Source: Gemmatimonadota bacterium
GTDB taxonomy: Bacteria; Gemmatimonadota; Gemmatimonadetes; Gemmatimonadales; Gemmatimonadaceae
NCBI GenBank assembly: GCA_027307165.1
Contig: DAHUXM010000027.1
Coordinates: 124,001 to 188,000 of the forward strand
Length of the DNA: 64,000 nt
Direction of reading: 5' to 3'
The notes beneath the pieces were generated by a model. It did not search any database. It had not been told where the DNA came from and saw nothing but the letters and a program-made list of their open reading frames with translations. Every line of letters begins with the position of its first letter. The first letter of the stretch is position 1. Positions 1 to 64,000 of the stretch are shown in pieces. Both the position numbers and the translations under genes were made by a program.

Positions 1-302
1 GGGCCCCCGTCGAAAAGTGGCAGCTCCGCCACGGGACGACCGGGACCCTCGATGTGCAGTACCTGCTCCTTGCCGTCCGGACTCGTGCGGTAGATACGCA
101 CTCGTCCAGACTGGATCACGTAGAGGCCACGGCACGTGTCGCCAGCGGTAAAGAGCACACGGCCGGCGCCGAAGTCACGCGCGACACACCGGGCTGCAAG
201 CTGGTGAATTGCCGAGTCTTCGAGTTCCGAGAAGATCGCCATCTGCCGGAGCAGCTCGGTGGTCCTGGCTGAAGACTCGTCAATCGATTTTTCCCGTATC
301 AT
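1..302 (-). CDS. Crp/Fnr-family transcriptional regulator (partial, C-terminus outside window)
   Basis: About 100 residues are visible, all from the N-terminal cyclic-nucleotide-binding (cNMP) fold: the stretch FGAGRVLFTAGDTCRGLYVI followed by SGRVRIYR and the GKEQVLHIEGPG turn is typical of Crp/Fnr effector domains. The helix-turn-helix part lies beyond base 1, so DNA-binding specificity cannot be read. No Fnr-type cysteine cluster is seen in the visible part. The chosen ATG overlaps the stop codon of the upstream dsbA-like gene as ATGA, which implies translational coupling. A CRP-type dyad upstream of that operon (1164-1179) suggests autoregulation. Fnr-, Dnr- and NnrR-like regulators belong to the same family; which subgroup this is remains open. 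Confidence 0.85.
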   Translation of the reverse strand, partial: MIREKSIDESSARTTELLRQMAIFSELEDSAIHQLAARCVARDFGAGRVLFTAGDTCRGLYVIQSGRVRIYRTSPDGKEQVLHIEGPGRPVAELPLFDGG

Positions 303-1078
303 GGGGCGCCGATTCGGAGCGGTGACCACGATGGAGCATCGCTGGCCGGGAAGCTGTCGATGGTGCTGTCCCGGAATATCTCACGCATATCTTGCAGACG
401 ACGTTGCTCGATCGCGCTGTCAAACAACGCGCGGGTGGAGTCCGTGCAACCGTCTCCGACACAGGGGAGCGGCGGTACCGAAACGATTCTGCGGTTCCGG
501 ACTCTGGCCATCGCGAGTGGCGTGCGCAGACGCGTGCCGTCCTGCAGCATCATGGTCGGCGTCCCGCGGACGTGATATTGCTCCCGGCCGATCCTGCCCT
601 CCTCGGCGACTGCGGCACGTGCGGCCGGACTGGCGAAGTCACGCTCGAATCTCGCGAAGTCGAGATCGGCAGCGCGTGCCAGCTCCAGCAACACACTGCG
701 GTCGCCGATGTTGCGGCTCTCGCCGAAGAAGGCGCGCCGTACCGCGAGATCGAGACCCATTGCGACATCCATCCCCTGCTGCCGCGCTGCCCACACGGCT
801 TCGAACGCCGGCAGGGTGGTCGCAGGCCAGTCAGGTGCAGTGTAGGGGACGAAGGATGCGTCTGGCTCCTGTATCGCCGCGAGCCACCATTCCTGCTCCA
901 GGACGTCGCGTGGCGGTGCCTCGTGATTGAACAGCTCCAGCGGGAAGAAACGCGTATGTGCCAGAACGCGGCCGGCGTACTCCGGCTGAACGCGATGCAC
1001 GCGGACAGCCATCACGTAGCACCAGGGGCAATAGTATTCGGCCCATTCCCACAATTCCGCGATCGATCGATCACTCAT
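299..1078 (-). CDS. DsbA-family thiol oxidoreductase (FrnE-like)
   Basis: A 259-residue thioredoxin-fold protein with the CPWC active site at residues 17-20, close to the N-terminus. The cis-proline loop is visible later as VRGTPTMM, and a helical insertion lies between, as in the DSBA/FrnE family (PF01323). No signal peptide is visible, so it is probably a cytoplasmic disulfide or 2-hydroxychromene isomerase-like enzyme rather than a classical periplasmic DsbA. The ATG at 1078 is preceded by GGGAGGT at good spacing; a longer TTG-started frame has no ribosome-binding site. The stop overlaps the start of the Crp/Fnr gene (ATGA), so the two form an operon. An extra CxxxxC-like pair (CVGDGC) lies near residue 210. 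Confidence 0.85.
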   Translation of the reverse strand: MSDRSIAELWEWAEYYCPWCYVMAVRVHRVQPEYAGRVLAHTRFFPLELFNHEAPPRDVLEQEWWLAAIQEPDASFVPYTAPDWPATTLPAFEAVWAARQQGMDVAMGLDLAVRRAFFGESRNIGDRSVLLELARAADLDFARFERDFASPAARAAVAEEGRIGREQYHVRGTPTMMLQDGTRLRTPLAMARVRNRRIVSVPPLPCVGDGCTDSTRALFDSAIEQRRLQDMREIFRDSTIDSFPASDAPSWSPLRIGAP

Positions 1079-1162
1079 CCGTGTGACCTCCCGTTCAGTG
1101 CTGAAGTGTACGCTCTGAAACCTGCGCTCCACGGCGTGCGCCCCGGCGGTACTCGGCTGCGG

Positions 1163-1180
1163 TTGTGACAATAATCACGT
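1163..1180. promoter_or_regulatory. CRP-type operator dyad
   Basis: The sequence TTGTGACAATAATCACGT contains TGTGA, a 6-bp spacer and TCACG, matching the classical CRP half-site layout in 9 of 10 half-site positions. It sits 85 bp upstream of the dsbA-like/crp operon start (1078, minus strand) and 112 bp upstream of the DUF59 gene (1292, plus strand), so it could serve either direction. Binding by the neighbouring Crp-family protein is inference. Confidence 0.55.
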
Positions 1181-1291
1181 TTCCACATCGGGCGCAGCGC
1201 GATCATTCAATCTATCAGATGCGACGGGCAGAAGATGCAGCCGCGCCCTTTCGCAGACAATACGCGTACCTGAGCAGACTGGAATACGCCG

Positions 1292-1603
1292 ATGGAGACA
1301 AGTAACGCAGCCGAAGGCGACATCTGGAACGCGCTACGTACCGTTATCGATCCGGAAATCGGTCTCGATATCGTTACGCTGGGCCTTGTATATGATGTCG
1401 CCTTCGGCACCGATTCCCCGGTGCCTGGCGATACTATCCGCGTCACGCATACACTCACCACGCCAGGATGTCCGATGGAGCGCGTAATCACGTCCGGCAT
1501 TCGCGCAGCTGTGGGTCGTGTTCCCGGTGTTGTGGCGGTGGAGACGAACCTGGTGTGGGATCCCATGTGGCACTCCGGGATGATCGCACCGGGTGCATGG
1601 TGA
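1292..1603 (+). CDS. DUF59/MIP18 iron-sulfur cluster assembly protein (SufT/PaaD-like)
   Basis: A 103-residue protein of the MIP18 (DUF59) family, which assists maturation of iron-sulfur proteins or, as PaaD, of a monooxygenase. Visible family signatures are VIDPEIGLDIVTLGLVYDV near the N-terminus and TTPGCPM with the conserved cysteine near residue 60, followed by VVAVETNLVWDP(M)W. Length is normal for a stand-alone DUF59 domain. It stands alone on the plus strand, transcribed away from the dsbA/crp operon across a region holding a CRP-type dyad, and ends just before a long hairpin. Whether it is SufT-like or PaaD-like cannot be decided; no paa or suf genes are in the window. Confidence 0.85.
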   Translation: METSNAAEGDIWNALRTVIDPEIGLDIVTLGLVYDVAFGTDSPVPGDTIRVTHTLTTPGCPMERVITSGIRAAVGRVPGVVAVETNLVWDPMWHSGMIAPGAW

Positions 1604-1622
1604 CGCTGACTACCCGGAGCAG

Positions 1623-1690
1623 CTGACAGAACCGCCGCTCGCGCTGTTACTGGCATCGGAAGCCAGCGCTGCGAGCGGCGGTTCTGTCAG
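1623..1690. terminator. Perfect 20-bp stem-loop between convergent genes
   Basis: Arms 1623-1642 and 1671-1690 are exact inverted complements of 20 bp with a 28-base loop that itself can form a CTGGC/GCCAG hairpin. It lies between the DUF59 stop (1603) and the DUF3565 stop (1687-1689), which it slightly overlaps. There is no T-tract, so it may be a bidirectional factor-dependent terminator or mRNA 3'-end stabiliser. Confidence 0.6.
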
Positions 1691-1923
1691 GTGATTCCAG
1701 CTTCGCGCGGGTCGCAGCACTTGACGCATTCGAGCGTCTTGCCCAGGAAAGTCGCGCGGCCCGATTCAGTCGTGACCCAGGTTCTGACTTGCCACGGTGG
1801 GTCGTGCCGCACGTGTTGTGTGTGCCCGCACTCGAGATCGGCGACCCAGTGGTTCTCTTCATCCTGATGGAATCCGATTATCCGTCTTGGAATCGCCGAC
1901 CCCGCGCATGCATCCCGCTGCAT
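1687..1923 (-). CDS. DUF3565 small protein
   Basis: A 78-residue protein of the DUF3565 family, recognised from RRIIGFHQDEENHWVADLEC followed by GHTQHVRHDPPWQ and a C-terminal LECVKCCDP. Conserved His and Cys residues suggest metal binding, but no function is established for this family. The ATG at 1923 follows ACGGAG at proper spacing; a longer frame to 1992 would overlap the nirK-like gene and lacks a ribosome-binding site. It starts 31 bp after the nirK-like stop on the same strand, so the two probably share a transcript, which hints at a role linked to copper or nitrogen-oxide metabolism. Confidence 0.75.
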   Translation of the reverse strand: MQRDACAGSAIPRRIIGFHQDEENHWVADLECGHTQHVRHDPPWQVRTWVTTESGRATFLGKTLECVKCCDPREAGIT

Positions 1924-1954
1924 TACAAACTCCGTTGATGTCCGTCGATGTCGC

Positions 1955-2974
1955 CTAGTGCGACATTGTGGTGAACTGCTTTGGTGTTCCAACCTGCACC
2001 ATCCCGACCGCGCCCTTCTCGGCGTCGGCGAACGAGTGGGTCACGAAGGGATACAGACCTTCGCCACTCCCGTCCTTGTTGAACACCGCCTCGAACACGA
2101 CTCCGCCACCGGCTGGCACCGGATAGGTCTGAACACCTTCCAGAGCGTGAGCCGGGTTTCCGTCAGGATAGACACGATCGAATATCGCGCCGACGAGATG
2201 GAAGTCGCTGTTGAAGTTCGGTCCGGCGTTCACTACATAAAAACGTACTCTGTCGCCAACCGCAACCTTGAGCGGATGTTCCTTGTACTGGCTCGCGCGG
2301 CCGTTGAAGACAACGTAGCTCGCCTGCTTCGCCTGCTCGGCGTTCCAGTCGGCCTGGACCACGTTGCTGTCGGCAGTCGGCTTGGTGTAGAACTCGCTCT
2401 GCACGATCACGAACTCCTTGTCGGCCTTTGTACCCCAGCCGTCGCGCGGATCCACGATGATCGGGAGATACATCCCCTGCATGATGTGCATGGTGACGGG
2501 GGGAGTTCCGCAGTGAACCATAAACGCCCCCGGTTCGCGCGCAACGAACTCGAATGCCACGGAGTCCTTGGGTAGTATCATCCGATACGCGACGTTCGCC
2601 GCGATCTGCGCGGCATGAAAGTCGATCGAGTGCGGCATGTTGGATTCGTTGACGACGTTCACGCGAACACGATCACCCTGCCGGACGTGTATTATCGGAC
2701 CCGGCACGGTCCCGCCGAACGTCCATCCGTCGTACTTCACGCCGTCCGCGATCTCGATCACGGCGTTCTTGATGGGGATACGGTATTCCTTGATGCCGGC
2801 GTCGGACGCGTCGGTCAGACGCGCGTTGTACACTGGTGTGGTGGCGGTTACGACCTTGTCAAAATCGATATACTGCACCTTGTTCGCGCGGATCGCATTG
2901 TCGGTGAACCCCAGTACACCAGCTGTGAGGACACCAGTTACGCCGAGCGCTGCAAGAATCTGTGTACGTGTCAT
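1955..2974 (-). CDS. NirK-like two-domain copper nitrite reductase / multicopper oxidase
   Basis: A 339-residue exported cupredoxin enzyme with an N-terminal signal segment (residues 1-30). The ligand set matches two-domain copper nitrite reductases: HSIDFH at 115-120 gives type-1 His115, the catalytic Asp118 and type-2 His120; HCG at 154-155 gives type-2 His154 and type-1 Cys155; His163 and Met168 complete the type-1 site; His313 in domain 2 (VTHSF) is the third type-2 ligand, and His259 occupies the second catalytic position (FHLVG), with Val replacing the usual Ile two residues on. It would reduce nitrite to nitric oxide in the periplasm. GGAGAAG precedes the ATG. A NarXL-like two-component system is divergently transcribed next to it. 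No nor or nos genes are visible, so a different oxidase activity remains possible. Confidence 0.8.
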   Translation of the reverse strand: MTRTQILAALGVTGVLTAGVLGFTDNAIRANKVQYIDFDKVVTATTPVYNARLTDASDAGIKEYRIPIKNAVIEIADGVKYDGWTFGGTVPGPIIHVRQGDRVRVNVVNESNMPHSIDFHAAQIAANVAYRMILPKDSVAFEFVAREPGAFMVHCGTPPVTMHIMQGMYLPIIVDPRDGWGTKADKEFVIVQSEFYTKPTADSNVVQADWNAEQAKQASYVVFNGRASQYKEHPLKVAVGDRVRFYVVNAGPNFNSDFHLVGAIFDRVYPDGNPAHALEGVQTYPVPAGGGVVFEAVFNKDGSGEGLYPFVTHSFADAEKGAVGMVQVGTPKQFTTMSH

Positions 2975-3218
2975 GATCTTCTCCGGTGATGCGAGATGTT
3001 CTGTTTTCTCGCCTGCGGTTGTTCCGCATGTTGCATCGGGAAGCTAGGAGGAATATGGTATCCAATCTGTCGGGTTAAGCTGGAAATTCCCTGCGGGAAT
3101 CGCTGTCTCGCCGGTAAAGGAAAGCCCTACCGGGAGTAGCCCCTGTCAGGGATTCCCGTACATATTTCGTTGTGGCTCCCCGACTTTGGAGAGTCTCCGC
3201 CAGGGGTAGCTTTGATTC
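2975..3218. promoter_or_regulatory. Divergent promoter region between nirK-like and histidine kinase genes
   Basis: This 244-bp region contains the exact dyad ATTCCC-TGC-GGGAAT at 3086-3100 and a second, inverted copy of its core (AGGGATTCCCGT, 3148-3159). They share CGGGAATC in opposite orientation about 60 bp apart. These are plausible operators for the adjacent NarL-type regulator, though they do not match the classical NarL heptamer. No clear FNR box is seen. Confidence 0.4.
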
Positions 3219-4487
3219 ATGCATGCGGCCGCGAAAGAGACGCTGGATCAGGGAGCACGGCCGGAGGAAGAGCTCCGTCCGGTGCCGCACGGTGCGCTGC
3301 TGACCCGCCTGGAGCGTGCCGATCAGTCCGCTCAGGGATTCCAGGACCGAGACACGGACTTGGACGCCGATCTGACAGCGCGTCAGGCGGACGGGCAGGG
3401 CGTCCGCAGAGTCCCTCGCTGGATCGAGCGTCTGCTCCGCATCCCGCTTCCAGTGAAGCTGGTCGGTGCAAACGTCCTTCTGCTCGTCGTCGCGGCAACT
3501 ACAGCACTCGTGCTACGCCATCGCGAGCTGAGCACCGGCCCCGTCCTCGCGGTCGTGATCATCGCATATCTCGTCGCACTGCTGCTGAACACGGGGCTCG
3601 TGATGCTCGCGGTTCGGCCGCTTCGCGTACTCGAGAAAACGGTAGACACGATATGGCATGGTGATCTGGATGCACGGGTCCCGATGTCACTGCTCGCCGA
3701 CAGGCATGTCAGGCGCGTGGCGCGCATGTTCAACATTCTGCTCGATGGCCTCGTCGCGGACCGCGCACGTACGCGCCGCCTCGCCAGCGAGATCATCGAC
3801 GCTGGCGACAGGGAGCGCGCCGCAATCTCGCGCGAGTTGCACGATTCCGCCGCTCAGTCACTCGCAGCGCTCGCGATGCAGCTGGGCGTTGCGGTCCGAA
3901 GCATCGACGACGCACCGCCCCACATGCTACGCGAGCGCATCGAAGGAGCCCGGACGCTCGCAAACAGCACGCTGGAAGAAATACGCATGCTGGCGCACAC
4001 GATGCACCCGCGCGTACTCGACGATCTCGGCCTCATCGCAGCGCTCAAGCGCCTCGCGCGCGAGACGGCGGATCATTCCGCCAGCTACCCTACAGCGGGA
4101 AAGGCCGGGGCCATCGTCGTCGAGGTGCTGGCGACGGAAGGCAGCGACGATGCGCTGTCGGCACCTGTCAAGTCGGTGTTGTATCGTGTCGCGCAGGAAG
4201 CCGTGCAGAACGCGCGCCGGCACGCTGCGCCCAGAAACATCGAGATCCGTCTCGAGACCGGCCCGCGCTCCGTGATTCTGGAAATCGCAGACGACGGCCG
4301 CGGATTCGATCTTGCCGCTAAACAACGCGAACAGACGGGCATCGGACTGTTCTCGATGCGGGAACGCGTCGCCCTCGTCGACGGGGAGTTGCGTGTCACG
4401 ACCAGGCCGGGCGGAGGTACGTCCGTAGTTGCCTCGATACCGTTGCACGATTCATCTTCAGAAGATCAACGCGGAGCAGATACATGA
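3219..4487 (+). CDS. NarX/LiaS-type sensor histidine kinase (HisKA_3)
   Basis: A 422-residue membrane kinase: an unusual basic and acidic cytoplasmic N-terminus (1-75), two transmembrane helices (about 79-99 and 107-132) joined by only a short loop, a HAMP-like segment, then a HisKA_3 dimerisation domain with the phospho-acceptor His208 in ISRELHDSAAQS, and an HATPase_c domain with AQEAVQNARRHA and DDGRGFD. The near absence of a periplasmic sensor domain suggests membrane or cytoplasmic sensing. Its 3' end overlaps the next gene by ATGA, pairing it with the NarL-type regulator. The adjacent nirK-like gene makes a nitrogen-oxide or redox signal a reasonable guess only. Confidence 0.9.
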   Translation: MHAAAKETLDQGARPEEELRPVPHGALLTRLERADQSAQGFQDRDTDLDADLTARQADGQGVRRVPRWIERLLRIPLPVKLVGANVLLLVVAATTALVLRHRELSTGPVLAVVIIAYLVALLLNTGLVMLAVRPLRVLEKTVDTIWHGDLDARVPMSLLADRHVRRVARMFNILLDGLVADRARTRRLASEIIDAGDRERAAISRELHDSAAQSLAALAMQLGVAVRSIDDAPPHMLRERIEGARTLANSTLEEIRMLAHTMHPRVLDDLGLIAALKRLARETADHSASYPTAGKAGAIVVEVLATEGSDDALSAPVKSVLYRVAQEAVQNARRHAAPRNIEIRLETGPRSVILEIADDGRGFDLAAKQREQTGIGLFSMRERVALVDGELRVTTRPGGGTSVVASIPLHDSSSEDQRGADT

Positions 4488-5143
4488 GCGCACCGAACAT
4501 TCGCGTAATTCTCGCCGACGATCACGCCGTCGTCCGTGCAGGCCTCAGAGCGGTGCTCGGCGCCGCACCCGACATCGATGTGATCGGTGAAGCTTCCAAC
4601 GGAACCGAAGCCGTGCAGCTCGCGGACACTCTCGATCCCGACGTCGTGGTCATGGATCTGACGATGGATGGCATGGACGGCGCCACCGCAACACGCGAGA
4701 TCGTCGCCAAGCATCTGCGCGCGCGCGTGCTCGTGCTGACGATGCACGCCGAGGAAGACTATCTCATCCCCGTACTCGAAGCAGGGGCGGCGGGCTATCT
4801 GATGAAGAACGCCGCCGATCGCGAGCTGGTCGACGCCGTCCGCACTGTTGCACGCGGCGACATGTTCATACGCCCAAGCGCCGCCAAGATTCTCGCACAG
4901 GGTGTGACGAAGAAGGATCCGCTGAACGCCGACCGAACGCGCTTCGAGCGCCTGACCGATCGCGAACAGAACGTCCTGCGCCTGACGGCGCAGGGATATT
5001 CCGCGCCCGAGATCGGCGAGCGGTTATTCATCAGTCCCAAGACAGTCGATACATACAAGCAACGCATAGGCGACAAGCTCGGGCTCACTCACCGCGCCGA
5101 ATACATTGCCTTCGCGCTGAAGCTGGGGTTGCTGACGGAATAG
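4484..5143 (+). CDS. NarL/LuxR-family response regulator
   Basis: A 219-residue two-domain regulator. The receiver has the acidic pair Asp12/Asp13, the phospho-acceptor Asp58 (VVVMDLTM) and the AGAAGYLMK segment with the conserved Lys; the C-terminal LuxR helix-turn-helix is seen as LTDREQNVLRLTAQGYSAPE followed by SPKTVDTYKQRI. The start overlaps the kinase stop (ATGA), so both are translated together. It probably controls the divergent nirK-like operon or distant targets; the intergenic GGGAATC dyads are candidate sites. All residues needed for phosphorylation are present. Confidence 0.92.
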   Translation: MSAPNIRVILADDHAVVRAGLRAVLGAAPDIDVIGEASNGTEAVQLADTLDPDVVVMDLTMDGMDGATATREIVAKHLRARVLVLTMHAEEDYLIPVLEAGAAGYLMKNAADRELVDAVRTVARGDMFIRPSAAKILAQGVTKKDPLNADRTRFERLTDREQNVLRLTAQGYSAPEIGERLFISPKTVDTYKQRIGDKLGLTHRAEYIAFALKLGLLTE

Positions 5144-5178
5144 CGGTATGTCACTCGTCATTCCCGCTCTTTCTCCCT

Positions 5179-8100
5179 CTACCGCTTCGCGTCCAGCTGC
5201 GCCAACAGCGTCGCGACAGCGGCATCGAGCTGTGAATCCTTCCCTGAATAACTCTCGCCCATCGGACGCGTAACTTCCACATCCACTGGACGCGGATGCA
5301 TCTCCATGTCCTTTCCGTCGAGACTCGTGATCCGCGTTGACGGAAGGCGCTCGGTCGTGCCATCGATCAGCGTGGCCGCCGAGGTGAAGATGATCCACCC
5401 GCCAGTCGGTTCGCCAACCACCTTGCCAAGCTTGAGCGTGCGATAGCCCTGCGTGAAATCCTCGCCGTCGCTCAGCGTGTGCTGATTCGTCACGAGTACC
5501 GTCGGACGCTCCAGAGAGCGCTGGCCAAGCTGCGTGCGCGCCGACACCACGGGCCGGTCCCGGCTCTCCATGTTCAGATACGGTTGCCGCGATAGTACGT
5601 CCATCGCGTAAACATTGACGAATCCACCATTGTTGTTGCGTACGTCTATCACGACTCCGTCGCGCTTCATGTTCTCTGCATCGAGATCGACGTACAGCTG
5701 GTCCAGTGCGTTCTGCGACATGTCGTACATGTGTACGTAGCCCAGACGCCCGTGGCTCGCCTTCTCGACGTACGCTCGTCGTTGCTCCACCCATGCACGA
5801 TACAGCAATCCCTTCTCCGTAGTCGTGTTCACCGGAAGCACTGCAACGTCGCGTGGTGCTGCGGACGGCGTGGCTGAAATACCGAGCGTCGTTCTCCGGC
5901 CTATGGTGTAGGCGAGCATCTGCTGAAGATTGGAGTGAGCGGTGAGGGGTGTACCGTCCACGCTGCGCAGGTATTCGCCGACCTTGATGCCTGACACCTC
6001 GGCCGGTGAAAGCGGAACGACCTGCGTGATGTGGAAGACACCGCTTCGCTCGTACTCGTCGCGATCGAAGCCCAGCCCGACGCGGCCCGCGTACTGAGGA
6101 TGCGGAGCCTGTGCACCGATTCCGGAATGCGACGAGTTCAGTTCACCGACCATGAGCGACAGAATCCTCCGCATCTGGTCCGGTGTCTCCGCGCCTTCGA
6201 TCCGCTGCGAGTACTCCGTGCGTATCGCGTCCCAGTTGACGCCGTTCATTCGGGGATTGAAGAAGTTGTCGCGGAGATAACTCCACGCTTCCGCGAAAAC
6301 TTCACGTTTCTCCTGCGAGAAGTCGACGTCCATCTCCGCCGAAACGGCCAGTGGATGCGCCACGCGCGATTCGACGGTGATGCTGTTCATCCGGCCGCCT
6401 TCCAGGTAGAACACTTCCTTGCCGTCCGGTGACCACTGCGCGTCCGACTTGCGGCCTGGACTCGACGTCAGTTGACGAGCCACCACGGGAGTCTTTGCGA
6501 GGTCGTCCAGCGAATACGTGTACAGGTTCGTCTGACCCGCCGAGCCCGCTGTCAGGAGCGCGGTCTTACCATCGGGGCTTATCGATACGTCGAACACATC
6601 AACTTCCACTGGAAGTAGCGACAGACGATCGCGAATCCTGTCGAACACGATGTTCGTCCGCGGCGGCGACCCCTTCGCTCCATTGCGCCGCGCCGGTTGT
6701 GAATCCGAGCTGCTGATTGCGGTCCTGCTCGTGTCGCTCGAATCCCGGGGCGCCGCCGGCTGCTGGCGCCGCGGCAGCGGTTGAGTTTGCGGAGTCGGAA
6801 CCCGCGGCGATTCCTCGCGAAAGAGATCGTGGAACTGATCTTCGCGAAAGTGCGGCGTACGCGGGACGAGATCGATGCGCGCAAGCTGCCGCATCTCTGT
6901 TCTCTGCCCCGTAGAGAGGAGGATGTAACTGCCATCCCTGCTCCATGCAATCGCGTTGCTCGACGTATTCGCCAGGAAGCTCACCGGCCTGCTATCCCCG
7001 CCGGCGATACTCACTACCTGCACGTTGGAGAAATTTCTCGGGCCTGCATCCGGCGTGTACGCGACCCAGCGGCTGTCTGGCGAGAACGCGACGTCGGATC
7101 TGCCCAGGAACGGCGGCCGACTCAACTCCGCCGTTGCGAGCAGCCGATCGCTCATGCCCGGCATGTCGAGCACTCGCAGCTCGCGCGCATCACGCGTGTA
7201 CACGATGTGCGCGCCATCCGGCGACCATTGCGGAGAGACGTCGCTCGAACCACCGTGCGTGAGCTGAGTCTCCTTGTTCGTGGTGAAGTCGTAACTGAAG
7301 AGGTGCCTTGGTCCGTCTCTGTCGCTGGTGTACACCAACCGCTTGCTGTCGGGAGCCCACTCGAGCTGGTCTTCCGCGGCCGGCGTATTGGTCACGCGAA
7401 TCGCGTCGCCTCCGTCTCTTGACGACGCAGCGAATATCTCGCCGTGCACGATGAACGCCACCTTTCGGCCATCGGGCGACAGTGCGAATCGCTGAATACC
7501 GTTCGTGAATGTGCGATGATCGGTGCCCGCGGCAGCGGGGGAACCGCGCAGTGTGATCGAAACCGCAACGGCCTTGTGCGTTGCGACGTCGTAACGCCAT
7601 ATCCCGAAATTGCGCTCGAACACGATCGACTTGCCGTTCGCCGAGATCGCCGGCCAGATCACGCGGCCATCGGTGAACGTCGTCAGTTGGCGTGCAGCCG
7701 CATTTGCGGATGCAGCTTGCTCCCACAGATTCGCTGCGCCGCTCCGGTCCGATACGAAGTAGATCGTCGCCCCGTCGGCACTCCACATCGGCCAGCCACT
7801 CTTCGCGCCCATCGGAACGATTGGTGTGTAGGTCGGCGTGCCATGTACATCGCGAACGAGATCGATCTCGCTCTCGTCCAGGTGGCTGTGACCCTTCCGC
7901 CACCACTGCCCGCGCGAGACGCCGCGCGCCGTGATTGCGAGTGTGCTACCGTCGGGCGACGGTGCGCCCCAGAACTCCGCCGCATAACGATCGCCCGCCA
8001 CCGCCATCGGTGTTCCGCCGTCGGAGTGCACGCGAAATTCGTCGCTCATCCCCGAGATGTCGCTCCGACCGGACGAGAAATACAGCCACGCACCATCGTG

Positions 8101-8499
8101 CGACCACGCATCCAGCTGCTCTGCCTGATCGTCGTACGTGATGCGTTGCAGCTGTCCAGTCGCCAGCGTCAGCACGTATATGTCGCCATTTCCGGTGCGC
8201 GTGGATACGAACGCCACGCGCGTACCATCCGGCGAATACAGCGGCCGCGATTCGTCTGCAGCATTCGACACCAGCAACCTCGCATCGCCGCCCTGCGCTG
8301 GCACCGTCCATATGTCGCCCGCCGAGACGAACGCAATCTCGCTTCCGTCCGGCGACAGACTCGGCTCCGCGAACGACGGGAGCGCAGTTGGAGTGGGAGC
8401 GACGGCAGCCGTGGAACCGCGTTGCACCGACATCGGTCCGCGCGGTATCGCGGCGATGGCGACGGACATGGCGAGGACTACGCGCGAGGAAAACAGCAT
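5179..8499 (-). CDS. Tricorn-like S41 peptidase with TolB beta-propeller
   Basis: A 1106-residue exported protein. After a signal peptide come multiple WD40/TolB-type blades (SPDG and WSPDG repeats, to about residue 690), then a tricorn core domain, a PDZ domain around 800-880 (GLGFDRD...GIKVGEYLRSVDG) and a C-terminal S41 peptidase domain. Likely catalytic residues by comparison with tricorn protease are His791 (SSHSG) and Ser1010 (TLSDGEDF), with GVVIDVRNNNGG before the nucleophile. It would degrade peptides in the periplasm or at the cell surface, with the propeller gating access. The insert rich in Pro, Arg and Ser around residues 560-620 is a likely linker. It is monocistronic between a response regulator and a degenerate fragment. 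Confidence 0.88.
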   Translation of the reverse strand: MLFSSRVVLAMSVAIAAIPRGPMSVQRGSTAAVAPTPTALPSFAEPSLSPDGSEIAFVSAGDIWTVPAQGGDARLLVSNAADESRPLYSPDGTRVAFVSTRTGNGDIYVLTLATGQLQRITYDDQAEQLDAWSHDGAWLYFSSGRSDISGMSDEFRVHSDGGTPMAVAGDRYAAEFWGAPSPDGSTLAITARGVSRGQWWRKGHSHLDESEIDLVRDVHGTPTYTPIVPMGAKSGWPMWSADGATIYFVSDRSGAANLWEQAASANAAARQLTTFTDGRVIWPAISANGKSIVFERNFGIWRYDVATHKAVAVSITLRGSPAAAGTDHRTFTNGIQRFALSPDGRKVAFIVHGEIFAASSRDGGDAIRVTNTPAAEDQLEWAPDSKRLVYTSDRDGPRHLFSYDFTTNKETQLTHGGSSDVSPQWSPDGAHIVYTRDARELRVLDMPGMSDRLLATAELSRPPFLGRSDVAFSPDSRWVAYTPDAGPRNFSNVQVVSIAGGDSRPVSFLANTSSNAIAWSRDGSYILLSTGQRTEMRQLARIDLVPRTPHFREDQFHDLFREESPRVPTPQTQPLPRRQQPAAPRDSSDTSRTAISSSDSQPARRNGAKGSPPRTNIVFDRIRDRLSLLPVEVDVFDVSISPDGKTALLTAGSAGQTNLYTYSLDDLAKTPVVARQLTSSPGRKSDAQWSPDGKEVFYLEGGRMNSITVESRVAHPLAVSAEMDVDFSQEKREVFAEAWSYLRDNFFNPRMNGVNWDAIRTEYSQRIEGAETPDQMRRILSLMVGELNSSHSGIGAQAPHPQYAGRVGLGFDRDEYERSGVFHITQVVPLSPAEVSGIKVGEYLRSVDGTPLTAHSNLQQMLAYTIGRRTTLGISATPSAAPRDVAVLPVNTTTEKGLLYRAWVEQRRAYVEKASHGRLGYVHMYDMSQNALDQLYVDLDAENMKRDGVVIDVRNNNGGFVNVYAMDVLSRQPYLNMESRDRPVVSARTQLGQRSLERPTVLVTNQHTLSDGEDFTQGYRTLKLGKVVGEPTGGWIIFTSAATLIDGTTERLPSTRITSLDGKDMEMHPRPVDVEVTRPMGESYSGKDSQLDAAVATLLAQLDAKR

Positions 8500-8510
8500 G
8501 GCGGGTTTGA

Positions 8511-8591
8511 TTACCGAGTGAAGAACGAAACGCCGATCGTGAATGCGAGCTGGTCCACGCCGTCACTGTGGTTGGAGCACCCCGGATCGGC
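8511..8591 (-). pseudogene. C-terminal remnant of an outer-membrane beta-barrel protein
   Basis: Read on the minus strand, these bases encode about 26 residues ending DGVDQLAFTIGVSFFTR and a stop, which looks like the terminal strand of an outer-membrane barrel (alternating hydrophobics, aromatic near the end). The frame is closed upstream by a TAG at 8592-8594 and no start exists. It lies 12 bp before the start of the tricorn-like gene. It may be the tail of a deleted porin-type gene. The signal is short, so chance resemblance is possible. Confidence 0.3.
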
Positions 8592-8624
8592 CTAATCCGC
8601 CTCGCTACGCGTCTCCCGCATGCT

Positions 8625-8642
8625 ATGTACGGTAACGTACAT
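8625..8642. promoter_or_regulatory. Inverted repeat ATGTACG-N4-CGTACAT
   Basis: A perfect dyad with 7-bp arms around GTAA in the intergenic region between the tricorn-like gene (minus, start 8499) and the LprI-like lipoprotein gene (plus, from about 8781). It has operator-like size. A related core, CGTACATGTACG, occurs at 26640-26651 upstream of the cupredoxin gene. The binding protein is unknown. Confidence 0.4.
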
Positions 8643-8780
8643 ATTCACTGATCGGCGTACAGAGAAACAGCATTCCGGGGCACAATAATCTGGCCAATTC
8701 CGAGCGAGCTTGTGAGGGTGGCGGAGGTGCGCCCGTTGCTCGGGGCCCGTGTCTGGCACACTACTTACAGCTACCCCGGT

Positions 8781-9473
8781 GTGAACAGCCGACATCGACA
8801 TGCAGCGGTGGTCATCATTGCCTTGCTTTCCTTCACCGCTTGCCATGGCCACTCGCCCGACTCCGGCGGTGATGTGGCACTCGCGCGCGACCTCGCCGAG
8901 GCTCAACTCGCTGGCTCGTCTGCGAGCGCGGGAGGCCGTGTTGCGTCGGACTCGGAGCAAGTCGCCGGCAACTTGGATGCAGGCAATCCGCCCGCCGTTG
9001 CACGCCCCGTGGGAGGCCGTACTGCAGCTTCGCCTGTGGCTCGTGCTGCCGACAGGAACGCTGTGGTGGCATCCGCTGCATCTTCGCGGAAAGCCGCGGA
9101 TCGCACACGCAACCGTGCTAAACAAACACGAGTCGATCCTTGTGCATCATCCGAGTCGCAGGATCAGAACAGGTGCCTCGCGCTAAGTGCTCATCGCTCG
9201 AATGTGCGACTCGACTCGATCTATCGATTGATTGTGAAGGCCGTGCGCAAGCAGCAGCGCCTTCCTGCTGGTGCCGCAGATCCGCCCTACGCCGCGACGC
9301 TCGGTCAGGCAGAGAAGACGTGGACGTCGTGGCGCGACGCCGAATGTGAGCGAGTCACGCGCGGCAAGGGCGGTGGTCAGTGGGCCGTGCCGCGCGCCGG
9401 GTGTCTTGCGACTCTGACCGATGAGCGCGCGGCCGAACTGGATCGGATACTGGGGAAGGCAAGGAAGCGCTGA
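8781..9473 (+). CDS. Lipoprotein with LprI-like (DUF1311) C-terminal domain
   Basis: About 230 residues. A short hydrophobic leader ends in a lipobox-like FTAC, followed by an Ala/Ser-rich low-complexity linker, then a DUF1311/LprI-like domain: SQDQNRCLALSAHRSNVRLD, WTSWRDAECE and AGCLATLTDERAAELDRIL, with the conserved paired cysteines. LprI in mycobacteria inhibits lysozyme, and a cell-envelope role is likely, but this protein's activity is unknown. The GTG at 8781 is chosen because it places the lipobox properly; the frame is open back to a GTG at 8712 and neither start has a strong ribosome-binding site. Confidence 0.7.
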   Translation: MNSRHRHAAVVIIALLSFTACHGHSPDSGGDVALARDLAEAQLAGSSASAGGRVASDSEQVAGNLDAGNPPAVARPVGGRTAASPVARAADRNAVVASAASSRKAADRTRNRAKQTRVDPCASSESQDQNRCLALSAHRSNVRLDSIYRLIVKAVRKQQRLPAGAADPPYAATLGQAEKTWTSWRDAECERVTRGKGGGQWAVPRAGCLATLTDERAAELDRILGKARKR

Positions 9474-9509
9474 CGCGCCGTGCTCACCGCCACCTGCGAT
9501 CGGCGATCC

Positions 9510-10085
9510 CTACTTCGTTCCGTCCTTGACCGCCTGTGCTACCACCGCGGCCACCTGATTCCCGATACCAGCGTTGACGGTGCATGGCGCCGGGTCGCCG
9601 GACGTGCCGTTGGCTTTTGCCGACGCACTCGCAACGCTTGCAACTGCGCTGCTCTTTTCAGATCCGCGCAGCGCTGTCGTCACCTGTATCGTCACGTCGT
9701 AGCGCGAAGCGTTCGGAATCCCGGCGACATCGCCGCACTCCATCAGCGACGTGAGCGGCTTGCCGCCGAAGTCGCTGTGCGAACGATCACGCTCTCCAGC
9801 GATTACGTGCGTCGTGGAATCATACTTCGTGATTCGCAGACCCAGCTTGCTGTACGCGATGGGTAGATATTGCCAGGTGGTTGTGGCTGGTGCCTCGATA
9901 TTGTGCCACACAAGCGGGGTCGGAGAGTTCGGAATGAAATCCACGCTCGTTGCACCCATCTGAACCTGTTTGACGTCGGTCGTCTGCCCGATGTCGCTCG
10001 ACGTGCCGCCGCCACCGCTTGCGCAGGCCACACACGCTACACAGGCTGCAAGGGTGAGTGCACCAATTGTCGCAGACGATTTCAT
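9510..10085 (-). CDS. Hypothetical lipoprotein
   Basis: A 191-residue predicted lipoprotein of unknown family. The leader MKSSATIGALTLAACVACVA runs into CASGGGG, giving more than one possible lipidated cysteine. The mature part has a mixed alpha/beta look with IPNSPTPLVWHNIEAPATTT early and an Ala/Ser-rich C-terminus. GGAGG stands at good spacing before the ATG at 10085, which is preferred over an upstream start at 10139. It is transcribed divergently from the CopD-like gene, across about 175 bp. Nothing in it indicates an enzymatic function. Confidence 0.7.
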   Translation of the reverse strand: MKSSATIGALTLAACVACVACASGGGGTSSDIGQTTDVKQVQMGATSVDFIPNSPTPLVWHNIEAPATTTWQYLPIAYSKLGLRITKYDSTTHVIAGERDRSHSDFGGKPLTSLMECGDVAGIPNASRYDVTIQVTTALRGSEKSSAVASVASASAKANGTSGDPAPCTVNAGIGNQVAAVVAQAVKDGTK

Positions 10086-10261
10086 CCTTACCTCCGGTAG
10101 GCGATTTTCTTCAGGGCGATTCCGCGTGCGGCCGCTCATCCCGGAAGCTACAGCGCGCAGACTGGCGGCGACAGCTGTTCCCGGGGGATACCTTTATGGC
10201 CGGGTATCACAGGGTTCCACACAATCACCAACATCCGTCCTGGACAAACCGTAAGCTTGCT

Positions 10262-11203
10262 ATGCTGACCCCATATTCGCTCTTACAGGCAGCCGAGGTC
10301 CATATAACGGCCTCGGATCTTGCAACTGAATACTCCGGCTTCCTTGCGTACTTCGGCATATTCGGGGCCCTCGGCTTCCGATGGCTCGTACTCCGTCGAA
10401 CTGCGGCGCGCCAGCCGGAGATCGGCGCAACCGGCAGTCCAGTTGCGCTGTCGCTGCAGTCGGCTGAGATCGGCGCCGCGCGTATCGGTATAATCGGCGC
10501 GCTTTTCATGTTGCTCAATCTGTTGATGAGCCTTTCAGCCCGAGCCTCCGACAAGGGAATATCCTTCGGGAGCGCAATCGCAGCGGGCGGTGGAAGGACG
10601 GTAGCAGCGTTCCTGTTCGTCGCCGTGTTTCTGCTGGCGTTCGCGGTCGCACTCAAGCGTGCGCGCGCCGCGTGGATCGTTGCTGCGCTTGCCGGTATCA
10701 TATACGCATTGCAGAATATCAGGTCGGGCAAGTGGGCGTCACTCGTCAATCCGCTGCACGAAGTGGCGGCATCGCTGTGGATCGGTACACTGTTCGTTCT
10801 GGTAGTCGCGGGGCTCCCAGCGATCCTTCGCAGCACGCTTTCGTCCGAGCGGCGCGGCACGCTGGTCGCTGATCTCGTCGGCGACTTCTCTCCGGTTGCG
10901 ATCGGTGCCTCGCTGCTGCTTGTGATCACAGGTATCACCACAGCGTGGCGCCATCTCAGATTCGTGGCCGCGTTGTGGACCACACCGTACGGCTACGCCC
11001 TCGATGTCAAGCTCGTGCTGGTTGCAACAGTCGTCGCGCTCGGTGCGTGGAACTGGCGACGCATGCGTCCGCGGCTCGGCGCGGAGCAGGCCGCGCATGA
11101 CATACGACGCAGTGCAAAGGCGGAGTTGTTCGTTGCGTCGCTCGTGCTGGTCGTAACTGGCATACTCGTAAGTCTGCCATCACCGCGGCTTCCACACCCG
11201 TAG
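10262..11203 (+). CDS. CopD-family copper resistance membrane protein
   Basis: About 313 residues with roughly eight hydrophobic helices. The C-terminal half fits the CopD domain (PF05425): NPLHEVAASLWIGTLFVLVV, FSPVAIGASLLLVITGI, WRHLRF, YGYALDVKLVLVA and a closing VLVVTGILVSLPSP. CopD proteins are inner-membrane proteins that take up or pass on copper, often together with a CopC-like periplasmic domain, which is absent here. The start at 10262 is a guess: the frame is open further upstream and no good ribosome-binding site is seen. It stands alone, convergent with the MFS gene. It adds to the unusually copper-rich gene content of the window. Confidence 0.8.
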   Translation: MLTPYSLLQAAEVHITASDLATEYSGFLAYFGIFGALGFRWLVLRRTAARQPEIGATGSPVALSLQSAEIGAARIGIIGALFMLLNLLMSLSARASDKGISFGSAIAAGGGRTVAAFLFVAVFLLAFAVALKRARAAWIVAALAGIIYALQNIRSGKWASLVNPLHEVAASLWIGTLFVLVVAGLPAILRSTLSSERRGTLVADLVGDFSPVAIGASLLLVITGITTAWRHLRFVAALWTTPYGYALDVKLVLVATVVALGAWNWRRMRPRLGAEQAAHDIRRSAKAELFVASLVLVVTGILVSLPSPRLPHP

Positions 11204-11220
11204 CGAGCGCTGGGCACGAA

Positions 11221-12564
11221 TCAGGAAGAAATCGTTTCACTCGCCGCAGCGGGCTTTGCGCTCGGCGGTGATGTCAGTATGCCGCGCCTCTCGTAGATCG
11301 GGTGCATCACCGCGCGCAGTCTCGGGAGGCGTGACGCGAACCATATTCCGGCCGCGACCGAGGCTGCGCCGCCGAACAGGATCGTGTACTCCGATCCGAT
11401 TCTCGCGGCGACCGCTCCGGCCAGGAGACTGCCGATCGGTGCCGTGCCCAGGAACGCCATGACGTAGAACGCCATGACGCGCCCGCGGAGACGCTCGTCG
11501 ACGAGCGTCTGGATGATGGTGTTGATCGATGCCATCTGCACCATGAATCCTGCTCCCACGATGGGCAGTATCGCGAGCGACAGCCACAACTGGCGCGACA
11601 GCGCGAAGCCGATGAGCCCGAGTCCGAACGTGACGGTTGCCATGGCACTCACGTCCTCGAGTCCTATCACCGACAGTCTCGATGCGAGATACAGCGCGCC
11701 GATCAGGGCGCCCACACCCGACGCTGTCATGAGGAAGCCCAGCGTGTGTGCGCCGCCATGCAGCGTTTGCGTTGCGATCGCAGGCATGAGCACGGTGTAG
11801 GGCATGCTCATCGTGCTCACGATCGCGAGCAGTATCAGCGCGGTGCGAATCGGCAGGGAGCCCCTGATGTATTGCAGTCCCGTGCGGAACTCCTCCGTCA
11901 CGCGCGTGGTTATCGGCTCGCGCTCCGCACGTGTGACGTGCATCGCCAGCAGTGAGGCGATCACCGCGATGTAGGAGATTGCATCGACCATGAAGCACCA
12001 ACCCTCGCCGGCGAGCGCGATGATCATGCCACCGATGGACGGCCCCACGATGCGACTCGCATTCACCATCGTCGAGTTGAGCGCTATCGCATTGGAGAGA
12101 TAACTGCGATCCTCCACCATCTCAACGACGAACGCCTGGCGTGCGGGAGTGTCGAACGCATTGATGCTTCCCTGTACCAGCTGAAGAATCAGGATCTCCG
12201 TGACGGTGATCACGCCGGCGAACGCAAGAATGGCGAGCGCGAGTGATTGCAGCATCGAGAGCACCTGCGTCACCACCAGCACGGTATGACGGTTCCATCT
12301 GTCGATCAGCACACCGCTGAACGGCGTGAGGATCAGCGTCGGGATCTGGCCGCAGAAGCCGACGACGCCGAGCAGGAACGCGGAGCCGGTGAGTCGATAT
12401 ACCAGCCAGCTCGTTGCGATTCGTGTGATCCATGTACCGACGAGCGATACACTCTGGCCGCCGAAGAACAGGCGGTAATTGCGGCTGCTGAGCGCGCGAC
12501 CGATGCTCGGCCGGCGGCGGGTCGGTGGTGGTGCGGGGACGGGTGCGGAGATGGGTGCGGTCAT
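11221..12564 (-). CDS. MFS transporter (EntS-like, MFS_3)
   Basis: About 447 residues with twelve predicted membrane helices. The N-terminal LSSRNYRLFFGGQSVSLVGT and VVGFCGQIPTLILTPFSGVL (a DRW-containing loop follows) are typical of the MFS_3/EntS-type exporters of enterobactin and drugs. The C-terminal half has LRGRVMAFYVMAFLGTAPIG. The ATG at 12564 is used; a GTG at 12579 in frame is an alternative. It follows an HxlR-type regulator gene on the same strand with a gap of about 60-75 bp, so the regulator probably controls this exporter. The substrate is unknown; a siderophore or a toxic organic compound would fit the family. Confidence 0.88.
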   Translation of the reverse strand: MTAPISAPVPAPPPTRRRPSIGRALSSRNYRLFFGGQSVSLVGTWITRIATSWLVYRLTGSAFLLGVVGFCGQIPTLILTPFSGVLIDRWNRHTVLVVTQVLSMLQSLALAILAFAGVITVTEILILQLVQGSINAFDTPARQAFVVEMVEDRSYLSNAIALNSTMVNASRIVGPSIGGMIIALAGEGWCFMVDAISYIAVIASLLAMHVTRAEREPITTRVTEEFRTGLQYIRGSLPIRTALILLAIVSTMSMPYTVLMPAIATQTLHGGAHTLGFLMTASGVGALIGALYLASRLSVIGLEDVSAMATVTFGLGLIGFALSRQLWLSLAILPIVGAGFMVQMASINTIIQTLVDERLRGRVMAFYVMAFLGTAPIGSLLAGAVAARIGSEYTILFGGAASVAAGIWFASRLPRLRAVMHPIYERRGILTSPPSAKPAAASETISS

Positions 12565-12641
12565 TTTTTCATGCCGCACGTCGCTTATTCAAGGAGCACG
12601 CCGCGCCGGCTTTCCGCGGCTTTCGTCAGATGGGCCCCGAA

Positions 12642-12998
12642 TCAGTGCTCGTCGGATCCGGCAGGCAGCGTGGCTGCCAGGTCGGCGGGCTGGATCCATT
12701 CATTGGCCCAGTCGCCGATCGCGACGATCGCGGTTTCGAGTGCACGGCCCTTGTCCGTCAGTTCGTATTCGATGCGGACCGGTGTCGTGGGGAACACGTT
12801 CCGCTTCACCACCCCTTCGGCTTCCAGTTCCCGTAACCTCTCCGCGAGCATCCGATCGCTGATGTCGGGGACGTTCTCCCGGAATTCGTGGTATCTGGAT
12901 TTGCCGGCGAGCATTGCGCTGATGATCGCGCCAGTCCAGCGGCGACCAATCAATTCGACTGCCTTGTGATACTTGGGGCAAACCGATTCCTGGCTCAT
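12642..12998 (-). CDS. HxlR-family transcriptional regulator
   Basis: A 118-residue winged-helix protein with the HxlR hallmarks: the N-terminal Cys (VCPKYHKAVELIGRRWTGAI), HEFRENVPDISDRMLAERLR and the wing FPTTPVRIEYELTDKGRAL. HxlR proteins act as dimers and often sense electrophiles or oxidants through the N-terminal cysteine, which is present at position 7. No Shine-Dalgarno is seen before the ATG, and a candidate minus-strand promoter (TTGTCA, 17 bp, TACATA) would start transcription almost at the ATG, suggesting a leaderless message. It is divergent from yceI and upstream of the MFS gene; an inverted repeat in the shared promoter region is its likely operator. Confidence 0.88.
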   Translation of the reverse strand: MSQESVCPKYHKAVELIGRRWTGAIISAMLAGKSRYHEFRENVPDISDRMLAERLRELEAEGVVKRNVFPTTPVRIEYELTDKGRALETAIVAIGDWANEWIQPADLAATLPAGSDEH

Positions 12999-13026
12999 AT
13001 AGTGTATGTAAGTAGGAGTACGGGCA

Positions 13027-13059
13027 TTGACAATAGTTACTTATCGAAATATAGTAACT
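13027..13059 (+). promoter_or_regulatory. Sigma-70 promoter for yceI overlapped by an HxlR-type operator
   Basis: TTGACA (13027-13032), a 17-bp spacer and TATAGT (13050-13055) form a near-perfect sigma-70 promoter reading toward yceI at 13126. Within it, AGTTACT (13035-13041) and AGTAACT (13053-13059) form a perfect inverted repeat with an 11-bp spacer. A protein bound there would cover the spacer and the -10 box. The adjacent hxlR gene is the obvious candidate repressor. Confidence 0.65.
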
Positions 13060-13125
13060 TATCTGGAGTTACCTGCGTGACTCTATGACCGGACGGTTTG
13101 ATATCCCCTTCTCGGAGACTTTTGG

Positions 13126-13701
13126 ATGTTTACAAGTACAAAAAACGACACCGGAGCTGGTGTGACTAGCCTGGCGGGAACGTGGAAGATCGATCCTGCG
13201 CATTCGGGAGTCGAGTTCGTCGTCACACACCTGATGATATCGAAAGTTCGGGGGCGGTTTTCGGATATTTCCGGCTCCGTCGTGACCGATGGTCATCCGG
13301 CGGGATCGCGGATCGAGGCGGAGATCGGCACGACGAGCATTACGACCAATGATGCGGGGCGAGACACACATCTTCGGTCGGGGGACTTCTTCGATGTGGA
13401 GAAATTTCCGAAGATCCGGTTCGTAAGCACCGCCGTCAAGCCGACCGGCGACAGTGAGTTCGTGGTAGCCGGTGATCTGACTATCCGCGGCGTCACGCGC
13501 CCTGTGGAGATGAAGGTCACCACCGAGGGGTTCACGAAGGATCCGTGGGGCAACGACAGAGCTGGATTCAGCGGATCGCTCAAGATCGACAGGCGCGACT
13601 TCGGTCTCACGTGGAATCAGGCGCTGGAGGCCGGCGGCGTCATGGTGTCGAATGAGGTGAAGCTGACGGTTGACGTCGAGCTGACGCATGCGCCGCAGTA
13701 A
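13126..13701 (+). CDS. YceI-family lipid-binding protein
   Basis: A 191-residue YceI-family protein (lipocalin-like barrel that binds isoprenoid-type lipids). Family signatures are WKIDPAHSGVEFVVTHLMIS, VRGRFSDISG, RDTHLRSGDFFDVEKFPKI and RRDFGLTWN. No signal peptide is present, unlike E. coli YceI, so it is probably cytoplasmic. CGGAG lies ahead of the ATG. It is driven by a consensus promoter shared with the divergent hxlR gene and probably regulated by HxlR; such hxlR-yceI pairs suggest a stress response to an electrophile or acid. No downstream gene is clearly part of its operon. Confidence 0.92.
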   Translation: MFTSTKNDTGAGVTSLAGTWKIDPAHSGVEFVVTHLMISKVRGRFSDISGSVVTDGHPAGSRIEAEIGTTSITTNDAGRDTHLRSGDFFDVEKFPKIRFVSTAVKPTGDSEFVVAGDLTIRGVTRPVEMKVTTEGFTKDPWGNDRAGFSGSLKIDRRDFGLTWNQALEAGGVMVSNEVKLTVDVELTHAPQ

Positions 13702-13783
13702 CGTCGCCATGTAGCACGGATTTTGCCCCCTTTCTGCTTCGCGAGGCCAATACGGCGGACAGCGAACCAGAGAGGTGGCAATC

Positions 13784-14350
13784 ATGGTACGTGGGACCAG
13801 AAGCAGCGCATTTGTGGTCGCGCTCTGCGCGGTGACATTGCTCGGCGCATGCAAGAAGGGGAATGAGGCGGCCGATACGACCACGGCCGGTGCCGCCGAC
13901 ACGTCGATGGCCGCCGGCGCGGGATCGAGCACCTCGATGAAGACGCCCGCAGCGACCATGACGGACGCGCAGATTTTTGCGATGCTGGCGGCAGCCAACC
14001 GCGGCGAGATCGACGCGGGCAAGATGGCATCGACCAAGGCGACGAGTGCATCGGTCAGGTCGTTCGCGCGCGATATGGTGACCGCGCATACCAAGATGCT
14101 GAACGATGGCAACGCACTGGCAAAGAAACTCAGCATCACGCCTGACACGACAGCGGCCGATTCCATCAATGGAATGAATCAGTCGACCGCGGCGACGCTG
14201 ACGGCAGCGGCGAAGGGTGCGGCGTTCGATTCGGCGTACGTCAATGCGCAGGTAGCGGGACACGAGTACGTGCTCGACATGATCAAGCGCGCGGAAGGGC
14301 AGGCGCAGAACCCGGAGCTCAAGTCAGCTCTGACATCGGCGGAGCCCTAG
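13784..14350 (+). CDS. DUF4142 lipoprotein, ended early by an in-frame TAG
   Basis: About 188 residues: lipobox LLGAC, a Thr/Ala-rich linker, then a ferritin-like DUF4142 four-helix domain (AQIFAMLAAANRGEIDAGKM, VRSFARDMVTAHTKM, VAGHEYVLDMI). GAGAGG precedes the ATG at 13784. The frame stops at TAG (14348-14350) immediately after LKSALTSAEP, but continues in the same frame to 14401 with VQQHLDRIKDIQSKMK and a second TAG. Those 16 residues look like the usual end of helix 4 in DUF4142 proteins. So the gene seems to be truncated by a single nonsense codon, or read through, or carries a sequencing error. The loss is small and the product may still fold. Confidence 0.85.
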   Translation: MVRGTRSSAFVVALCAVTLLGACKKGNEAADTTTAGAADTSMAAGAGSSTSMKTPAATMTDAQIFAMLAAANRGEIDAGKMASTKATSASVRSFARDMVTAHTKMLNDGNALAKKLSITPDTTAADSINGMNQSTAATLTAAAKGAAFDSAYVNAQVAGHEYVLDMIKRAEGQAQNPELKSALTSAEP

Positions 14351-14401
14351 GTGCAGCAGCACCTGGACCGAATCAAGGATATTCAGAGCAAGATGAAATA
14401 G

Positions 14402-14708
14402 CACCTCGCGGGCGCGACATCGATCGCGTATTTCTGGACGGAGTGGAGCGTCGCTCTCGAGCGACGCTCCACTATCTGGTCGCCGCGATGCGGGCGACGC
14501 AGACGACGGAGCTGCAGTATCTGATTCAGAGAACTGCGCCGGTATTTCTGAACGACATGGACCGCGCACACACGCTCAGAGGAAGATTCTGAGCAGTGGA
14601 GTGCGCGGTTTTCTGTGCGGTGAGAGTGCCCCGTCGTTGTGGCAACGTTGCGCTGCTTCTGTTCGGTCAGTGGTCTGCCACGGCACTGAATGGATTCCAT
14701 AGCGTTCA
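14402..14708. other. Intergenic region with a strong hairpin; no gene supported
   Basis: About 300 bases between the DUF4142 gene and the convergent gamma-glutamyltransferase fusion. It holds one perfect stem-loop (listed separately). A plus-strand frame without stops runs to 14592 but has no early start codon and crosses the stem-loop, so I do not call it. The rest shows nothing that I recognise. Confidence 0.5.
14442..14473 (+). terminator. Stem-loop terminator after the DUF4142 gene
   Basis: AGTGGAGCGTCGCT (14442-14455), loop CTCG, then its exact complement (14460-14473): a perfect 14-bp stem with a tetraloop, 41 bp past the second in-frame stop. No T-tract follows. The shape fits a transcription terminator for the DUF4142 transcript. 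Confidence 0.6.
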
Positions 14709-17633
14709 CTATTGTCGTTTTCCTTTCCCCTCTGCCGCGATCGCCCCGGCTGCGCCGGCTCTCCTCGGATCAGCGCCCGCGGTTACAGTCCTTTCACTGA
14801 ACGTGATTGCGGCTGCGTAGCCCATCCTGAGCTCGCCAGGTAACGAGATGAAACGAAGCCGGTGGCCGAATTTCTCGAGATCGCGCTCCACACTCGGCGC
14901 GAAGCCATCCTCGAGCTCGAGGACGAAGTCGCTGCGATTCCCCACGCGGTCGCGTGAAAGAAGAAAACGAGGAAGCTCGATTGCGTGCTGAACGTCCAGC
15001 TTTTGATCCAGCACTCCCTCGACGATGCTGTATACAGCGGACGTGATCCACGAGTTGCCCGCGGCACCAACCGCGAGCACGGGACGAAGCTTCGCGCCCG
15101 ATCCGTGGAAGACGATCGTGGGCGCAAGCGTGCTGCCGTTGCGCGCAAAGGGTGCGCGACCTCCGAACGCGGCGCTGTCGCTGCCGTACGACGTGACCTT
15201 GTCGTTGTAGAGGAAGCCGAGTCCCGGTGACACGTAGAAGCTCCCGCCCCAGGTGCCAAGCGTCTGAGTCACCGCTACCACGTTGCCATCTGCATCGCCG
15301 ACGGTGAATGCAGTGGTTCCGGTGCGATGACAGTCGCTCTCGCCCTCTTCGGCGTCCGTGCCGCCGCATTCTGTCGCAAGCATGTTGTTTCCGGCGTCGG
15401 CTCTACTCTGCTTGCGGCCGGTATCACTCGCTGCACCGCTCGCACTGTCCTTCTCGGCGCCACCAGTGCGCGCCATGCCGCACTTCGGTGTGTCGCCACT
15501 CAGCTCGCTGCTCGTGAGCGCGCGCTGCGGATCGAAGCAATTCCATCGTGCGCGCGCACTGTCCTTGCTCGTGAACGCGCTGATGTTCACCGGCCAGAGG
15601 CCGGGATCTGCGATGCGGTTGCGCGCCGATGGAACGAGCTTCCACGCTTCGATCATTGCGTGGATGGTGGCGGCATCTTCAGTATATGATGGGATCCGCG
15701 CCAAACGCTCGAGCATGTTGAGCTGCGCAACGAGCGTCGCACCGCCCGAAACTGGAGGGGCGCTCGAGTAAACAGTAAAGCCGCGGTAACTCCCGGCAAC
15801 CGGTTCACGCTCGGCGGCGTAGTAGCGCATGAGATCGCTCATGCGCATCGCGTTACCGTGTCCGCGCAGATCGGCGACCATTCGCCGGCCAACGGCGCCC
15901 CGATACACCGCATCTGCGCCGCTGTCGGCGATCTGTTGAAGTGACCAGGCGAGATCTGGATTGCGAAGTGTGTCGCCAGCTTGCAACGGCTTGCCGTCCG
16001 GGAAGAACAGCTTGCGACTTCCTTCGTACTTGAGGAAATGCTCTCGCTCCGTCGCGAGTGTGGTGGCAAGGCCATCGCTCACGACGTATCCGTTCCTTGC
16101 TGCGCGTATTGCGGGTGCGACGAGATCGGCCCACTTGACCTTGTGGCTCCCGTATTCCATCCATGCCTTGTGCATCCCTGCAATCGTGCCGGGTACGTTC
16201 GGAAGCACGGGGCCGTCGTCAGGATAGCGTCCGTTGACGAGGATCGCGTGCTCGTTGGTAAGGACGTCCTGTGGAAGCCGAGTCATGAACTCGATGACGA
16301 CGGGGCGCGGCATGGAATCGAGCCGGATGAGCATTTCGCCGTAGCCGCCGATCCCGCTCGCGTCGGGCTCCACGACGCCGAGTGCGAATGACACGGCTAC
16401 CGCTGCGTCGACGACGTTTCCACCCTTGCGAAGAATTTCGAGACCAGCTTGAGTGGCAACCGGATTCGCACTCGAGACGGCGGCGTGTCCGGTAGCTGGT
16501 TCGCGCAGCGATGGACGGCGCAACAGCGTCTCGTGCACGATCTTCGCGAGATCGTCATCGGATCTTGCCGCAAGCGCGCGCGGACGGAACGTGTCGCGGA
16601 GTGTCTCCCACTGCGTGTGACGCGACGCAGCATCCGGAGCCGAGTAATACAGCTGCGCGGTGCGCTGCCACGCGGCGTCGAATCGCGCGGCATTGCGATC
16701 GCGACGATCGACTGCGATCGCCAGCGTTGCGGAGTTTCCACTGTCGGGTGCTGGTGGTGCGGAGACATACCACAACTCGCCCGATCCCTTCTGTACTGCG
16801 CCCGCGGCGCGATCACCGAGACGATCCGGATCACCGTTGTAGCCGGGCGGCGGTGGTGGAAGCTCCACGAGCGCGAGCGTGTTTCCGCTGGGCGACCACG
16901 ATGGTGCAGCCCTGCGCGCGCTGACGAGATTCACGTAATCGTTATCCGGTGTGGTGATCCAGACACCAGCGGGACCGCTACGCGTGCCGAATGCGATCCG
17001 ATGCCCGTCCGGAGACCAGGTCGGATGCTCCACTTCGCGATTGGTGACTACCGTTGAAATGGAATCGCCATGCATTGAGGCAATGCGAAGCCTGCTCCCG
17101 GTTTCGGTGACTGCCACGAAGGCGATCTGCTTGCCATCGGGCGCGAAGGCAGGCCAACCTTCGGCGCCGGTCTTCGACTTGGTGAGGCGTCGCTCCTTTC
17201 CATCTGTCGAACGGATGTAGACCCGTGCAGTGGGACCGCGGCCGCGGACGAAGGCCAGCGTGCCGTCCGCCGCGAGCGCGGGATCGCTTTCCCATCCCCT
17301 GGAATCCGTTACACGCTGCGGAGGATTCGCTGTCGTGTTACCTGCGACGCCGAGCCGCACTTTGTAGAGTCGGGATCCGCCATCGCGATTGGACGCGAAC
17401 ACGAGTGAGGTGCCATCCGCGCTCCACGCCGGCTCGCGGTCCCATGCAGCTCCTGACGTGATCTGGATCCAGTTCGTGGCATCACCCGCAGAGCGCTGCA
17501 CCCAGATGTCGCCGTCGATGGCGAGTGCCAGGCGGCCGTCCGGTCCGTAGGCCGCGTCCTGTACGCCGCTGGTCGCCGTGCCGGGACTGGCTGCAGTCTG
17601 GAGGACGAGCAACATGGCTGCGAGCGGAACCAT
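14709..17633 (-). CDS. TolB-type beta-propeller fused to gamma-glutamyltransferase
   Basis: About 974 residues. A short signal peptide is followed by a six-bladed TolB/WD40-like propeller (repeated SPDG, WSADG and FAPDG motifs, to about residue 370), then a full gamma-glutamyltransferase domain: SANPVATQAGLEILRKGGNV, DAAVAVSFALGVVEPDASGI, and the autoprocessing site GTTAFTVGDADGNVVAV, where Thr773 corresponds to the N-terminal nucleophile of the small subunit. A low-complexity insert (about 720-765) precedes the cleavage site. Ordinary enzymes of this family are 550-600 residues and lack a propeller. It would cleave gamma-glutamyl bonds, for example of glutathione, in the periplasm. Start: AAGGAG sits before GTG/ATG at 17636/17633; the longer open frame is not used. 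Confidence 0.85.
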   Translation of the reverse strand: MVPLAAMLLVLQTAASPGTATSGVQDAAYGPDGRLALAIDGDIWVQRSAGDATNWIQITSGAAWDREPAWSADGTSLVFASNRDGGSRLYKVRLGVAGNTTANPPQRVTDSRGWESDPALAADGTLAFVRGRGPTARVYIRSTDGKERRLTKSKTGAEGWPAFAPDGKQIAFVAVTETGSRLRIASMHGDSISTVVTNREVEHPTWSPDGHRIAFGTRSGPAGVWITTPDNDYVNLVSARRAAPSWSPSGNTLALVELPPPPPGYNGDPDRLGDRAAGAVQKGSGELWYVSAPPAPDSGNSATLAIAVDRRDRNAARFDAAWQRTAQLYYSAPDAASRHTQWETLRDTFRPRALAARSDDDLAKIVHETLLRRPSLREPATGHAAVSSANPVATQAGLEILRKGGNVVDAAVAVSFALGVVEPDASGIGGYGEMLIRLDSMPRPVVIEFMTRLPQDVLTNEHAILVNGRYPDDGPVLPNVPGTIAGMHKAWMEYGSHKVKWADLVAPAIRAARNGYVVSDGLATTLATEREHFLKYEGSRKLFFPDGKPLQAGDTLRNPDLAWSLQQIADSGADAVYRGAVGRRMVADLRGHGNAMRMSDLMRYYAAEREPVAGSYRGFTVYSSAPPVSGGATLVAQLNMLERLARIPSYTEDAATIHAMIEAWKLVPSARNRIADPGLWPVNISAFTSKDSARARWNCFDPQRALTSSELSGDTPKCGMARTGGAEKDSASGAASDTGRKQSRADAGNNMLATECGGTDAEEGESDCHRTGTTAFTVGDADGNVVAVTQTLGTWGGSFYVSPGLGFLYNDKVTSYGSDSAAFGGRAPFARNGSTLAPTIVFHGSGAKLRPVLAVGAAGNSWITSAVYSIVEGVLDQKLDVQHAIELPRFLLSRDRVGNRSDFVLELEDGFAPSVERDLEKFGHRLRFISLPGELRMGYAAAITFSERTVTAGADPRRAGAAGAIAAEGKGKRQ

Positions 17634-17725
17634 CACTGGGTGATCTCCTTGAGTGGTCGGGGCAGGACCTGATCCGTGACCCCTCACCCCAACCGCGGAA
17701 AAGGACGGGAAGCAGAATTGCTTGA

Positions 17726-18115
17726 CTACGGTATGTACGCGATGCAGTCGATCTCGACGCGCAGTCCGTCGCCCGGCAGAGCCGCCGCCTGCACCGTCGT
17801 GCGAGCAGGACGGTGATCGCCGAACACGCGACCATAAACAGCGTTCATCCGGCTGAATTCGTTCATGTCGATGAGAAACACGCCGCAGCGCAGCACATGC
17901 TGCAGGCTGGATCCGGCCGCCTCGAGTATGGTCTGCACGTTCCTGAGGCACTGCTCCGTCTGACTTTCGACGTCTGCACCCGCCATGCGATTCGTGGCCG
18001 GATCGAGCGCGCCCTGTCCGGAGACGAACACCAGTCGCTCGAATCCCATCGCGGGAGAGTAAGGGCCGAGCGGCTTGGCTGAGCCGCTGGGTGTGATCGG
18101 GAAGTGATCGGGCAC
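17726..18115 (-). CDS. ridA: RidA-family enamine/imine deaminase
   Basis: About 129 residues of the RidA (YjgF/UK114) family, which hydrolyses reactive enamine and imine intermediates. Signatures are GPYSPAM, RLVFVSGQGALDP, SLQHVLRCGVFLIDMNEFSR and the closing PARTTVQAAALPGDGLRVEI, including the conserved Arg that binds the substrate carboxylate. The frame is open far upstream; the GTG at 18115 is chosen because it gives the usual family length, but no ribosome-binding site supports it. It lies 92 bp upstream of the propeller-GGT gene on the same strand and is divergent from the multicopper oxidase. Confidence 0.8.
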   Translation of the reverse strand: MPDHFPITPSGSAKPLGPYSPAMGFERLVFVSGQGALDPATNRMAGADVESQTEQCLRNVQTILEAAGSSLQHVLRCGVFLIDMNEFSRMNAVYGRVFGDHRPARTTVQAAALPGDGLRVEIDCIAYIP

Positions 18116-18234
18116 GATGCGTGGGGCTGTGAGTGAAATGGTACCGGAGCCTAGTGCGTTGGCTTGCGCGCCGGTAGTCGTAATCCTGCTGACGTGAATA
18201 TTCCGGGTATCACTGCTGCAGATGCAATTCGACC

Positions 18235-18251
18235 CCTGCCGCACCGGCAGG
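18235..18251 (+). promoter_or_regulatory. Dyad CCTGCCG-CAC-CGGCAGG upstream of the multicopper oxidase
   Basis: A perfect 7-bp inverted repeat with a 3-bp centre, about 155 bp before the assumed oxidase start. TTCGAC lies just upstream and GATACT just downstream, an arrangement reminiscent of MerR-family promoters, although the spacing between those boxes (23 bp) is longer than the usual 19. A hairpin in the leader RNA is the alternative. Confidence 0.3.
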
Positions 18252-18404
18252 TTGCAGATACTGCCATGGATCCGGAAGCGGGTGGCGGGGCCGAGCATTG
18301 GAAAGTTCTTCTTGCGGTTGCGCGCGACGCCGGTATCTTGGTGCCCTTGGTCAGGCCGTTCGCACCTGCGCAATCCGTCGCTCTCCACGCACAACGAGGC
18401 GTCG

Positions 18405-19874
18405 TTGAGTACTTCCGTTGGGCGTCCCGCGAACCTCCGCTCCATTGCTCGGAGCCTGATGGCGGCATCACTTGCGATGCCCATAGTACCAGTGGCTGCG
18501 CTGCGCGCGCAACCCGTGGTGGTGCAACAGGTCGGCTCCAAACCGGCTGCAGACACGCTCCGGAACCCACCGGTTCTGCGCAACATCTCCTCCAGACCGC
18601 ACACGGTCGAGGTAAACATCGTCGCGGCGCCAGCGCGGATTTCTGTTCTGCCGGGCCGTCTGACCGATGTGTATGCGTATAATGGATCCATTCCGGGTCC
18701 AACGCTGGAGGCGCGCGAAGGCGACCGCGTCATCATCCACTTTCGCAACGAGCTGCCGGAGGCGACAACCGTGCACTGGCACGGGGTGCATCTGCCTGCA
18801 AACATGGATGGCAGTCCGTTCGACCCTGTGCCGCCGGGCGGACACTACGATTACATCTTCAACATCCCACGCGGAACAGCCGGAACGTACTGGTATCACC
18901 CCCATCCCGATGGGCGAAGCGAGTACCAGGCTGCGATGGGGTTGTTCGGCGCATTCATCGTTCGCGCTGCCAATGATCCAATAGCGACGCTTCCGGAAAA
19001 GTTGCTCGTGCTGTCGGATAACCGGTTCCGACCCGATGGATCGATCGAGTTTGCCGACTCGAATTCCACCCAGTCAAACATCGACATGGAGAACGGGCGC
19101 GAAGGCAACGTGCTCTTCGTCAACGGCCAGGTCATGCCTTCCATCGTGATCCGGAAGGGCGAGGTCCAGCGTTGGCGCGTGGTCAATGCGTCGGCGGCGC
19201 GAGTGTACCGGCTTGCCATCCCCGGTCAGGTGCTGCTGCATGTGGGGAGTGACGATGGTTTGTTCGAGCACGCGGTGGAAAAGAACGACATCGTGGTTGC
19301 CAACTCCGAGCGAGTGGAGCTGCTCGTTCGTGGAACGGGGAAACCCGGGAGCGACGTGGAGCTCATGGATCTACCCTACGATCGCTACATGCCCCAGACT
19401 CGGCCGGCGGACTGGAATACGTCGCGTGCTCTGCTCGACTTGCACTATAGCGATCGGGTGATGCCGGCTCCCGTCACGCTGCCGACGACGTTTCGCGTCG
19501 TTCCAGCACTCGATACGGCGACTGCTACGGTTACTCGTACTGTCGTGCTGAGCCAGGGGATGATCAACGGACACACGATGGACATGTCACGCGTTGACAT
19601 GCAGGCATCGGTTGGCGCGACTGAGATATGGGACGTGGAGAACGTCGTTGGCATGGATCATCCATTTCACCTCCACGGATTTCAGTTTCAGGTGATCGAC
19701 CGGAACGGTGTACCGGAGCCGTTCCGCAGCTGGAAGGACGTCGTCAACATCCCCAAACACGAAGCCGTGCGATTCATTGTTCGCTACGCCGACTTTCCCG
19801 GGAAGTGGATGTTTCACTGTCACATCCTCGCGCACGAGGATCATGGCATGATGGCGGTTCTGCAAGTGCGATAA
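18405..19874 (+). CDS. Three-domain multicopper oxidase (laccase/CueO-like)
   Basis: About 490 residues with a signal segment containing Arg residues. All copper-binding clusters are present: HWHG (His124, His126), YWYHPH (His165, His167), HPFHLHG and HCHILAHEDHGM, so type 1, 2 and 3 sites are intact. It would oxidise phenols or cuprous copper in the periplasm and reduce oxygen to water. The TTG at 18405 after GAGG is preferred because it supplies a basic n-region to the signal peptide; ATG 18459 is the alternative. A c-type cytochrome gene follows after 19 bp, so the oxidase may draw electrons from it. A palindrome upstream may be a copper-responsive operator. Confidence 0.9.
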   Translation: MSTSVGRPANLRSIARSLMAASLAMPIVPVAALRAQPVVVQQVGSKPAADTLRNPPVLRNISSRPHTVEVNIVAAPARISVLPGRLTDVYAYNGSIPGPTLEAREGDRVIIHFRNELPEATTVHWHGVHLPANMDGSPFDPVPPGGHYDYIFNIPRGTAGTYWYHPHPDGRSEYQAAMGLFGAFIVRAANDPIATLPEKLLVLSDNRFRPDGSIEFADSNSTQSNIDMENGREGNVLFVNGQVMPSIVIRKGEVQRWRVVNASAARVYRLAIPGQVLLHVGSDDGLFEHAVEKNDIVVANSERVELLVRGTGKPGSDVELMDLPYDRYMPQTRPADWNTSRALLDLHYSDRVMPAPVTLPTTFRVVPALDTATATVTRTVVLSQGMINGHTMDMSRVDMQASVGATEIWDVENVVGMDHPFHLHGFQFQVIDRNGVPEPFRSWKDVVNIPKHEAVRFIVRYADFPGKWMFHCHILAHEDHGMMAVLQVR

Positions 19875-19893
19875 CCCCTACAAGGAGGTCAAA

Positions 19894-20586
19894 GTGACGC
19901 GAACCTTCCTTACGCGACTGCTTGCTGTCAGCTCATTAATATCTGCCGTCGCAATAGTGGGATGGGTGCACCAGAGTCCGGACGAAGCCGGCCGCGTCGC
20001 CCTGAAGTCGAATCACCCGACGACTTCTCCCGACGACGAGATTCTACTGGGAAGATCCCTGGTATTGAATCACGATTGCGCAGGGTGTCACGGCGGTGTC
20101 AGCCCGGCATCGAAGCAATGGCTCGCCGGCATGACGCGTCCCGACCAGGAGTTTCTGATCGGGCCCTGCGCGCTCAAGCTCGATGCAAAACCGTGCTGGC
20201 GCACGCGTCCGCGCAATCTCACACCGGACAATGCAACAGGCCTGGGGCGGTTCACCGAACGCCAGATATTCAACGCGCTGCGTTATGGCCTTCGTCCGGA
20301 GGACACGCCTGACGTCGACATCACGTCGGGTACTCCGGGCGTCGGCAACTTTCCGCAGCACCCGCACTATCTCGCTCCGCCGATGCCGTGGCCGGGTTGG
20401 CGCTACATGTCCGACAGGGAGCTGCAGGCGATCGCCGCATATCTCAAGCGCGCCGTCAAACCGGTGAGCAACAAGGTTCCGGAGAGCGAAGGGCCGCCCG
20501 ACTTCTGGGCGAGCGCTTACACCGTCGATCTGATCGGTCCCTATCCGCCGCCGGCATTCCCCGCTGCCAACGAGCGAGTTCCCTGA
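19894..20586 (+). CDS. Monohaem c-type cytochrome
   Basis: A 230-residue exported protein with an N-terminal hydrophobic segment and one CAGCH haem site (Cys62, Cys65, His66). A likely axial Met lies in APPMPWPGWRYMSDRELQAI, the usual helix-containing C-terminal part of cytochrome c domains. The GTG start is preceded by a textbook AAGGAGG. It begins 19 bp after the multicopper oxidase stop and is probably co-transcribed, which suggests an electron-transfer partnership. Beyond the haem domain, a Pro-rich tail (PPDFWASAYTVDLIGPYPPP) is unassigned. Confidence 0.85.
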   Translation: MTRTFLTRLLAVSSLISAVAIVGWVHQSPDEAGRVALKSNHPTTSPDDEILLGRSLVLNHDCAGCHGGVSPASKQWLAGMTRPDQEFLIGPCALKLDAKPCWRTRPRNLTPDNATGLGRFTERQIFNALRYGLRPEDTPDVDITSGTPGVGNFPQHPHYLAPPMPWPGWRYMSDRELQAIAAYLKRAVKPVSNKVPESEGPPDFWASAYTVDLIGPYPPPAFPAANERVP

Positions 20587-20591
20587 TGGAG

Positions 20592-20649
20592 AACGAAATA
20601 CGGGACAGCAGCCGCGGATCGAGTCCGAGCTGCCGTCCCGTGTTTCGTT
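20592..20649. terminator. Bidirectional terminator between cytochrome c and DinB genes
   Basis: A 21-bp imperfect inverted repeat (arms 20592-20612 and 20629-20649, two mismatches). The plus-strand stem ends in GTTTCGTT and begins with AACGAAA, so each strand has a U-rich side. It lies between converging stop codons. Confidence 0.65.
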
Positions 20650-21181
20650 ACTGCGCTGGCTGGCTCGACGGCGGTACCAGCCCGAGCATGCGCATGTAGG
20701 TAACCATGTTCCCGTAATGCTCGTTGTCGTGCGTCGCGTTTACCAGGAGCACACCGCCCTGTGTGAAATGCTGTCCGAACATTTCCACGGGTCCGCCCAG
20801 ATTCGAGGGCGGCACAGCATACGCGCGTGCACAGTACGTATTTGACTCATCCAGTGCCTTCACCAGCTCGGCCTTGGACATGTTCCGCTTCTCGAAGTCA
20901 TCTTCGGCGGGCACCTTTTCACCAAGTGCCGCGGCGCAGAACATCATCTGAGAGCCCGCGACGTGCGCGACGAGCTGACCGAAGCTTCGAACGGTCGCGA
21001 CCGGCTTGTACGCATAGGAGGATTCCGGCACCGCAGCCGCCGAACGAGCCAGGTACTTGCTGACGGTGACCCACTGGTCGCGCACTTCGGAATCGGGGGA
21101 GCGTGGCGACGAGCCAGGGGCCTGAGCGAACAAGGGCGGCGCAACAAGGAACGCCAACATAATCGCTGGGCGAATGAACAT
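20648..21181 (-). CDS. Exported DinB-family protein
   Basis: A 177-residue DinB-like four-helix protein preceded by a cleavable signal peptide (MFIRPAIMLAFLVAPPLFAQ), which is unusual for this mostly cytoplasmic family. The metal-binding histidines are visible: His in QLVAHVAGSQ, and HDNEH in NATHDNEHYGNMVTYMRM. DinB-fold proteins act as thiol-dependent transferases or are of unknown function; no partner thiol enzyme is adjacent. It appears monocistronic, flanked by terminators on both sides. Confidence 0.8.
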   Translation of the reverse strand: MFIRPAIMLAFLVAPPLFAQAPGSSPRSPDSEVRDQWVTVSKYLARSAAAVPESSYAYKPVATVRSFGQLVAHVAGSQMMFCAAALGEKVPAEDDFEKRNMSKAELVKALDESNTYCARAYAVPPSNLGGPVEMFGQHFTQGGVLLVNATHDNEHYGNMVTYMRMLGLVPPSSQPAQ

Positions 21182-21295
21182 GGTGAAGCTCCTAAGCGAG
21201 AGAGGGCCGACGATACTCGAATGTCGCGCCGGTCGGGATTGGACGCAAGGAGCAAGATGGTGTGTCCCGCTCCTGGAATCTCTCGCCGAATAGTG

Positions 21296-21328
21296 TGTGC
21301 GACGGGACCAACCTGATCCCGTCGCACA
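21296..21328 (-). terminator. Stem-loop terminator downstream of the PepSY gene
   Basis: A perfect 12-bp stem (21296-21307 with 21317-21328) around a 9-base loop, 15 bp after the stop codon of the PepSY gene on the minus strand. No clear T-tract follows. Confidence 0.6.
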
Positions 21329-21342
21329 ACCTGCGGTCCTCC

Positions 21343-21696
21343 CTACGGCTTCTTCTTCTCGCTCTTCGCCTCTTTCCGTTCGTCCTTCGGCGTCTCGTGT
21401 CCGACTTCCACTATCGCGCCAGTCTTTGCGTTGACGTTCACTTCGTCGATACCGCTCTTGCCGGTCGTCTTCATGTCGAACGAATAGATCAGGCGTCCCT
21501 TTTCCTGTTCCAGCTCCTGCGACTGAATCGACGCTTTCGGCAGACGCTTCATTGCGATTGCACGTGCAGAGTCGAGTGATATCTTCGCCTGCTTTGCCAG
21601 CGCGGGCGGGACGTCCGTCTTGGGCGTCGTTCCCTGCGCGAACAGCGGCGCGGCGATCAAAGTAGCGGCTGCTGCCGCGATCGATGCGATCTTCAT
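21343..21696 (-). CDS. PepSY-domain secreted protein
   Basis: A 117-residue small exported protein: signal peptide MKIASIAAAAATLIAAPLFA, then one PepSY domain (ISLDSARAIAMKRLPKASIQ, LEQEKGRLIYSFDMKTTGKS, IDEVNVNAKTGAIVEVGHE) and a strongly charged Lys/Glu tail. PepSY domains are thought to bind or inhibit peptidases or metals outside the cytoplasm. AGGAGA precedes the ATG at 21696. Its promoter region shares an 18-bp motif with the neighbouring YncE-like gene (see 21753-21770), which suggests common control. Confidence 0.85.
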   Translation of the reverse strand: MKIASIAAAAATLIAAPLFAQGTTPKTDVPPALAKQAKISLDSARAIAMKRLPKASIQSQELEQEKGRLIYSFDMKTTGKSGIDEVNVNAKTGAIVEVGHETPKDERKEAKSEKKKP

Positions 21697-21752
21697 GATG
21701 CTATCTCCTGTGATGGTTGAGCGCGGCGTGTACGTCGCGCCGATCATCTAAC

Positions 21753-21770
21753 CATACGGCGTCAACCTGT
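21753..21770 (-). promoter_or_regulatory. Shared upstream motif, copy 1 (before the PepSY gene)
   Basis: On the coding strand this reads ACAGGTTGACGCCGTATG, 57-74 bp upstream of the PepSY start. A 15-of-18 match lies before the YncE-like gene at 22958-22975, and a weaker copy (ACAGGT, 7 bp, GTACGG) before the winged-helix regulator at 29789-29806. It may be a promoter or operator; the factor is unknown. Confidence 0.35.
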
Positions 21771-21843
21771 CCCGCCGGTTACAACAAGAGCCCGATCGCC
21801 AAACGCTCGATCGAGCTCCTGCTGAACTCTCGCTGTGTGGATA

Positions 21844-22872
21844 CTACCGACTCATCTCGATCAACACGAACGATCCCGGCAATACGGGCGCACGCCTGCG
21901 CGGTGCACCAGCCACATGCGCGGGCGAAGGACCGAACTCCGCGGTAACTGTGTACAGTTTGTGAGTCTTTGGATCGAACGTCATGGTGCGCGCCGCTGGC
22001 ATCGTCCTGATAGTCTGCAATACGGCAAACGTGCCAGGCTTCGTCTCATGCGCGACTGTGATCGTGCCGTCTCCGTTGGAGCTGAACGCGAGGCCGGTAC
22101 CAGGATCGAACTTGTTTGCATCCACCCCGGATCCGATCGGAACTGTACCAACCACTGCACCGCGCTTGGTGTCGGAGATCGCCATCACCTTGCTGTGACA
22201 TCCGCTGAACAACCGCATGTGCGCGCGATCGATCGCCAATCCACTCGGCGCCTGGCACGGCGCCAGCGGCCAGCGACGCACCACCTTCATCGTGCGCGTG
22301 TCGATCTCCACGATCTGACTCTTGTCCTCGATGTTGGCGTACACCTTGCCGTTGCCGCCACTGACACCGAACTCCGGCTTGCCGTCGAGCGGAATGTTGG
22401 TGATGAGCTTGCCAGTTACCGGGTCGATCACCGATGACGAGCCAGCATCACCATTCATCGTGAAGATCCTGTTCGACGCATCATCGTAGAGAATTGCATC
22501 ATCGTCCACTGCAGCAACCGTCTTGCCTAGTACGCGAAGCGTCTTGAGATCGAACATGTACACGGTGCTGTCTTCACCTGATGTAACGAACCCATGTCCT
22601 GCACGGTATGCGAAGGCGATACCGTGCGCACGGTTGAGTCCCTTGATCTCACCGATCAGCTTTCCGTTGGACGGATCCACCACCATTACGCGATTGTCGC
22701 GTGCAATGAAGATGCGGTGCCCCACGGTATCGAACGCAAGGTAGTCCCAGCTTCCGTCGCCGCCGAGCTTGTAGCGGTTGGTGATGTGGTACTGGCCGTT
22801 CTGCGCGGTAAGCGCGAGCGGAACCGCAAGCGTCGCGATCAGGGCGAGCTTACCGATGGTACGTAATGTCAT
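21844..22872 (-). CDS. YncE-family beta-propeller protein (exported)
   Basis: A 342-residue exported protein: signal peptide (ending LALTAQ) and a seven-bladed YVTN/YncE-like propeller with repeated VDPSNGKLIG, DLKTLRVLG, IDPVTGKLI and IDTRTMKVV strands. Such proteins are secreted scaffolds, some binding DNA or metals; no catalytic residues are evident. No strong ribosome-binding site precedes the ATG. It lies on the same strand as the PepSY gene with a 147-bp gap, and the two carry the same promoter-region motif, so they may respond to the same regulator even if transcribed separately. Confidence 0.82.
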   Translation of the reverse strand: MTLRTIGKLALIATLAVPLALTAQNGQYHITNRYKLGGDGSWDYLAFDTVGHRIFIARDNRVMVVDPSNGKLIGEIKGLNRAHGIAFAYRAGHGFVTSGEDSTVYMFDLKTLRVLGKTVAAVDDDAILYDDASNRIFTMNGDAGSSSVIDPVTGKLITNIPLDGKPEFGVSGGNGKVYANIEDKSQIVEIDTRTMKVVRRWPLAPCQAPSGLAIDRAHMRLFSGCHSKVMAISDTKRGAVVGTVPIGSGVDANKFDPGTGLAFSSNGDGTITVAHETKPGTFAVLQTIRTMPAARTMTFDPKTHKLYTVTAEFGPSPAHVAGAPRRRAPVLPGSFVLIEMSR

Positions 22873-22957
22873 TTACGGTTCTCGAATAGACGCGGGACCG
22901 TGGCTGCCATCGAGTGGAAGCCATGGTCCGGCATGTGGGCTGCAAGTGAGCTGGAAT

Positions 22958-22975
22958 CTTACAGCGCCAACCTGT
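22958..22975 (-). promoter_or_regulatory. Shared upstream motif, copy 2 (before the YncE-like gene)
   Basis: On the coding strand: ACAGGTTGGCGCTGTAAG, 86-103 bp before the YncE-like start. It differs from the PepSY copy at three positions only (A/G, C/T, T/A). No longer homology surrounds the two copies, so this is not simply a duplicated segment. Confidence 0.35.
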
Positions 22976-23125
22976 CAGCGGGCTTACGCACGCGTCGTTT
23001 CCGCGACAGCATCACGTCGCGAAATTTCTGCCCGTTTGCGCGCGTCGTGTCGCCGTGCTACGTGAACCGCACGCGGATGACGGATCGGCCTGTCCGCGCA
23101 ACTACCGCAGGATCGCTACCTGCAG

Positions 23126-23587
23126 CTACGGCTGGATCGGGAACGGTGCGTTGCGGAAGACTTCGGCTTCTGTCTTGTAGCCGCCGCGTGGTGCCTGTTG
23201 CACCGGCGTTGGACGACGTGTTGCCTCACCGGTTGCGGGCGTTGGTGTTACGGCCGTCGGCGCGGCAGCTACTGCTTGCGGTGGCGTCACCGGTTGCGGC
23301 GCAGCTGCGACCGGCTGGACAACTGCAGGCGGCGGCGCTCTGTGCTCGGCCACCTGCTTCTGCGCTGGCGCGGGTGCGCGTTGCGCTTCCGGGACTCGCT
23401 CGACCGAGGAAACCACATCGCGACTACCTGAGGTGGGAGCGAGCGTGAGCGAAGACGACGTCGACGATGCCGCGTCGAGATCTCTGCTCAGATCCGAAGA
23501 TGGCCTGGCCGGCGCGTTGCACGCCGCCACGCCAGTGACAGCGACCATCGTCAGTCCGGATAGCCATACCGAGCGTCGTGTCTTCAC
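23126..23587 (-). CDS. Hypothetical Pro/Ala-rich lipoprotein
   Basis: About 153 residues. The leader VKTRRSVWLSGLTMVAVTGV ends at the lipobox VAAC, followed by a Ser-rich stretch and a long low-complexity Pro/Ala/Val/Gln region (about 65-130), then GGYKTEAEVFRNAPFPIQP. GGAGG stands 5 bp before the GTG at 23587; an upstream in-frame GTG at 23599 overlaps that ribosome-binding site and is less likely. The Pro-rich part suggests an extended periplasmic spacer. No domain is recognised. Confidence 0.65.
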   Translation of the reverse strand: MKTRRSVWLSGLTMVAVTGVAACNAPARPSSDLSRDLDAASSTSSSLTLAPTSGSRDVVSSVERVPEAQRAPAPAQKQVAEHRAPPPAVVQPVAAAPQPVTPPQAVAAAPTAVTPTPATGEATRRPTPVQQAPRGGYKTEAEVFRNAPFPIQP

Positions 23588-23767
23588 CGCATCCTCCACA
23601 GGATCATCAGTTAAACCTACGATCTATAGTACTCCGTATCGGCCTCTCCGAGCCATCAAATATCCCCAAAACTCCGAATCGAACGAGCGTTCGAAGAATT
23701 TACCCTTCAGACTCGAGCGAATCACTTGTATGCGCCCGTTTCCTGCAAGGGCAGGGTGATTCGTTAG

Positions 23768-24279
23768 TGTATCGGGGGCATCGAAGGGTGGATACGTTTC
23801 TTGGGAGAGCACTTACTGACGCCGCGACTGGTCTGCCGAACATCCCCTATTTTCGGATAATTCAGAACTGGGAGGAGCGGAGGGCCAGGCGCAGGAACAC
23901 CATGGTCAGGGTGATACGCGTCGCCGCCGAGGGCGGCGCCGAGAGCCTGCGGCGCGCCCTGCTGTGGCGACTCTGCCAGGAGCTGCGGACTTCGGACCTG
24001 ATCGCGTCGGAGGGGAGAGACACATTCCACATTCTGCTGACCACGCCGGATGCCGAGAATGCTGTCGCGATCGCGGAGCGAGTTCAGCGCCTCGGCGCCA
24101 CGCTCGGGGAGTCCGCCAACCTCGAAGGCTCGCCGCTGGTGTTACGGACGGCGATAGAGCCGCCGACGGAACATGTCGCCGAGAAGGGACCTTGCGACCC
24201 ATGTGAGGAGCACGAGCTGATAAGACAGCCGCCGTCCGCGACGCGTGCCGACGAGCCCGAACCCGGCGACCCTGCCTGA
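23768..24279 (+). CDS. Degenerate GGDEF-like domain protein
   Basis: About 170 residues resembling a diguanylate-cyclase domain: TDAATGLPNIPYFRIIQNWE matches the usual start of GGDEF domains, and ELRTSDLIASEGRDTFHILL aligns with the stretch around the GG(D/E)EF loop, but the motif reads EGRDTF and the metal-binding Asp of the first strand is missing. It is therefore probably enzymatically inactive, perhaps a nucleotide-binding or protein-interaction module. The C-terminus is acidic and Pro-rich and has a CDPCEEH element. The GTG at 23768 is a guess. It is followed on the same strand by an alpha/beta hydrolase. Confidence 0.55.
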
Positions 24280-24418
24280 TCGCACCAGGCGGAAAGCGCT
24301 GGCGCTGGCCCAGCCCCGGGCCGCAGGGCATTTTCAATGCTCACCAATAACCCGGAAGTTTCGTTTGACTGACGAACTCGGATCGCGCGCATGCAGGGCT
24401 GTCAGGCGTGCGCGTCCC

Positions 24419-26053
24419 ATGCACACACTCGCTGGAAATTGCTTCGGTGCGCTGATCGCGCTGGTTCTGTGCATGGGCACGAATGCCCTCGCACAATCAA
24501 CAAAATCCGCACCGCGCAAATCCTCGACTAGATCTGCACCCGACAAGTCTGCGTCGACAAAGAGCGCTGAGTCTTTCGTGTTGAAGAGCGGCAATGACAC
24601 GATCGCCGTCGAGACAGTGCAACAGAACGGCAACGACATCAGCGCGGCGATGGATGCGCGCGGCAGCAGTCGTTACACGCTGGATGTGAAAGTCGATTCG
24701 CAGAATCTCGTGTCGCGTCTCGAGATCAAGGCGTACAGTCAAGCGGGCACGACACCCACGGCACACGCAATAGTCGCGATCGTCGATGATAGTGTATTCG
24801 CGCAGGTCGGTACGGGAATACAGCGCGCCGCCACGAAGGTCGGCGCAATTCCGTGGGTCAATCCGTCGTTTGCGTTGCTGCAGGTACTCGTCCAGCGCGC
24901 ACGTCGACTCGGAGCGGGACCGGTCACGATTCCTCTCTTTCTGATCGAGGGCGGCAGCACTGTGTCGGCGACTGTCACGCGGCTCGGCGCGGATTCCACG
25001 ATCGTCGACGTGGGCGGTGCGGAGCTGCGGTTGCACACCTCACCTAATGGAGAGGTTCTGGGCGGCGCAGTTCCCGCGCAGCATTCGGAGATCGTACGTC
25101 GCACGATTCCGTACTCCGTGACGGGTGTCGCGCTCGCGAAGCCCGATTATTCCGCACCGGCGAATGCGCCGTACACGAGTGAAGACGTCAGGGTGATCAC
25201 GCCCGGGTCGTTCGTACTGGCTGGAACACTCACGATGCCCAAACGCCGGAACGCGCGCGTTCCCGCGGTGGTCATGATAACGGGTTCGGGACTCGAGGAT
25301 CGCGACGAAACCATCCCCGGTGTGATTGGTTATCGCCCGTTCCGCCAGATAGCCGACACACTCAGCGCGCGCGGTATCGCGGTCCTGCGCATGGACGACA
25401 GAAGCTTCGGCGCATCGGGCGGCGATGCTGCTTCGGCCACGACGGCCGATTTTGCGAATGACATCCGCGCTGCCCTTGCTTATCTCAAGTCGCGTCCGGA
25501 CATAGATGATGGGCACCTCTTCTTGATCGGACACAGCGAAGGCGGCGAGATCGCGCCGATGATCGCAGCAACCGATCCATCGCTGGCGGGAATCGTGACG
25601 CTCGCTGGACCGGCGTCGACTGGCCGTGAGATCAGTCACTCACAGCTCGAGTACGCCGTCGCGCGTGACACTGCGCTCAGCGCCGCGCGGCGTGATTCCA
25701 TACTGAAGGGACAGGACGCGATCCTGGATTCTGCGGCTGCGCATCAACCGTGGGTGAAGTACTATCTGTCGTACGATCCGATCGCCACGGCCAGGAACGT
25801 ACGCGTTCCGGCTCTGGTGCTTCAGGGTGGCAACGATCGGCAGATCAGCCCGGATCAGGCGGAGAAGCTTGCGGCAGCGCTACGGGCTGGTGGCGACAGG
25901 GATGTTACAGTGCACGTCTTTCCGCAACTCGACCATCTATTCCTGGTGGATCCGACCGGTGATCCGAGCGGTTATTCGAGGTTACCCTCGAAACTCATCG
26001 GTGCCGACGTTCTGGGGACGATCGCCGATTGGGTGAGCGAGCACTCGAAGTAG
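24419..26053 (+). CDS. Secreted alpha/beta hydrolase
   Basis: About 544 residues. A signal peptide (MHTLAGNCFGALIALVLCMG, ending ALAQ) and a Ser/Lys-rich linker lead into an N-terminal beta-rich domain (about 45-260) and a C-terminal alpha/beta-hydrolase domain with the nucleophile elbow GHSEGGE (Ser near 372), an acidic residue in GGNDRQI (near 471) and the catalytic His in QLDHLFL (near 505). This two-domain build is found in secreted esterases or peptidases of environmental bacteria; the substrate is unknown. The ATG at 24419 fits the signal peptide; the frame is open upstream to 24245, overlapping the GGDEF-like gene. Confidence 0.82.
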   Translation: MHTLAGNCFGALIALVLCMGTNALAQSTKSAPRKSSTRSAPDKSASTKSAESFVLKSGNDTIAVETVQQNGNDISAAMDARGSSRYTLDVKVDSQNLVSRLEIKAYSQAGTTPTAHAIVAIVDDSVFAQVGTGIQRAATKVGAIPWVNPSFALLQVLVQRARRLGAGPVTIPLFLIEGGSTVSATVTRLGADSTIVDVGGAELRLHTSPNGEVLGGAVPAQHSEIVRRTIPYSVTGVALAKPDYSAPANAPYTSEDVRVITPGSFVLAGTLTMPKRRNARVPAVVMITGSGLEDRDETIPGVIGYRPFRQIADTLSARGIAVLRMDDRSFGASGGDAASATTADFANDIRAALAYLKSRPDIDDGHLFLIGHSEGGEIAPMIAATDPSLAGIVTLAGPASTGREISHSQLEYAVARDTALSAARRDSILKGQDAILDSAAAHQPWVKYYLSYDPIATARNVRVPALVLQGGNDRQISPDQAEKLAAALRAGGDRDVTVHVFPQLDHLFLVDPTGDPSGYSRLPSKLIGADVLGTIADWVSEHSK

Positions 26054-26103
26054 AGCGACCAACGTCGATTGCAGGGCGAGTCGTGGTGGCGCAGAATGTC
26101 GGA

Positions 26104-26148
26104 TGGGGTTGATTCGCGGCCAGTGCAGCGGATGCGCGACCAACCCCA
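26104..26148. terminator. Terminator-like hairpin between convergent genes
   Basis: TGGGGTTG (26104-26111) pairs with CAACCCCA (26141-26148), with an additional CGCG/CGCG pairing inside. It lies between the hydrolase stop (26053) and the cupredoxin stop (26168). Confidence 0.4.
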
Positions 26149-26167
26149 CCCTCCATCCCAGGTTCAA

Positions 26168-26587
26168 TTACGGACCATAGCCTGGAGGCGGCGCCGGATT
26201 GTTCGTCGTCGATGATGCCGCGACGATGACGGTGCCGGTCATCTGCGGATGGATCGTGCAGTGGAACGTGTAGGTTCCGGCTGTGTTGAACGTGCGCGCG
26301 ATCGATGTGTTTGCGTTGACGCCGGTTATGTCGCCGGGCGGATTGGTTCCGGTATCGAACTTCACCGAATGTCCAACCGTTCCGAAGGCGAAGGTCACCG
26401 TACCACCGGGCGCGATGGTGACGGCGTTGGGCGAGAAAGCCAGTTGTGCTGTCGCGGCTACTGTTGCCGCTTGCGGAGACGGTCCAGGCGGTCCCATGGT
26501 TCCGCTTCCGCTCGCGCCTGACGATCCGCATGCGACGAGCCCGGCGGAGAGTACTACGGTAGCCAGTGTCAGGTTTCCAAGGTGCAT
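26168..26587 (-). CDS. Cupredoxin (plastocyanin-like) lipoprotein
   Basis: A 139-residue lipoprotein (lipobox LVAC) with a single plastocyanin/azurin-like domain. The type-1 copper ligands are visible: His in GTVGHSVKFD and Cys-His-Met in FHCTIHPQM. A Gly/Ser/Pro linker joins the lipid anchor to the domain, and the C-terminus is Pro-rich. It would shuttle electrons at the outer face of the inner membrane or in the periplasm, possibly to the NirK-like or multicopper oxidase in this window. GAGG lies before the ATG. The upstream region has the palindrome CGTACATGTACG. Confidence 0.88.
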   Translation of the reverse strand: MHLGNLTLATVVLSAGLVACGSSGASGSGTMGPPGPSPQAATVAATAQLAFSPNAVTIAPGGTVTFAFGTVGHSVKFDTGTNPPGDITGVNANTSIARTFNTAGTYTFHCTIHPQMTGTVIVAASSTTNNPAPPPGYGP

Positions 26588-26922
26588 TTCGGGTACCTCT
26601 GTTGTAGAGATGAAGTCTTACCTGTGGATATCTGATTTGCGTACATGTACGTAACAACCGCATTGCGAGAGAGCGCATTCGCAGCACGGTGAATCGCATG
26701 TGATTGTCGGTCAACGAATCGCACCGCACGATGCAGTTGCCTGCGTGGATTGCGTTGCCATTCACAACGAGTATTGCGATGCGAGTCGTCTGATGTCACG
26801 AGCATTTGCACCGGCACATGCATGCGAAAATCGCGGCTTGCCGTTGGCGGACGCAAACGTGCCGTCCAAGCGCGCGGATATACCGTTTACCGTATTGCGA
26901 TTCATGATGCTATTATTACAGG
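26588..26922. promoter_or_regulatory. Divergent regulatory region between cupredoxin and LytS-type kinase genes
   Basis: About 335 bp without a gene. It holds the 12-bp palindrome CGTACATGTACG (26640-26651), about 55 bp before the cupredoxin start, and, next to the kinase, TACCGTTTACCGTA (26881-26894) resembling a LytTR-type half-site repeat. TTTACC (26886-26891) and TATTAT (26911-26916) with 19-bp spacing would place transcription initiation at or near the kinase ATG (26923), giving a leaderless mRNA. Confidence 0.35.
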
Positions 26923-28164
26923 ATGAAACGGGGCGTCCAAGCGATGGGTAGAACCGTTACGCCGGCCTCCGGCGCCGCATCCGATACCGGGATGCGTGGC
27001 GTCCGCTGGAGGACGATCGTCGCGATCTGGTCGCTTCCCGCCTTCGTCGCATCGTACTCTTCATACGTCGCCGCAGGCGCCCAGGGGCACCCGATTGCGT
27101 TCTGGCGAGCGCTCGCGATGCAGTGCCCGGGATGGTACGTGTGGGTGCCGCTCACGCCAGTCGTGTTTGCGCTTGCGAGAAGATTCCCCATCGAGAGGCG
27201 TCCGGATCTTCGTACGGTCGGCGTGCACGTGGCGTTTCTGATTCTCGCGCTCGTCCTGTACACCACGGTCTACGTCTGGGCCAATATCGAGTTCAGGCCG
27301 TCGCCGCTCGAGCTCACGCCCGCGTTGGTCAAATCGGTGCTCGTCGGCTCGATCGTCATGACGCTGGTGCTGTACGCCGCAACACATACAACGTGTCTCG
27401 CTCTGGAATATGCAACGCGCGATCGCGAGCGCGAGCGACGCACACTTGAGCTGGAAGCGCAGCTTGCCCGCGCGGAGCTGCATACGCTCCGCGCACAGTT
27501 GCATCCGCACGTTCTGTTCAACGCGCTTCACACTATCGCCTTGCTCGCGCGCCGCGATTCCAATGAAGCGATTCGTGTTACCGTGCTGCTCGGCAACGTT
27601 CTGCGAAGCGTGCTCGACAGCGGTGGCACCGATGAGCGTCCGCTGCGCGAAGAGATATCGCTGATACAGCAGTATCTGGCGATCGAGCTGGTGCGCTTCG
27701 CCGACCGGCTTCAGGTGGTGTGGGAAATCGAGGACGAGACGCAGGACGCGATGGTTCCCACGTTGCTGTTGCAGCCCCTGGTGGAAAACGCGCTCCGCCA
27801 CGGAATCGCACGCAGCGTGAATGGTGGCACCGTAGTCGTTTCAGCACAACGGTCGGAGCAGAGCGTGTGCATCACGGTCTGGAACGAGGGACCGTCGTTG
27901 CCCGGTGGCAGAATCGGACGACGCGGTGTGGGCCTGCAGAACACGGAAGAGCGACTGCACAGGCTCTACGGTGATGCTGGACGCCTTACCATCGCCAATG
28001 ATCCGCGCGGCGGCGTGAGTGTCCGGGTCTGCGCGCCGTGGCGCACCGCCGACGTCGCGGTGCCTGGCGATAAGGCGGAGCTAGTGGTCCGTCCCTACAC
28101 CACGTACAGCGTGACTCGCGAGACGAACTCGGATCTCGTCGTAGCGTCGACGCCCGACAGGTAG
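26923..28164 (+). CDS. LytS/YehU-type sensor histidine kinase
   Basis: A 413-residue kinase with four predicted membrane helices (about 30-50, 60-82, 95-118, 130-158), a coiled-coil linker rich in Arg/Glu, and a His_kinase (PF06580) domain: QLHPHVLFNALHTI with the phospho-acceptor His196, then LLLQPLVENALRHG and RRGVGLQNTEERL. No extracytoplasmic domain is present. The last 35 residues extend beyond the normal end of the ATPase domain, and their codons overlap the end of the convergent LytTR regulator gene by 84 bp. That regulator is the probable partner. A promoter close to the ATG suggests leaderless translation. Confidence 0.88.
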   Translation: MKRGVQAMGRTVTPASGAASDTGMRGVRWRTIVAIWSLPAFVASYSSYVAAGAQGHPIAFWRALAMQCPGWYVWVPLTPVVFALARRFPIERRPDLRTVGVHVAFLILALVLYTTVYVWANIEFRPSPLELTPALVKSVLVGSIVMTLVLYAATHTTCLALEYATRDRERERRTLELEAQLARAELHTLRAQLHPHVLFNALHTIALLARRDSNEAIRVTVLLGNVLRSVLDSGGTDERPLREEISLIQQYLAIELVRFADRLQVVWEIEDETQDAMVPTLLLQPLVENALRHGIARSVNGGTVVVSAQRSEQSVCITVWNEGPSLPGGRIGRRGVGLQNTEERLHRLYGDAGRLTIANDPRGGVSVRVCAPWRTADVAVPGDKAELVVRPYTTYSVTRETNSDLVVASTPDR

Positions 28165-28944
28165 CCGCGTTCCGTCACGCAGTACCATCGCGGCCGATCC
28201 GTCACGTTCGCGTCTCAGCTCGGCAATCTGATCGACGTTCACCAGAATCGAGCGATGCGCGCGCGCGAAGTTGTTCGGATCGAGATCCTGTTCGATCGCG
28301 CCGAGTGTGCCGCGCAGGAGATGCGCCTTTCCCTGTGAATGGACGACGATGTAGTCGTTGTCGGCGCCGATCCATTCGACGGTATTCACCGGCACGATGA
28401 TGGTACGCACGCCATGCGGAATCAGAATGCGCTGCACGTACGCCTTGGGTGTGGCTGCAGGTGTTGACGGCCCGAAATCATTCCGCGCCAGCGATAACAC
28501 CGCCTGGCTCAGTCGCTCCGCCCGTATGCGCGCATGCAACCGTCGCACCCGATCCATGCAGCGAGCGATTCTCGCATCGGTGAACGGCTTGACGAGGTAA
28601 TCCGACGCGGCGAGGTTGAACGCTTCGATCGCATAGCTGGAATACGCGGTGACGAAGACGAAGATTGGCAACTCTTCCGGCGGCGCCTCTTCCTGCAAGG
28701 TGCGTACGACGTCGATTCCGTTGACGTCGGGCATCTCGACATCCAGAAAAACGACATCCGGCCGGTTGGCGCGGATCATCTTGATCGCCTCTCTGCCGTT
28801 CCTGGCGCCCGGAAGTACTTCGATCCCATCCAGTGCGGCCAGGATATGGCCGAGTCCGTCGCGGGCGATGGCCTCGTCATCCGCTACCAGAGCGGTAAGT
28901 GTCGCCGCGGGCGTCGTGGCCGGATTCGGCTCGTCGGACATCAT
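28081..28944 (-). CDS. LytTR-family response regulator
   Basis: About 287 residues: a receiver with Asp22/Asp23 (VADDEA), phospho-acceptor Asp68 (VVFLDVEMP), the switch Thr in VTAYSS and Lys in VKPFT, followed by a LytTR DNA-binding domain (VEWIGADNDYIVVHS, LDPNNFARAHRSILVNVDQI, GTRLPVGRRRYDE). The start is put at 28944 (paired ATGATG); the longer frame to 29067 would overlap the next regulator and has no receiver-like sequence. The gene converges on the LytS-type kinase and overlaps its 3' end in antisense by 84 bp, an uncommon arrangement for a cognate pair. Confidence 0.88.
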   Translation of the reverse strand: MMSDEPNPATTPAATLTALVADDEAIARDGLGHILAALDGIEVLPGARNGREAIKMIRANRPDVVFLDVEMPDVNGIDVVRTLQEEAPPEELPIFVFVTAYSSYAIEAFNLAASDYLVKPFTDARIARCMDRVRRLHARIRAERLSQAVLSLARNDFGPSTPAATPKAYVQRILIPHGVRTIIVPVNTVEWIGADNDYIVVHSQGKAHLLRGTLGAIEQDLDPNNFARAHRSILVNVDQIAELRRERDGSAAMVLRDGTRLPVGRRRYDEIRVRLASHAVRGVGTDH

Positions 28945-29032
28945 ACCATGGAGAATATCATCTGGCGGCGTAAAGGGCGAACCCGCACGCCTAATGGTCG
29001 ACGGCACGGGCTGAACGGTCGGCCGCGCGGGT

Positions 29033-29737
29033 CTAGCTGATCTGCTGCCCGGCGAATCGATATCCACGTTTGCGGACCGTCATCAGATAGCGCGGCTCGG
29101 ACGGGACCGGTTCCAGCTTGCGCCTGAGCTCGGCGATGTGAATGTCGACTGTGCGTGTGACCACTTCCGAGTGGTAGCCCCAGACCACCTTGAGCAACGT
29201 CGCGCGCGAGGCGATGGCGCCGCGCATCCGTATCAGCGCGACCAGCAGGTCGAATTCCTTGGTCGTGAGCGCAACTGGCACTCCGTTTTTCCTGACGGCG
29301 CAGGCAGGAACATCGATCTCGACGTCGCCGAAAGCGAGCACGGTCGCAGTGTCATCGTCGCTCGGCGCTGATTCCTGTACCAGCGTCTTGAGTCGCGCCA
29401 GGAATTCGGTGGGAGCGAACGGCTCGACCGTGCACCTGCTTCCCATCGACGCTCCCAGGGCGGAAGAACCCGTCCCCGACGCCCATGGAGCGAGTATCAG
29501 AATCGGTGTGTCTCGACTCGCCGAGCGCGGCGTGCTGATCATCGAAAGTGGCGGTGCATTGGGAGTGCAGGACGCGACGACAATGGCACCGGGGCGATTC
29601 ACCAGCGTGCTGCTCGCGACTCTGAGATCGTCGGCCCTCTGAACGTCGTAACCAGCGGCGGCCATGAGTCTGTCGATGCCGAGCGCCGCGCCATATTCCG
29701 CGCCGATTATGGTGATGCACTGTGCTGGGTTGGTCAT
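29033..29737 (-). CDS. OmpR-type winged-helix regulator with a degenerate receiver domain
   Basis: A 234-residue protein. The C-terminal half is a clear OmpR/PhoB winged helix (LTTKEFDLLVALIRMRGAIA, VVTRTVDIHIAELRRKLEP, YLMTVRKRGYRF). The N-terminal 120 residues fold like a receiver, but the phosphorylation site is lost: AIVVASCTPN has Ser56 where Asp is expected, no acidic pair follows the first strand, and the conserved Lys-Pro reads VEPF. It is probably controlled by something other than phosphorylation, such as ligand, redox (Cys57) or abundance. It is 88 bp upstream of the LytTR regulator on the same strand and carries a copy of the ACAGGT motif in its promoter region. Confidence 0.85.
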   Translation of the reverse strand: MTNPAQCITIIGAEYGAALGIDRLMAAAGYDVQRADDLRVASSTLVNRPGAIVVASCTPNAPPLSMISTPRSASRDTPILILAPWASGTGSSALGASMGSRCTVEPFAPTEFLARLKTLVQESAPSDDDTATVLAFGDVEIDVPACAVRKNGVPVALTTKEFDLLVALIRMRGAIASRATLLKVVWGYHSEVVTRTVDIHIAELRRKLEPVPSEPRYLMTVRKRGYRFAGQQIS

Positions 29738-29788
29738 GCGTCAGCTCCGTTCCGTGGTGAACAACTACACGCAATGCTAACGTTACCC

Positions 29789-29806
29789 GTACAATGCTGA
29801 CCTGTC
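29789..29806 (-). promoter_or_regulatory. Shared upstream motif, weak copy 3 (before the winged-helix regulator)
   Basis: On the coding strand: GACAGGT, 7 bp, GTACGG, followed by GTAACG, 52-69 bp before the start. It agrees with the PepSY copy at both outer blocks (GACAGGT and GTAYGG) but not in the middle. Listed because the spacing is identical. Confidence 0.25.
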
Positions 29807-29874
29807 GCCGACATTGCGGCGAGGTGCACCGGCCGCGCGGCGAACGGTCCCATTCGCCGCATGCCCCGCCGCAG

Positions 29875-30336
29875 CTATTGCCGCACCATGGTCTCCTGCG
29901 CGGCAGTAGCCTGCCAGCGCCCGTCCAGGTACCGTAGCACATCGGTGAAGCGAAGCGTGGATACCGGCTTGTTGTCCGCGCCGGCGATCGTATTCAATCC
30001 CCGCACCAGTACAGTGTTGTCGAAGCGATCGATACGCCACTCGCTGAAGTGCTGAGTCAGCCCCGGCGGGGTTATCGGGCCGTTCGCGAGTACGTCACGT
30101 CTGGTTCGCAGCATGCCCTGCCAGTTGGTGTCGACGAAATTGTTGGCCAGCATGCATCGTAGCGTGGCCGTGTCATGCGCAACCGCCGCAGTCGCCCATG
30201 TGGTTTCGAACGACACGACGGCGGAGTCGGTCATGATCCTGTGCATTGTCGGTGCGCAGGAGGATCCTTGCGCACCAGCAGGCGCAACGGCGGCGATTAT
30301 CCAGAGGCTTGTCGCTGCAATTGATGCGAATCTCAT
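29875..30336 (-). CDS. Exported NTF2-like (DUF4440/SnoaL-type) protein
   Basis: A 153-residue exported protein: signal peptide MRFASIAATSLWIIAAVAPA, then an NTF2-like cone fold typical of DUF4440 (VVSFETTWATAAVAHDTATL, LANNFVDTNWQGML, TLRFTDVLRYLDGRWQATAA). Members are often uncharacterised; some bind small ligands or act as isomerases. Two cysteines (near residues 27 and 61) could form a disulfide. No ribosome-binding site of note. It is divergent from the LytS-type kinase at 30496. Confidence 0.75.
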   Translation of the reverse strand: MRFASIAATSLWIIAAVAPAGAQGSSCAPTMHRIMTDSAVVSFETTWATAAVAHDTATLRCMLANNFVDTNWQGMLRTRRDVLANGPITPPGLTQHFSEWRIDRFDNTVLVRGLNTIAGADNKPVSTLRFTDVLRYLDGRWQATAAQETMVRQ

Positions 30337-30362
30337 TCAACCGCTCGTTGGTTCAGATCCAC

Positions 30363-30385
30363 GGCCATTCAGGAGTAGAATGGCC
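30363..30385. promoter_or_regulatory. Inverted repeat GGCCATTC-N7-GAATGGCC
   Basis: A perfect 8-bp dyad in the 159-bp divergent region between the DUF4440 gene and the LytS-type kinase, 27-49 bp before the DUF4440 start. It is operator-sized, but in that gene's leader RNA it would also form a hairpin. Nearer the kinase lies TATAGC (30482-30487) as a possible -10 box. Confidence 0.35.
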
Positions 30386-30495
30386 GCCCGTCCCGGATAC
30401 GACCCGCTCGTCCCACGGGTATGGACAATCGACGTCAGGATCGATTAGTCATAAGGTGAACTTACGCATTTTTCCTCTCACTATAGCTTCGTGGC

Positions 30496-31593
30496 ATGAG
30501 AGTCTTCTGGCGGGGCGCTACGATCGTCGCGATGGTCACCACCGCGGTCGGCCTTCTGCTTTTTGGCTATCACTACCTCAATTTTGTGACGAGTGGGGTG
30601 TATACGCCGATCTCCGCGCCTCTTATCGAAGAGATGACCGGGGCCTGGGGTGCGGCCGTGCTGTTGATGGGGCCCGTGCTTCCTCTGGTGCGGAGAATTC
30701 AGAAGCGTGGCGGAGCCCTGGCGATCCCATCTCACATCGCAGTGCTCATCGGCTTCTCGTTTCTGCACACATCATGGAACGCCACCACGCGGCAACTTCT
30801 GTACACGATCTTCGGACTCGGCCACTACGATTACGGCATCATGCCAACGCGTTATTTCATGGAATTTCCCATGGATGTGATCGCCTACGCGTTGTTCGTA
30901 TCGCTCGTGATGCTGATCGATCACTATGGTGCGTCTCGCGATCGCGAGGTTCAGGTTGCACGACTGGAAGGAGAGCTCAACAGCCTGCGGCTCGCGACGC
31001 TCGAGTCTCAGCTCCAACCGCACTTTCTTTTCAATGCGCTGAACACCGTGTCTTCAGTGATGTACGAGGATCTCGCTGCCGCGGATAGCATACTCGCGTC
31101 TCTCGCCGATCTGCTTCGCCGCACGCTACGCTCGTCGCCGGGCCCGGAAGTGTCGCTGCACGATGAGCTCGAGACGTTGGACCTCTACCTCGCGATAATG
31201 CGCGCGAGGTTTGCGGACAGACTCACTGTCGATGTCGATATTTCCGATGACGTACGCTGCGCGGCAGTGCCGCCGCTGTTGTTGCAACCGCTCGTTGAAA
31301 ATGCGCTCAAGCACGGCGATCCAGGGCCTTCCATTCCTGCGCACGTTGCGGTGCGAGCCAGGCAATCAGGCGGCGATCTCCTGCTCGAAGTCCAGGACAA
31401 CGGACCGGGAATCACCGGATCTCCCGAAGCCGCTATCGGGAGGGGGATAGGACTCGGCAACACCAAGCGTCGCCTCGACCATCTCTATGGCGACCAGCAC
31501 CAGCTGGCGTTGCAGAACAGATCGTCGGGCGGTCTCAGTGTCACGGTCAGGATTCCATTCCACCATATCGCGCCGGAAGCGACTCATGAGTAA
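30496..31593 (+). CDS. LytS/YehU-type sensor histidine kinase
   Basis: A 365-residue membrane kinase with four or five hydrophobic segments in the first 150 residues, a short coiled coil and a His_kinase (PF06580) catalytic core: LESQLQPHFLFNALNTVSSV with phospho-acceptor His176, PPLLLQPLVENALKHG, DNGPGI and GRGIGLGNTKRRL. It pairs with the LytTR regulator gene that starts inside its last codons (8-bp overlap), so the two are translationally coupled. It resembles the kinase at 26923 in architecture but shares little sequence in the membrane part, implying a different signal. Confidence 0.92.
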   Translation: MRVFWRGATIVAMVTTAVGLLLFGYHYLNFVTSGVYTPISAPLIEEMTGAWGAAVLLMGPVLPLVRRIQKRGGALAIPSHIAVLIGFSFLHTSWNATTRQLLYTIFGLGHYDYGIMPTRYFMEFPMDVIAYALFVSLVMLIDHYGASRDREVQVARLEGELNSLRLATLESQLQPHFLFNALNTVSSVMYEDLAAADSILASLADLLRRTLRSSPGPEVSLHDELETLDLYLAIMRARFADRLTVDVDISDDVRCAAVPPLLLQPLVENALKHGDPGPSIPAHVAVRARQSGGDLLLEVQDNGPGITGSPEAAIGRGIGLGNTKRRLDHLYGDQHQLALQNRSSGGLSVTVRIPFHHIAPEATHE

Positions 31594-32362
31594 AGCAGCC
31601 GGACTCAAAGTGCTGATAGTGGATGACGAGCGCCCCGCTCGGCAGAAGCTGCGCAGATTGCTTGGTGGTGATACGGAGGTCGTTGCGATATATGAAGCGG
31701 CCGACGGCGTCGCGGCGATCGAGACGATCCGCAATGAAGCACCCGATGTAGTATTTCTGGACGTCCAGATGCCGGGCGTGGACGGGTTCGGTGTTGTTGA
31801 TGCGCTGCCACCCGACGCGTTGCCCCACCTGGTATTCGTCACGGCTTTCGACACGTACGCCGTGCGAGCGTTCGACATGCACGCGGTCGATTATCTGCTC
31901 AAGCCGTACGATGCCGAACGGTTCGAGCGGGCGTGGGCGCGTGCCAAGGAGAAGGTCGCGGGCAGGCTGGTCGGCGAGGAGCGCGACCGTCTGCGCCGAC
32001 TGCTCGATGACGCCGAGAATTCGCGCCCGCAGCGCGCAGAGCGGATACTCGTCGAGTCGGGCGAACGCGTACTGTTGATTTCCGTGGACAGGATCGACCG
32101 CATCGAGTCGGTGCGAAATTACGTGCGGCTGAAGGTTGGACCAGATATCTACCGCGTTCGCGCCACGCTGACGCAATTCGAGCGGCGGCTCGATCCCGTG
32201 AAATTCGTGCGCATCAGCCGCTCGCAGATCGTGAATCTCGATCGCGTCGCCGAGCTCAGGCCCTGGTCGCACGGAGACTATGTAGTCGTGATGCGCGACG
32301 GCTCGCAGACGCGGTTGAGTCGCCGTTTTCGGGACGGACTGGCTCGGTTCGGTCTTTCCTGA
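31586..32362 (+). CDS. LytTR-family response regulator
   Basis: About 258 residues: a receiver (VDDERPARQKLRRLL, phospho-acceptor Asp59 in VVFLDVQMP, VTAFDTYAVRAF, LKPYD) and a LytTR domain (VDRIDRIESVRNYVRLKVG, LDPVKFVRISRSQIVNLDRV, GSQTRLSRRFRD). All phosphorylation residues are intact. The ATG lies 8 bp before the kinase stop, fixing the start. Targets are not evident; the following thiol-redox genes begin about 170-210 bp downstream on the same strand. Confidence 0.92.
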   Translation: MSKAAGLKVLIVDDERPARQKLRRLLGGDTEVVAIYEAADGVAAIETIRNEAPDVVFLDVQMPGVDGFGVVDALPPDALPHLVFVTAFDTYAVRAFDMHAVDYLLKPYDAERFERAWARAKEKVAGRLVGEERDRLRRLLDDAENSRPQRAERILVESGERVLLISVDRIDRIESVRNYVRLKVGPDIYRVRATLTQFERRLDPVKFVRISRSQIVNLDRVAELRPWSHGDYVVVMRDGSQTRLSRRFRDGLARFGLS

Positions 32363-32574
32363 CCCGGTCGCCGAGCCTGCGCACTCCGCCGGTACGGGGC
32401 GGCCAGCTTCGCGCTCAACCATCTGTATCAACCGCTCGCCGCGCGATGGCGGTCATCGGCGGACGTTACGCCAGATGCCGCGGTGCAGTGGCCATATTTA
32501 TAGCTTGTGGTGTATCTTCGCACCCTGGCCCAATCATGATATCACAGCCCTCATATACTACTCCCGCACGCAGG

Positions 32575-33072
32575 ATGTCTCATCGCATCCTTCACGCCGC
32601 CCTGGCCGCGGCGTTGCTCGTCGTCGCCAGGCCCGTCGTGGCGCAGTCGGGAGAGGGAATTGCGATCGGGGCGATGGCGCCGGCAGTGACCGTCGCCAAC
32701 GTGTCCGGCAAATCCGTTCGCGTGATGCCGACGCTCGGCCGCCCCATGCTGATCGAGTTCTGGGCGACGTGGTGTGAGTTCTGCGAGCGTCTGGAGCCGA
32801 CGATGAAGGCGACGTACAGCAAGTACGGCGACAAGGTTCAGTTTGCAGCGATCGCGGTGAACGTGAATCAGTCGCCCAGGCGCGTCGCGAAGCACGTGAA
32901 GGATCGGTCGCTCAAGTATCCCGTGTACTACGACGACAGTGGCAAGGCAACCGATGCCTACGATGTCGCAGCCACTTCTTTCGTCGTGATCATCGACAAG
33001 AAGGGGAGGGTCGCATACACGGGCGTTGGCGACAAGCAGGATCTGGACGCGGCCATTCGCGGCGTTCTGTAG
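32575..33072 (+). CDS. TlpA/ResA-like periplasmic thioredoxin
   Basis: About 165 residues with a signal peptide (SHRILHAALAAALLVVARPV, ending VAQ) and a thioredoxin fold with WCEFC (Cys67, Cys70) and the cis-Pro region ATSFVVIID. TlpA/ResA-type proteins reduce disulfides in the periplasm, for example in apocytochromes or copper chaperones. An ATG at 32536 is an alternative start that would lengthen the signal peptide. Next to it are a 1-Cys peroxiredoxin and a CcdA/DsbD-like electron carrier on the same strand, pointing to one periplasmic reduction chain. Confidence 0.88.
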   Translation: MSHRILHAALAAALLVVARPVVAQSGEGIAIGAMAPAVTVANVSGKSVRVMPTLGRPMLIEFWATWCEFCERLEPTMKATYSKYGDKVQFAAIAVNVNQSPRRVAKHVKDRSLKYPVYYDDSGKATDAYDVAATSFVVIIDKKGRVAYTGVGDKQDLDAAIRGVL

Positions 33073-33149
33073 TCAACTCGGTGGTCAGCACGGTAGTCAG
33101 TTCTTCAATTCATCCCGTAGTTCGTCCGTAACTCTCCAGCAGCGAGTCG

Positions 33150-33737
33150 ATGACAATGTTCAGGATCATGAAATTCCCGGCAATTGCGATGTTGATGGCA
33201 GCCCCATTCTGTTTGCAGGCCCAGGGATCGATGGGTGGAATGGCGATGCCTACGGCGCAGGCTTCATCTGCACCGGAAGTGGGCACGATGGCGCCTGATT
33301 TCACGGCGCAGGGCGCGAACCAGTCCGGTACGCATGCTGTATCACTCAGTTCCCTGCGCGGGCACGTTGTCGTGCTGGCGTTCTATCCGGCGGATCGGTC
33401 GAGCGGATGCACTCACGAGCTCAACAAGTTCCGCGATGAGTACTCCAAGATCTTCGGATCCGATGTAACGGTGCTTCCCATCTCGCTCGACAGCCTCGAA
33501 TCACACGTGAGTTGGGCGCACGACTCGAAATTCCCATTCACTCTCGTCGCCGACAACGGCGGAAAGATCGCGAGCACCTACGGGTCGTTGATGACGGGGC
33601 GTCCGTACGCCAGCCGGACCGTATTCGTGATCGGCAAGGATGGCAAGATCGTGAGCCGCAACCTGAAGTTCGGTGCGCTGGATCAGCACGCCTACGACGA
33701 TCTTACCGCTGCGATCGCGAAGGCGAAGACCGAGTAG
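33150..33737 (+). CDS. Exported 1-Cys peroxiredoxin (AhpC/TSA, BCP-like)
   Basis: A 195-residue peroxiredoxin with an N-terminal signal peptide and a Met-rich segment after it (GSMGGMAMP). The active-site loop reads FYPADRSSGCTHELNKFRDE, with the peroxidatic Cys87 where BCP-type enzymes have PGCT. No other cysteine occurs in the mature protein, so it is a 1-Cys enzyme and needs an outside thiol for regeneration. The flanking TlpA-like and CcdA/DsbD-like genes would provide that. It would remove hydrogen peroxide or organic peroxides in the periplasm. Confidence 0.88.
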   Translation: MTMFRIMKFPAIAMLMAAPFCLQAQGSMGGMAMPTAQASSAPEVGTMAPDFTAQGANQSGTHAVSLSSLRGHVVVLAFYPADRSSGCTHELNKFRDEYSKIFGSDVTVLPISLDSLESHVSWAHDSKFPFTLVADNGGKIASTYGSLMTGRPYASRTVFVIGKDGKIVSRNLKFGALDQHAYDDLTAAIAKAKTE

Positions 33738-33768
33738 CACGACAGTCGGGAAACTGTAGCTCGAAATA

Positions 33769-34470
33769 GTGGATCTCTCCCAGATCGGAATGCGGCTGTC
33801 GCAGAGTCCTGCGACAGCCATTCCGATCCTGTTCTTCACCGGCGTCCTCACCAGCCTGACGCCGTGCATCTATCCAATGATTCCGATCACCGCGGCAATA
33901 GTCGGTGGTCAATCGGTCGGCCGCAGCACACGTCGCGGTGTCGCGTTGACCCTGATGTACGTCTTCGGGCTCTCGCTGGTTTACGCGCTGCTCGGGTTGC
34001 TCGCCGGTCTCACGCAAACACTGTTCGGCACTGTGAGTGCGAGTCCGTGGGCAGCACTCGTCACCGGCAATCTGCTGCTTCTATTCGGTCTCTGGATGCT
34101 CGACGCTATTCCAATCCGAATCCCCTCCGCGCTACTCGGCGGCGGACGCACCGAATCGGTCAGCTCACTCGGCGGCGCATTCATAATGGGATGCGCATCG
34201 GGACTCGTCGCGGCACCGTGTTCCGCGCCAGTGCTCGCTGCGGTCCTCACATGGGTCGCAGTAACCAAGAGCGCGGTACTCGGCTTCATCTACCTGTTCG
34301 TCTTCTCCATCGGTATGTGCGCGTTGCTGGTGGTAGTCGGAATATTCGGCGCAACATTCGCGCGATTGCCGAAGTCAGGGATGTGGATGGTGTGGGTCAA
34401 GCGCGTGCTGGCGCTCGTGATGCTCGGCGCCGCGGAGTACTACTTCGTCCACGCCGGGCTGACGATGTAG
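33769..34470 (+). CDS. CcdA/DsbD-like transmembrane electron carrier
   Basis: A 233-residue membrane protein of the DsbD/CcdA family with six predicted helices. The two redox cysteines are in the family motifs TPCIYPM (Cys33) and AAPCSAP (Cys151). It moves reducing equivalents from cytoplasmic thioredoxin to periplasmic thiol proteins. It lacks DsbD's outer alpha and gamma domains, which the separate TlpA-like protein could replace. A GTG start 31 bp after the peroxiredoxin stop supports an operon. Confidence 0.88.
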   Translation: MDLSQIGMRLSQSPATAIPILFFTGVLTSLTPCIYPMIPITAAIVGGQSVGRSTRRGVALTLMYVFGLSLVYALLGLLAGLTQTLFGTVSASPWAALVTGNLLLLFGLWMLDAIPIRIPSALLGGGRTESVSSLGGAFIMGCASGLVAAPCSAPVLAAVLTWVAVTKSAVLGFIYLFVFSIGMCALLVVVGIFGATFARLPKSGMWMVWVKRVLALVMLGAAEYYFVHAGLTM

Positions 34471-34565
34471 GCGTGTTCTGCGCGCCCCCTGGATCTTGCG
34501 TGTAGAGCGCCGGACGGGTGCGCTGCAGGAGTCAACCGATTCCATCGAGCCGCAACGCAACGCCT

Positions 34566-35474
34566 TTAGAATGCAGCCGGCAACAGACGTCGCGGTGGGT
34601 TGAACGCCTTGTGTCCGCGCGTGTCATAGGGAACATCCCGCGGCGCACCTCCATTCGGCCAGTCCAGCTCCTTCCCGCGCGAATCGCGTCGCGGATGAGA
34701 CACGACAAACGCCGCGACGTCGTATGCTTGCTGATCGCTCAATATGCCAGCCGAATCGAACGGCATGTTGCGTCTGATGAACGACGCAGCGCGCTCGATA
34801 CGCGCCAGCGACGCCCCTATCGAATAGGAGCGGGGCCCCCAGAGCGGGGTTGCAGGTGGTATCCCCTGTCCATCGACACCGTGGCAACGCGCGCACCGCG
34901 CGGTAAATATCGCTGCGCCACGTGACGTATCGCCGCTCATCTCCGGCATCTTCGGCAACCCTTCGCCGCTTACGTGACTCCCCACCGCCACGCCGCGCGA
35001 CACGACCGCGAGATACGTGACCATGTCGTTCATCTCCCTGCTGTCTGACGGGATGTTTCGTCCCGCCATGCTGCGCCGCATGCAGTTGTTGACACGATCC
35101 TGGATCGTGATCACGCGGCCGTCGCGCGTCGTATAGTTGGGATAGCGTGCGTACGTGCCCGTCAGCGGAATTCCGTTCGGGCGTCGGCCGCTGTCGATGT
35201 GGCAACTGAAGCAGCGGAGTGAATTGCCGACGTAGCCGGGCAGGCTGTCGCGCGTCGCCGCAAGAATCGCGAAGCCGCGCCGCGCCGACGCTCCTTCCGG
35301 GCCGGATGGATACGTCGCGGAATCGTAAAGCGTCGCGATTGTAGCTGTGCTGCTCGTGCGAAGACTGTCGCGCGCGTTTGCAGCATCATTCGCACGAGTG
35401 CCACACGCGAGCGACGCAAGCGCAACTACGCTGGCCGTAATGCGAAGCATGAATTCCCGTCCAACTCCTGACAT
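34566..35474 (-). CDS. Dihaem c-type cytochrome, TsdA-like
   Basis: About 302 residues; lipoprotein-type leader (LASLAC, Cys24), then two haem domains with CFSCH (88-92) and CARCH (194-198). The first domain carries YARYPNYTTRDGRVITIQDR followed by NNCMRRSM and DSREMNDMVTYL, which resemble thiosulfate dehydrogenase TsdA. It could oxidise thiosulfate to tetrathionate or simply pass electrons on from the PQQ dehydrogenase gene located just upstream on the same strand. GGAGG lies 4 bp before the ATG at 35474 but is buried in a 16-bp stem (see 35476-35536). ATG 35450 is the alternative start. Confidence 0.85.
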   Translation of the reverse strand: MSGVGREFMLRITASVVALASLACGTRANDAANARDSLRTSSTATIATLYDSATYPSGPEGASARRGFAILAATRDSLPGYVGNSLRCFSCHIDSGRRPNGIPLTGTYARYPNYTTRDGRVITIQDRVNNCMRRSMAGRNIPSDSREMNDMVTYLAVVSRGVAVGSHVSGEGLPKMPEMSGDTSRGAAIFTARCARCHGVDGQGIPPATPLWGPRSYSIGASLARIERAASFIRRNMPFDSAGILSDQQAYDVAAFVVSHPRRDSRGKELDWPNGGAPRDVPYDTRGHKAFNPPRRLLPAAF

Positions 35475-35475
35475 C

Positions 35476-35536
35476 GGTCCTCCGTGGAGCGCTGCAACGT
35501 CCCAGGCAATGGGAAGGTAACGCTCCACGGAGGACC
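35476..35536 (-). promoter_or_regulatory. 16-bp RNA stem that would hide the cytochrome ribosome-binding site
   Basis: Arms 35476-35491 and 35521-35536 are perfect inverted complements of 16 bp with a 29-base loop (which can itself form TCCCA/TGGGA). In the minus-strand mRNA the downstream arm is CGCTCCACGGAGGACC, directly before GATG, so the Shine-Dalgarno GGAGG is fully paired. It sits in the 113-bp gap between the PQQ dehydrogenase stop and the cytochrome start. It may be a translational switch, an attenuator or a terminator. Confidence 0.6.
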
Positions 35537-35587
35537 TGCGCGACCGCTGGCCGAGACCGCCAGCCGCGGCCGCCAGCTACGCGGGGA

Positions 35588-37621
35588 TCAATGTTGCGCC
35601 GGCAACGCGAACGCCATCACGTAGTCGCCAACGCCGAATTCCTTGCCCCCGCCGGCCGTTATCACCATGTACTGCTTTCCATCCCGTCCGCTCACGTAGG
35701 TCATGGGCGTCATGCGAGCGCCTGCCGGAAGTGGAGCGCTCCAGAGCTCGTTTCCGTTCGCCGCATCGTAAGCGCGCACCATGCGGTCCAGTGTGCCGGC
35801 CTGGAATATGACTCCGCCCGCGGTCACGATGGGACCACCGAGCGACAGGCCACCCCATTTCTCGCGGCCCGGGCCGCCCGTGGGCCAGCCGCCGAGCGGC
35901 ACTTCCCAGCGGCGCGCACCGGTCGACATGTCGATTGCAATCAGCGTTCCGAACGGGGGCTTGACGCATGGCACGGTGTCCGGGCCAACGAGCAGTCTGC
36001 GTCGCATGACGTACGGCGTTCCCTGCATGCGAGAGTATTCGTAGCCAAGCCGCGAGTCGGAGCTGCTGATTCCATCGCGCGTGTAGTTTGCCGAATCGAT
36101 GAGCTGCACCATCGAAGGAACGCGGTTCTCCGGCACGATGATCGTGTTGGTGCGAGCGTCGAACGCCACTCCGCCCCATGCCGCGCCGCCAACGTTGGAT
36201 GGACGTTGAATCGTGCCGCGCAGGCTTGGCGGCGTGTACATCCCATCGCTGCGAAGGGACCGCGTCATGGCACGACAGGCGGCAAGCGTCGCCGGCGTGT
36301 CACCCCAGATTTCCGTCGAGTCGATTCCCTGAGGCGTGAGCGGTGCGATGACAGTGTTGAAAGGCTGCGTTGGCCAGCTCTGCTCGCCAGGAACGTCGCT
36401 GCGCGGCACCGCGCGCTCCTCGACCGGGAAAACTGGTTTTCCAGTAGCTCGATCGAGTACGAACAACTGACCCGTCTTGGTTGCTTCTACCACGACATCC
36501 TGCTTCCGCCCATCCTTCGTGATCGTGATGAGCGCAGGCGGTGATGCATTGTCGTAATCCCACAGATCGTGATGCACCGTCTGAAATTGCCATACCACCT
36601 TTCCCGTGGATCCACGCAGCGCGACCAGCGAGTTTCCGTAGCGGTTGTCGCCCAGACGCTCGCCACCGTAGTAGTCGGGACTCGGACTGGTTGTCGGAAG
36701 AATGACGAGATCGCGCGCCGAATCCACGCCGATCACCGACCACACGTTTGCGGCGCCGGTGTTGTGTCCATTAGGCCCGCCCCAACTACTGTAATACGGA
36801 TCGGATGGATCCTGCGGAACCGGATCGAATGCCCACCGGCTGGCGCCCGTACGCGCGTCGAACGCGCGTATCTCGCCACTCGGCTTGTTGACACGTCCGT
36901 TGTCGCCGATGCTCGATCCGATTACAACGAGGCCATCGATGATGACAGGTGGCGACGTCTCTACATATTCTCCCCATTCGGTGAGCGGTGGATTGCGGAG
37001 ACCCGTCTTGAGCTCGATCGTGCCGTGATCGCCGAAATCATCGCACACCTTTCCCGTATGGCCATCGATCGCGATCAGACGTGCATCGACCGTCGCCAGG
37101 AAGATGCGCATCGCGCACGGAGCATCATGGTTGGCTGCCGCGTCGGTCCATGCCGTCACGCCTCGGCTTGCGAAGTCACCGGGATCGACCGCACGATCGA
37201 CATGCGCGTCGAATACCCACAACTCCGAGCCGCTCGTAGGATCGAGCGCGATCACCCTGCCGAGCGGAGTATTCAGATACATGACTCCGTCGATCACGAT
37301 CGGAGTCGTCTCGAACTCAGCGCGATTCTTCGCCGCGAGCTCAGGGCGTGTTTCGCCCGTGCGGTAGGTCCACGCAAGCGTGAGTGAATACGCGTTCGCA
37401 GGAGTGATCTGCGACGCTGGCGAAAATCGTGTACCGGCAGGATCGTAGCCATAGGATGGCCAGTCGATGGATCGGGATGCCGTACCGCGGTCGGTAGCGA
37501 GCTCTGCGGTTGTATGCGGTGTCGTCACGCACGCAGAGAGAGCGAGTGCGCCGCCAAATGTCGCCGGTCGTATCAAGCGACCTAGCACGCGCGTTCCGAG
37601 GCGAGATGCAGACTGCGTCAT
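35588..37621 (-). CDS. PQQ-dependent dehydrogenase (glucose dehydrogenase-like quinoprotein)
   Basis: About 677 residues: a leader ending in a lipobox (ALSAC), then an eight-bladed quinoprotein propeller with repeated W-motifs (LAWTYRTGET, SELWVFDAHVD, GKVVWQFQTVHHDLWDYDNA, GNELWSAPLPAG). WQFQTVHHDLWDYD and WGGPNGHNTGAANVW are typical of soluble-domain parts of membrane glucose/quinate dehydrogenases, whose N-terminal membrane helices are replaced here by a lipid anchor. It would oxidise a sugar or alcohol in the periplasm and hand electrons to a cytochrome, presumably the dihaem protein downstream. No pqq synthesis genes are in the window. The start could also be GTG 37651. Confidence 0.85.
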   Translation of the reverse strand: MTQSASRLGTRVLGRLIRPATFGGALALSACVTTPHTTAELATDRGTASRSIDWPSYGYDPAGTRFSPASQITPANAYSLTLAWTYRTGETRPELAAKNRAEFETTPIVIDGVMYLNTPLGRVIALDPTSGSELWVFDAHVDRAVDPGDFASRGVTAWTDAAANHDAPCAMRIFLATVDARLIAIDGHTGKVCDDFGDHGTIELKTGLRNPPLTEWGEYVETSPPVIIDGLVVIGSSIGDNGRVNKPSGEIRAFDARTGASRWAFDPVPQDPSDPYYSSWGGPNGHNTGAANVWSVIGVDSARDLVILPTTSPSPDYYGGERLGDNRYGNSLVALRGSTGKVVWQFQTVHHDLWDYDNASPPALITITKDGRKQDVVVEATKTGQLFVLDRATGKPVFPVEERAVPRSDVPGEQSWPTQPFNTVIAPLTPQGIDSTEIWGDTPATLAACRAMTRSLRSDGMYTPPSLRGTIQRPSNVGGAAWGGVAFDARTNTIIVPENRVPSMVQLIDSANYTRDGISSSDSRLGYEYSRMQGTPYVMRRRLLVGPDTVPCVKPPFGTLIAIDMSTGARRWEVPLGGWPTGGPGREKWGGLSLGGPIVTAGGVIFQAGTLDRMVRAYDAANGNELWSAPLPAGARMTPMTYVSGRDGKQYMVITAGGGKEFGVGDYVMAFALPAQH

Positions 37622-37777
37622 GGGTCGTGTCTGGTTGGAGTGATTCGGCACTCATCGAGCGCCCGTTGCGGGGAAGCTCGTTGGGGGTGCGATCCGGCGG
37701 CAACAGAAGTGGGACAGACGGGATCGGGCTGGGAGGATGCGGACTCAGGCAGCACCGGCTGTGGATCCCGCCGGCTC

Positions 37778-37824
37778 TTGACGACACTTAACCGTGGGTA
37801 TAGACTAGAATTAACCAAGGTTAA
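37778..37824 (+). promoter_or_regulatory. mntR promoter with DtxR/MntR-type operator
   Basis: TTGACG (37778-37783), 17 bp, TAGACT (37801-37806) form a sigma-70-like promoter; the dyad TTAACC-AA-GGTTAA (37811-37824) covers the expected start of transcription. A further TTAACC half-site lies at 37788-37793. The size and AT/GG-CC pattern are those of DtxR/MntR sites, so autoregulation by the gene 30 bp downstream is likely. Confidence 0.6.
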
Positions 37825-37854
37825 AAAGGCCCCGTTGGGTCAATACGCACAAAA

Positions 37855-38529
37855 ATGCTCTCCCCGTCCGTCGAAGACTACATAAAGGCTATCTACAAGG
37901 CCCGCAGCGATAAAGGCACCATCACAACGCAGGACCTGGCCGACCGGCTCGGCGTAAGTGCGCCCGCGGTCAGCAAGATGATGCGGCGCCTGACGGAGCT
38001 CCGGCTCATCTCGCACGCCCCGTATCAGGCAGTCGAGCTGACTGAAGCCGGTGAGAAGATGGCCCTCGAGATCATCCGGCATCACAGGCTGCTGGAACTG
38101 TATCTCGTACGGGCAATGGGCTTCACATGGGACAACGTGCACGAGGAAGCCGAACGGCTCGAACACCACATCAGCGAGGAGTTCGAGGACCGGATCGACA
38201 AGCTGCTGGGTCATCCGACGGCCTGTCCTCATGGTGATCCGATTCCGACGCGCGCCGGTGCCATCGCGCGCAGCTCCAATCGCTCGCTCGCGGTGCAGCG
38301 TGAGCCCGAGCGTCTCATGGTCCAGCGCGTAAGCGACGAGGACGCAGCCCTGTTGCGTCACTTCAAGTCACTCGGCGTCATTCCCGGCACGGCGGTCGAG
38401 TTCGTTCGCCAGGAGCCATTCGAGGGGCCGCTCGTGCTGCGGATCGGCGGCAGGCTCGTGCGCATCACGCCGCAGGCGGCGCGCGAGGTATTCGTCGATC
38501 CCGTGTCGAGAGAGGATTCACGCTCGTGA
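37855..38529 (+). CDS. mntR: DtxR/MntR-family metal-dependent repressor with FeoA-like domain
   Basis: A 224-residue three-domain regulator: winged helix (SVEDYIKAIYKARSDKGTIT, TQDLADRLGVSAPAVSKMMR), metal-binding/dimerisation domain (HHRLLELYLVRAMGFTWDNV, HEEAERLEHHISEEFEDRID) and a C-terminal FeoA/SH3-like domain (about 150-218, GVIPGTAVEFVRQEPFEGPL). Metal-ligand positions (Glu, His, Cys/Met region HPTACPHGDPIP) are present. The next gene, overlapping by GTGA, is an NRAMP manganese transporter, which supports an MntR/SirR-like manganese or iron repressor. A dyad in its promoter suggests autoregulation. Confidence 0.9.
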   Translation: MLSPSVEDYIKAIYKARSDKGTITTQDLADRLGVSAPAVSKMMRRLTELRLISHAPYQAVELTEAGEKMALEIIRHHRLLELYLVRAMGFTWDNVHEEAERLEHHISEEFEDRIDKLLGHPTACPHGDPIPTRAGAIARSSNRSLAVQREPERLMVQRVSDEDAALLRHFKSLGVIPGTAVEFVRQEPFEGPLVLRIGGRLVRITPQAAREVFVDPVSREDSRS

Positions 38530-39893
38530 CTCTCACCTCGACGGAGCCCGAGCTCGATCCCGAAGACACGGGCGTAAGAAAGCACGGATGGAAGCGGCTC
38601 AGCATCATACCAAGCCTGCCCGAAGTCAACCGCTCGATCCATGTACCGGACAGGCGGTACATCTGGCGGCGTGCACTCGCATTTGCGGGTCCCGGCTACC
38701 TCATTGCCGTGGGCTACATGGATCCCGGCAACTGGGCCACCGACATCGCGGCGGGAAGTCTATACAACTACTCGCTGCTTTCGGTGGTCCTCATCGCGAA
38801 CTTCATCGCGATCTTTCTGCAGGCGCTCTCCGCCAAGCTCGGCATCGTATCGGAGCGCGATCTGGCGCAGGCGTGCCGCGACGCATATCCACGTCCCGTA
38901 TCGATCGGCTTGTGGCTGTCCGCCGAGATCGGGATCATAGCATGCGACATCGCCGAAGTGCTCGGGGCCGCGATCGCGCTGAACCTGTTGTTTCATCTGC
39001 CGCTCGTGTGGGGAGTGGCGTTGACCGCGCTCGACGTTCTGATAGTCCTCGCGCTGCAGAACAAGGGGTTCAGGCTCATCGAAGCCTTCGTCGTGACGCT
39101 GATCATAACGATGATGGTGATATTCGGATTCGAGATCGCGTACTCGAAACCAGACTGGGCTGCGACCATGCGCGGGTTCATACCTACGTCGCAGATCGTG
39201 ACCGATCCAAAGATGCTGTACATCGCGCTCGGCATACTCGGCGCGACGGTCATGCCGCACAATCTGTATCTGCACTCGTCGATCGTGCAGACGCGCCGGC
39301 ATGGACGGAGCGTCTCCGATCTGCGCGACGCGCTCAAGTATTCGTACACCGATTCCACGGTCGCGCTGATGCTCGCGCTCTTTGTGAATGCGGCGATCCT
39401 CGTCGTATCCGCGGCGACGTTCTACAGAACCGGTCACCACGAGGTCGGCGAGATCCAGGACGCGTACAAGCTGTTGTCGCCACTGCTCGGCGTTGCGGTC
39501 GCCACGCCGTTGTTCGCAGTTGCTCTGCTCGCATCCGGACAGAATTCCACACTGACCGGAACGCTCGCGGGACAGATCGTGCTCGAAGGCTTCACCGAGT
39601 TTCGAATTCCGGCGTGGCTGCGCCGGATGATCTCACGAATGCTCGCGATCGTGCCGTCGATCTTCGTTGTCGCGTGGTATGGCGACCGTGGGATGGGGGC
39701 GCTGCTTCTGTTCAGCCAGGTGATACTCTCGGCGCAGCTCTCCTTTGCGGTGATTCCACTGGTCCAGTTCACGAGCGACCGTACGAAGATGGGCGAATTC
39801 GTGAACGGGACGGTGACCAGATGGATTGGCTGGGGACTCTCGGCGCTGATCGCGGGACTCAACGCGTATCTGATCGTCACGGCGCTCAGATGA
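38526..39893 (+). CDS. mntH: NRAMP-family Mn2+/Fe2+ transporter
   Basis: A 455-residue transporter with eleven or so membrane helices. The metal-binding motifs are intact: DPGN in YMDPGNWATDIAAG of helix 1 and MPHN in GATVMPHNLYLHSS of helix 6. Residues 1-45 form a charged cytoplasmic N-terminus, longer than in E. coli MntH. It imports divalent manganese (or iron) with protons. The GTG start overlaps the mntR stop (GTGA), so repressor and transporter are made together under the same operator. A longer overlapping reading frame in another phase is a shadow. Confidence 0.93.
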   Translation: MTLTSTEPELDPEDTGVRKHGWKRLSIIPSLPEVNRSIHVPDRRYIWRRALAFAGPGYLIAVGYMDPGNWATDIAAGSLYNYSLLSVVLIANFIAIFLQALSAKLGIVSERDLAQACRDAYPRPVSIGLWLSAEIGIIACDIAEVLGAAIALNLLFHLPLVWGVALTALDVLIVLALQNKGFRLIEAFVVTLIITMMVIFGFEIAYSKPDWAATMRGFIPTSQIVTDPKMLYIALGILGATVMPHNLYLHSSIVQTRRHGRSVSDLRDALKYSYTDSTVALMLALFVNAAILVVSAATFYRTGHHEVGEIQDAYKLLSPLLGVAVATPLFAVALLASGQNSTLTGTLAGQIVLEGFTEFRIPAWLRRMISRMLAIVPSIFVVAWYGDRGMGALLLFSQVILSAQLSFAVIPLVQFTSDRTKMGEFVNGTVTRWIGWGLSALIAGLNAYLIVTALR

Positions 39894-39911
39894 CGTGAAC
39901 GGTCCTGCGTC

Positions 39912-39965
39912 TTGACATAGGGGTGGGGGGTATATAGCGTTCAGGCAGATGCCCGTTCAGGGCAT
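39912..39965 (+). promoter_or_regulatory. copZ-copA promoter with G-rich CsoR-type spacer
   Basis: TTGACA (39912-39917) is followed by the G-rich spacer TAGGGGTGGGGGGTATA (39918-39934) and TAGCGT or the overlapping TATAGC as -10 box. G/C-rich tracts between AT-rich ends in the spacer are typical of CsoR targets, and a csoR gene closes this operon. A hairpin ATGCCC-GTTCA-GGGCAT (39949-39965) lies in the leader before copZ at 39992. Confidence 0.5.
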
Positions 39966-39991
39966 GCCCCGTCAAATCTGGAGTCCCCCCC

Positions 39992-40231
39992 ATGACAGCA
40001 CCGGCCGCAAGCCGCGATGAATCCCTCGTTCTCGACATCACGGGAATGAGCTGCGATCACTGTGTAGCCCGAGTCAAGAAGGCCGTCGACAGTGTGACCG
40101 GCGTTCGCACGAGCGACGTCGGGATCGGAAGAGCCACCCTCAGCTTCGATCCATCGACCGTATCGGCAGATGACATAGCCGCCTCGGTCACACGTGCCGG
40201 CTATCCGGCGCGCGCCAGGGGTGCGGCGTAG
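39992..40231 (+). CDS. copZ: Copper chaperone (heavy-metal-associated domain)
   Basis: A 79-residue single HMA domain with the metal motif GMSCDHC (Cys21, Cys24) and the ferredoxin-like ending AGYPARARG. It binds cuprous copper in the cytoplasm and hands it to the exporter encoded 12 bp downstream. Its size is normal for CopZ. A GGAG-like sequence before the ATG and a G-rich promoter above it complete the start of the operon. Confidence 0.9.
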   Translation: MTAPAASRDESLVLDITGMSCDHCVARVKKAVDSVTGVRTSDVGIGRATLSFDPSTVSADDIAASVTRAGYPARARGAA

Positions 40232-40243
40232 AGGGTTCTGATC

Positions 40244-42667
40244 GTGACCAACGCAACAAGGGTCGCACCCTCAGTGCGTAATCGCACCGCCGCCGGCGCC
40301 GGTCGCAGCGCGATCCGGATACCCGTGTCGGGCATGACGTGCGCGGCGTGCCAGGCGCACGTGCAGCGTGCGCTCGAAGGCGAGCCGGGTGTTCTCGACG
40401 CGTCGGTGAATCTCATGATGAACAGCGCCGATGTGAGATATGATCCGGCAGTCGTCACGCCCGACAGGCTCGTTGCCGCGATTGTCGATTCTGGATATGG
40501 CGCGGAGCTGGCATCGCCGGACCAGACGGCGTTCGAGGAGCAGAAAGCGCGGGAGCGCGCGCAGGGCGAGGAGTTTCGCGATCTGCGTCTCAAGGCGATA
40601 GTGAGCGGAGTCGTTGCGGTCATCGCGATGCTGCTGTCGATGCCCTTGATGCAGGCCAACGCGATGATCGTGCACGGTCCCGTTGCGGATCCGTTCATGC
40701 GCTGGGTGATGACATCGCTCACTCCGGTGTTGCAGACGGTTGCGCCGTGGGCATACGCGATCGATCCGCAGCTGCTCTCGTACTCGCTGCTGGTCGTCAC
40801 GCTCGTGATCATGGCATGGGCGGGCCGGCGCTTCTATGCGGGTGCGTGGAACGGGTTGCGTCACCGCACGTCGGACATGAACACGCTGATCGCGGTCGGT
40901 ACCGGCGCGGCGTTCATCTATTCGACGATCGCAACGGTAATGCCTGGATTCTTCATCAGTCACGGCATTGCGCCCGACGTCTACTACGAAGCCGTCGTCT
41001 TCATCATCGCACTGATTCTCACCGGAAACGCATTCGAAGCGCGAGCGAAACGGCAGACTGCGGGGGCTCTTCGCGCGCTCGTCGATCTCCGGCCCATGAA
41101 CGCACGCGTTCTACGTGGCGATGCAGAGGTGGACGTTCCGGTCGATTCGATTCAGCATGGCGATACCATAGTGGTACGCCCGGGCGAGCGGGTCCCGGTG
41201 GATGGCCAGATCATCTCCGGCCACAGCGCGGTGGACGAATCGATGCTCACCGGGGAATCGCTGCCGATCGAAAAGGCCACTGGCGATCGCGTGATCGGCG
41301 GCACCATCAATCGCACCGGCAGTTTCCGCTACGCCGCAACGTCACTGGGCCAGAACAGTGTCCTCGCGCAGATCGTGCGGCTGATGCGCGATGCACAGAG
41401 CTCGCGCGCCCCGATACAGCGCCTTGCAGATCGCGTGAGCGCCGTGTTCGTGCCGGTTGTGATAGCGCTTGCCGTCGTGACGTTCATCACGTGGTTCGCG
41501 GTCGTGAGCGTGCACGGCGGGCCCGCGCCTCTCGTGCGCGCGTTCGCCGCGTCCGTAGCGGTGCTGATCATCGCATGCCCGTGCGCGATGGGGCTCGCCG
41601 TCCCGACGGCTGTAATGGTCGCAAGTGGACGGGGAGCAGCGCTCGGCATTCTCATCAAGGGCGGTGAAGCGTTGCAGCGCGCTGCGGACGTGACGACGGT
41701 CGTGCTGGACAAGACGGGAACGGTGACCGAAGGACGTCCGTCCGTCACCGATGTGGTGCTGCGTTCGGCGAATGATGGCGGATCTGCAATCGACGAAGCA
41801 GAGTTTCTGCGACTGGTCGCATCGATCGAAGCACAGTCCGAGCATCCGCTCGCGGAAGCGATACTGCGGCATGCTGGTGAGAAGGCGATTCGAGGCACCA
41901 CCGCCGAGGCATTCCAGTCCGTCACCGGACAGGGCGCACTCGGCGCCGTAGGCGGTACCGCCGTGATCGTCGGTAACGAAACACTGATGCGTGAGTACGC
42001 GATAGATGTTTCGTCGTTGCGCCCGGACGCGCAGCGACTGTCGGACGACGGCAAGACGTCGATCTACGTCGCCATCGATGGCAGATTGTCGGGTCTCGTT
42101 GCAGTCGCGGACCGCGTCCGCGATACTTCGCGCGAGGCGATCGCATCGCTTCGGGAGATGGGACTGGAGGTGGCGATGCTGACGGGCGACGATCGACGCA
42201 CCGCCGATGCAGTCGCTCGCGCGGCGGGAATATCACGCGTCGTCGCCGGTGTCCTGCCTGATGGCAAGGTAGGAGAGATCAAGCGGCTGCAGGCTGACGG
42301 CAGCGTCGTGGCGATGGTCGGCGACGGCATCAATGACGCACCGGCGCTGAGCCAGGCCGACATCTCGTTCGGCATCGGCACCGGTACCGACATCGCAATG
42401 GAAGCAGCGGATGTCGTGCTGATGCGCGGCGATCTGCGAAGCGTCGTCGATGCCATCAGGTTGTCGCGCCGTACGCTTGCGACGATGAAGCAGAACCTGT
42501 TCTGGGCATTCATCTACAACGTGGTCGGAATCCCCATCGCTGCCGGTGTGCTCTACCCGAGCTTCGGAATCCTGCTCAGTCCCATCCTGGCGAGCGCCGC
42601 AATGGCGTTCAGCTCGGTGAGCGTGGTGAGCAACAGTCTCCGGTTGCGCCACGTTCGGATCGCGTGA
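40244..42667 (+). CDS. copA: Copper-exporting P1B-type ATPase
   Basis: An 807-residue P-type ATPase. One N-terminal HMA domain has GMTCAACQ (CxxC). Core motifs follow in order: [10 protein letters not shown] (actuator), the membrane metal site CPCAMG, the phosphorylation site [14 protein letters not shown] of the nucleotide domain, and [10 protein letters not shown]. Helix 8 carries [12 protein letters not shown], the MxxSS-type Cu+ signature. It pumps Cu+ from the cytoplasm to the periplasm. The GTG start follows GAGGG and lies 12 bp after copZ. Confidence 0.95.
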
Positions 42668-42706
42668 CATGAACGGACCAGCAATTACATCAACAAAACT
42701 TGATTG

Positions 42707-43060
42707 ATGCCAACATCAGCGAAAACACCCGCCAGCAGGACACGGAAGGCAGCGCCTCCACCGAGTTCCGGTCGAAAGGCAGTCGGCGTGGATGCCGATG
42801 CCAAGTCCAGAAACCTCCTCCGCCTGCGCAGGATCGAGGGCCAGGTGCGCGGGCTGCAGAAGATGGTCGAGGATGACCGCTACTGCGCCGACATCATGAC
42901 GCAGATAGCGTCCACGCACGAGGCGTTGCGCGCGGTCGGTCGCGAGCTGATGCGCAACCATCTCAAGCACTGCGCGGCGTCGGCGATCCGCACCGGCGGC
43001 GAGGAAGCGTCCGAGATGTACGACGAACTGGTGGACATGATGTACAAGCACAGCCGGTGA
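42707..43060 (+). CDS. csoR: CsoR-family copper-sensing repressor
   Basis: A 117-residue four-helix regulator (PF02583). The Cu(I) ligands are present at the spacing of mycobacterial CsoR: Cys60 (YCADIM), His85 and Cys89 (NHLKHC). The N-terminal 30 residues are a basic, Pro-rich extension that is longer than usual and could contact DNA. It is the last gene of copZ-copA-csoR and would release the G-rich promoter at 39912 when copper binds. The ATG at 42707 is chosen; a TTG lies one codon earlier. No clear ribosome-binding site. Confidence 0.92.
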   Translation: MPTSAKTPASRTRKAAPPPSSGRKAVGVDADAKSRNLLRLRRIEGQVRGLQKMVEDDRYCADIMTQIASTHEALRAVGRELMRNHLKHCAASAIRTGGEEASEMYDELVDMMYKHSR

Positions 43061-43155
43061 CGATGCTATCCGGTGCCCCGGATTGGGCCAGGCGCGTTGC
43101 GCGATTGTATGGACACGCGATGGTCATCGGATTTCGATCGCACGTAACGGGGCCA

Positions 43156-43175
43156 GGCGCGGATACATCCGCGCC
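43156..43175. repeat. REP-like palindrome, left copy
   Basis: GGCGCGGAT-AC-ATCCGCGCC, perfect 9-bp arms. A related 20-bp palindrome lies 168 bp away at 43343-43362, and a tandem repeat sits between the two. Confidence 0.55.
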
Positions 43176-43180
43176 CTACG

Positions 43181-43316
43181 CATGACCACCAATTCGGCGC
43201 GTGGGTCGGCGTCGTCGCGCATGACCACCAATTCGGCGCGTGGGTCGGCGTCGTCGCGCATGACCACCAATTCGGCGCGTGGGTCGGCGTCGTCGCGCGT
43301 GACCACCAATTCGGGG
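43181..43316. repeat. 39-bp tandem repeat, 3 exact copies plus a partial fourth
   Basis: Units 43181-43219, 43220-43258 and 43259-43297 are identical; a degenerate partial copy follows to about 43316. The unit starts CATGACCACCAATTCGGCGC and ends GTCGGCGTCGTCGCG. The length is a multiple of three, so frames remain open on both strands (a 13-residue repeat with NWWS on the minus strand), but no start signal or flanking protein-like sequence supports a gene. It lies in the 376-bp gap between csoR and the hexosaminidase gene. Confidence 0.9.
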
Positions 43317-43342
43317 CCCCGGTTAGATGGTAGCGCAGGTGG

Positions 43343-43362
43343 GGCACGGATGCATCCGTGCC
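43343..43362. repeat. REP-like palindrome, right copy
   Basis: GGCACGGATGCATCCGTGCC is a complete 20-bp palindrome. It shares GGAT/ATCC and the GGC/GCC ends with the left copy, so the pair frames the 39-bp tandem repeat. Confidence 0.55.
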
Positions 43363-43436
43363 TGTCACTCACAATGCAATCGAAGCCGGGTATTGCCGAG
43401 CCTGCCGTCATCCCCACGACGCGTTAGAATATCCCG

Positions 43437-45470
43437 ATGACCCGACTCGATCTCATCGTCGCCGCCGCTCTCGTGTGCGCCACCGCACCGGGAATCGCTC
43501 GCGCTCAGGCGCCCGCCACGCTCAACCTGATGCCTGTTCCGAGTAGTGTGGCGCTTCGAAACGGATCAATAAATATTGATTCGACATTCCGCGTCGCGGT
43601 CGTGCATGGCGACGATGCGCGACTGATGGACGCTGTAGAGCGAATGATACCGCGCCTGGAGTATCGAACAGGTATCGCAATGTCCCACGTAATCGCGCAC
43701 GATTCCTCCGGCGCGACGCTCGTGATCGATTGCGACGGTCCCGGCGAACCGGTGCAGGGTATCGACGAGGATGAATCGTACACGCTCACAGGCGGCAACG
43801 GATCCCTGACCCTCCATGCGGCGACGACTGTCGGCGTGATCCGCGGACTCGAGACCGTCCTCCAGCTCGTCGACGGCGACGCGCAGCATTACTTCATCCC
43901 CAATGTCAGCATCACCGACACGCCGCGCTTCAAGTGGCGCGGGCTGCTCGTCGACGTGAGCCGCCACTTCGAGCCTGTATCCGAGATCGAGCGAACGCTG
44001 GATGGCATGTCGGCAGTCAAGCTCAACGTTCTGCACTGGCACCTGTCCGACGATCAGGGCATTCGTGTCGAGAGCAAGCGCTACCCCAAGCTGCAAGGTG
44101 TCGGCTCGGATAGTCTGTTCTACACGCAGGCGCAGATCCGCGAAGTCGTGGCATACGCGCGCGATCGCGGCATTCGCGTGGTTCCCGAGTTCGACATGCC
44201 GGGACATTCGAGTGCCTGGTTCGTCGGATATCCGCAGTACGCAAGCGGACCGGGGCCGTACGCGATCGGTCGTCGCTGGACAGGATATGCAGGTGTGTTC
44301 GACCCGACGCGCGAGACGGTCTACAAATTCATAGACCGCTTCATCGGTGAGATGTCTGCGCTGTTCCCCGATGCGTACTGGCACATCGGCGGCGACGAGG
44401 TAAATGCAACACAGTGGAAACAGAGTGCGCGCATCCAGAAGTTCATGACTGCGCACCATCTCGCGGATCACGCTGCACTGCAGGCTTACTTCAATCAGCG
44501 CCTGTCGCGCATCCTTACCAAACATCACAAGCACATGATCGGCTGGGATGAAATCCTTCACCCCGATCTGCCGCGCACTACGGTCGTGCAATCGTGGCGC
44601 GGCACGCAGTACCTCGGTCAGGCGGTCTCGCAGGGTTTCAGCGGAATTCTCTCGACGCCCTACTATCTCGACGCGATGAAGTCATCGGAGCAGATGTATC
44701 TCGCCGATCCACTCGCCGGTGACAGCACGCTTACGCCGGACCAGGTCGCGCGCGTGCTCGGTGGCGAGGCGTGCATGTGGTCCGAGCTCATCGCTCCCGA
44801 GAGCATCGAGTCGCGCATCTGGCCGCGGTTGGCTGCGATCGCCGAGCGTTTCTGGTCGCCGCGGAGCGTGAGCGATGTGGGAGACATGTATCGCAGACTC
44901 GCCATTCAGGACGTGCGCCTTGAGCAGCTCGGGCTGGGGCAGGAATCACATACCGACAGATTCCTCCGGCGTATCATGAATGGTCCCGACGTCGCGCCAC
45001 TGGCGGATCTGCTCGCTTTCGCCGAGCCGGTGACGCTGGGCCAGCGCGTGCACGGCGGACCGACCACGCAGATGACGCCGCTGGTTCAGGTTGTGGATGC
45101 AGCGCAGCCGGATCCGCCGAATAGATGGCGCATTCAGCAGTTGGTTGCCGATGTCATTGCTTCGCCCAGGACAAACGTTGCGGCGCACGACACACTTGCG
45201 AAGTGGTTCTCCGACTGGCGCGACCTCGCACCGCGCGTGCATGATGCCGGGAATCGGTCGCCGCTCGCACAGGGTGCGATTCCAGCAGCTGACGCGCTTG
45301 CACGTGTTGGAACGATCGGCCTCGCGGCGCTCGAAGCGCGCAAGAGTGGCATGCCGTTATCGCAGGCATGGGCTGACTCGGCGAAGGTGATCCTGACTGC
45401 GGCTGACAAGCCGCAGGGATTGCTGCATCTGGTCGTGGTGCCGGCGGTGCGGCCGTTGTTGATGCAGTAG
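43437..45470 (+). CDS. Beta-N-acetylhexosaminidase, GH20 family
   Basis: A 677-residue exported enzyme. A signal peptide (to about residue 23) is followed by the GH20b domain, then the catalytic TIM barrel beginning near DTPRFKWRGLLVDVSRHFEP. The catalytic Asp320-Glu321 pair is in YWHIGGDEVN; substrate-binding LHWHLSDDQG and EFDMPGHSSAW are intact, as are WDEIL and EACMWSE. It removes terminal GlcNAc or GalNAc from chitin fragments or glycans by substrate-assisted catalysis. The C-terminal 150 residues form an additional helical domain. It stands alone between a repeat region and the export operon. Confidence 0.93.
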   Translation: MTRLDLIVAAALVCATAPGIARAQAPATLNLMPVPSSVALRNGSINIDSTFRVAVVHGDDARLMDAVERMIPRLEYRTGIAMSHVIAHDSSGATLVIDCDGPGEPVQGIDEDESYTLTGGNGSLTLHAATTVGVIRGLETVLQLVDGDAQHYFIPNVSITDTPRFKWRGLLVDVSRHFEPVSEIERTLDGMSAVKLNVLHWHLSDDQGIRVESKRYPKLQGVGSDSLFYTQAQIREVVAYARDRGIRVVPEFDMPGHSSAWFVGYPQYASGPGPYAIGRRWTGYAGVFDPTRETVYKFIDRFIGEMSALFPDAYWHIGGDEVNATQWKQSARIQKFMTAHHLADHAALQAYFNQRLSRILTKHHKHMIGWDEILHPDLPRTTVVQSWRGTQYLGQAVSQGFSGILSTPYYLDAMKSSEQMYLADPLAGDSTLTPDQVARVLGGEACMWSELIAPESIESRIWPRLAAIAERFWSPRSVSDVGDMYRRLAIQDVRLEQLGLGQESHTDRFLRRIMNGPDVAPLADLLAFAEPVTLGQRVHGGPTTQMTPLVQVVDAAQPDPPNRWRIQQLVADVIASPRTNVAAHDTLAKWFSDWRDLAPRVHDAGNRSPLAQGAIPAADALARVGTIGLAALEARKSGMPLSQAWADSAKVILTAADKPQGLLHLVVVPAVRPLLMQ

Positions 45471-45521
45471 GCGATCTCCTTGACCGGCAGTTCCTGCTGC
45501 TTTTTCAAGGCCTCCGCTTAC

Positions 45522-45614
45522 TGTCCGAAAATGGGACGCCCTATCCCGATTCCGGACATTTTCTCATCGGATCAAGCGTCGTCATGACCGCCTAACTCGT
45601 TGTCCCACAACGAG
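45522..45614. promoter_or_regulatory. Two activator-type dyads upstream of the export operon
   Basis: First dyad (45522-45558): TGTCCG ... GGGA ... TCCC ... CGGACA, two nested inverted repeats sharing the exact centre 45540. Second dyad (45596-45614): CTCGTTGT-CCC-ACAACGAG, perfect 8-bp arms. Both lie in the 235-bp gap before the HlyD gene and just upstream of a sigma-54-like promoter. They are candidate binding sites for the NtrC-type regulator encoded at the end of the same block. Confidence 0.5.
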
Positions 45615-45633
45615 ATACACCTATCCGCGCCAG

Positions 45634-45648
45634 TGGCACGCTTGTTCC
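45634..45648 (+). promoter_or_regulatory. Candidate sigma-54 (-24/-12) promoter
   Basis: TGGCACGCTTGTTCC matches the consensus TGGCACG-N4-TTGC with a full -24 block and one mismatch (G to C) in the -12 block. It lies 58 bp before the GTG of the HlyD gene and directly downstream of two dyads. It is the only TGGCA element in the gap. Confidence 0.5.
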
Positions 45649-45705
45649 CTTAGAACGGCACGGATTAGTGGCTGTTCAAACAATATGACAGAGCAAAGAA
45701 TCTAA

Positions 45706-46965
45706 GTGGACATTCCGCGTGAACGTGCGCCTGACAAGCGGCGCTACATATATGGCGGAGTCGGATTGGTCGCGATCATCGCGGTGGTCATCGGTGTCGC
45801 AAGCCTCAAGCCTGCGGCGCCGAGCATCGACAGGTCGTCAGTCGTGATCGATTCGGTCCGTCGCGGCGACATGGTGATCGATGTCCGCGGGCCCGGCTCT
45901 CTCGTGCCTGAACAGATTCGCTGGGTATCGGCGATAACCGCGGGCCGTGTGGATCGCATCGATGTGCGCCCCGGCGCGACGGTCACCGATACGACTACGC
46001 TGCTCGAGCTGAGCAATCCCGACGTGCAGCTCGAAGCGCTGAGCGCGCAACAGCAGTTGAATGCCGCCGAGGCTGCGCTCGTCACGCTCCGGATCAGCCT
46101 GTCGACGCAGAAGCTCGCGCAGGAGGGAGTCGTCGCGACGACGACGTCAGACTACAACGACGCGATGCGAAACGCGACTGCATTCGATGAACTGGAGAAG
46201 AAAGGATTTCTCGCAAAGGGTCTTCTCGCACCGATGGATGTCAGCAAGGCGAAGGACAAGGCCGTCGAGCTCAAGGCGAGGATGGCGATCGAGACGCAGC
46301 GGCTCGATGTGATGTCGCAGTCGATTGCGCAGCAGATCGAGCTCCAGAAATCACAGGTGGACAAGTTGCGTGACATAGCGCAGTTCCAGCAGAGTCGCAT
46401 AGCGTCGATGCAGGTTCGCGCCGGTGCTGCCGGCCAGGTGACCGAGTTGTCGCTCGAGCCCGGTCAGTACGTGTTGCCGGGCACCAATCTCGCGAAGGTC
46501 GCGCAGCCTGGCCGATTGAAGGCGGTGTTGCACATTCCCGAGACGCAGGCGAAGGACATCCAGATCGGCCAGCTCGCGTCGATCGATACGCGCAATGGAA
46601 TCATTCCGGGTCATGTCATACGCATCGATCCGGGTGCGGTGAATGGAACAGTCGAGGTGGACGTCGGGCTGGATGGGGCGCTGCCGAAAGGCGCGCGGCC
46701 GGATCTCAGCGTCGATGGCACGATCGAGCTGGATCGCCTGAAAAACGTTCTCTACGTCGGCCGGCCGGCGTACGGCGAGCCTGAGAGCACGGTTGGCCTG
46801 TTCAAGGTGACAAACGGTGGCAAGGAAGCTCAGCGGGTAAACGTGAAACTGGGACGCGCTTCGGTCAACATGGTCGAGATCGTTCAGGGATTGAATGCAG
46901 GCGACAAGATCATCACTTCCGACATGTCCGGCTCCGATACGCAGAGCCGCGTGAGGCTGCAATGA
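45706..46965 (+). CDS. HlyD/MacA-family periplasmic adaptor
   Basis: A 419-residue membrane-fusion protein: N-terminal membrane helix (about 14-34), a barrel-sandwich part (TAGRVDRIDVRPGATVTDTT), a long coiled-coil hairpin (about 105-225, rich in Gln/Ala/Leu), the second half of the sandwich (VRAGAAGQVTELSLEPGQYV) and beta-barrel and membrane-proximal domains (NVLYVGRPAYGEPESTVGLF, NMVEIVQGLNAGDKIITSD). It bridges the inner-membrane ABC permeases and the TolC porin of the same operon. The GTG start lacks a strong ribosome-binding site. Its stop overlaps the next start (ATGA). Confidence 0.9.
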   Translation: MDIPRERAPDKRRYIYGGVGLVAIIAVVIGVASLKPAAPSIDRSSVVIDSVRRGDMVIDVRGPGSLVPEQIRWVSAITAGRVDRIDVRPGATVTDTTTLLELSNPDVQLEALSAQQQLNAAEAALVTLRISLSTQKLAQEGVVATTTSDYNDAMRNATAFDELEKKGFLAKGLLAPMDVSKAKDKAVELKARMAIETQRLDVMSQSIAQQIELQKSQVDKLRDIAQFQQSRIASMQVRAGAAGQVTELSLEPGQYVLPGTNLAKVAQPGRLKAVLHIPETQAKDIQIGQLASIDTRNGIIPGHVIRIDPGAVNGTVEVDVGLDGALPKGARPDLSVDGTIELDRLKNVLYVGRPAYGEPESTVGLFKVTNGGKEAQRVNVKLGRASVNMVEIVQGLNAGDKIITSDMSGSDTQSRVRLQ

Positions 46966-49397
46966 CGTCACAACCGGTAAGCGGCGATCATCAGGACCGG
47001 CTGCTCGAATCCTTCCTGCGCGATCTGCGTTACGCCGGACGGCGGCTGCGCAACAACTGGGGTTTCACTGCGCTCGCGGTGCTCACGCTTGCGCTCGGCA
47101 TCGGCGCCACGACGGCGGTATTCAGCGTCGTCAACGGCGTGTTGCTGAGGCCCTTGCCGTATCCCGAATCGGACCGGATAGCAACGCTCGCCGAGCGTAC
47201 AAAGTCCGGTGGTAGCATGCGCGTCGCGAATCCCAACTTTGCCGATATACGAGATCAGAGTCGAAGCTTCAGCAGAATTGCGTTTTACGGCGATTGGCAA
47301 ACCACAGTGGTGGGCGGAAGCGAACCAGTGCTGGCCGGAGTCGCTCACGTCTCGACGGATTTCATTCCGGTAATGCGCGTGAGCCCGATAATGGGTCGTT
47401 CCTTCACGCGCGAGGAAACATCGCAGGGCGGGCCAGCAGCAGCGCTGGTGAGTTCCGATTACTGGCGCGATCATCTGGGCAGCGCGACCAACCTCGATGG
47501 TCACACGCTCAAAATTGAAGGTGCCAGTTACCAGATCGTTGGTGTAATGCCCAGGGGATTTCACTTCCCGGATGCCACCGAAGTGTGGATTCCGGACGCG
47601 CTGGATCTGGGGCCAACGAGAACGGCTCACAACCTTCAGGTCGTCGCACGACTTCGGGATGGCGTGACAGTCTCGCAGGCGCAGAGCGACCTCGATCTCA
47701 TCTACAAGCGTCTCAAGAGTACGTATGGCACGGGGATGGATGCCTACGGCTTCAGCGTCAAGACGCTGCATGACGATCTCGTCGGGTCCGTGCGGAGTCC
47801 GCTGCTGCTGTTGCTCGGCGCAGCTGCGCTCGTACTCCTCGTTGCATGCACGAACGTCGCGAGCACGCTGCTCGCCGCTGGTGCCGCGCGGCGTGGCGAG
47901 ATAGCGATTCGTGCTGCGCTCGGCGCAAAGCGTGCGAGAATGCTGCGCCAGCTTACCACCGAAGGTTTGCTACTGGCGATGCTTGGCGCCATGGCCGGAC
48001 TGGCGCTCGCGGCGTCCGTGCTCAAGATGATGCAGCTGCTCGCGCCGCCCGGCGCGCTTCCGCAAACCGGTGACATTGGCCTGGACGGAAGAGTGGTCAC
48101 GTTCGCGCTCGCGGTTGGAATTCTTGCGGCGGTCGTGTCCAGCCTGTTTCCAGCGCTCCGCACGTCGAGTGTGAGCATCACCCAGGATCTGGTGACGCGT
48201 GGCGACGTTGGCGGTCGCGGACGGATATGGGGACTGCTCGTCGCGACCGAGGTGGCAATGGCGTTGCTGTTGCTCGTTGGTTGCGGGTTGCTCGTCCGCA
48301 GCTTCGCCAAGGTGGCGAGCATCGATCCTGGATTTCACACCGATCACGTGCTCACCGCGGATATCGCGCTACCGGAGGCGAACTATCTGGATACGACTTC
48401 AGTCGCAACGTTCTACGATCAGATGCTTCCTCAGCTGACCCGGTTGGCCGGCGTACAGGAGGCCGGTATGACGCACCATATCCCGCTGACCGGCTCGGCT
48501 GAGAACGGTGGCTTCGAGATAGAAGGCGTCGGCAAGGCGAAGAGCTATACCGATTATGGAATCGCAACCAGCGGGTATTTCCGGGCATTGAAGATCCCAC
48601 TCAAGAGCGGCCGACTGTTCGACGACAGGGACCGAGCCGGCGCTCAGGATGTGGCGGTGGTGAACGAGACGTTCGCGAAGGAGTTCTTCCCGGGCGTGAA
48701 TCCAGTGGGAAGGCGCGTTCGCAATCTGGCCAACGACGACTGGATCTATGGTGCAGATCGTTGGGTCACCATCGTCGGAGTCGTCGGTGACATTCACGAA
48801 GAGAGCCTGACAGCGCCGGCGACACCGGCCATCTTCGTAAATCCGCTTCAGCGTCCGTTCAAGGCGCGATACGCTTCGCTCGTGGTGCGGAGCACCGTCC
48901 CGCCGGAATCGCTCGTGCCGGCGATGCGCGCCATCCTCAAGCAACGTGGCGTCCCAGCGACGTTCCTGACCATGGATGCGCGCATGTCGGGCTCGGTCGC
49001 AGGACGCAAATTCAGCACGTCGGTGCTCAGCTTCTTTGCTGTAGTCGCGCTGGTGCTCGCGGCAATCGGCATATACGGCGTGGTATCGTACCAGGTCGTG
49101 CAGCGTACGCGTGAGATGGGCATCCGCATGGCGCTGGGCGCGCAACCAGCGCAGGTGCGAGGATTGATCGTGCGCAATTCGATGCGAGTCGTGGCGCTCG
49201 GTCTCATTGCAGGGGTGCTGGTAACGCCGTTGCTGACCCACGCATTGCAGACTCTGTTGTTCGGAATCAGCGCAACGGATCCCGGTACATTCGCGATCGT
49301 GTTGCTGATCTTCGCGGCCGTCGCGGTGCTGGCGAGCCTGATACCGGCCCATCGTGCGACGCGGATAGATCCGGTACTGGCACTGAGAAGTGAATGA
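46962..49397 (+). CDS. ADOP-like ABC transporter permease (FtsX/MacB_PCD)
   Basis: An 811-residue permease of the orphan-permease (ADOP-like) type: LRDLRYAGRRLRNNWGFTAL, AVLTLALGIGATTAVFSVVN and VLLRPLPYPESDRI mark the N-terminus, followed by a large MacB-type periplasmic domain, an FtsX core, a second periplasmic domain (VNETFAKEFFPGVNPVGRRV) and a second FtsX core (MGIRMALGAQPAQVRGLIVR). About eight membrane helices are expected, twice the number of MacB. It contains no ATPase domain, so it must use the ATPase encoded next. It overlaps hlyD and the ATPase gene by 4 bp each. Confidence 0.9.
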   Translation: MTSQPVSGDHQDRLLESFLRDLRYAGRRLRNNWGFTALAVLTLALGIGATTAVFSVVNGVLLRPLPYPESDRIATLAERTKSGGSMRVANPNFADIRDQSRSFSRIAFYGDWQTTVVGGSEPVLAGVAHVSTDFIPVMRVSPIMGRSFTREETSQGGPAAALVSSDYWRDHLGSATNLDGHTLKIEGASYQIVGVMPRGFHFPDATEVWIPDALDLGPTRTAHNLQVVARLRDGVTVSQAQSDLDLIYKRLKSTYGTGMDAYGFSVKTLHDDLVGSVRSPLLLLLGAAALVLLVACTNVASTLLAAGAARRGEIAIRAALGAKRARMLRQLTTEGLLLAMLGAMAGLALAASVLKMMQLLAPPGALPQTGDIGLDGRVVTFALAVGILAAVVSSLFPALRTSSVSITQDLVTRGDVGGRGRIWGLLVATEVAMALLLLVGCGLLVRSFAKVASIDPGFHTDHVLTADIALPEANYLDTTSVATFYDQMLPQLTRLAGVQEAGMTHHIPLTGSAENGGFEIEGVGKAKSYTDYGIATSGYFRALKIPLKSGRLFDDRDRAGAQDVAVVNETFAKEFFPGVNPVGRRVRNLANDDWIYGADRWVTIVGVVGDIHEESLTAPATPAIFVNPLQRPFKARYASLVVRSTVPPESLVPAMRAILKQRGVPATFLTMDARMSGSVAGRKFSTSVLSFFAVVALVLAAIGIYGVVSYQVVQRTREMGIRMALGAQPAQVRGLIVRNSMRVVALGLIAGVLVTPLLTHALQTLLFGISATDPGTFAIVLLIFAAVAVLASLIPAHRATRIDPVLALRSE

Positions 49398-50224
49398 GTC
49401 ATAACTATCCACGACCTGAGAGCACCATGACAGACAAGACCACCGCGGCTGCAACGTCACCTTCCGCGACTACCAACGCTCAATCGACCCAGTCGCTGAT
49501 CAAGCTCGATGGGGTGACCAAGGTCTACTACACCGACGAGCTCGAGACGCACGCCCTCTCCGGCATTCAGCTCGACATTCTGGAAGGCGAATACGTGGCG
49601 ATCGCCGGCCCGTCCGGTGGCGGCAAGACGACGCTGCTATCGATACTCGGCCTGCTCGATTCGCCCACCCAGGGCGTGTATCTGCTCGGCGGCCAGCCGG
49701 TCGAATCGTTAAGCCGATCGCAGCGCGCCGACGTTCGCAATCAACGGATAGGGTTCATCTTCCAGGCGTTCAATCTGATCGGAGACCTCACCGTCTACGA
49801 GAACGTGGAGCTGCCACTCACGTATCGCGGAATGCCGTCCGACGAACGCAGGCAGCGCGTTAACGCGGCGCTCGAGCGAGTCGGGATGTCGCATCGCACC
49901 AATCACTATCCGGCGCAGCTGTCAGGTGGTCAGCAACAACGCGTCGCTGTTGCACGCGCAGTGTCGGGCGATCCGCTCATTCTTCTCGCCGACGAGCCGA
50001 CGGGAAACCTCGACTCGGCGAATGGCGAAGCGATCATGGAATTGCTTGCGGAGCTGCACGGCAACGGATCCACGATCTGCATGGTTACCCACGATCCACG
50101 CTTCGCGAGACATGCTGACAGGTCGGTGCATCTGTTCGATGGGCGTATTGTTGAGGAGGAGCGCGGCGAGCGCGCAGCAACCGACCAGCGAGAGCTGCGC
50201 GAAAGCGGTTTCGGCGTCTCGTAA
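49394..50224 (+). CDS. ABC transporter ATPase (MacB/LolD-like)
   Basis: A 276-residue ATPase with Walker A GPSGGGKTT, Q-loop FIFQAFNLIGDLTVYENVEL, signature LSGGQQQRVAVARAV, Walker B ILLADEPTGNLDS and the switch MVTHDPRFA. The family is that of MacB, LolD and FtsE, which drive mechanotransmission rather than substrate transport through the membrane. A Ser/Thr/Ala-rich extension of 35-40 residues precedes the core. The start is either 49394 (overlap with the permease stop) or ATG 49427. It is the only ATPase for the two flanking permeases. Confidence 0.93.
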   Translation: MSHNYPRPESTMTDKTTAAATSPSATTNAQSTQSLIKLDGVTKVYYTDELETHALSGIQLDILEGEYVAIAGPSGGGKTTLLSILGLLDSPTQGVYLLGGQPVESLSRSQRADVRNQRIGFIFQAFNLIGDLTVYENVELPLTYRGMPSDERRQRVNAALERVGMSHRTNHYPAQLSGGQQQRVAVARAVSGDPLILLADEPTGNLDSANGEAIMELLAELHGNGSTICMVTHDPRFARHADRSVHLFDGRIVEEERGERAATDQRELRESGFGVS

Positions 50225-52632
50225 TGAGCGCGCTGCTGCAGGATATTCGCTACGCCCTCCGATCCATACCGCGGAGTATCGGCTTCACGGTCGCTGCAGT
50301 TCTAACGTTGGCACTTGGAATCGGAGCGAATACGGCAATTTTCAGTGTCGTCAATTCCGTCCTTCTCCGTCAACTGCCATTCGTCGATCCCGGCCAGCTG
50401 GTAAGCGTATGGCCCACGGGCGGCGCAACGCGGGGAATGTTCGCGGCGATTGCGAAACGGAGTCGCAGTTACGAGCAGGTCGGGGCGTACAGTCAGGGTG
50501 GCGCGCTCACGTTAACAGGCATCGGTGAGCCAGAGCGCATTGAGAGTTCAGCCACGTCGCCGAATCTTCTCTCCGTGCTCGGTGTGGCGCCGGCGTTGGG
50601 AACGGCTTTCGCGCCCACCGCGGATCAGCCGGGTAACGCCGCCGTCGTCATCTTGAGCGACGGTCTCTGGCGAAGCCGCTTCGGCGCCGATGCAAACATT
50701 ATCGGTCGCGTGGTGACGCTGGATGGAGTTTCGCGGACCGTTGTCGGCGTGATGCCATCCAGTTTCCACTTCCCGACGCGCACCACGCAAGTCTGGACTC
50801 CGATTGTGATGGATACACGTAACATCAATGCATTCTGGGGATCCGGTGGATTCTGGATGATCGGGCGGATGCGAGCTGGCGTTACAGTCACTCGGGCCCA
50901 GGCGGAACTTCGCACCATCTTGCCACGGGTGCGACATGACAATCCTGTATGGGATCCAGGTCCAAGATTTGGCAGTGCCGCGACGATCGTCCCGCTGCAA
51001 GTGCAGATTGCCAGCAACATGCGTCCTACGCTGCTGGTCCTGCTGGCGGCCGTTGCCGTAGTGCTGCTCATTGCATGTGCGAATGTGGCCAATCTGTTGC
51101 TCGCCCGCAGTGCATCGCAGAGCCGAGCATTAGCGATTCGAACGGCGCTTGGCGCGCGCAGGCGGCGCCTTATTCAACAGTTGCTGACTGAAAGCGTGCT
51201 TCTTGCCGCAATCGGCGCGGCCGCCGGTTTTGCGATTGCATATGCGGTGGTGTCGCCACTTGCGCGCGGCTTGCTGGCCGATACTCCCCAGCTAGGCGAC
51301 GTGGGGGTAGATTGGCGCGTGCTCGGATTCACGGGTATAGTGGCCGTAGTAACCGGAATCATTACAGGGCTATCTCCCGCGTTGCGCGCGTCCGACGCCA
51401 ATCTACCGTCACTGCTTAACAACGCAGGCCGCAGCGCGAGCACCAGCGCCGGTCATCGCAGAGTCTCCGATGCACTCGTGACGCTGGAAGTCGCGCTCGC
51501 GGTCATGCTCGTGATTGGCGCCGGCCTTCTGATTCGGAGCTTCTGGGAGTTGCGCAAGGTTGATCTGGGTTTCAATCCGCACGGAGTTACGTCTGCAAGG
51601 ATTGACTTGCCCCAGCGCACGTTCGCGGAAATGGGAGGTACGCGGGTCTTCTATACCGATCTGCTCCAACGCGTGACTGCGCTTCCGCAGGTGACCAGCG
51701 CCGCCGCCGTTACTGAGGTTCCGCTCAGCCACTCCTCGGGAATGGCATTTCGGGTTCAGGGTCAGATCGAGGACATGCACAGCGCACTCCCGTATGCAGG
51801 CGGCTATCACGCAATAACTCCTGGCTACTTGCGAACAATGGGTATTCCGCTCCTGCGAGGCCGTTCATTCACGGATGCTGATCGGGAAGGTGCGCCGGAT
51901 GTCGTTCTTGTGAACGAGGCGTTCGCACGTCGATACTGGCCCAATCAGGATCCCGTCGGCCGGAAGATCGGGTACCCGTGGCCGAGTGATTGGATGACGA
52001 TCGTCGGGGTGGTTGGAAGCGTTGCGGATGGCGGCATTGGCGCGCCGGATACGACGATGACAATGTACCGGCCCTTTTTGCAGGCGCCATCGGTGACCAT
52101 GACGGTCGTTGCAAAGAGCGATGCACCGATGGCTGCGATAGTCACAGGTATCAGGCAAGCCGTGGCAAACATCGATAAGACAGTCCCTGTGAGCAAGGTG
52201 CAAACGATGGACGACGTCGTGGCCGAGGCGGAGTCCAAGCCACGCTTCACGATGGTCCTTCTTTCGACATTCGCTGCCGTTGCGCTCTTGCTGGGTGCGA
52301 TCGGCATCTATGGAGTAGTCAGCTACTCCGTTACGCAGCGCAACAGGGAGATCGGAATACGTATGGCACTCGGCGCTAAGCGCGACGACGTACTGAATCT
52401 CGTGTTACGGCGCGGCGCGGTACTTGCCTCGATAGGCGCGCTCACTGGAGTGATCCTGTCCTTCATTGCGATGCGCACGTTGGCGAGCCTGTTGTTCGGA
52501 GTGAAGGCCGCCGACCCAGTCTCGTTTGTGATCGCGCCAGTCCTGCTTGTCGGCGTCGCCGTGCTAGCCAGTTACGTCCCGGCGCGTCGTGCGGCGTCGG
52601 TGGATCCAGTCGCAGTGCTACATGCAGAATAG
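50224..52632 (+). CDS. ADOP-like ABC transporter permease (second copy)
   Basis: An 802-residue permease with the same plan as the one at 46962: IRYALRSIPRSIGFTVAAVL, TLALGIGANTAIFSVVNSVL, paired periplasmic and FtsX domains, and a C-terminal IGIRMALGAKRDDVLNLVLR and PARRAASVDPVAVLH. The two permeases are clearly paralogous but well diverged, so they probably pair as a heterodimer or serve alternative substrates. The ATG overlaps the ATPase stop (TAATG). Its last codons overlap the TolC gene start. Confidence 0.9.
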   Translation: MSALLQDIRYALRSIPRSIGFTVAAVLTLALGIGANTAIFSVVNSVLLRQLPFVDPGQLVSVWPTGGATRGMFAAIAKRSRSYEQVGAYSQGGALTLTGIGEPERIESSATSPNLLSVLGVAPALGTAFAPTADQPGNAAVVILSDGLWRSRFGADANIIGRVVTLDGVSRTVVGVMPSSFHFPTRTTQVWTPIVMDTRNINAFWGSGGFWMIGRMRAGVTVTRAQAELRTILPRVRHDNPVWDPGPRFGSAATIVPLQVQIASNMRPTLLVLLAAVAVVLLIACANVANLLLARSASQSRALAIRTALGARRRRLIQQLLTESVLLAAIGAAAGFAIAYAVVSPLARGLLADTPQLGDVGVDWRVLGFTGIVAVVTGIITGLSPALRASDANLPSLLNNAGRSASTSAGHRRVSDALVTLEVALAVMLVIGAGLLIRSFWELRKVDLGFNPHGVTSARIDLPQRTFAEMGGTRVFYTDLLQRVTALPQVTSAAAVTEVPLSHSSGMAFRVQGQIEDMHSALPYAGGYHAITPGYLRTMGIPLLRGRSFTDADREGAPDVVLVNEAFARRYWPNQDPVGRKIGYPWPSDWMTIVGVVGSVADGGIGAPDTTMTMYRPFLQAPSVTMTVVAKSDAPMAAIVTGIRQAVANIDKTVPVSKVQTMDDVVAEAESKPRFTMVLLSTFAAVALLLGAIGIYGVVSYSVTQRNREIGIRMALGAKRDDVLNLVLRRGAVLASIGALTGVILSFIAMRTLASLLFGVKAADPVSFVIAPVLLVGVAVLASYVPARRAASVDPVAVLHAE

Positions 52633-54169
52633 AGCCAGCTACATGCGAAGATGTCGGCTGCACAACGTCACGCCGTGGTGCCTTTTCGCTCTATGCGCCG
52701 TTACGCTCATGCTGTGCTCCGCGGCTCACGCGCAGGCGACTAGCCGTACCGCGCCACCAGATGCATCGTCGGCAACTCTGACCATGGATCAGGCCGTAAG
52801 CCTCGCCCATCAAAACAATCCTGACTTTCTTGCCGCACGTAACAACCGTCGGAACGCGTCCGTGGAATTGCGATCCGCGTATGGCGCGCTGCTTCCCCAA
52901 CTCAGCGCCTCGCTATCCGGCCAGTATCAGCAGGGCGGCCAGCAGTTCTTCAACGGCGTGTCGTTGAGCTCCAACAGCGACGTGATGCAATCACAGTATC
53001 AGATTGGCCTCAACTACAGAATCAACGCCGCCACGTTCATCACCCCGAGAGTACAGCGTGCGAACAGTGCGGCTGTGAACGCTGACGTAGCCGGGGCATC
53101 GGAAAGCCTCACGGCAGTCGTCAAGCAGGATTACCTGACCGCGCTCCAGAGCCTGGCTCAGGCCGAATTGCAGGATTCGCTCGTGGCAAACGCCAAGGCG
53201 CAGTTGGAATTGGCTCAGGCGCGATCCCAGGTTGGCACTGGAACGCTACTCGACGTACGGCGCGCCGAGGTTGCATTGAGTCAGCAACAGGTAGCGCTGC
53301 TCAATGCACGCAACCAGAACGAAATCGACAAGCTGCGGCTGTTCCAGCAGATGGGTGTGATGCAACCAGTGAGCGTTCAGCTCGTCAGCAATTTAAGGGT
53401 CGGCGATCCCCTACCAGCGCTGGACACTATTCTCGCGCTCGCGCATCGCCAGAATCCAGGCGTAGTCGCGCTGAGAGCCCGTGAGCATGTGGCGGATCTC
53501 ACCGTCGATCGCGAGAAGACGGAGTATACGCCGACGCTGACACTGAGCACCGGGATCGGCGGTTATACATATCAGTATCGCGATCCCAACTTCCTCGTGA
53601 ATCAGGCGCAGGCGAGCACCGCCAGTGCAAGATCCAGCTGCATCGCAACTCAGGAGGTACGCCAGGCCGTCGGACTTCCCAACACGCTTCCTTTGTGCAG
53701 CGCGATTCAGTTCACCGATGCACAGGCCGCGCAGCTGCGAGCGCAGAATGCCCAGTTCCCATTCTCGTTCACCCGCGCTCCCGCGAGCGTAACCGCACAA
53801 TTGTCGCTTCCGATCTTCGACGGCTTTGCACGCGAGCAGCGTCTTCAGGAGTCACAGGTCGCGCGCGAGAACGCCCGCTACAAGGTCAAGTCGAGCGAGC
53901 TTGCGCTGAATGCCGACATAACGGCCGCGTATCTGTCGCTCCAGACCGCGCAACAGACCGTCGCCCTTCAGGAGGCAAACGCCGCCAAAGCACGCCAGGA
54001 GCTCGACTTCGTGCAGAACGAATACGCCGTCGGCCTCGCGACATTCATCGATCTATCGACATCGCGAACTGCTTACGCACAGGCGGAGACAGACCATATC
54101 AACGCCATCTACAGCTATCATAAGGCGTTCGCGGTCCTGGAGAGCGCAGTGGGACGGCCATTGCGGTGA
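52622..54169 (+). CDS. TolC-family outer-membrane efflux protein
   Basis: About 515 residues with a signal peptide (WCLFALCAVTLMLCSAAHAQ) and two OEP repeats. Repeat one has LTMDQAVSLAHQNNPDFLAA and LDVRRAEVALSQQQVALLNA; repeat two has LDTILALAHRQNPGVVALRA, a Cys-containing periplasmic insert (SSCIATQ...PLCSAIQ) and VGLATFIDLSTSRTAYAQAE. It forms the outer-membrane channel of the pump. Start: ATG 52622 overlaps the permease stop by 11 bp; ATG 52643 would give a cleaner signal peptide. It is the last gene of the close-packed pump operon. Confidence 0.9.
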   Translation: MQNRASYMRRCRLHNVTPWCLFALCAVTLMLCSAAHAQATSRTAPPDASSATLTMDQAVSLAHQNNPDFLAARNNRRNASVELRSAYGALLPQLSASLSGQYQQGGQQFFNGVSLSSNSDVMQSQYQIGLNYRINAATFITPRVQRANSAAVNADVAGASESLTAVVKQDYLTALQSLAQAELQDSLVANAKAQLELAQARSQVGTGTLLDVRRAEVALSQQQVALLNARNQNEIDKLRLFQQMGVMQPVSVQLVSNLRVGDPLPALDTILALAHRQNPGVVALRAREHVADLTVDREKTEYTPTLTLSTGIGGYTYQYRDPNFLVNQAQASTASARSSCIATQEVRQAVGLPNTLPLCSAIQFTDAQAAQLRAQNAQFPFSFTRAPASVTAQLSLPIFDGFAREQRLQESQVARENARYKVKSSELALNADITAAYLSLQTAQQTVALQEANAAKARQELDFVQNEYAVGLATFIDLSTSRTAYAQAETDHINAIYSYHKAFAVLESAVGRPLR

Positions 54170-54194
54170 TGGCGCCATACCCGCCGCGGGTGGC

Positions 54195-54283
54195 TTGACT
54201 TATTACCTAATTATAGATAATCTTAAATCAAATAATTGGATATAAGATAATCTGTAACTGGATATCACTAATCATTGTATCTT
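54195..54283 (+). promoter_or_regulatory. AT-rich promoter region of the AAA ATPase gene
   Basis: A strikingly AT-rich stretch in an otherwise GC-rich window. TTGACT (54195-54200) with TAATCT (54218-54223, 17-bp spacing) forms a sigma-70-like promoter. AGATAATCT occurs twice in direct orientation (54215-54223 and 54245-54253), 30 bp apart, which is about three helical turns; the surrounding bases also give a near-perfect inverted arrangement. No terminator is apparent between this and the TolC stop. Confidence 0.45.
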
Positions 54284-54310
54284 GGCGCGCCGTTAGTCAT
54301 ACCTTCCATC

Positions 54311-55555
54311 ATGGCCAGTCTGCCCAAAATGCCTACGTCGAGGGATAAGCTTTCGGCGGCTCGCACTGCCACGATCAACCCGTTCGAGTATGGGCGGGAA
54401 TTGGAGCCGGACGAACTCGCGGACAGGGTCGAGATAGTCGCCAAGGTGGCCGACACGATGCTGCATGGCAGAAAGCTGTTCCTTATCGGGCCACGGCGAT
54501 TTGGCAAAACGTCGGTAATTCGTGCGGCTGAACTAAAGGCGATTTCGGACGGTGCGTGCGTGCTGCGTTATGATGCGAGTGCGTTTCCGACAATTACGGA
54601 TCTCGCCGCACGATTGGCGGCCGATGCTGCAACCGCATTCGCAGGGTCGCTAGCTGGTGCAGCAGACCGCATCGTCAAAACAGCCACGGAGATGTTCGGA
54701 CGTCTTCAGCCCAGCGTGACGATTCGGCCAGACGGATCTGTCAGCATCACACTTGGGATGGATATCACGACTGGCGTGTCAGCCAGAGTCGTCCCGCTAC
54801 TTTCCGACGTCCTGGACGGTGTCGAGCGGGGAGCGAAGAAACTGGGACGTCCCGTGGCCGTAGTGCTGGACGAATTCCAGGATGTGGTAGAGCGTGGTGG
54901 TGTCGAAGCGGAAGCACAGATCCGGGCGGCGGTGCAACGCCACAAGAACGTAGGTTACGTCTTCGCCGGATCGAAAACACGACTCATGATCGATATGACG
55001 TCGGCAGGGCGTCCGTTCTATAATCTTGGCGATCGCGAATTCCTCGGGCCTGTACCCAGGGCTGATCTCGCGCGAACACTCGGCGCCGGCTTCGATCGCG
55101 GCACCATACCCGTCGAGGAAGGTGCTCTGGATGAGATCATGAATCTTGCTGAAGATGTGCCCTACACCGTTCAACTGTTGGCGCGTGCGTGCTGGGATAC
55201 GTGTCGTGCGAGTGTCTCGATCGGTAGCACACCCGCGACGCTGACGCGCAAGCTTGTCGATAATGTTCACAAGCGAGTTGTGCGGGAGCAAGATCCGTAC
55301 TTCTCGAGTGCGTGGGAATCTCTCACCCCGCCTCAACGAACTGCGCTCGTCGCTCTGCTGCAGAACAACGGCGAACGCCTGACATCAAGCGCTGTCGCTC
55401 GGCAATATCGCACGAGTGTCTCTACGTTGCAGAGCGCCTTCGATGCACTGAGAAGCCGCGGAGTCGTCCGCGATGACTCGGTCGACGGAGTGACACGACT
55501 GCGAGTTGACGATCCCATGTTTGGCGCGTGGATCTCACGGTTTGTCGGCAAGTAA
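54311..55555 (+). CDS. AAA ATPase (archaeal-ATPase/STAND-like) with C-terminal winged helix
   Basis: About 414 residues. Walker A is FLIGPRRFGKTSVIRAAELK, Walker B is VAVVLDEFQDVV, and FAGSKTRLM probably supplies sensor 1, as in the ATPase_2 (PF01637) group. A beta-rich insert (RPDGSVSITLGMDITTGVSA) lies between them. The C-terminus is a winged-helix-like domain (LTPPQRTALVALLQNNGERL, TSVSTLQSAFDALRSRGVV). This ATPase family is of mostly unknown function; some act as regulators. It sits between the pump genes and the NtrC-type regulator (18 bp before it), with its own AT-rich promoter. The ATG at 54311 is preferred over TTG 54275. Confidence 0.8.
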   Translation: MASLPKMPTSRDKLSAARTATINPFEYGRELEPDELADRVEIVAKVADTMLHGRKLFLIGPRRFGKTSVIRAAELKAISDGACVLRYDASAFPTITDLAARLAADAATAFAGSLAGAADRIVKTATEMFGRLQPSVTIRPDGSVSITLGMDITTGVSARVVPLLSDVLDGVERGAKKLGRPVAVVLDEFQDVVERGGVEAEAQIRAAVQRHKNVGYVFAGSKTRLMIDMTSAGRPFYNLGDREFLGPVPRADLARTLGAGFDRGTIPVEEGALDEIMNLAEDVPYTVQLLARACWDTCRASVSIGSTPATLTRKLVDNVHKRVVREQDPYFSSAWESLTPPQRTALVALLQNNGERLTSSAVARQYRTSVSTLQSAFDALRSRGVVRDDSVDGVTRLRVDDPMFGAWISRFVGK

Positions 55556-55573
55556 CGAGATGTCGACTACCTG

Positions 55574-56926
55574 ATGCCCACCATCCTCGTAGCTGACGAC
55601 CAGCCGGACATCATCGAGGCCCTGCGCCTCCTGCTCAAGGGCGCCGGCTACAGCATCGAGACCGCGCGCTCCGTTGCCGGCATCATTGCGGCCGTCGAGA
55701 GCAAGCCGCTCGACGTGGTTCTCATGGATCTCAACTACACGCGCGATACGACATCCGGGCGCGAAGGGCTGAGTGTGCTCGCCCGCATTAAGGAAATCGA
55801 CGACTCGCTCCCCATCATCGTCATGACCGCGTGGGGAAGTGTCAACGGCGCGGTCGACGCGATTCGTCACGGTGCCTCCGACTACATCGAGAAGCCGTGG
55901 GACAACACGCGTCTCCTCACCACGATCAACACCCAGCTCGAGCTCGGCAACGCCGTTCGCGCGGGACGTCAGCTCGAGCGCGAGAACCGCGCGCTCAAGC
56001 GGACCGGCATGCCGGAACTGATCGCCACGTCACCACGCATGCGGCCGATTCTCGATCTCATGGAGCGCGTTGCTCCGTCGGACGCGAACGTGCTGATAAC
56101 GGGCGAGCACGGAACGGGAAAGGAAGTGGTCGCACGCTGGCTGCACGCCGCATCACCACGCGCGCGCTCCGCATTCGTCGCCGTCAACATGGGCGGGCTG
56201 TCCGACGGAGTCTTCGAGAGCGAGCTGTTCGGTCACGTCAAGGGATCGTTCACGGACGCGAGAGCCGATCGCGCCGGACGCTTCGAGCTTGCCGACGGCG
56301 GCACGTTGTTCCTCGACGAAGTGGCAAACGTCCCGCTCAATCTTCAGTCCAAGTTGTTGCGCGTGCTGCAGACGCGCGAAGTGGAGCGCGTCGGATCGTC
56401 GCGCCCGAAAGTCGTCGACGTGCGGGTGCTTTCGGCGACGAACGTCGACCCGCACAAGGAAGTGTCGGCGGGTCGCTTTCGTGAAGATCTGCTCTTTCGT
56501 CTCAATACCATCGAGCTCAAGCTGCCGCCGCTGCGCGAGCGACGTGAAGATATCCCGGCGCTCGCAGCGCACTTTCTGAAACGCCAGTCCACGCGTTACA
56601 GCAAACAGCTCGCGGGCTTCGATCCGGCAGCGATGCAGGCCCTCATGGATCATCTCTGGCCCGGTAACATAAGAGAGCTGGAACATACCATCGAGCGCGC
56701 AGTCCTTCTCGCGAATGGCGACGTCGTGCGCACGGCCGATCTTGCATTGAACGAACGCGGCTCAGGTAGTGCACAACCACTCGAAGAGCTGACGCTGAGC
56801 GAAGCCGAGCGCACGCTCATAGAGAAGGCACTGGCCCGCTTCGATGGGAACGTGAGCCACGCGGCCAGGGCGCTGGGCATCAGCCGCAGTGCGCTTTACC
56901 GGCGCATGTCGGCCCATGGCCTCTGA
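55574..56926 (+). CDS. NtrC-family sigma-54-dependent response regulator
   Basis: A 450-residue activator: receiver (Asp8/Asp9, phospho-acceptor Asp52 in [11 protein letters not shown], Lys in YIEKPWD) with an extended loop after Asp52 ([13 protein letters not shown]), an AAA+ domain with Walker A GEHGTGKE and Walker [15 protein letters not shown], and a Fis-type HTH ([19 protein letters not shown]). The loop that contacts sigma-54, normally GAFTGA, reads GSFTDA (residues 224-229). The kinase gene overlaps its end. It most likely activates the pump operon through the sigma-54-like promoter at 45634. Confidence 0.92.
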
Positions 56927-58265
56927 CGACAGGCTGATCGGATCTGAACGCGGCGCCGTGCATTTCGAGCGGCGCGTCCTGTTGCTCGCAATCGCCGTCG
57001 CAGTACCTGGCATGTCGCTCGCGCTCGTGCTGCTCTGGACGAGCGGCTACTCGCTCGGCGCACGCGTCATACTCACCCTGGTGACCGCGCTCGTCTCGCT
57101 CGCGATTGCTGCTGCGCTCCGCGCGTACGTGATTCATCCGCTTCGAACCGTGTCCAACCTCGCGGCCGCTCTGCGTGAAGGTGACTTCTCCGTGCGCGCA
57201 CGCGGCGAGAGCACCAGCGACGCACTCGGGCTCGCGCTGCTCGAGTTCAACAGACTCGGTGCGATACTTCGCACTCAGCGGCTCACCGCGCTGGACGCAT
57301 CTGCCCTTGCACGAACGGTGATGCGCGAGATCAACGTCGCGGTCTTCGTGTTTGATGACGAGGACATCCTGCGCCTCGTAAACCGCGCTGGTGAGCGACT
57401 CATCCACTTGCCCTCCGAGCGCGCCATCGGCCGCTCCGCGACTGCACTCGGACTCGCCGACTGTCTCGTTGGTGATCCCGACAGAGCGTTCGAAGCCGAG
57501 TTCGTTCCGGGTGAGAATCGGTGGCAACTGCGCAGGACGACTTTTCGGCAGGGCGGGCTCCCGCACCGGCTCGTGGTTCTGGCCGATCTGAGCCGCGCAC
57601 TGCGCGACGAAGAGCGCAGTGCATGGCAACGATTGCTGCGCGTGCTCGGTCACGAGATCAACAACTCGCTCGCCCCGATTCAGTCGCTCTCCGCAACACT
57701 TCGCGAGCACGTCAGGCGAACCCCGCGCGCGAACGATTGGGAAGAGGATCTCGATCGCGGTCTGGAAGTGATTGGGGGCAGATCGGCGGCGCTCGCGCGC
57801 TTCATGGCGTCGTACACGCTGCTTGCGCGAATGCCGGCGCCGACGCGAGCGCCGGTCGACGTCGCTGCATGGATTGGCCGCATGGTCCAGATGGAAACCC
57901 GCGTTCGCATCGACGTCGAGGCCGGTCCACAGCTCACGATAGCCGCCGATGCGGATCAGCTGGATCAGATGCTCATCAACCTCATCCGCAACGCAGCCGA
58001 TGCGTCGCTCGAGACCGGCGGCGGGGTGACTGTCGCCTGGAGCGTCGATGCTCCGTTCGTCGAGATATCGATACGCGATGAAGGATTCGGCCTCCCGGAG
58101 ACCGCCAATCTCTTCGTCCCGTTCTTTACGACAAAGCCGGGCGGATCCGGAATAGGGCTGGTCCTGAGCCGCCAGATCGCCGAGGCGCATGGTGGCAGCC
58201 TTGCACTGATCGACGGGCAGGGCTGCGAAGCGCGGGTGCGCCTTCCGATCGCTCCTCTCTTATAG
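56916..58265 (+). CDS. NtrB-type sensor histidine kinase
   Basis: About 449 residues: two membrane helices near the N-terminus (about 22-65) with little between them, a HAMP-like linker (IHPLRTVSNLAAALREGDFS), a PAS-like domain (VAVFVFDDEDILRLVNRAGE), a short dimerisation domain with His246 in RVLGHEINNSLAPIQSL, and an HATPase_c domain (NLIRNAADASLE, DEGFGL, GGSGIGLVLSRQIAEAHGG). It pairs with the NtrC-type regulator whose stop it overlaps by 11 bp. The sensor is probably the PAS domain or the membrane part; the signal may be envelope stress or the pump substrate. Confidence 0.9.
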   Translation: MASDDRLIGSERGAVHFERRVLLLAIAVAVPGMSLALVLLWTSGYSLGARVILTLVTALVSLAIAAALRAYVIHPLRTVSNLAAALREGDFSVRARGESTSDALGLALLEFNRLGAILRTQRLTALDASALARTVMREINVAVFVFDDEDILRLVNRAGERLIHLPSERAIGRSATALGLADCLVGDPDRAFEAEFVPGENRWQLRRTTFRQGGLPHRLVVLADLSRALRDEERSAWQRLLRVLGHEINNSLAPIQSLSATLREHVRRTPRANDWEEDLDRGLEVIGGRSAALARFMASYTLLARMPAPTRAPVDVAAWIGRMVQMETRVRIDVEAGPQLTIAADADQLDQMLINLIRNAADASLETGGGVTVAWSVDAPFVEISIRDEGFGLPETANLFVPFFTTKPGGSGIGLVLSRQIAEAHGGSLALIDGQGCEARVRLPIAPLL

Positions 58266-58391
58266 AGGTAGACAAGTATGGAACGGACGTTCGAACGACA
58301 ACCGAAAATCGCTCGAGCTCCGTGTCGATTCCAGCGCGCCTCGATCGACGTGTATTTAGAGCAGACAAACGAACAACAGGAGACCGGGGCA

Positions 58392-58805
58392 ATGCGATTC
58401 ATGATCATCGTAAAGGCGACCAGCGACTCCGAAGCCGGCGTCATGCCGAACCGTGAGATGCTGGCAAGGATGGGTGCGTTCAACGAAGAGCTCGTGAAAG
58501 CCGGGGTAATGCTGGCAGGGGACGGGCTCCTCTCCAGCGCGAAGGGCGCCCGCGTGAAGTTCGCGAACGGCAAGACTACGATCATCGACGGGCCATTCAC
58601 CGAGACCAAGGAGCTGGTTGCAGGCTTCTGGATCTGGCAGGTGAAGTCGAGGGATGAAGCGATAGCGTGGCTCCGGCGAGCGCCGTTCGAGGACGCCGAG
58701 GTCGAGATCCGACAGGTGGCCGAAGCCGAGGATTTCGGTGATGAATTCACCGCTGATCTGAGAGAACAGGAAGACCAGCTCCGGGCACAGATCGCACGCG
58801 GATAG
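58392..58805 (+). CDS. YciI-like DGPF-domain protein
   Basis: A 137-residue protein of the YCII/DGPF family, with MRFMIIVKATSDSEAGVMPN, TIIDGPFTETKELVAGFWIW and AIAWLRRAPFEDAEVEIRQV (the PF03795 pattern DGPF at residues 65-68). Such proteins are usually encoded next to ECF sigma factors of group ECF42, as here: the sigma gene starts 180 bp downstream on the same strand. Function is unknown; a catalytic His/Asp as in YciI is suspected. The ATG at 58392 follows AGGAG; an earlier in-frame start at 58278 has no support. Confidence 0.88.
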   Translation: MRFMIIVKATSDSEAGVMPNREMLARMGAFNEELVKAGVMLAGDGLLSSAKGARVKFANGKTTIIDGPFTETKELVAGFWIWQVKSRDEAIAWLRRAPFEDAEVEIRQVAEAEDFGDEFTADLREQEDQLRAQIARG

Positions 58806-58820
58806 GAGCGTTGAGCAATC

Positions 58821-58923
58821 CGTCATTCCCGCGAAAGCGGGAATCCATCTGTTGCCGACCCATTCCAGCCATCGTCACGCTCGAAGATCGATAACATGGA
58901 TTCCCGCTTTCGCGGGAATGACG
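58821..58923. repeat. Inverted pair of REP-like elements
   Basis: Two 28-bp elements, 58821-58848 and 58896-58923, are exact inverted complements separated by 47 bp. Each holds the inner palindrome ATTCCCGC-GAAA-GCGGGAAT. Such TCATTCCCGCGAAAGCGGGA-type elements occur between genes in many bacteria. The pair lies between the DGPF gene and the sigma factor gene, filling most of their 180-bp gap, and would make a very stable hairpin in the transcript. Confidence 0.85.
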
Positions 58924-58985
58924 AGCTCTCGGGGACGACGCTTCCCGACTTGAACAACGGGTCGCGCACGCCCTGATTTGTATGT

Positions 58986-60332
58986 GTGACGGAATCCGCT
59001 ACGCATCGCGCAATCGACGCAGTCGGGAGAATCGAATCGGCTAGACTCATCGCCGGCCTGACGCGCATGGTACGCGACGTCGGCCTCGCGGAGGACCTCG
59101 CTCAGGATGCGCTCGTCGCCGCGCTCGACCAGTGGCCTGCCTCGGGAGTTCCTGACAATCCGGGCGCATGGCTCATGGCGACAGCAAAACGCCGCGCCAT
59201 CGACACCATGCGTCATGGCAAGGTCGTCGAGCGGAAGCAGGATGAGGTCGGGCACGAGATCAGGACGCAGCACGATGCGGCCGCTGTCGATCTCGACGCG
59301 ACCATCGATGACGATGTCGGTGATGATCTGCTTCGTCTCATCTTCATCGCCTGCCATCCAGTCCTTTCACCCGAAGCGCGCGTTGCGCTCACTCTGCGTC
59401 TTCTCGGCGGTCTCGCCACCGACGAGATAGCGCGCGCCTTTCTTGGCGCAGAGCCGACAATCGCGCAGCGGATCGTTCGCGCCAAGCGGACACTTCGCGA
59501 TGCCGGAGTGCCGTTCGAGCTCCCGCGTGGACAGGCGCGCACCGCGCGGCTTGCGTCGGTGCTCGAGGTCATCTACCTCATCTTCAACGAAGGCTACTCC
59601 GCGACCGCTGGAGATGACTGGATGCGGCCAGCGCTATGCGAGGATGCGCTGAGGCTTGGTCGCGTGCTGGCAGAGCTTGCGCCGGAAGAGCCCGAGGTTC
59701 ACGGACTGGTCGCCTTGATGGAGATCCAGGCCTCGCGCGCACACGCACGCGTCGATCAGCATGGCGATCCCGTGCTTCTTCTGGAACAGAATCGTGCGCG
59801 CTGGGATCAACTTCTCATACGTCGCGGACTCGCCGCTCTCGAGCGCGCCGAGCGACTCGGCAATCCGGGGTCGTATACGTTGCAGGCCGCGATCGCAGCG
59901 TGTCACGCGCGCGCACGAACAGCTGAAGAGACGGACTGGAATCGCATCGCGTCGCTGTATGCGGCGCTGGTGCAACTCGTTCCGTCTCCAGTGATCGAGC
60001 TCAATCGCGCAGTCGCAGTATCGATGGCGTCCGGCCCCGCCGCAGGTCTGGAAGTAGTTGACACGCTCATGTCGGAGCCGTCACTAGGGAACTATCACCT
60101 GTTACCAGCGGTGCGGGGCGACTTGCTCGCCAAGCTTGGCCGCCGCGACGAAGCGAGATCCGAATTCGAGCGCGCCGCTTCGCTCACGCGCAACATACGA
60201 GAGCGCAATCTGCTCGACGCTCGCGCAGCGGCGATGACGACCTGTGACACGGCGTCCATCGGTGCTATTTCCCGCCAGCCAGCGCGTGCGTCAGCCGATA
60301 CAGAAACTCCTGACCATCGTAGTACGACTTGA
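58986..60332 (+). CDS. ECF42-type RNA polymerase sigma factor with TPR-like extension
   Basis: A 448-residue extracytoplasmic-function-type sigma factor. Sigma region 2 is seen as GLAEDLAQDALVAALDQWPA and PGAWLMATAKRRAIDTMR, region 4 as RLLGGLATDEIARAFLGAEP and TIAQRIVRAKRTLRDAGV. The long C-terminal part (about 190-420) has SVLEVIYLIFNEGYSATAGD and repeat helices typical of ECF42/SigJ-like factors that carry a TPR-like domain instead of an anti-sigma factor. The neighbouring DGPF gene is the usual companion. Its last 68 bp overlap the end of the convergent M20 peptidase gene. A GTG start is used. Confidence 0.92.
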   Translation: MTESATHRAIDAVGRIESARLIAGLTRMVRDVGLAEDLAQDALVAALDQWPASGVPDNPGAWLMATAKRRAIDTMRHGKVVERKQDEVGHEIRTQHDAAAVDLDATIDDDVGDDLLRLIFIACHPVLSPEARVALTLRLLGGLATDEIARAFLGAEPTIAQRIVRAKRTLRDAGVPFELPRGQARTARLASVLEVIYLIFNEGYSATAGDDWMRPALCEDALRLGRVLAELAPEEPEVHGLVALMEIQASRAHARVDQHGDPVLLLEQNRARWDQLLIRRGLAALERAERLGNPGSYTLQAAIAACHARARTAEETDWNRIASLYAALVQLVPSPVIELNRAVAVSMASGPAAGLEVVDTLMSEPSLGNYHLLPAVRGDLLAKLGRRDEARSEFERAASLTRNIRERNLLDARAAAMTTCDTASIGAISRQPARASADTETPDHRSTT

Positions 60333-61704
60333 TCCACATCCGCTCGTCTCTCCCGTGAGCGTGCGAGTCACCGTTGCTGAGAATGCCACTTACACCATAA
60401 GTGGGAATTCCGGCCGCACGAAGGAATCGACCGTCGGTCGCACCGGTCGACATCACCGGAACCACGAGCACATTTGAGCCGAACAGGTCGTGAGTGATCT
60501 TCGTCACGGCGTTCATCAGCTCCGGCGTCAGAGGACTCGGCGCAGCCCTGGACTTCGGCAGCGGAAACAGCGGCGTGATCTTGACGCCGGTGTCGCCGAT
60601 GACTCGGGCGAGCGTCGCCTGGACCGCCTGGGGATCCTGCGTCGGGACGATGCGGCAATTCACATTTGCAGTGGCAGTCTGTGGGAGTGCGTTGTATGCA
60701 TGCCCACCCGCGAGCCTCGTCGCGACACAGGTGGTGCGCAACATCGAGTTATAGCGTGGATCTGCGGAGAGTGTCGCTGCTGCCGCACGATTGTTTGGAT
60801 TCGCAACTATTGCACGCATTGCCGCACCAGCCGCTGAAGTGTCCGACGCGCCCGTCTGACTCAGGTATGCGCGCGACACCTCGTTCAGCTCGACGGGAAA
60901 CTGGAAGTGCTCGAGTTTGAGAAGCGCGTGCGCCAGCTCGTAGATCGCGTTGTCCCGACGCGGCACTGAGGAATGGCCGCCGCTGTTGGTCGTCGAAACC
61001 GTGAAGTGGACCGAGACCTTCTCGGCTGCCTGAACGTTGTTGGAGAATGGCTTGCCGTTGCGAATGGACCCGCCGCCACCCTCGTTTATCGCATAGGCGG
61101 CGTCGATCAGATCCTTGTGGTTCGCGACCAGCCATTCGACGCCGTTCGCGTCGCCGCTTTCCTCGTCCGATGTGAGCGCCAGTATCACATCACGATCCGG
61201 CTTCCAACCCGTCGCCTTGTCGCGCAGAAGATTCGCGACGAAGATCGATGCCATCGCCTTGTCGTCACTGCTGCCACGGCCGTAGTAGTAGCCGTCCTTC
61301 TCGGTGAGAACGAACGGATCCATGCTCCAGTCCGAGCGCAGTGCCGCAACGACGTCCAGATGTGCCAGCAGGAGCAGGGGTTTCTTGTCGTGCCCGGTTC
61401 CGCGATAACGCACGACGAGATTGGCTTTTGTCGGATGCCCGTCCGGCGTCAGGATCTGGACATCGGCCGCGGGAAAGCCGGCAGCGCGAAAGCGAGCTGC
61501 CATCGCGTCGACGGCCGTCGTCACCGAGCCGACGCTGTCTACAGTGTTGATCTCGATCAGCTGCTTGTAGATGTCGTGCGCCCGGGCCTGATTCGGCGTG
61601 AGCGGCGTCTCTTGGGCACGGACGGGGGTGGGGCACAGTCCGGCCAGCATCGCTGCAGATGCTGCCGCGGATACCATCGTCGTACGAACGAAAAGAGAGC
61701 GCAT
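60265..61704 (-). CDS. Exported M20-family metallopeptidase
   Basis: A 479-residue enzyme with a signal peptide (ending TPVRAQ). Metal and catalytic motifs of family M20 are visible: LLLLAHLDVVAA (His, Asp), GRGSSDDKAM (bridging Asp), TSDEESGD (Glu-Glu), ATDGRFLR, and GDSHAHGRDERM near the C-terminus (His ligand). A dimerisation domain (about 215-330) starts at EKVSVHFTVSTTNSGGHSSV. It would hydrolyse peptides or N-acyl amino acids in the periplasm. The gene converges on the sigma factor gene and overlaps it by 68 bp, so each 3' end is antisense to the other. Confidence 0.92.
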   Translation of the reverse strand: MRSLFVRTTMVSAAASAAMLAGLCPTPVRAQETPLTPNQARAHDIYKQLIEINTVDSVGSVTTAVDAMAARFRAAGFPAADVQILTPDGHPTKANLVVRYRGTGHDKKPLLLLAHLDVVAALRSDWSMDPFVLTEKDGYYYGRGSSDDKAMASIFVANLLRDKATGWKPDRDVILALTSDEESGDANGVEWLVANHKDLIDAAYAINEGGGGSIRNGKPFSNNVQAAEKVSVHFTVSTTNSGGHSSVPRRDNAIYELAHALLKLEHFQFPVELNEVSRAYLSQTGASDTSAAGAAMRAIVANPNNRAAAATLSADPRYNSMLRTTCVATRLAGGHAYNALPQTATANVNCRIVPTQDPQAVQATLARVIGDTGVKITPLFPLPKSRAAPSPLTPELMNAVTKITHDLFGSNVLVVPVMSTGATDGRFLRAAGIPTYGVSGILSNGDSHAHGRDERMWIKSYYDGQEFLYRLTHALAGGK

Positions 61705-61821
61705 CGTGGTTTCCCTGTGTGAGCCGCGGCCGTAGCGAGAGGTGGTAATGTTGATCGTGCTGCCCGGGTTGTCAAACGACCGCCTGGCGATCGGCTCAAG
61801 AAAACACGATGCGCGGTACAG

Positions 61822-62472
61822 TTATCGCTTGCAGTAACCAACAGATATCGCCTGAATGGTTTCCGGTTTTGGCGCCGGGTTTCGCGCCGGCTTTCGTGCG
61901 ATGCTGTCGGGACTCAGCGCTATCGAGTCGGTGGCGAATTCGACGCCACACAAGCGGCTTAGCGTGGCTATTTTTGCGGCGCCGCGCTTCACGATTGTCG
62001 CTCCCGAATCGGCGGCAACGGTAGCGAATGGCGTTCCGACGGCTATGCCACCGGTTGTGTGCGGCCCCGTGTGCGTGATGAATACTCTTCGCAGCGTGTC
62101 GTTCTGGAATGTGAGCGTCACCGTATCCTTGCCGATGCCGCGAACGACGATGATGTCCTCACTGTCGCGGCCAGCGCGCGCACTGATCGCGTACACGAAC
62201 GACATCACCGGCCGTCTCCACTCGCCGACGTGCAACGGGCCGACAGCTTCCCGCCGGATGATCGAATGGTCGCCTTCCATCAGGGGGCCTTCGTCCGCCG
62301 ACTTCGCTGCCGGGCCCGTGTCCGTTGTGCGCTGTGCAACGGTTTGCCCGGAGGGGGTGGATGACGCGTCTTTGGTGACGTCCTTCGCCCCGCCGCCGCA
62401 CGCCACAAATCCGGACACGGCCGTCGCCGCGATACCTATCGCCCGGACTCTGGCGTGCAAGACTGCGCGCAT
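61822..62472 (-). CDS. Hypothetical lipoprotein
   Basis: About 216 residues. The leader MRAVLHARVRAIGIAATAVS ends in the lipobox-like FVAC, followed by a Gly/Thr/Ser linker and a mixed alpha/beta domain (IIRREAVGPLHVGEWRRPVM, VTLTFQNDTLRRVFITHTGP, GIAVGTPFATVAADSGATIV). Two Cys residues in the C-terminal part (LCGVEF and GYCKR) could form a disulfide. No family recognised. It starts 8 bp after the stop of the membrane-protein gene above it, so they are probably co-transcribed. An upstream in-frame GTG (62484) is possible. Confidence 0.7.
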   Translation of the reverse strand: MRAVLHARVRAIGIAATAVSGFVACGGGAKDVTKDASSTPSGQTVAQRTTDTGPAAKSADEGPLMEGDHSIIRREAVGPLHVGEWRRPVMSFVYAISARAGRDSEDIIVVRGIGKDTVTLTFQNDTLRRVFITHTGPHTTGGIAVGTPFATVAADSGATIVKRGAAKIATLSRLCGVEFATDSIALSPDSIARKPARNPAPKPETIQAISVGYCKR

Positions 62473-62480
62473 TATTTCGG

Positions 62481-62861
62481 TCACACGCGCTCGCGCGCCT
62501 TCTGTGCACGCTCGGCGCCATACTGGCGTCCGTAATTCGACGACGCCCAGATGACCAACAGGACTGCGCCGACCACTATGTAGTAACCCCTTGCGACTCC
62601 GTTCCAGTTGACGATCCATGGCAGGACTATAAGCACGATTCCGACCACCAGCTCTATCATGCCATGATTTCGGAGCGATAGCGGCTTGTGTCCGGTGTCG
62701 GGGAATTTCGTCGATAGCGTGACGATGAGATGGATTGCCGCCAGAACGTACGACACGATCGCCGGAGGCCCGCTCATGCCGAGCAGGATGGGAGCCGCGA
62801 TCAGGCCGATCACGGAAACCATGTCGAGGGAGCGGTGCACGGACGCCGGTATGAGTTTCAT
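62481..62861 (-). CDS. Small membrane protein with four helices (SPW-repeat-like)
   Basis: A 126-residue integral membrane protein with four predicted helices: LDMVSVIGLIAAPILLGMSG, IVSYVLAAIHLIVTLS, HGMIELVVGIVLIVLPWIVN and GYYIVVGAVLLVIWASS. The layout (short N-terminus, helix pairs joined by loops, basic C-terminus) resembles small SPW/DUF-type membrane proteins of unknown function. The ATG at 62861 has AGGAT ahead; the longer frame to 63011 overlaps the divergent ribonuclease gene and is rejected. It leads a two-gene unit with the lipoprotein downstream. Confidence 0.75.
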   Translation of the reverse strand: MKLIPASVHRSLDMVSVIGLIAAPILLGMSGPPAIVSYVLAAIHLIVTLSTKFPDTGHKPLSLRNHGMIELVVGIVLIVLPWIVNWNGVARGYYIVVGAVLLVIWASSNYGRQYGAERAQKARERV

Positions 62862-62968
62862 CTGAGATCCTGATGGAGACGCCTCCAACATACCAAATCT
62901 GCGCCGAACTGGCGCGGCCGACCGCCGTACCGGCTTGTGGCGGCTCACGCCGGCAGGCACGTTATGGC

Positions 62969-64000
62969 ATGTCAAAATCCTTCGACCTGCGTGCCGCAGC
63001 GCATCAGGCAATGCTGGACAACGGCTTCATCCCCGACGTGCCCGCTCAGGTTACGGCCGAGGTTGCCGCCGCGATCGAGCCGAACGGCGCGGTGGCGGCC
63101 GGTGTGTTCGACCTTCGAGATCTCCCCTGGTCCTCGATCGACAACGATAATTCCAGAGATCTCGACCAGCTCGAGATCGCGGAAAAACTTCCTGATGGAA
63201 CGGTGCGCGTCCGCGTCGCCATCGCCGACGTAGATACCACCGTGCCGAAGGACTCGGCTACCGATCGCTTTGCGAGCGCAAACTCGACATCGGTGTACAC
63301 CGGAATCATCACCTACCCGATGCTCCCGGACCGATTGTCGACCAATCTCACCTCGCTCGGTCAGGACGACGATCGCATGTCGGTGGTAATCGAATTCGTC
63401 GTTGCTGCGGATGGAAGCATCGTGTCGCACAACGTGTACATGGCGCGCGTCTTCAATCACGCAAAGCTCGCTTACAACAACGTCGGCGCGTGGCTCGACG
63501 GCAGCGCGAGCCTGCCGGCCAGCGGCACGCCTGTAATTCAGGATCAACTCCGCCTTCAGGATAGCGTTGCACAGACACTCCGAGCGGTTCGCGCCCGCAA
63601 TGGCGCGCTGGATCTCGAGACGATAGAAGCGGAGCCCGTGGTGCATCCGGACAATTCGGTGGACGTCGAGCTGGTGCAGAAGAGTCGCGCCGGCCGCCTG
63701 ATCGAGGATTTCATGATCGCTGCCAACGTGGCGATGGCGCGATTTCTGGACGAGCACAATTCTCCCACGATTCGACGCATCGTGCGATCGCCGGAACGGT
63801 GGAATCGGATAGTCGCGCTCGCCGCCAAGCTTGGAACGACGCTTCCGGGCCAGCCGGATTCCCTGGCACTGTCCGAGTTCCTCGTCGCGCGACGGAATGC
63901 CGATCCGGACCACTTCGCCGATCTGTCGCTCACAGTCGTCAAGCTGATCGGCCCCGGTGAGTACGCCGCACATGTGCCGGGCGAGACCGACGTCGGTCAT
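62969..64000 (+). CDS. RNase II/RNase R-family exoribonuclease (RNB domain, partial)
   Basis: The open frame from ATG 62969 runs off the window end after 344 codons. WSSIDNDNSRDLDQLEIAEK with RVRVAIADVD matches the start of RNB catalytic domains (the Asp cluster that binds magnesium), and SRAGRLIEDFMIAANVAMAR matches the later conserved helix. The N-terminal cold-shock/S1 domains of RNase R are missing; the RNB domain starts within about 45 residues, as in short RNase II-like proteins. It would degrade RNA processively from the 3' end. An antisense frame of similar length has no recognisable protein. Confidence 0.85.
   Translation, partial: MSKSFDLRAAAHQAMLDNGFIPDVPAQVTAEVAAAIEPNGAVAAGVFDLRDLPWSSIDNDNSRDLDQLEIAEKLPDGTVRVRVAIADVDTTVPKDSATDRFASANSTSVYTGIITYPMLPDRLSTNLTSLGQDDDRMSVVIEFVVAADGSIVSHNVYMARVFNHAKLAYNNVGAWLDGSASLPASGTPVIQDQLRLQDSVAQTLRAVRARNGALDLETIEAEPVVHPDNSVDVELVQKSRAGRLIEDFMIAANVAMARFLDEHNSPTIRRIVRSPERWNRIVALAAKLGTTLPGQPDSLALSEFLVARRNADPDHFADLSLTVVKLIGPGEYAAHVPGETDVGH

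Follow-up and report, generated by a model that had tools for sequence, protein, structure and literature searches.

The locus examined here raises the question of what a long perfect stem does when it stands between a PQQ-dependent dehydrogenase gene and a dihaem cytochrome gene and encloses the Shine-Dalgarno-like site of the second: whether it is a switch governing the cytochrome, a terminator of the dehydrogenase transcript or a static hairpin that sets the two genes apart. Positions are those of the window (the whole stretch analysed, 64,000 nucleotides), and the features are collected in Table 1. The genome is referred to as G000 and was compared with three others of the genus: the sister species G002, and G001 and G003.

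The intercistronic stem and its folding

The dehydrogenase coordinates are those of the longest GTG frame (start codon putative), and the closest NCBIfam model, TIGR03074, scored below cut-off (623 against 832.65 bits). The cytochrome combines SoxA/TsdA-like and cytochrome c domains, and its two CXXCH motifs read CFSCH and CARCH in translation. Its N-terminal cysteine, which we take to be that of a lipobox, is common to its relatives.

Table 1. Features of the dehydrogenase-cytochrome region, in order along the minus strand (window positions)
Feature	Coordinates	Strand	Remarks
PQQ-dependent dehydrogenase, glucose/quinate/shikimate-like beta-propeller (upstream gene)	35588..37651	-	PF01011, E 8e-217
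GC-rich 51-nt spacer, stop to stem	35537..35587	-	G002 (sister species) has a repeat-like insertion of 13 nt here
Block identical in both species: stem-loop, leader, first codons	35350..35550	-	201 nt, G000 vs G002 alignment
5' arm of perfect stem	35521..35536	-	GGTCCTCCGTGGAGCG in minus-strand reading; holds CCTCC, complement of GGAGG
29-nt loop	35492..35520	-	inner 5-bp helix (TCCCA/TGGGA)
3' arm of stem	35476..35491	-	CGCTCCACGGAGGACC in minus-strand reading; sequence reading
GGAGG, Shine-Dalgarno-like	35479..35483	-	within 3' arm; 4 nt ahead of ATG 35474
First in-frame ATG	35472..35474	-	4 nt past GGAGG; opening cost 31.2 kcal/mol
AGGAG outside stem	35465..35469	-	14 nt ahead of second ATG, unusually far
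Second in-frame ATG	35448..35450	-	opening cost 7.3 kcal/mol; 15 residues ahead of lipobox-like Cys, close to G001
Dihaem c-type cytochrome, lipoprotein-like N-terminus	34566..35474	-	PF21342, PF00034/PF13442; two CXXCH

The initial annotation had described a perfect 16-bp stem with GGAGG in its 3' arm, the 5' arm following the dehydrogenase stop, and both statements hold: on the minus strand the stop codon (35590-35588) is followed by 51 nt, the 5' arm, 29 nt, the 3' arm, one G and ATG 35474, and the arms are 100% complementary. The predicted fold of the 61-nt hairpin, an 18-bp outer helix plus inner pairs, has an energy of -43.1 kcal/mol, and the 151-nt context of the hairpin gave a folding z of -4.1 (0 of 200 shuffles were equally stable). 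The opposite strand also folds well (z -5.4), as expected of a perfect inverted repeat, and, compared with its own reverse strand, the element gives a 76% match across 61 nt. The stem is more than chance, because 10 perfect stems of at least 14 bp (loop of up to 60 nt) were found in 392.7 kb of the genome, for which three dinucleotide shuffles gave 0, 1 and 0, these counts by size resting on arms longer than 12 bp. In the predicted ensemble every base of GGAGG is paired (unpaired probability about 0), and its pairing energy with an assumed anti-Shine-Dalgarno sequence is -9.5 kcal/mol.

Other identities of the element were considered and rejected. The stem-loop is single copy, the locus itself being the sole match in G000 and in G002, which rejects a dispersed repeat (REP/MITE-like). 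For a known riboswitch or other Rfam RNA family, a covariance-model scan of 34400-37900 gave 0 matches up to E 1. A more extensive structured RNA continuing into the coding sequence was rejected on the 136 nt downstream of the stem, whose folding is no better than that of shuffles (z 0.76); a weak inverted pair lies there, at 35346-35405. Both inner arms together gave 0 matches in a scan of a genome-contig collection, and one stem arm alone was present in three viral contigs.

Distribution and conservation in the genus

The stem was found in G000 and G002 alone among the four genomes. The cytochrome of G002 is 93-95% identical (95% in one comparison, 93% by tblastn), and G001 and G003 are 65-69% identical. 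Stem, loop and leader of G002 are letter-for-letter the same as in G000, and the spacer differs by three changes and a 13-nt insertion, so that the stem starts 64 nt past the dehydrogenase stop, against 51 nt in G000. G003 has a cytochrome start that overlaps the dehydrogenase stop (ATGA), and G001 a short gap with an open AGGGGGAG site ahead of the cytochrome. Since these two genomes are without the stem, it would hence have arisen in, or survived solely in, the G000/G002 lineage. Given the ATGA overlap of G003 and the short gap with an open site of G001, the stem-bearing lineage appears to have separated the two genes, which stand 113 nt apart here against close linkage in both relatives. 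The uncoupling of the cytochrome from the dehydrogenase that was initially proposed is therefore plausible, because GGAGG is paired and because this gap replaces the close linkage.

A dehydrogenase upstream of the cytochrome (within 1.5 or 3 kb) was detected in the genus alone among 43 loci examined (30 matches from a first homologue set and 13 from a second, with G001 and G003 in both). In G001 (L101, upstream of 3001), the dehydrogenase gene seems to have shrunk to about 39 C-terminal residues, all that was detected in the 3 kb upstream, and the cytochrome gene is kept.

The 201-nt identical block is tied fifth of all identical runs in the 216.7-kb alignment of G000 and G002, in which the two species differ at 6.2% of aligned columns and runs of at least 200 nt occur six times; sequence past about 37500, where the two are not alike, was left out. 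This identity suggests constraint, without separating the stem from coding effects. Covariation was not usable on the stem, because G002, the only other genome with it, is identical over it. Eight of the 14 long stems of C7 fall in the alignment; the seven others each carry at least one change, against none in the 61 positions of the intercistronic element. The stem at C7 73417-73460 shows a double change between the species that keeps pairing (T-A to C-G), which supports RNA pairing for the stem class, not for its intercistronic member.

A family-wide pattern, GTGGAGCG...CGCTCCAC, was rejected as the same element: 44 of 148 genomes match, mostly in unrelated sequences. Each strand of G019 holds 82 matches, G018 and G045 have a few, and the hairpin sites of these three genomes have arms of seven-base repeats (GTGGAGC, GTCGAGC).

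Candidate cytochrome starts and the class of long stems

The gene models behind the comparisons of this section (566 and 272 starts, stem-class counts, spacing) were made with a crude purpose-written caller that favours Shine-Dalgarno-like starts. For the cytochrome the caller picked GTG 35528, to which the frame extends back within the 5' arm and which has a weak Shine-Dalgarno site (-3.3).

The predicted opening cost of ATG 35474 is higher than those of all 566 predicted starts in the G000 and G002 stretches (median 10.2 kcal/mol, maximum 27.1) and ranks 1 of 272 under two further settings; that of ATG 35450 lies under the same median. The Shine-Dalgarno-like site of ATG 35474 is stronger and better spaced than that of ATG 35450: spacing at strong sites in these genomes is 4-11 nt in 38 of 40 (a count biased to the extent that the caller favours Shine-Dalgarno-like starts), a range outside which the AGGAG of 35450 falls. 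A start at 35450 gives a signal of about G001 length (MRRFAILALVLAASVGC against MLRITASVVALASLAC) and agrees with relatives, in which the lipoprotein signals are short. On these models we lean towards 35450 as the cytochrome start in practice, with 35474 largely shut. Translation from 35450 independent of GGAGG had been set against masking in the initial annotation; this start is indeed predicted to be open, but with its AGGAG 14 nt away.

Elsewhere in the window, the predicted start of a DUF4142 gene (13784-14350, plus strand) is among the most buried compared, within a long imperfect hairpin; its opening cost is 26.9 kcal/mol, and 27.1 in G002.

Long perfect stems in these genomes look like 3'-end hairpins. 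Perfect intergenic stems of at least 12 bp were surveyed in 402 intergenic gaps, with G000 and G002 pooled, so that orthologous stems are counted twice, and with the cytochrome start set by hand so that its stem counts as intergenic. Convergent gaps held such stems in 10 of 69 cases and tandem gaps in 13 of 246, whereas all 87 divergent gaps lacked them; shuffled sequences yielded about 0.1 or fewer in each class. Most begin no more than about 30 nt from a stop (at most 34 nt for 10 of the 13 tandem stems), and 10 of the 32 stem sides lying up to 40 nt from a stop have at least four T in the next eight bases, against a background of 6%. The dehydrogenase-cytochrome stem is atypical of its class: at 51 nt from the stop (64 nt in G002), it begins farther away than 10 of the 13 tandem stems, and, together with its G002 counterpart, it alone among the tandem stems has a 3' arm ending at most 15 nt from the next start (next closest, 17 nt).

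Other members of the class were seen past stop codons. Perfect inverted repeats with 28-29 bp arms (CGTCATTCCCGCGAAAGCGGGAATCCAT) lie at window 58821-58923 and at C7 209972-210077 of G000; G000 has at least two copies and G002 has one, and in the second copy the two genomes carry the inner loop in opposite orientations (by eye). A 20-23 bp stem with a 28-nt loop (window 1620-1693) and a 14-15 bp stem with a short loop (window 14442-14473) each follow a predicted stop, with small changes in G002.

Possible roles of the stem

The most likely explanation, at about an even chance in our view, is that the stem acts as a static 3'-end-type hairpin between the two cistrons, separating the cytochrome from the dehydrogenase and lowering cytochrome expression. 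The stem would be of the type placed after genes in the genus; it would bound or stabilise the dehydrogenase portion of the message and set the cytochrome apart. It would also shut the strong start at 35474, so that the open start at 35450 would supply a small amount of cytochrome, translated from transcripts that read through the stem or begin separately. The shared transcript of the two genes, the start used and the effect on expression are what we infer. This explanation is favoured by the 3'-end bias and T enrichment of the class, the contrast between a buried 35474 and an open 35450, the G001-like signal, the separation of the genes and the 201-nt identity. Counting against it are the distance of the stem from the stop, the 3' arm adjoining the next start, the presence of only two T in the next eight bases and the AGGAG spacing of 35450, beyond that of 38 of 40 strong sites; moreover, a strong GGAGG 4 nt ahead of an unused in-frame ATG would be a sizeable coincidence.

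Any role as a switch depends on how the stem could be opened. The initial annotation had suggested temperature among other means, and a thermometer was rejected, the hairpin being predicted to retain -29.8 kcal/mol at 60 °C. Opening by RNA cleavage of the RNase III type fared no better: searches gave 0 of 4 genus genomes with PF14622 and with PF00636, and 0 of 41 with TIGR02191 in a set made up of this genome and relatives, while 8 or 9 of 14 control genomes matched. Across the phylum, only 7 of 121 genomes had a detected RNase III. A query protein from another family of the phylum matched 0 of 31 genomes, in a run that had no control match and shows little alone. Because no RNase III was found in the genus or its relatives, classic cleavage freeing a masked site would be without its enzyme, and this route was rejected; the order as a whole may be without it. 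RNase E/G and Rho are encoded in 4 of 4 genus genomes, three of which also have RNase Y above its cut-off. The apparent absence of RNase III deserves a check, given that a review of mRNA decay calls the enzyme highly conserved across bacteria in the part of it consulted (PMC3071783), and it makes the long intergenic duplexes of these relatives interesting, as the enzyme that usually cuts them is seemingly missing.

Under regulated masking, translation would truly begin at 35474 and the stem would be a switch, which a protein, a helicase, a small RNA or cleavage opens on the transcript shared by the two genes, making the cytochrome conditional. This reading draws on the pairing energy and usual 4-nt spacing of a wholly buried GGAGG, on a burial that is the strongest among the starts compared and on the lack of change between G000 and G002 over the hairpin and its next 126 nt. 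A start at 35450 would bypass the stem, however, G001 and G003 do without it, its stability is too great for a thermometer, RNase III went undetected in the genus and the relatives searched, the Rfam scan gave no match, and no larger regulatory RNA is evident because the sequence downstream of the stem lacks excess folding. We consider regulated masking unlikely. The burial of GGAGG on which the initial proposal rested stood up, whereas a regulated switch is possible but is not the best-supported reading. A bolder version, in which the -43 kcal/mol stem, in cells without RNase III, locks the strong start until a helicase, an RNA-binding protein or a ribosome-dependent process opens it and thereby makes the dehydrogenase:cytochrome ratio conditional, is a long shot.

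That the dehydrogenase transcript simply ends at the stem, with a cytochrome promoter within or just past the stem region, is rather improbable. The 3'-end bias of the stem class, the presence of Rho and the persistence of the G001 cytochrome, with 39 dehydrogenase residues detected in the 3 kb upstream, would agree with a terminator, but the stem has no U-tract and a 29-nt loop, was not listed by a terminator scan and leaves almost no room before the gene, and 0 promoters were found on the minus strand of 33500-38800 in a scan that covered sigma-70-like promoters, not those of other sigma factors. Of the terminator first suggested, the resemblance to the long stems enriched at gene 3' ends is thus retained, set against the missing U-tract and the long loop. 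A neutral leftover, i.e. a lineage-specific inverted duplication without function, would suit an element present in two sister genomes of four, in an alignment where six runs reach 200 identical bases and identity is not unique; against this, all seven other aligned long stems have changed and this one has not, and long stems are far above shuffles. We consider a leftover very improbable. Most improbable of these readings is a DNA-level operator for a dimeric regulator: a dyad CTCC-NN-GGAG can be read directly in each arm, with centres 43 bp apart, and the element matches its own reverse strand, but near-copies of the arm (one mismatch) are about as many in the genome as those of a backwards control, and the element is single copy.

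If the stem sets the ratio of PQQ dehydrogenase to cytochrome, the locus would offer a simple case of a lineage separating linked respiratory genes without moving them. Like an intrinsic terminator, the stem is GC-rich, perfectly paired and placed past a stop codon, and stems of this kind mark 3' ends in the genome; the lack of a U-tract, the 29-nt loop, the 51 nt from the stop and the adjoining gene are unlike one. In E. coli adhE and phage lambda cIII, as the portion of PMC5371410 consulted describes them, structure masks the ribosome-binding site until RNase III cuts. The burial of such a site in a paired region is shared with this locus, which differs from those cases in a genus with no detected RNase III and in an alternative open start at the cytochrome; the conditional ratio outlined above would likewise take a different route from adhE or cIII. 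Local hairpins over the initiation site of hlgC and ompK36, said in an excerpt of PMC10434192 to sequester the Shine-Dalgarno sequence and lower translation, are alike in position over an initiation site; those hairpins are in 5' UTR or early-coding sequence and are altered by point mutations, unlike the long perfect intercistronic stem described here. In the Clostridium operons with intergenic stem-loops and selective RNA processing and stabilisation, going by the section of PMC8219983 that treats them, a stable stem-loop likewise stands between two genes, past the first; the present stem, in a likely operon and known from sequence, adds a 3' arm that also covers a Shine-Dalgarno-like site.
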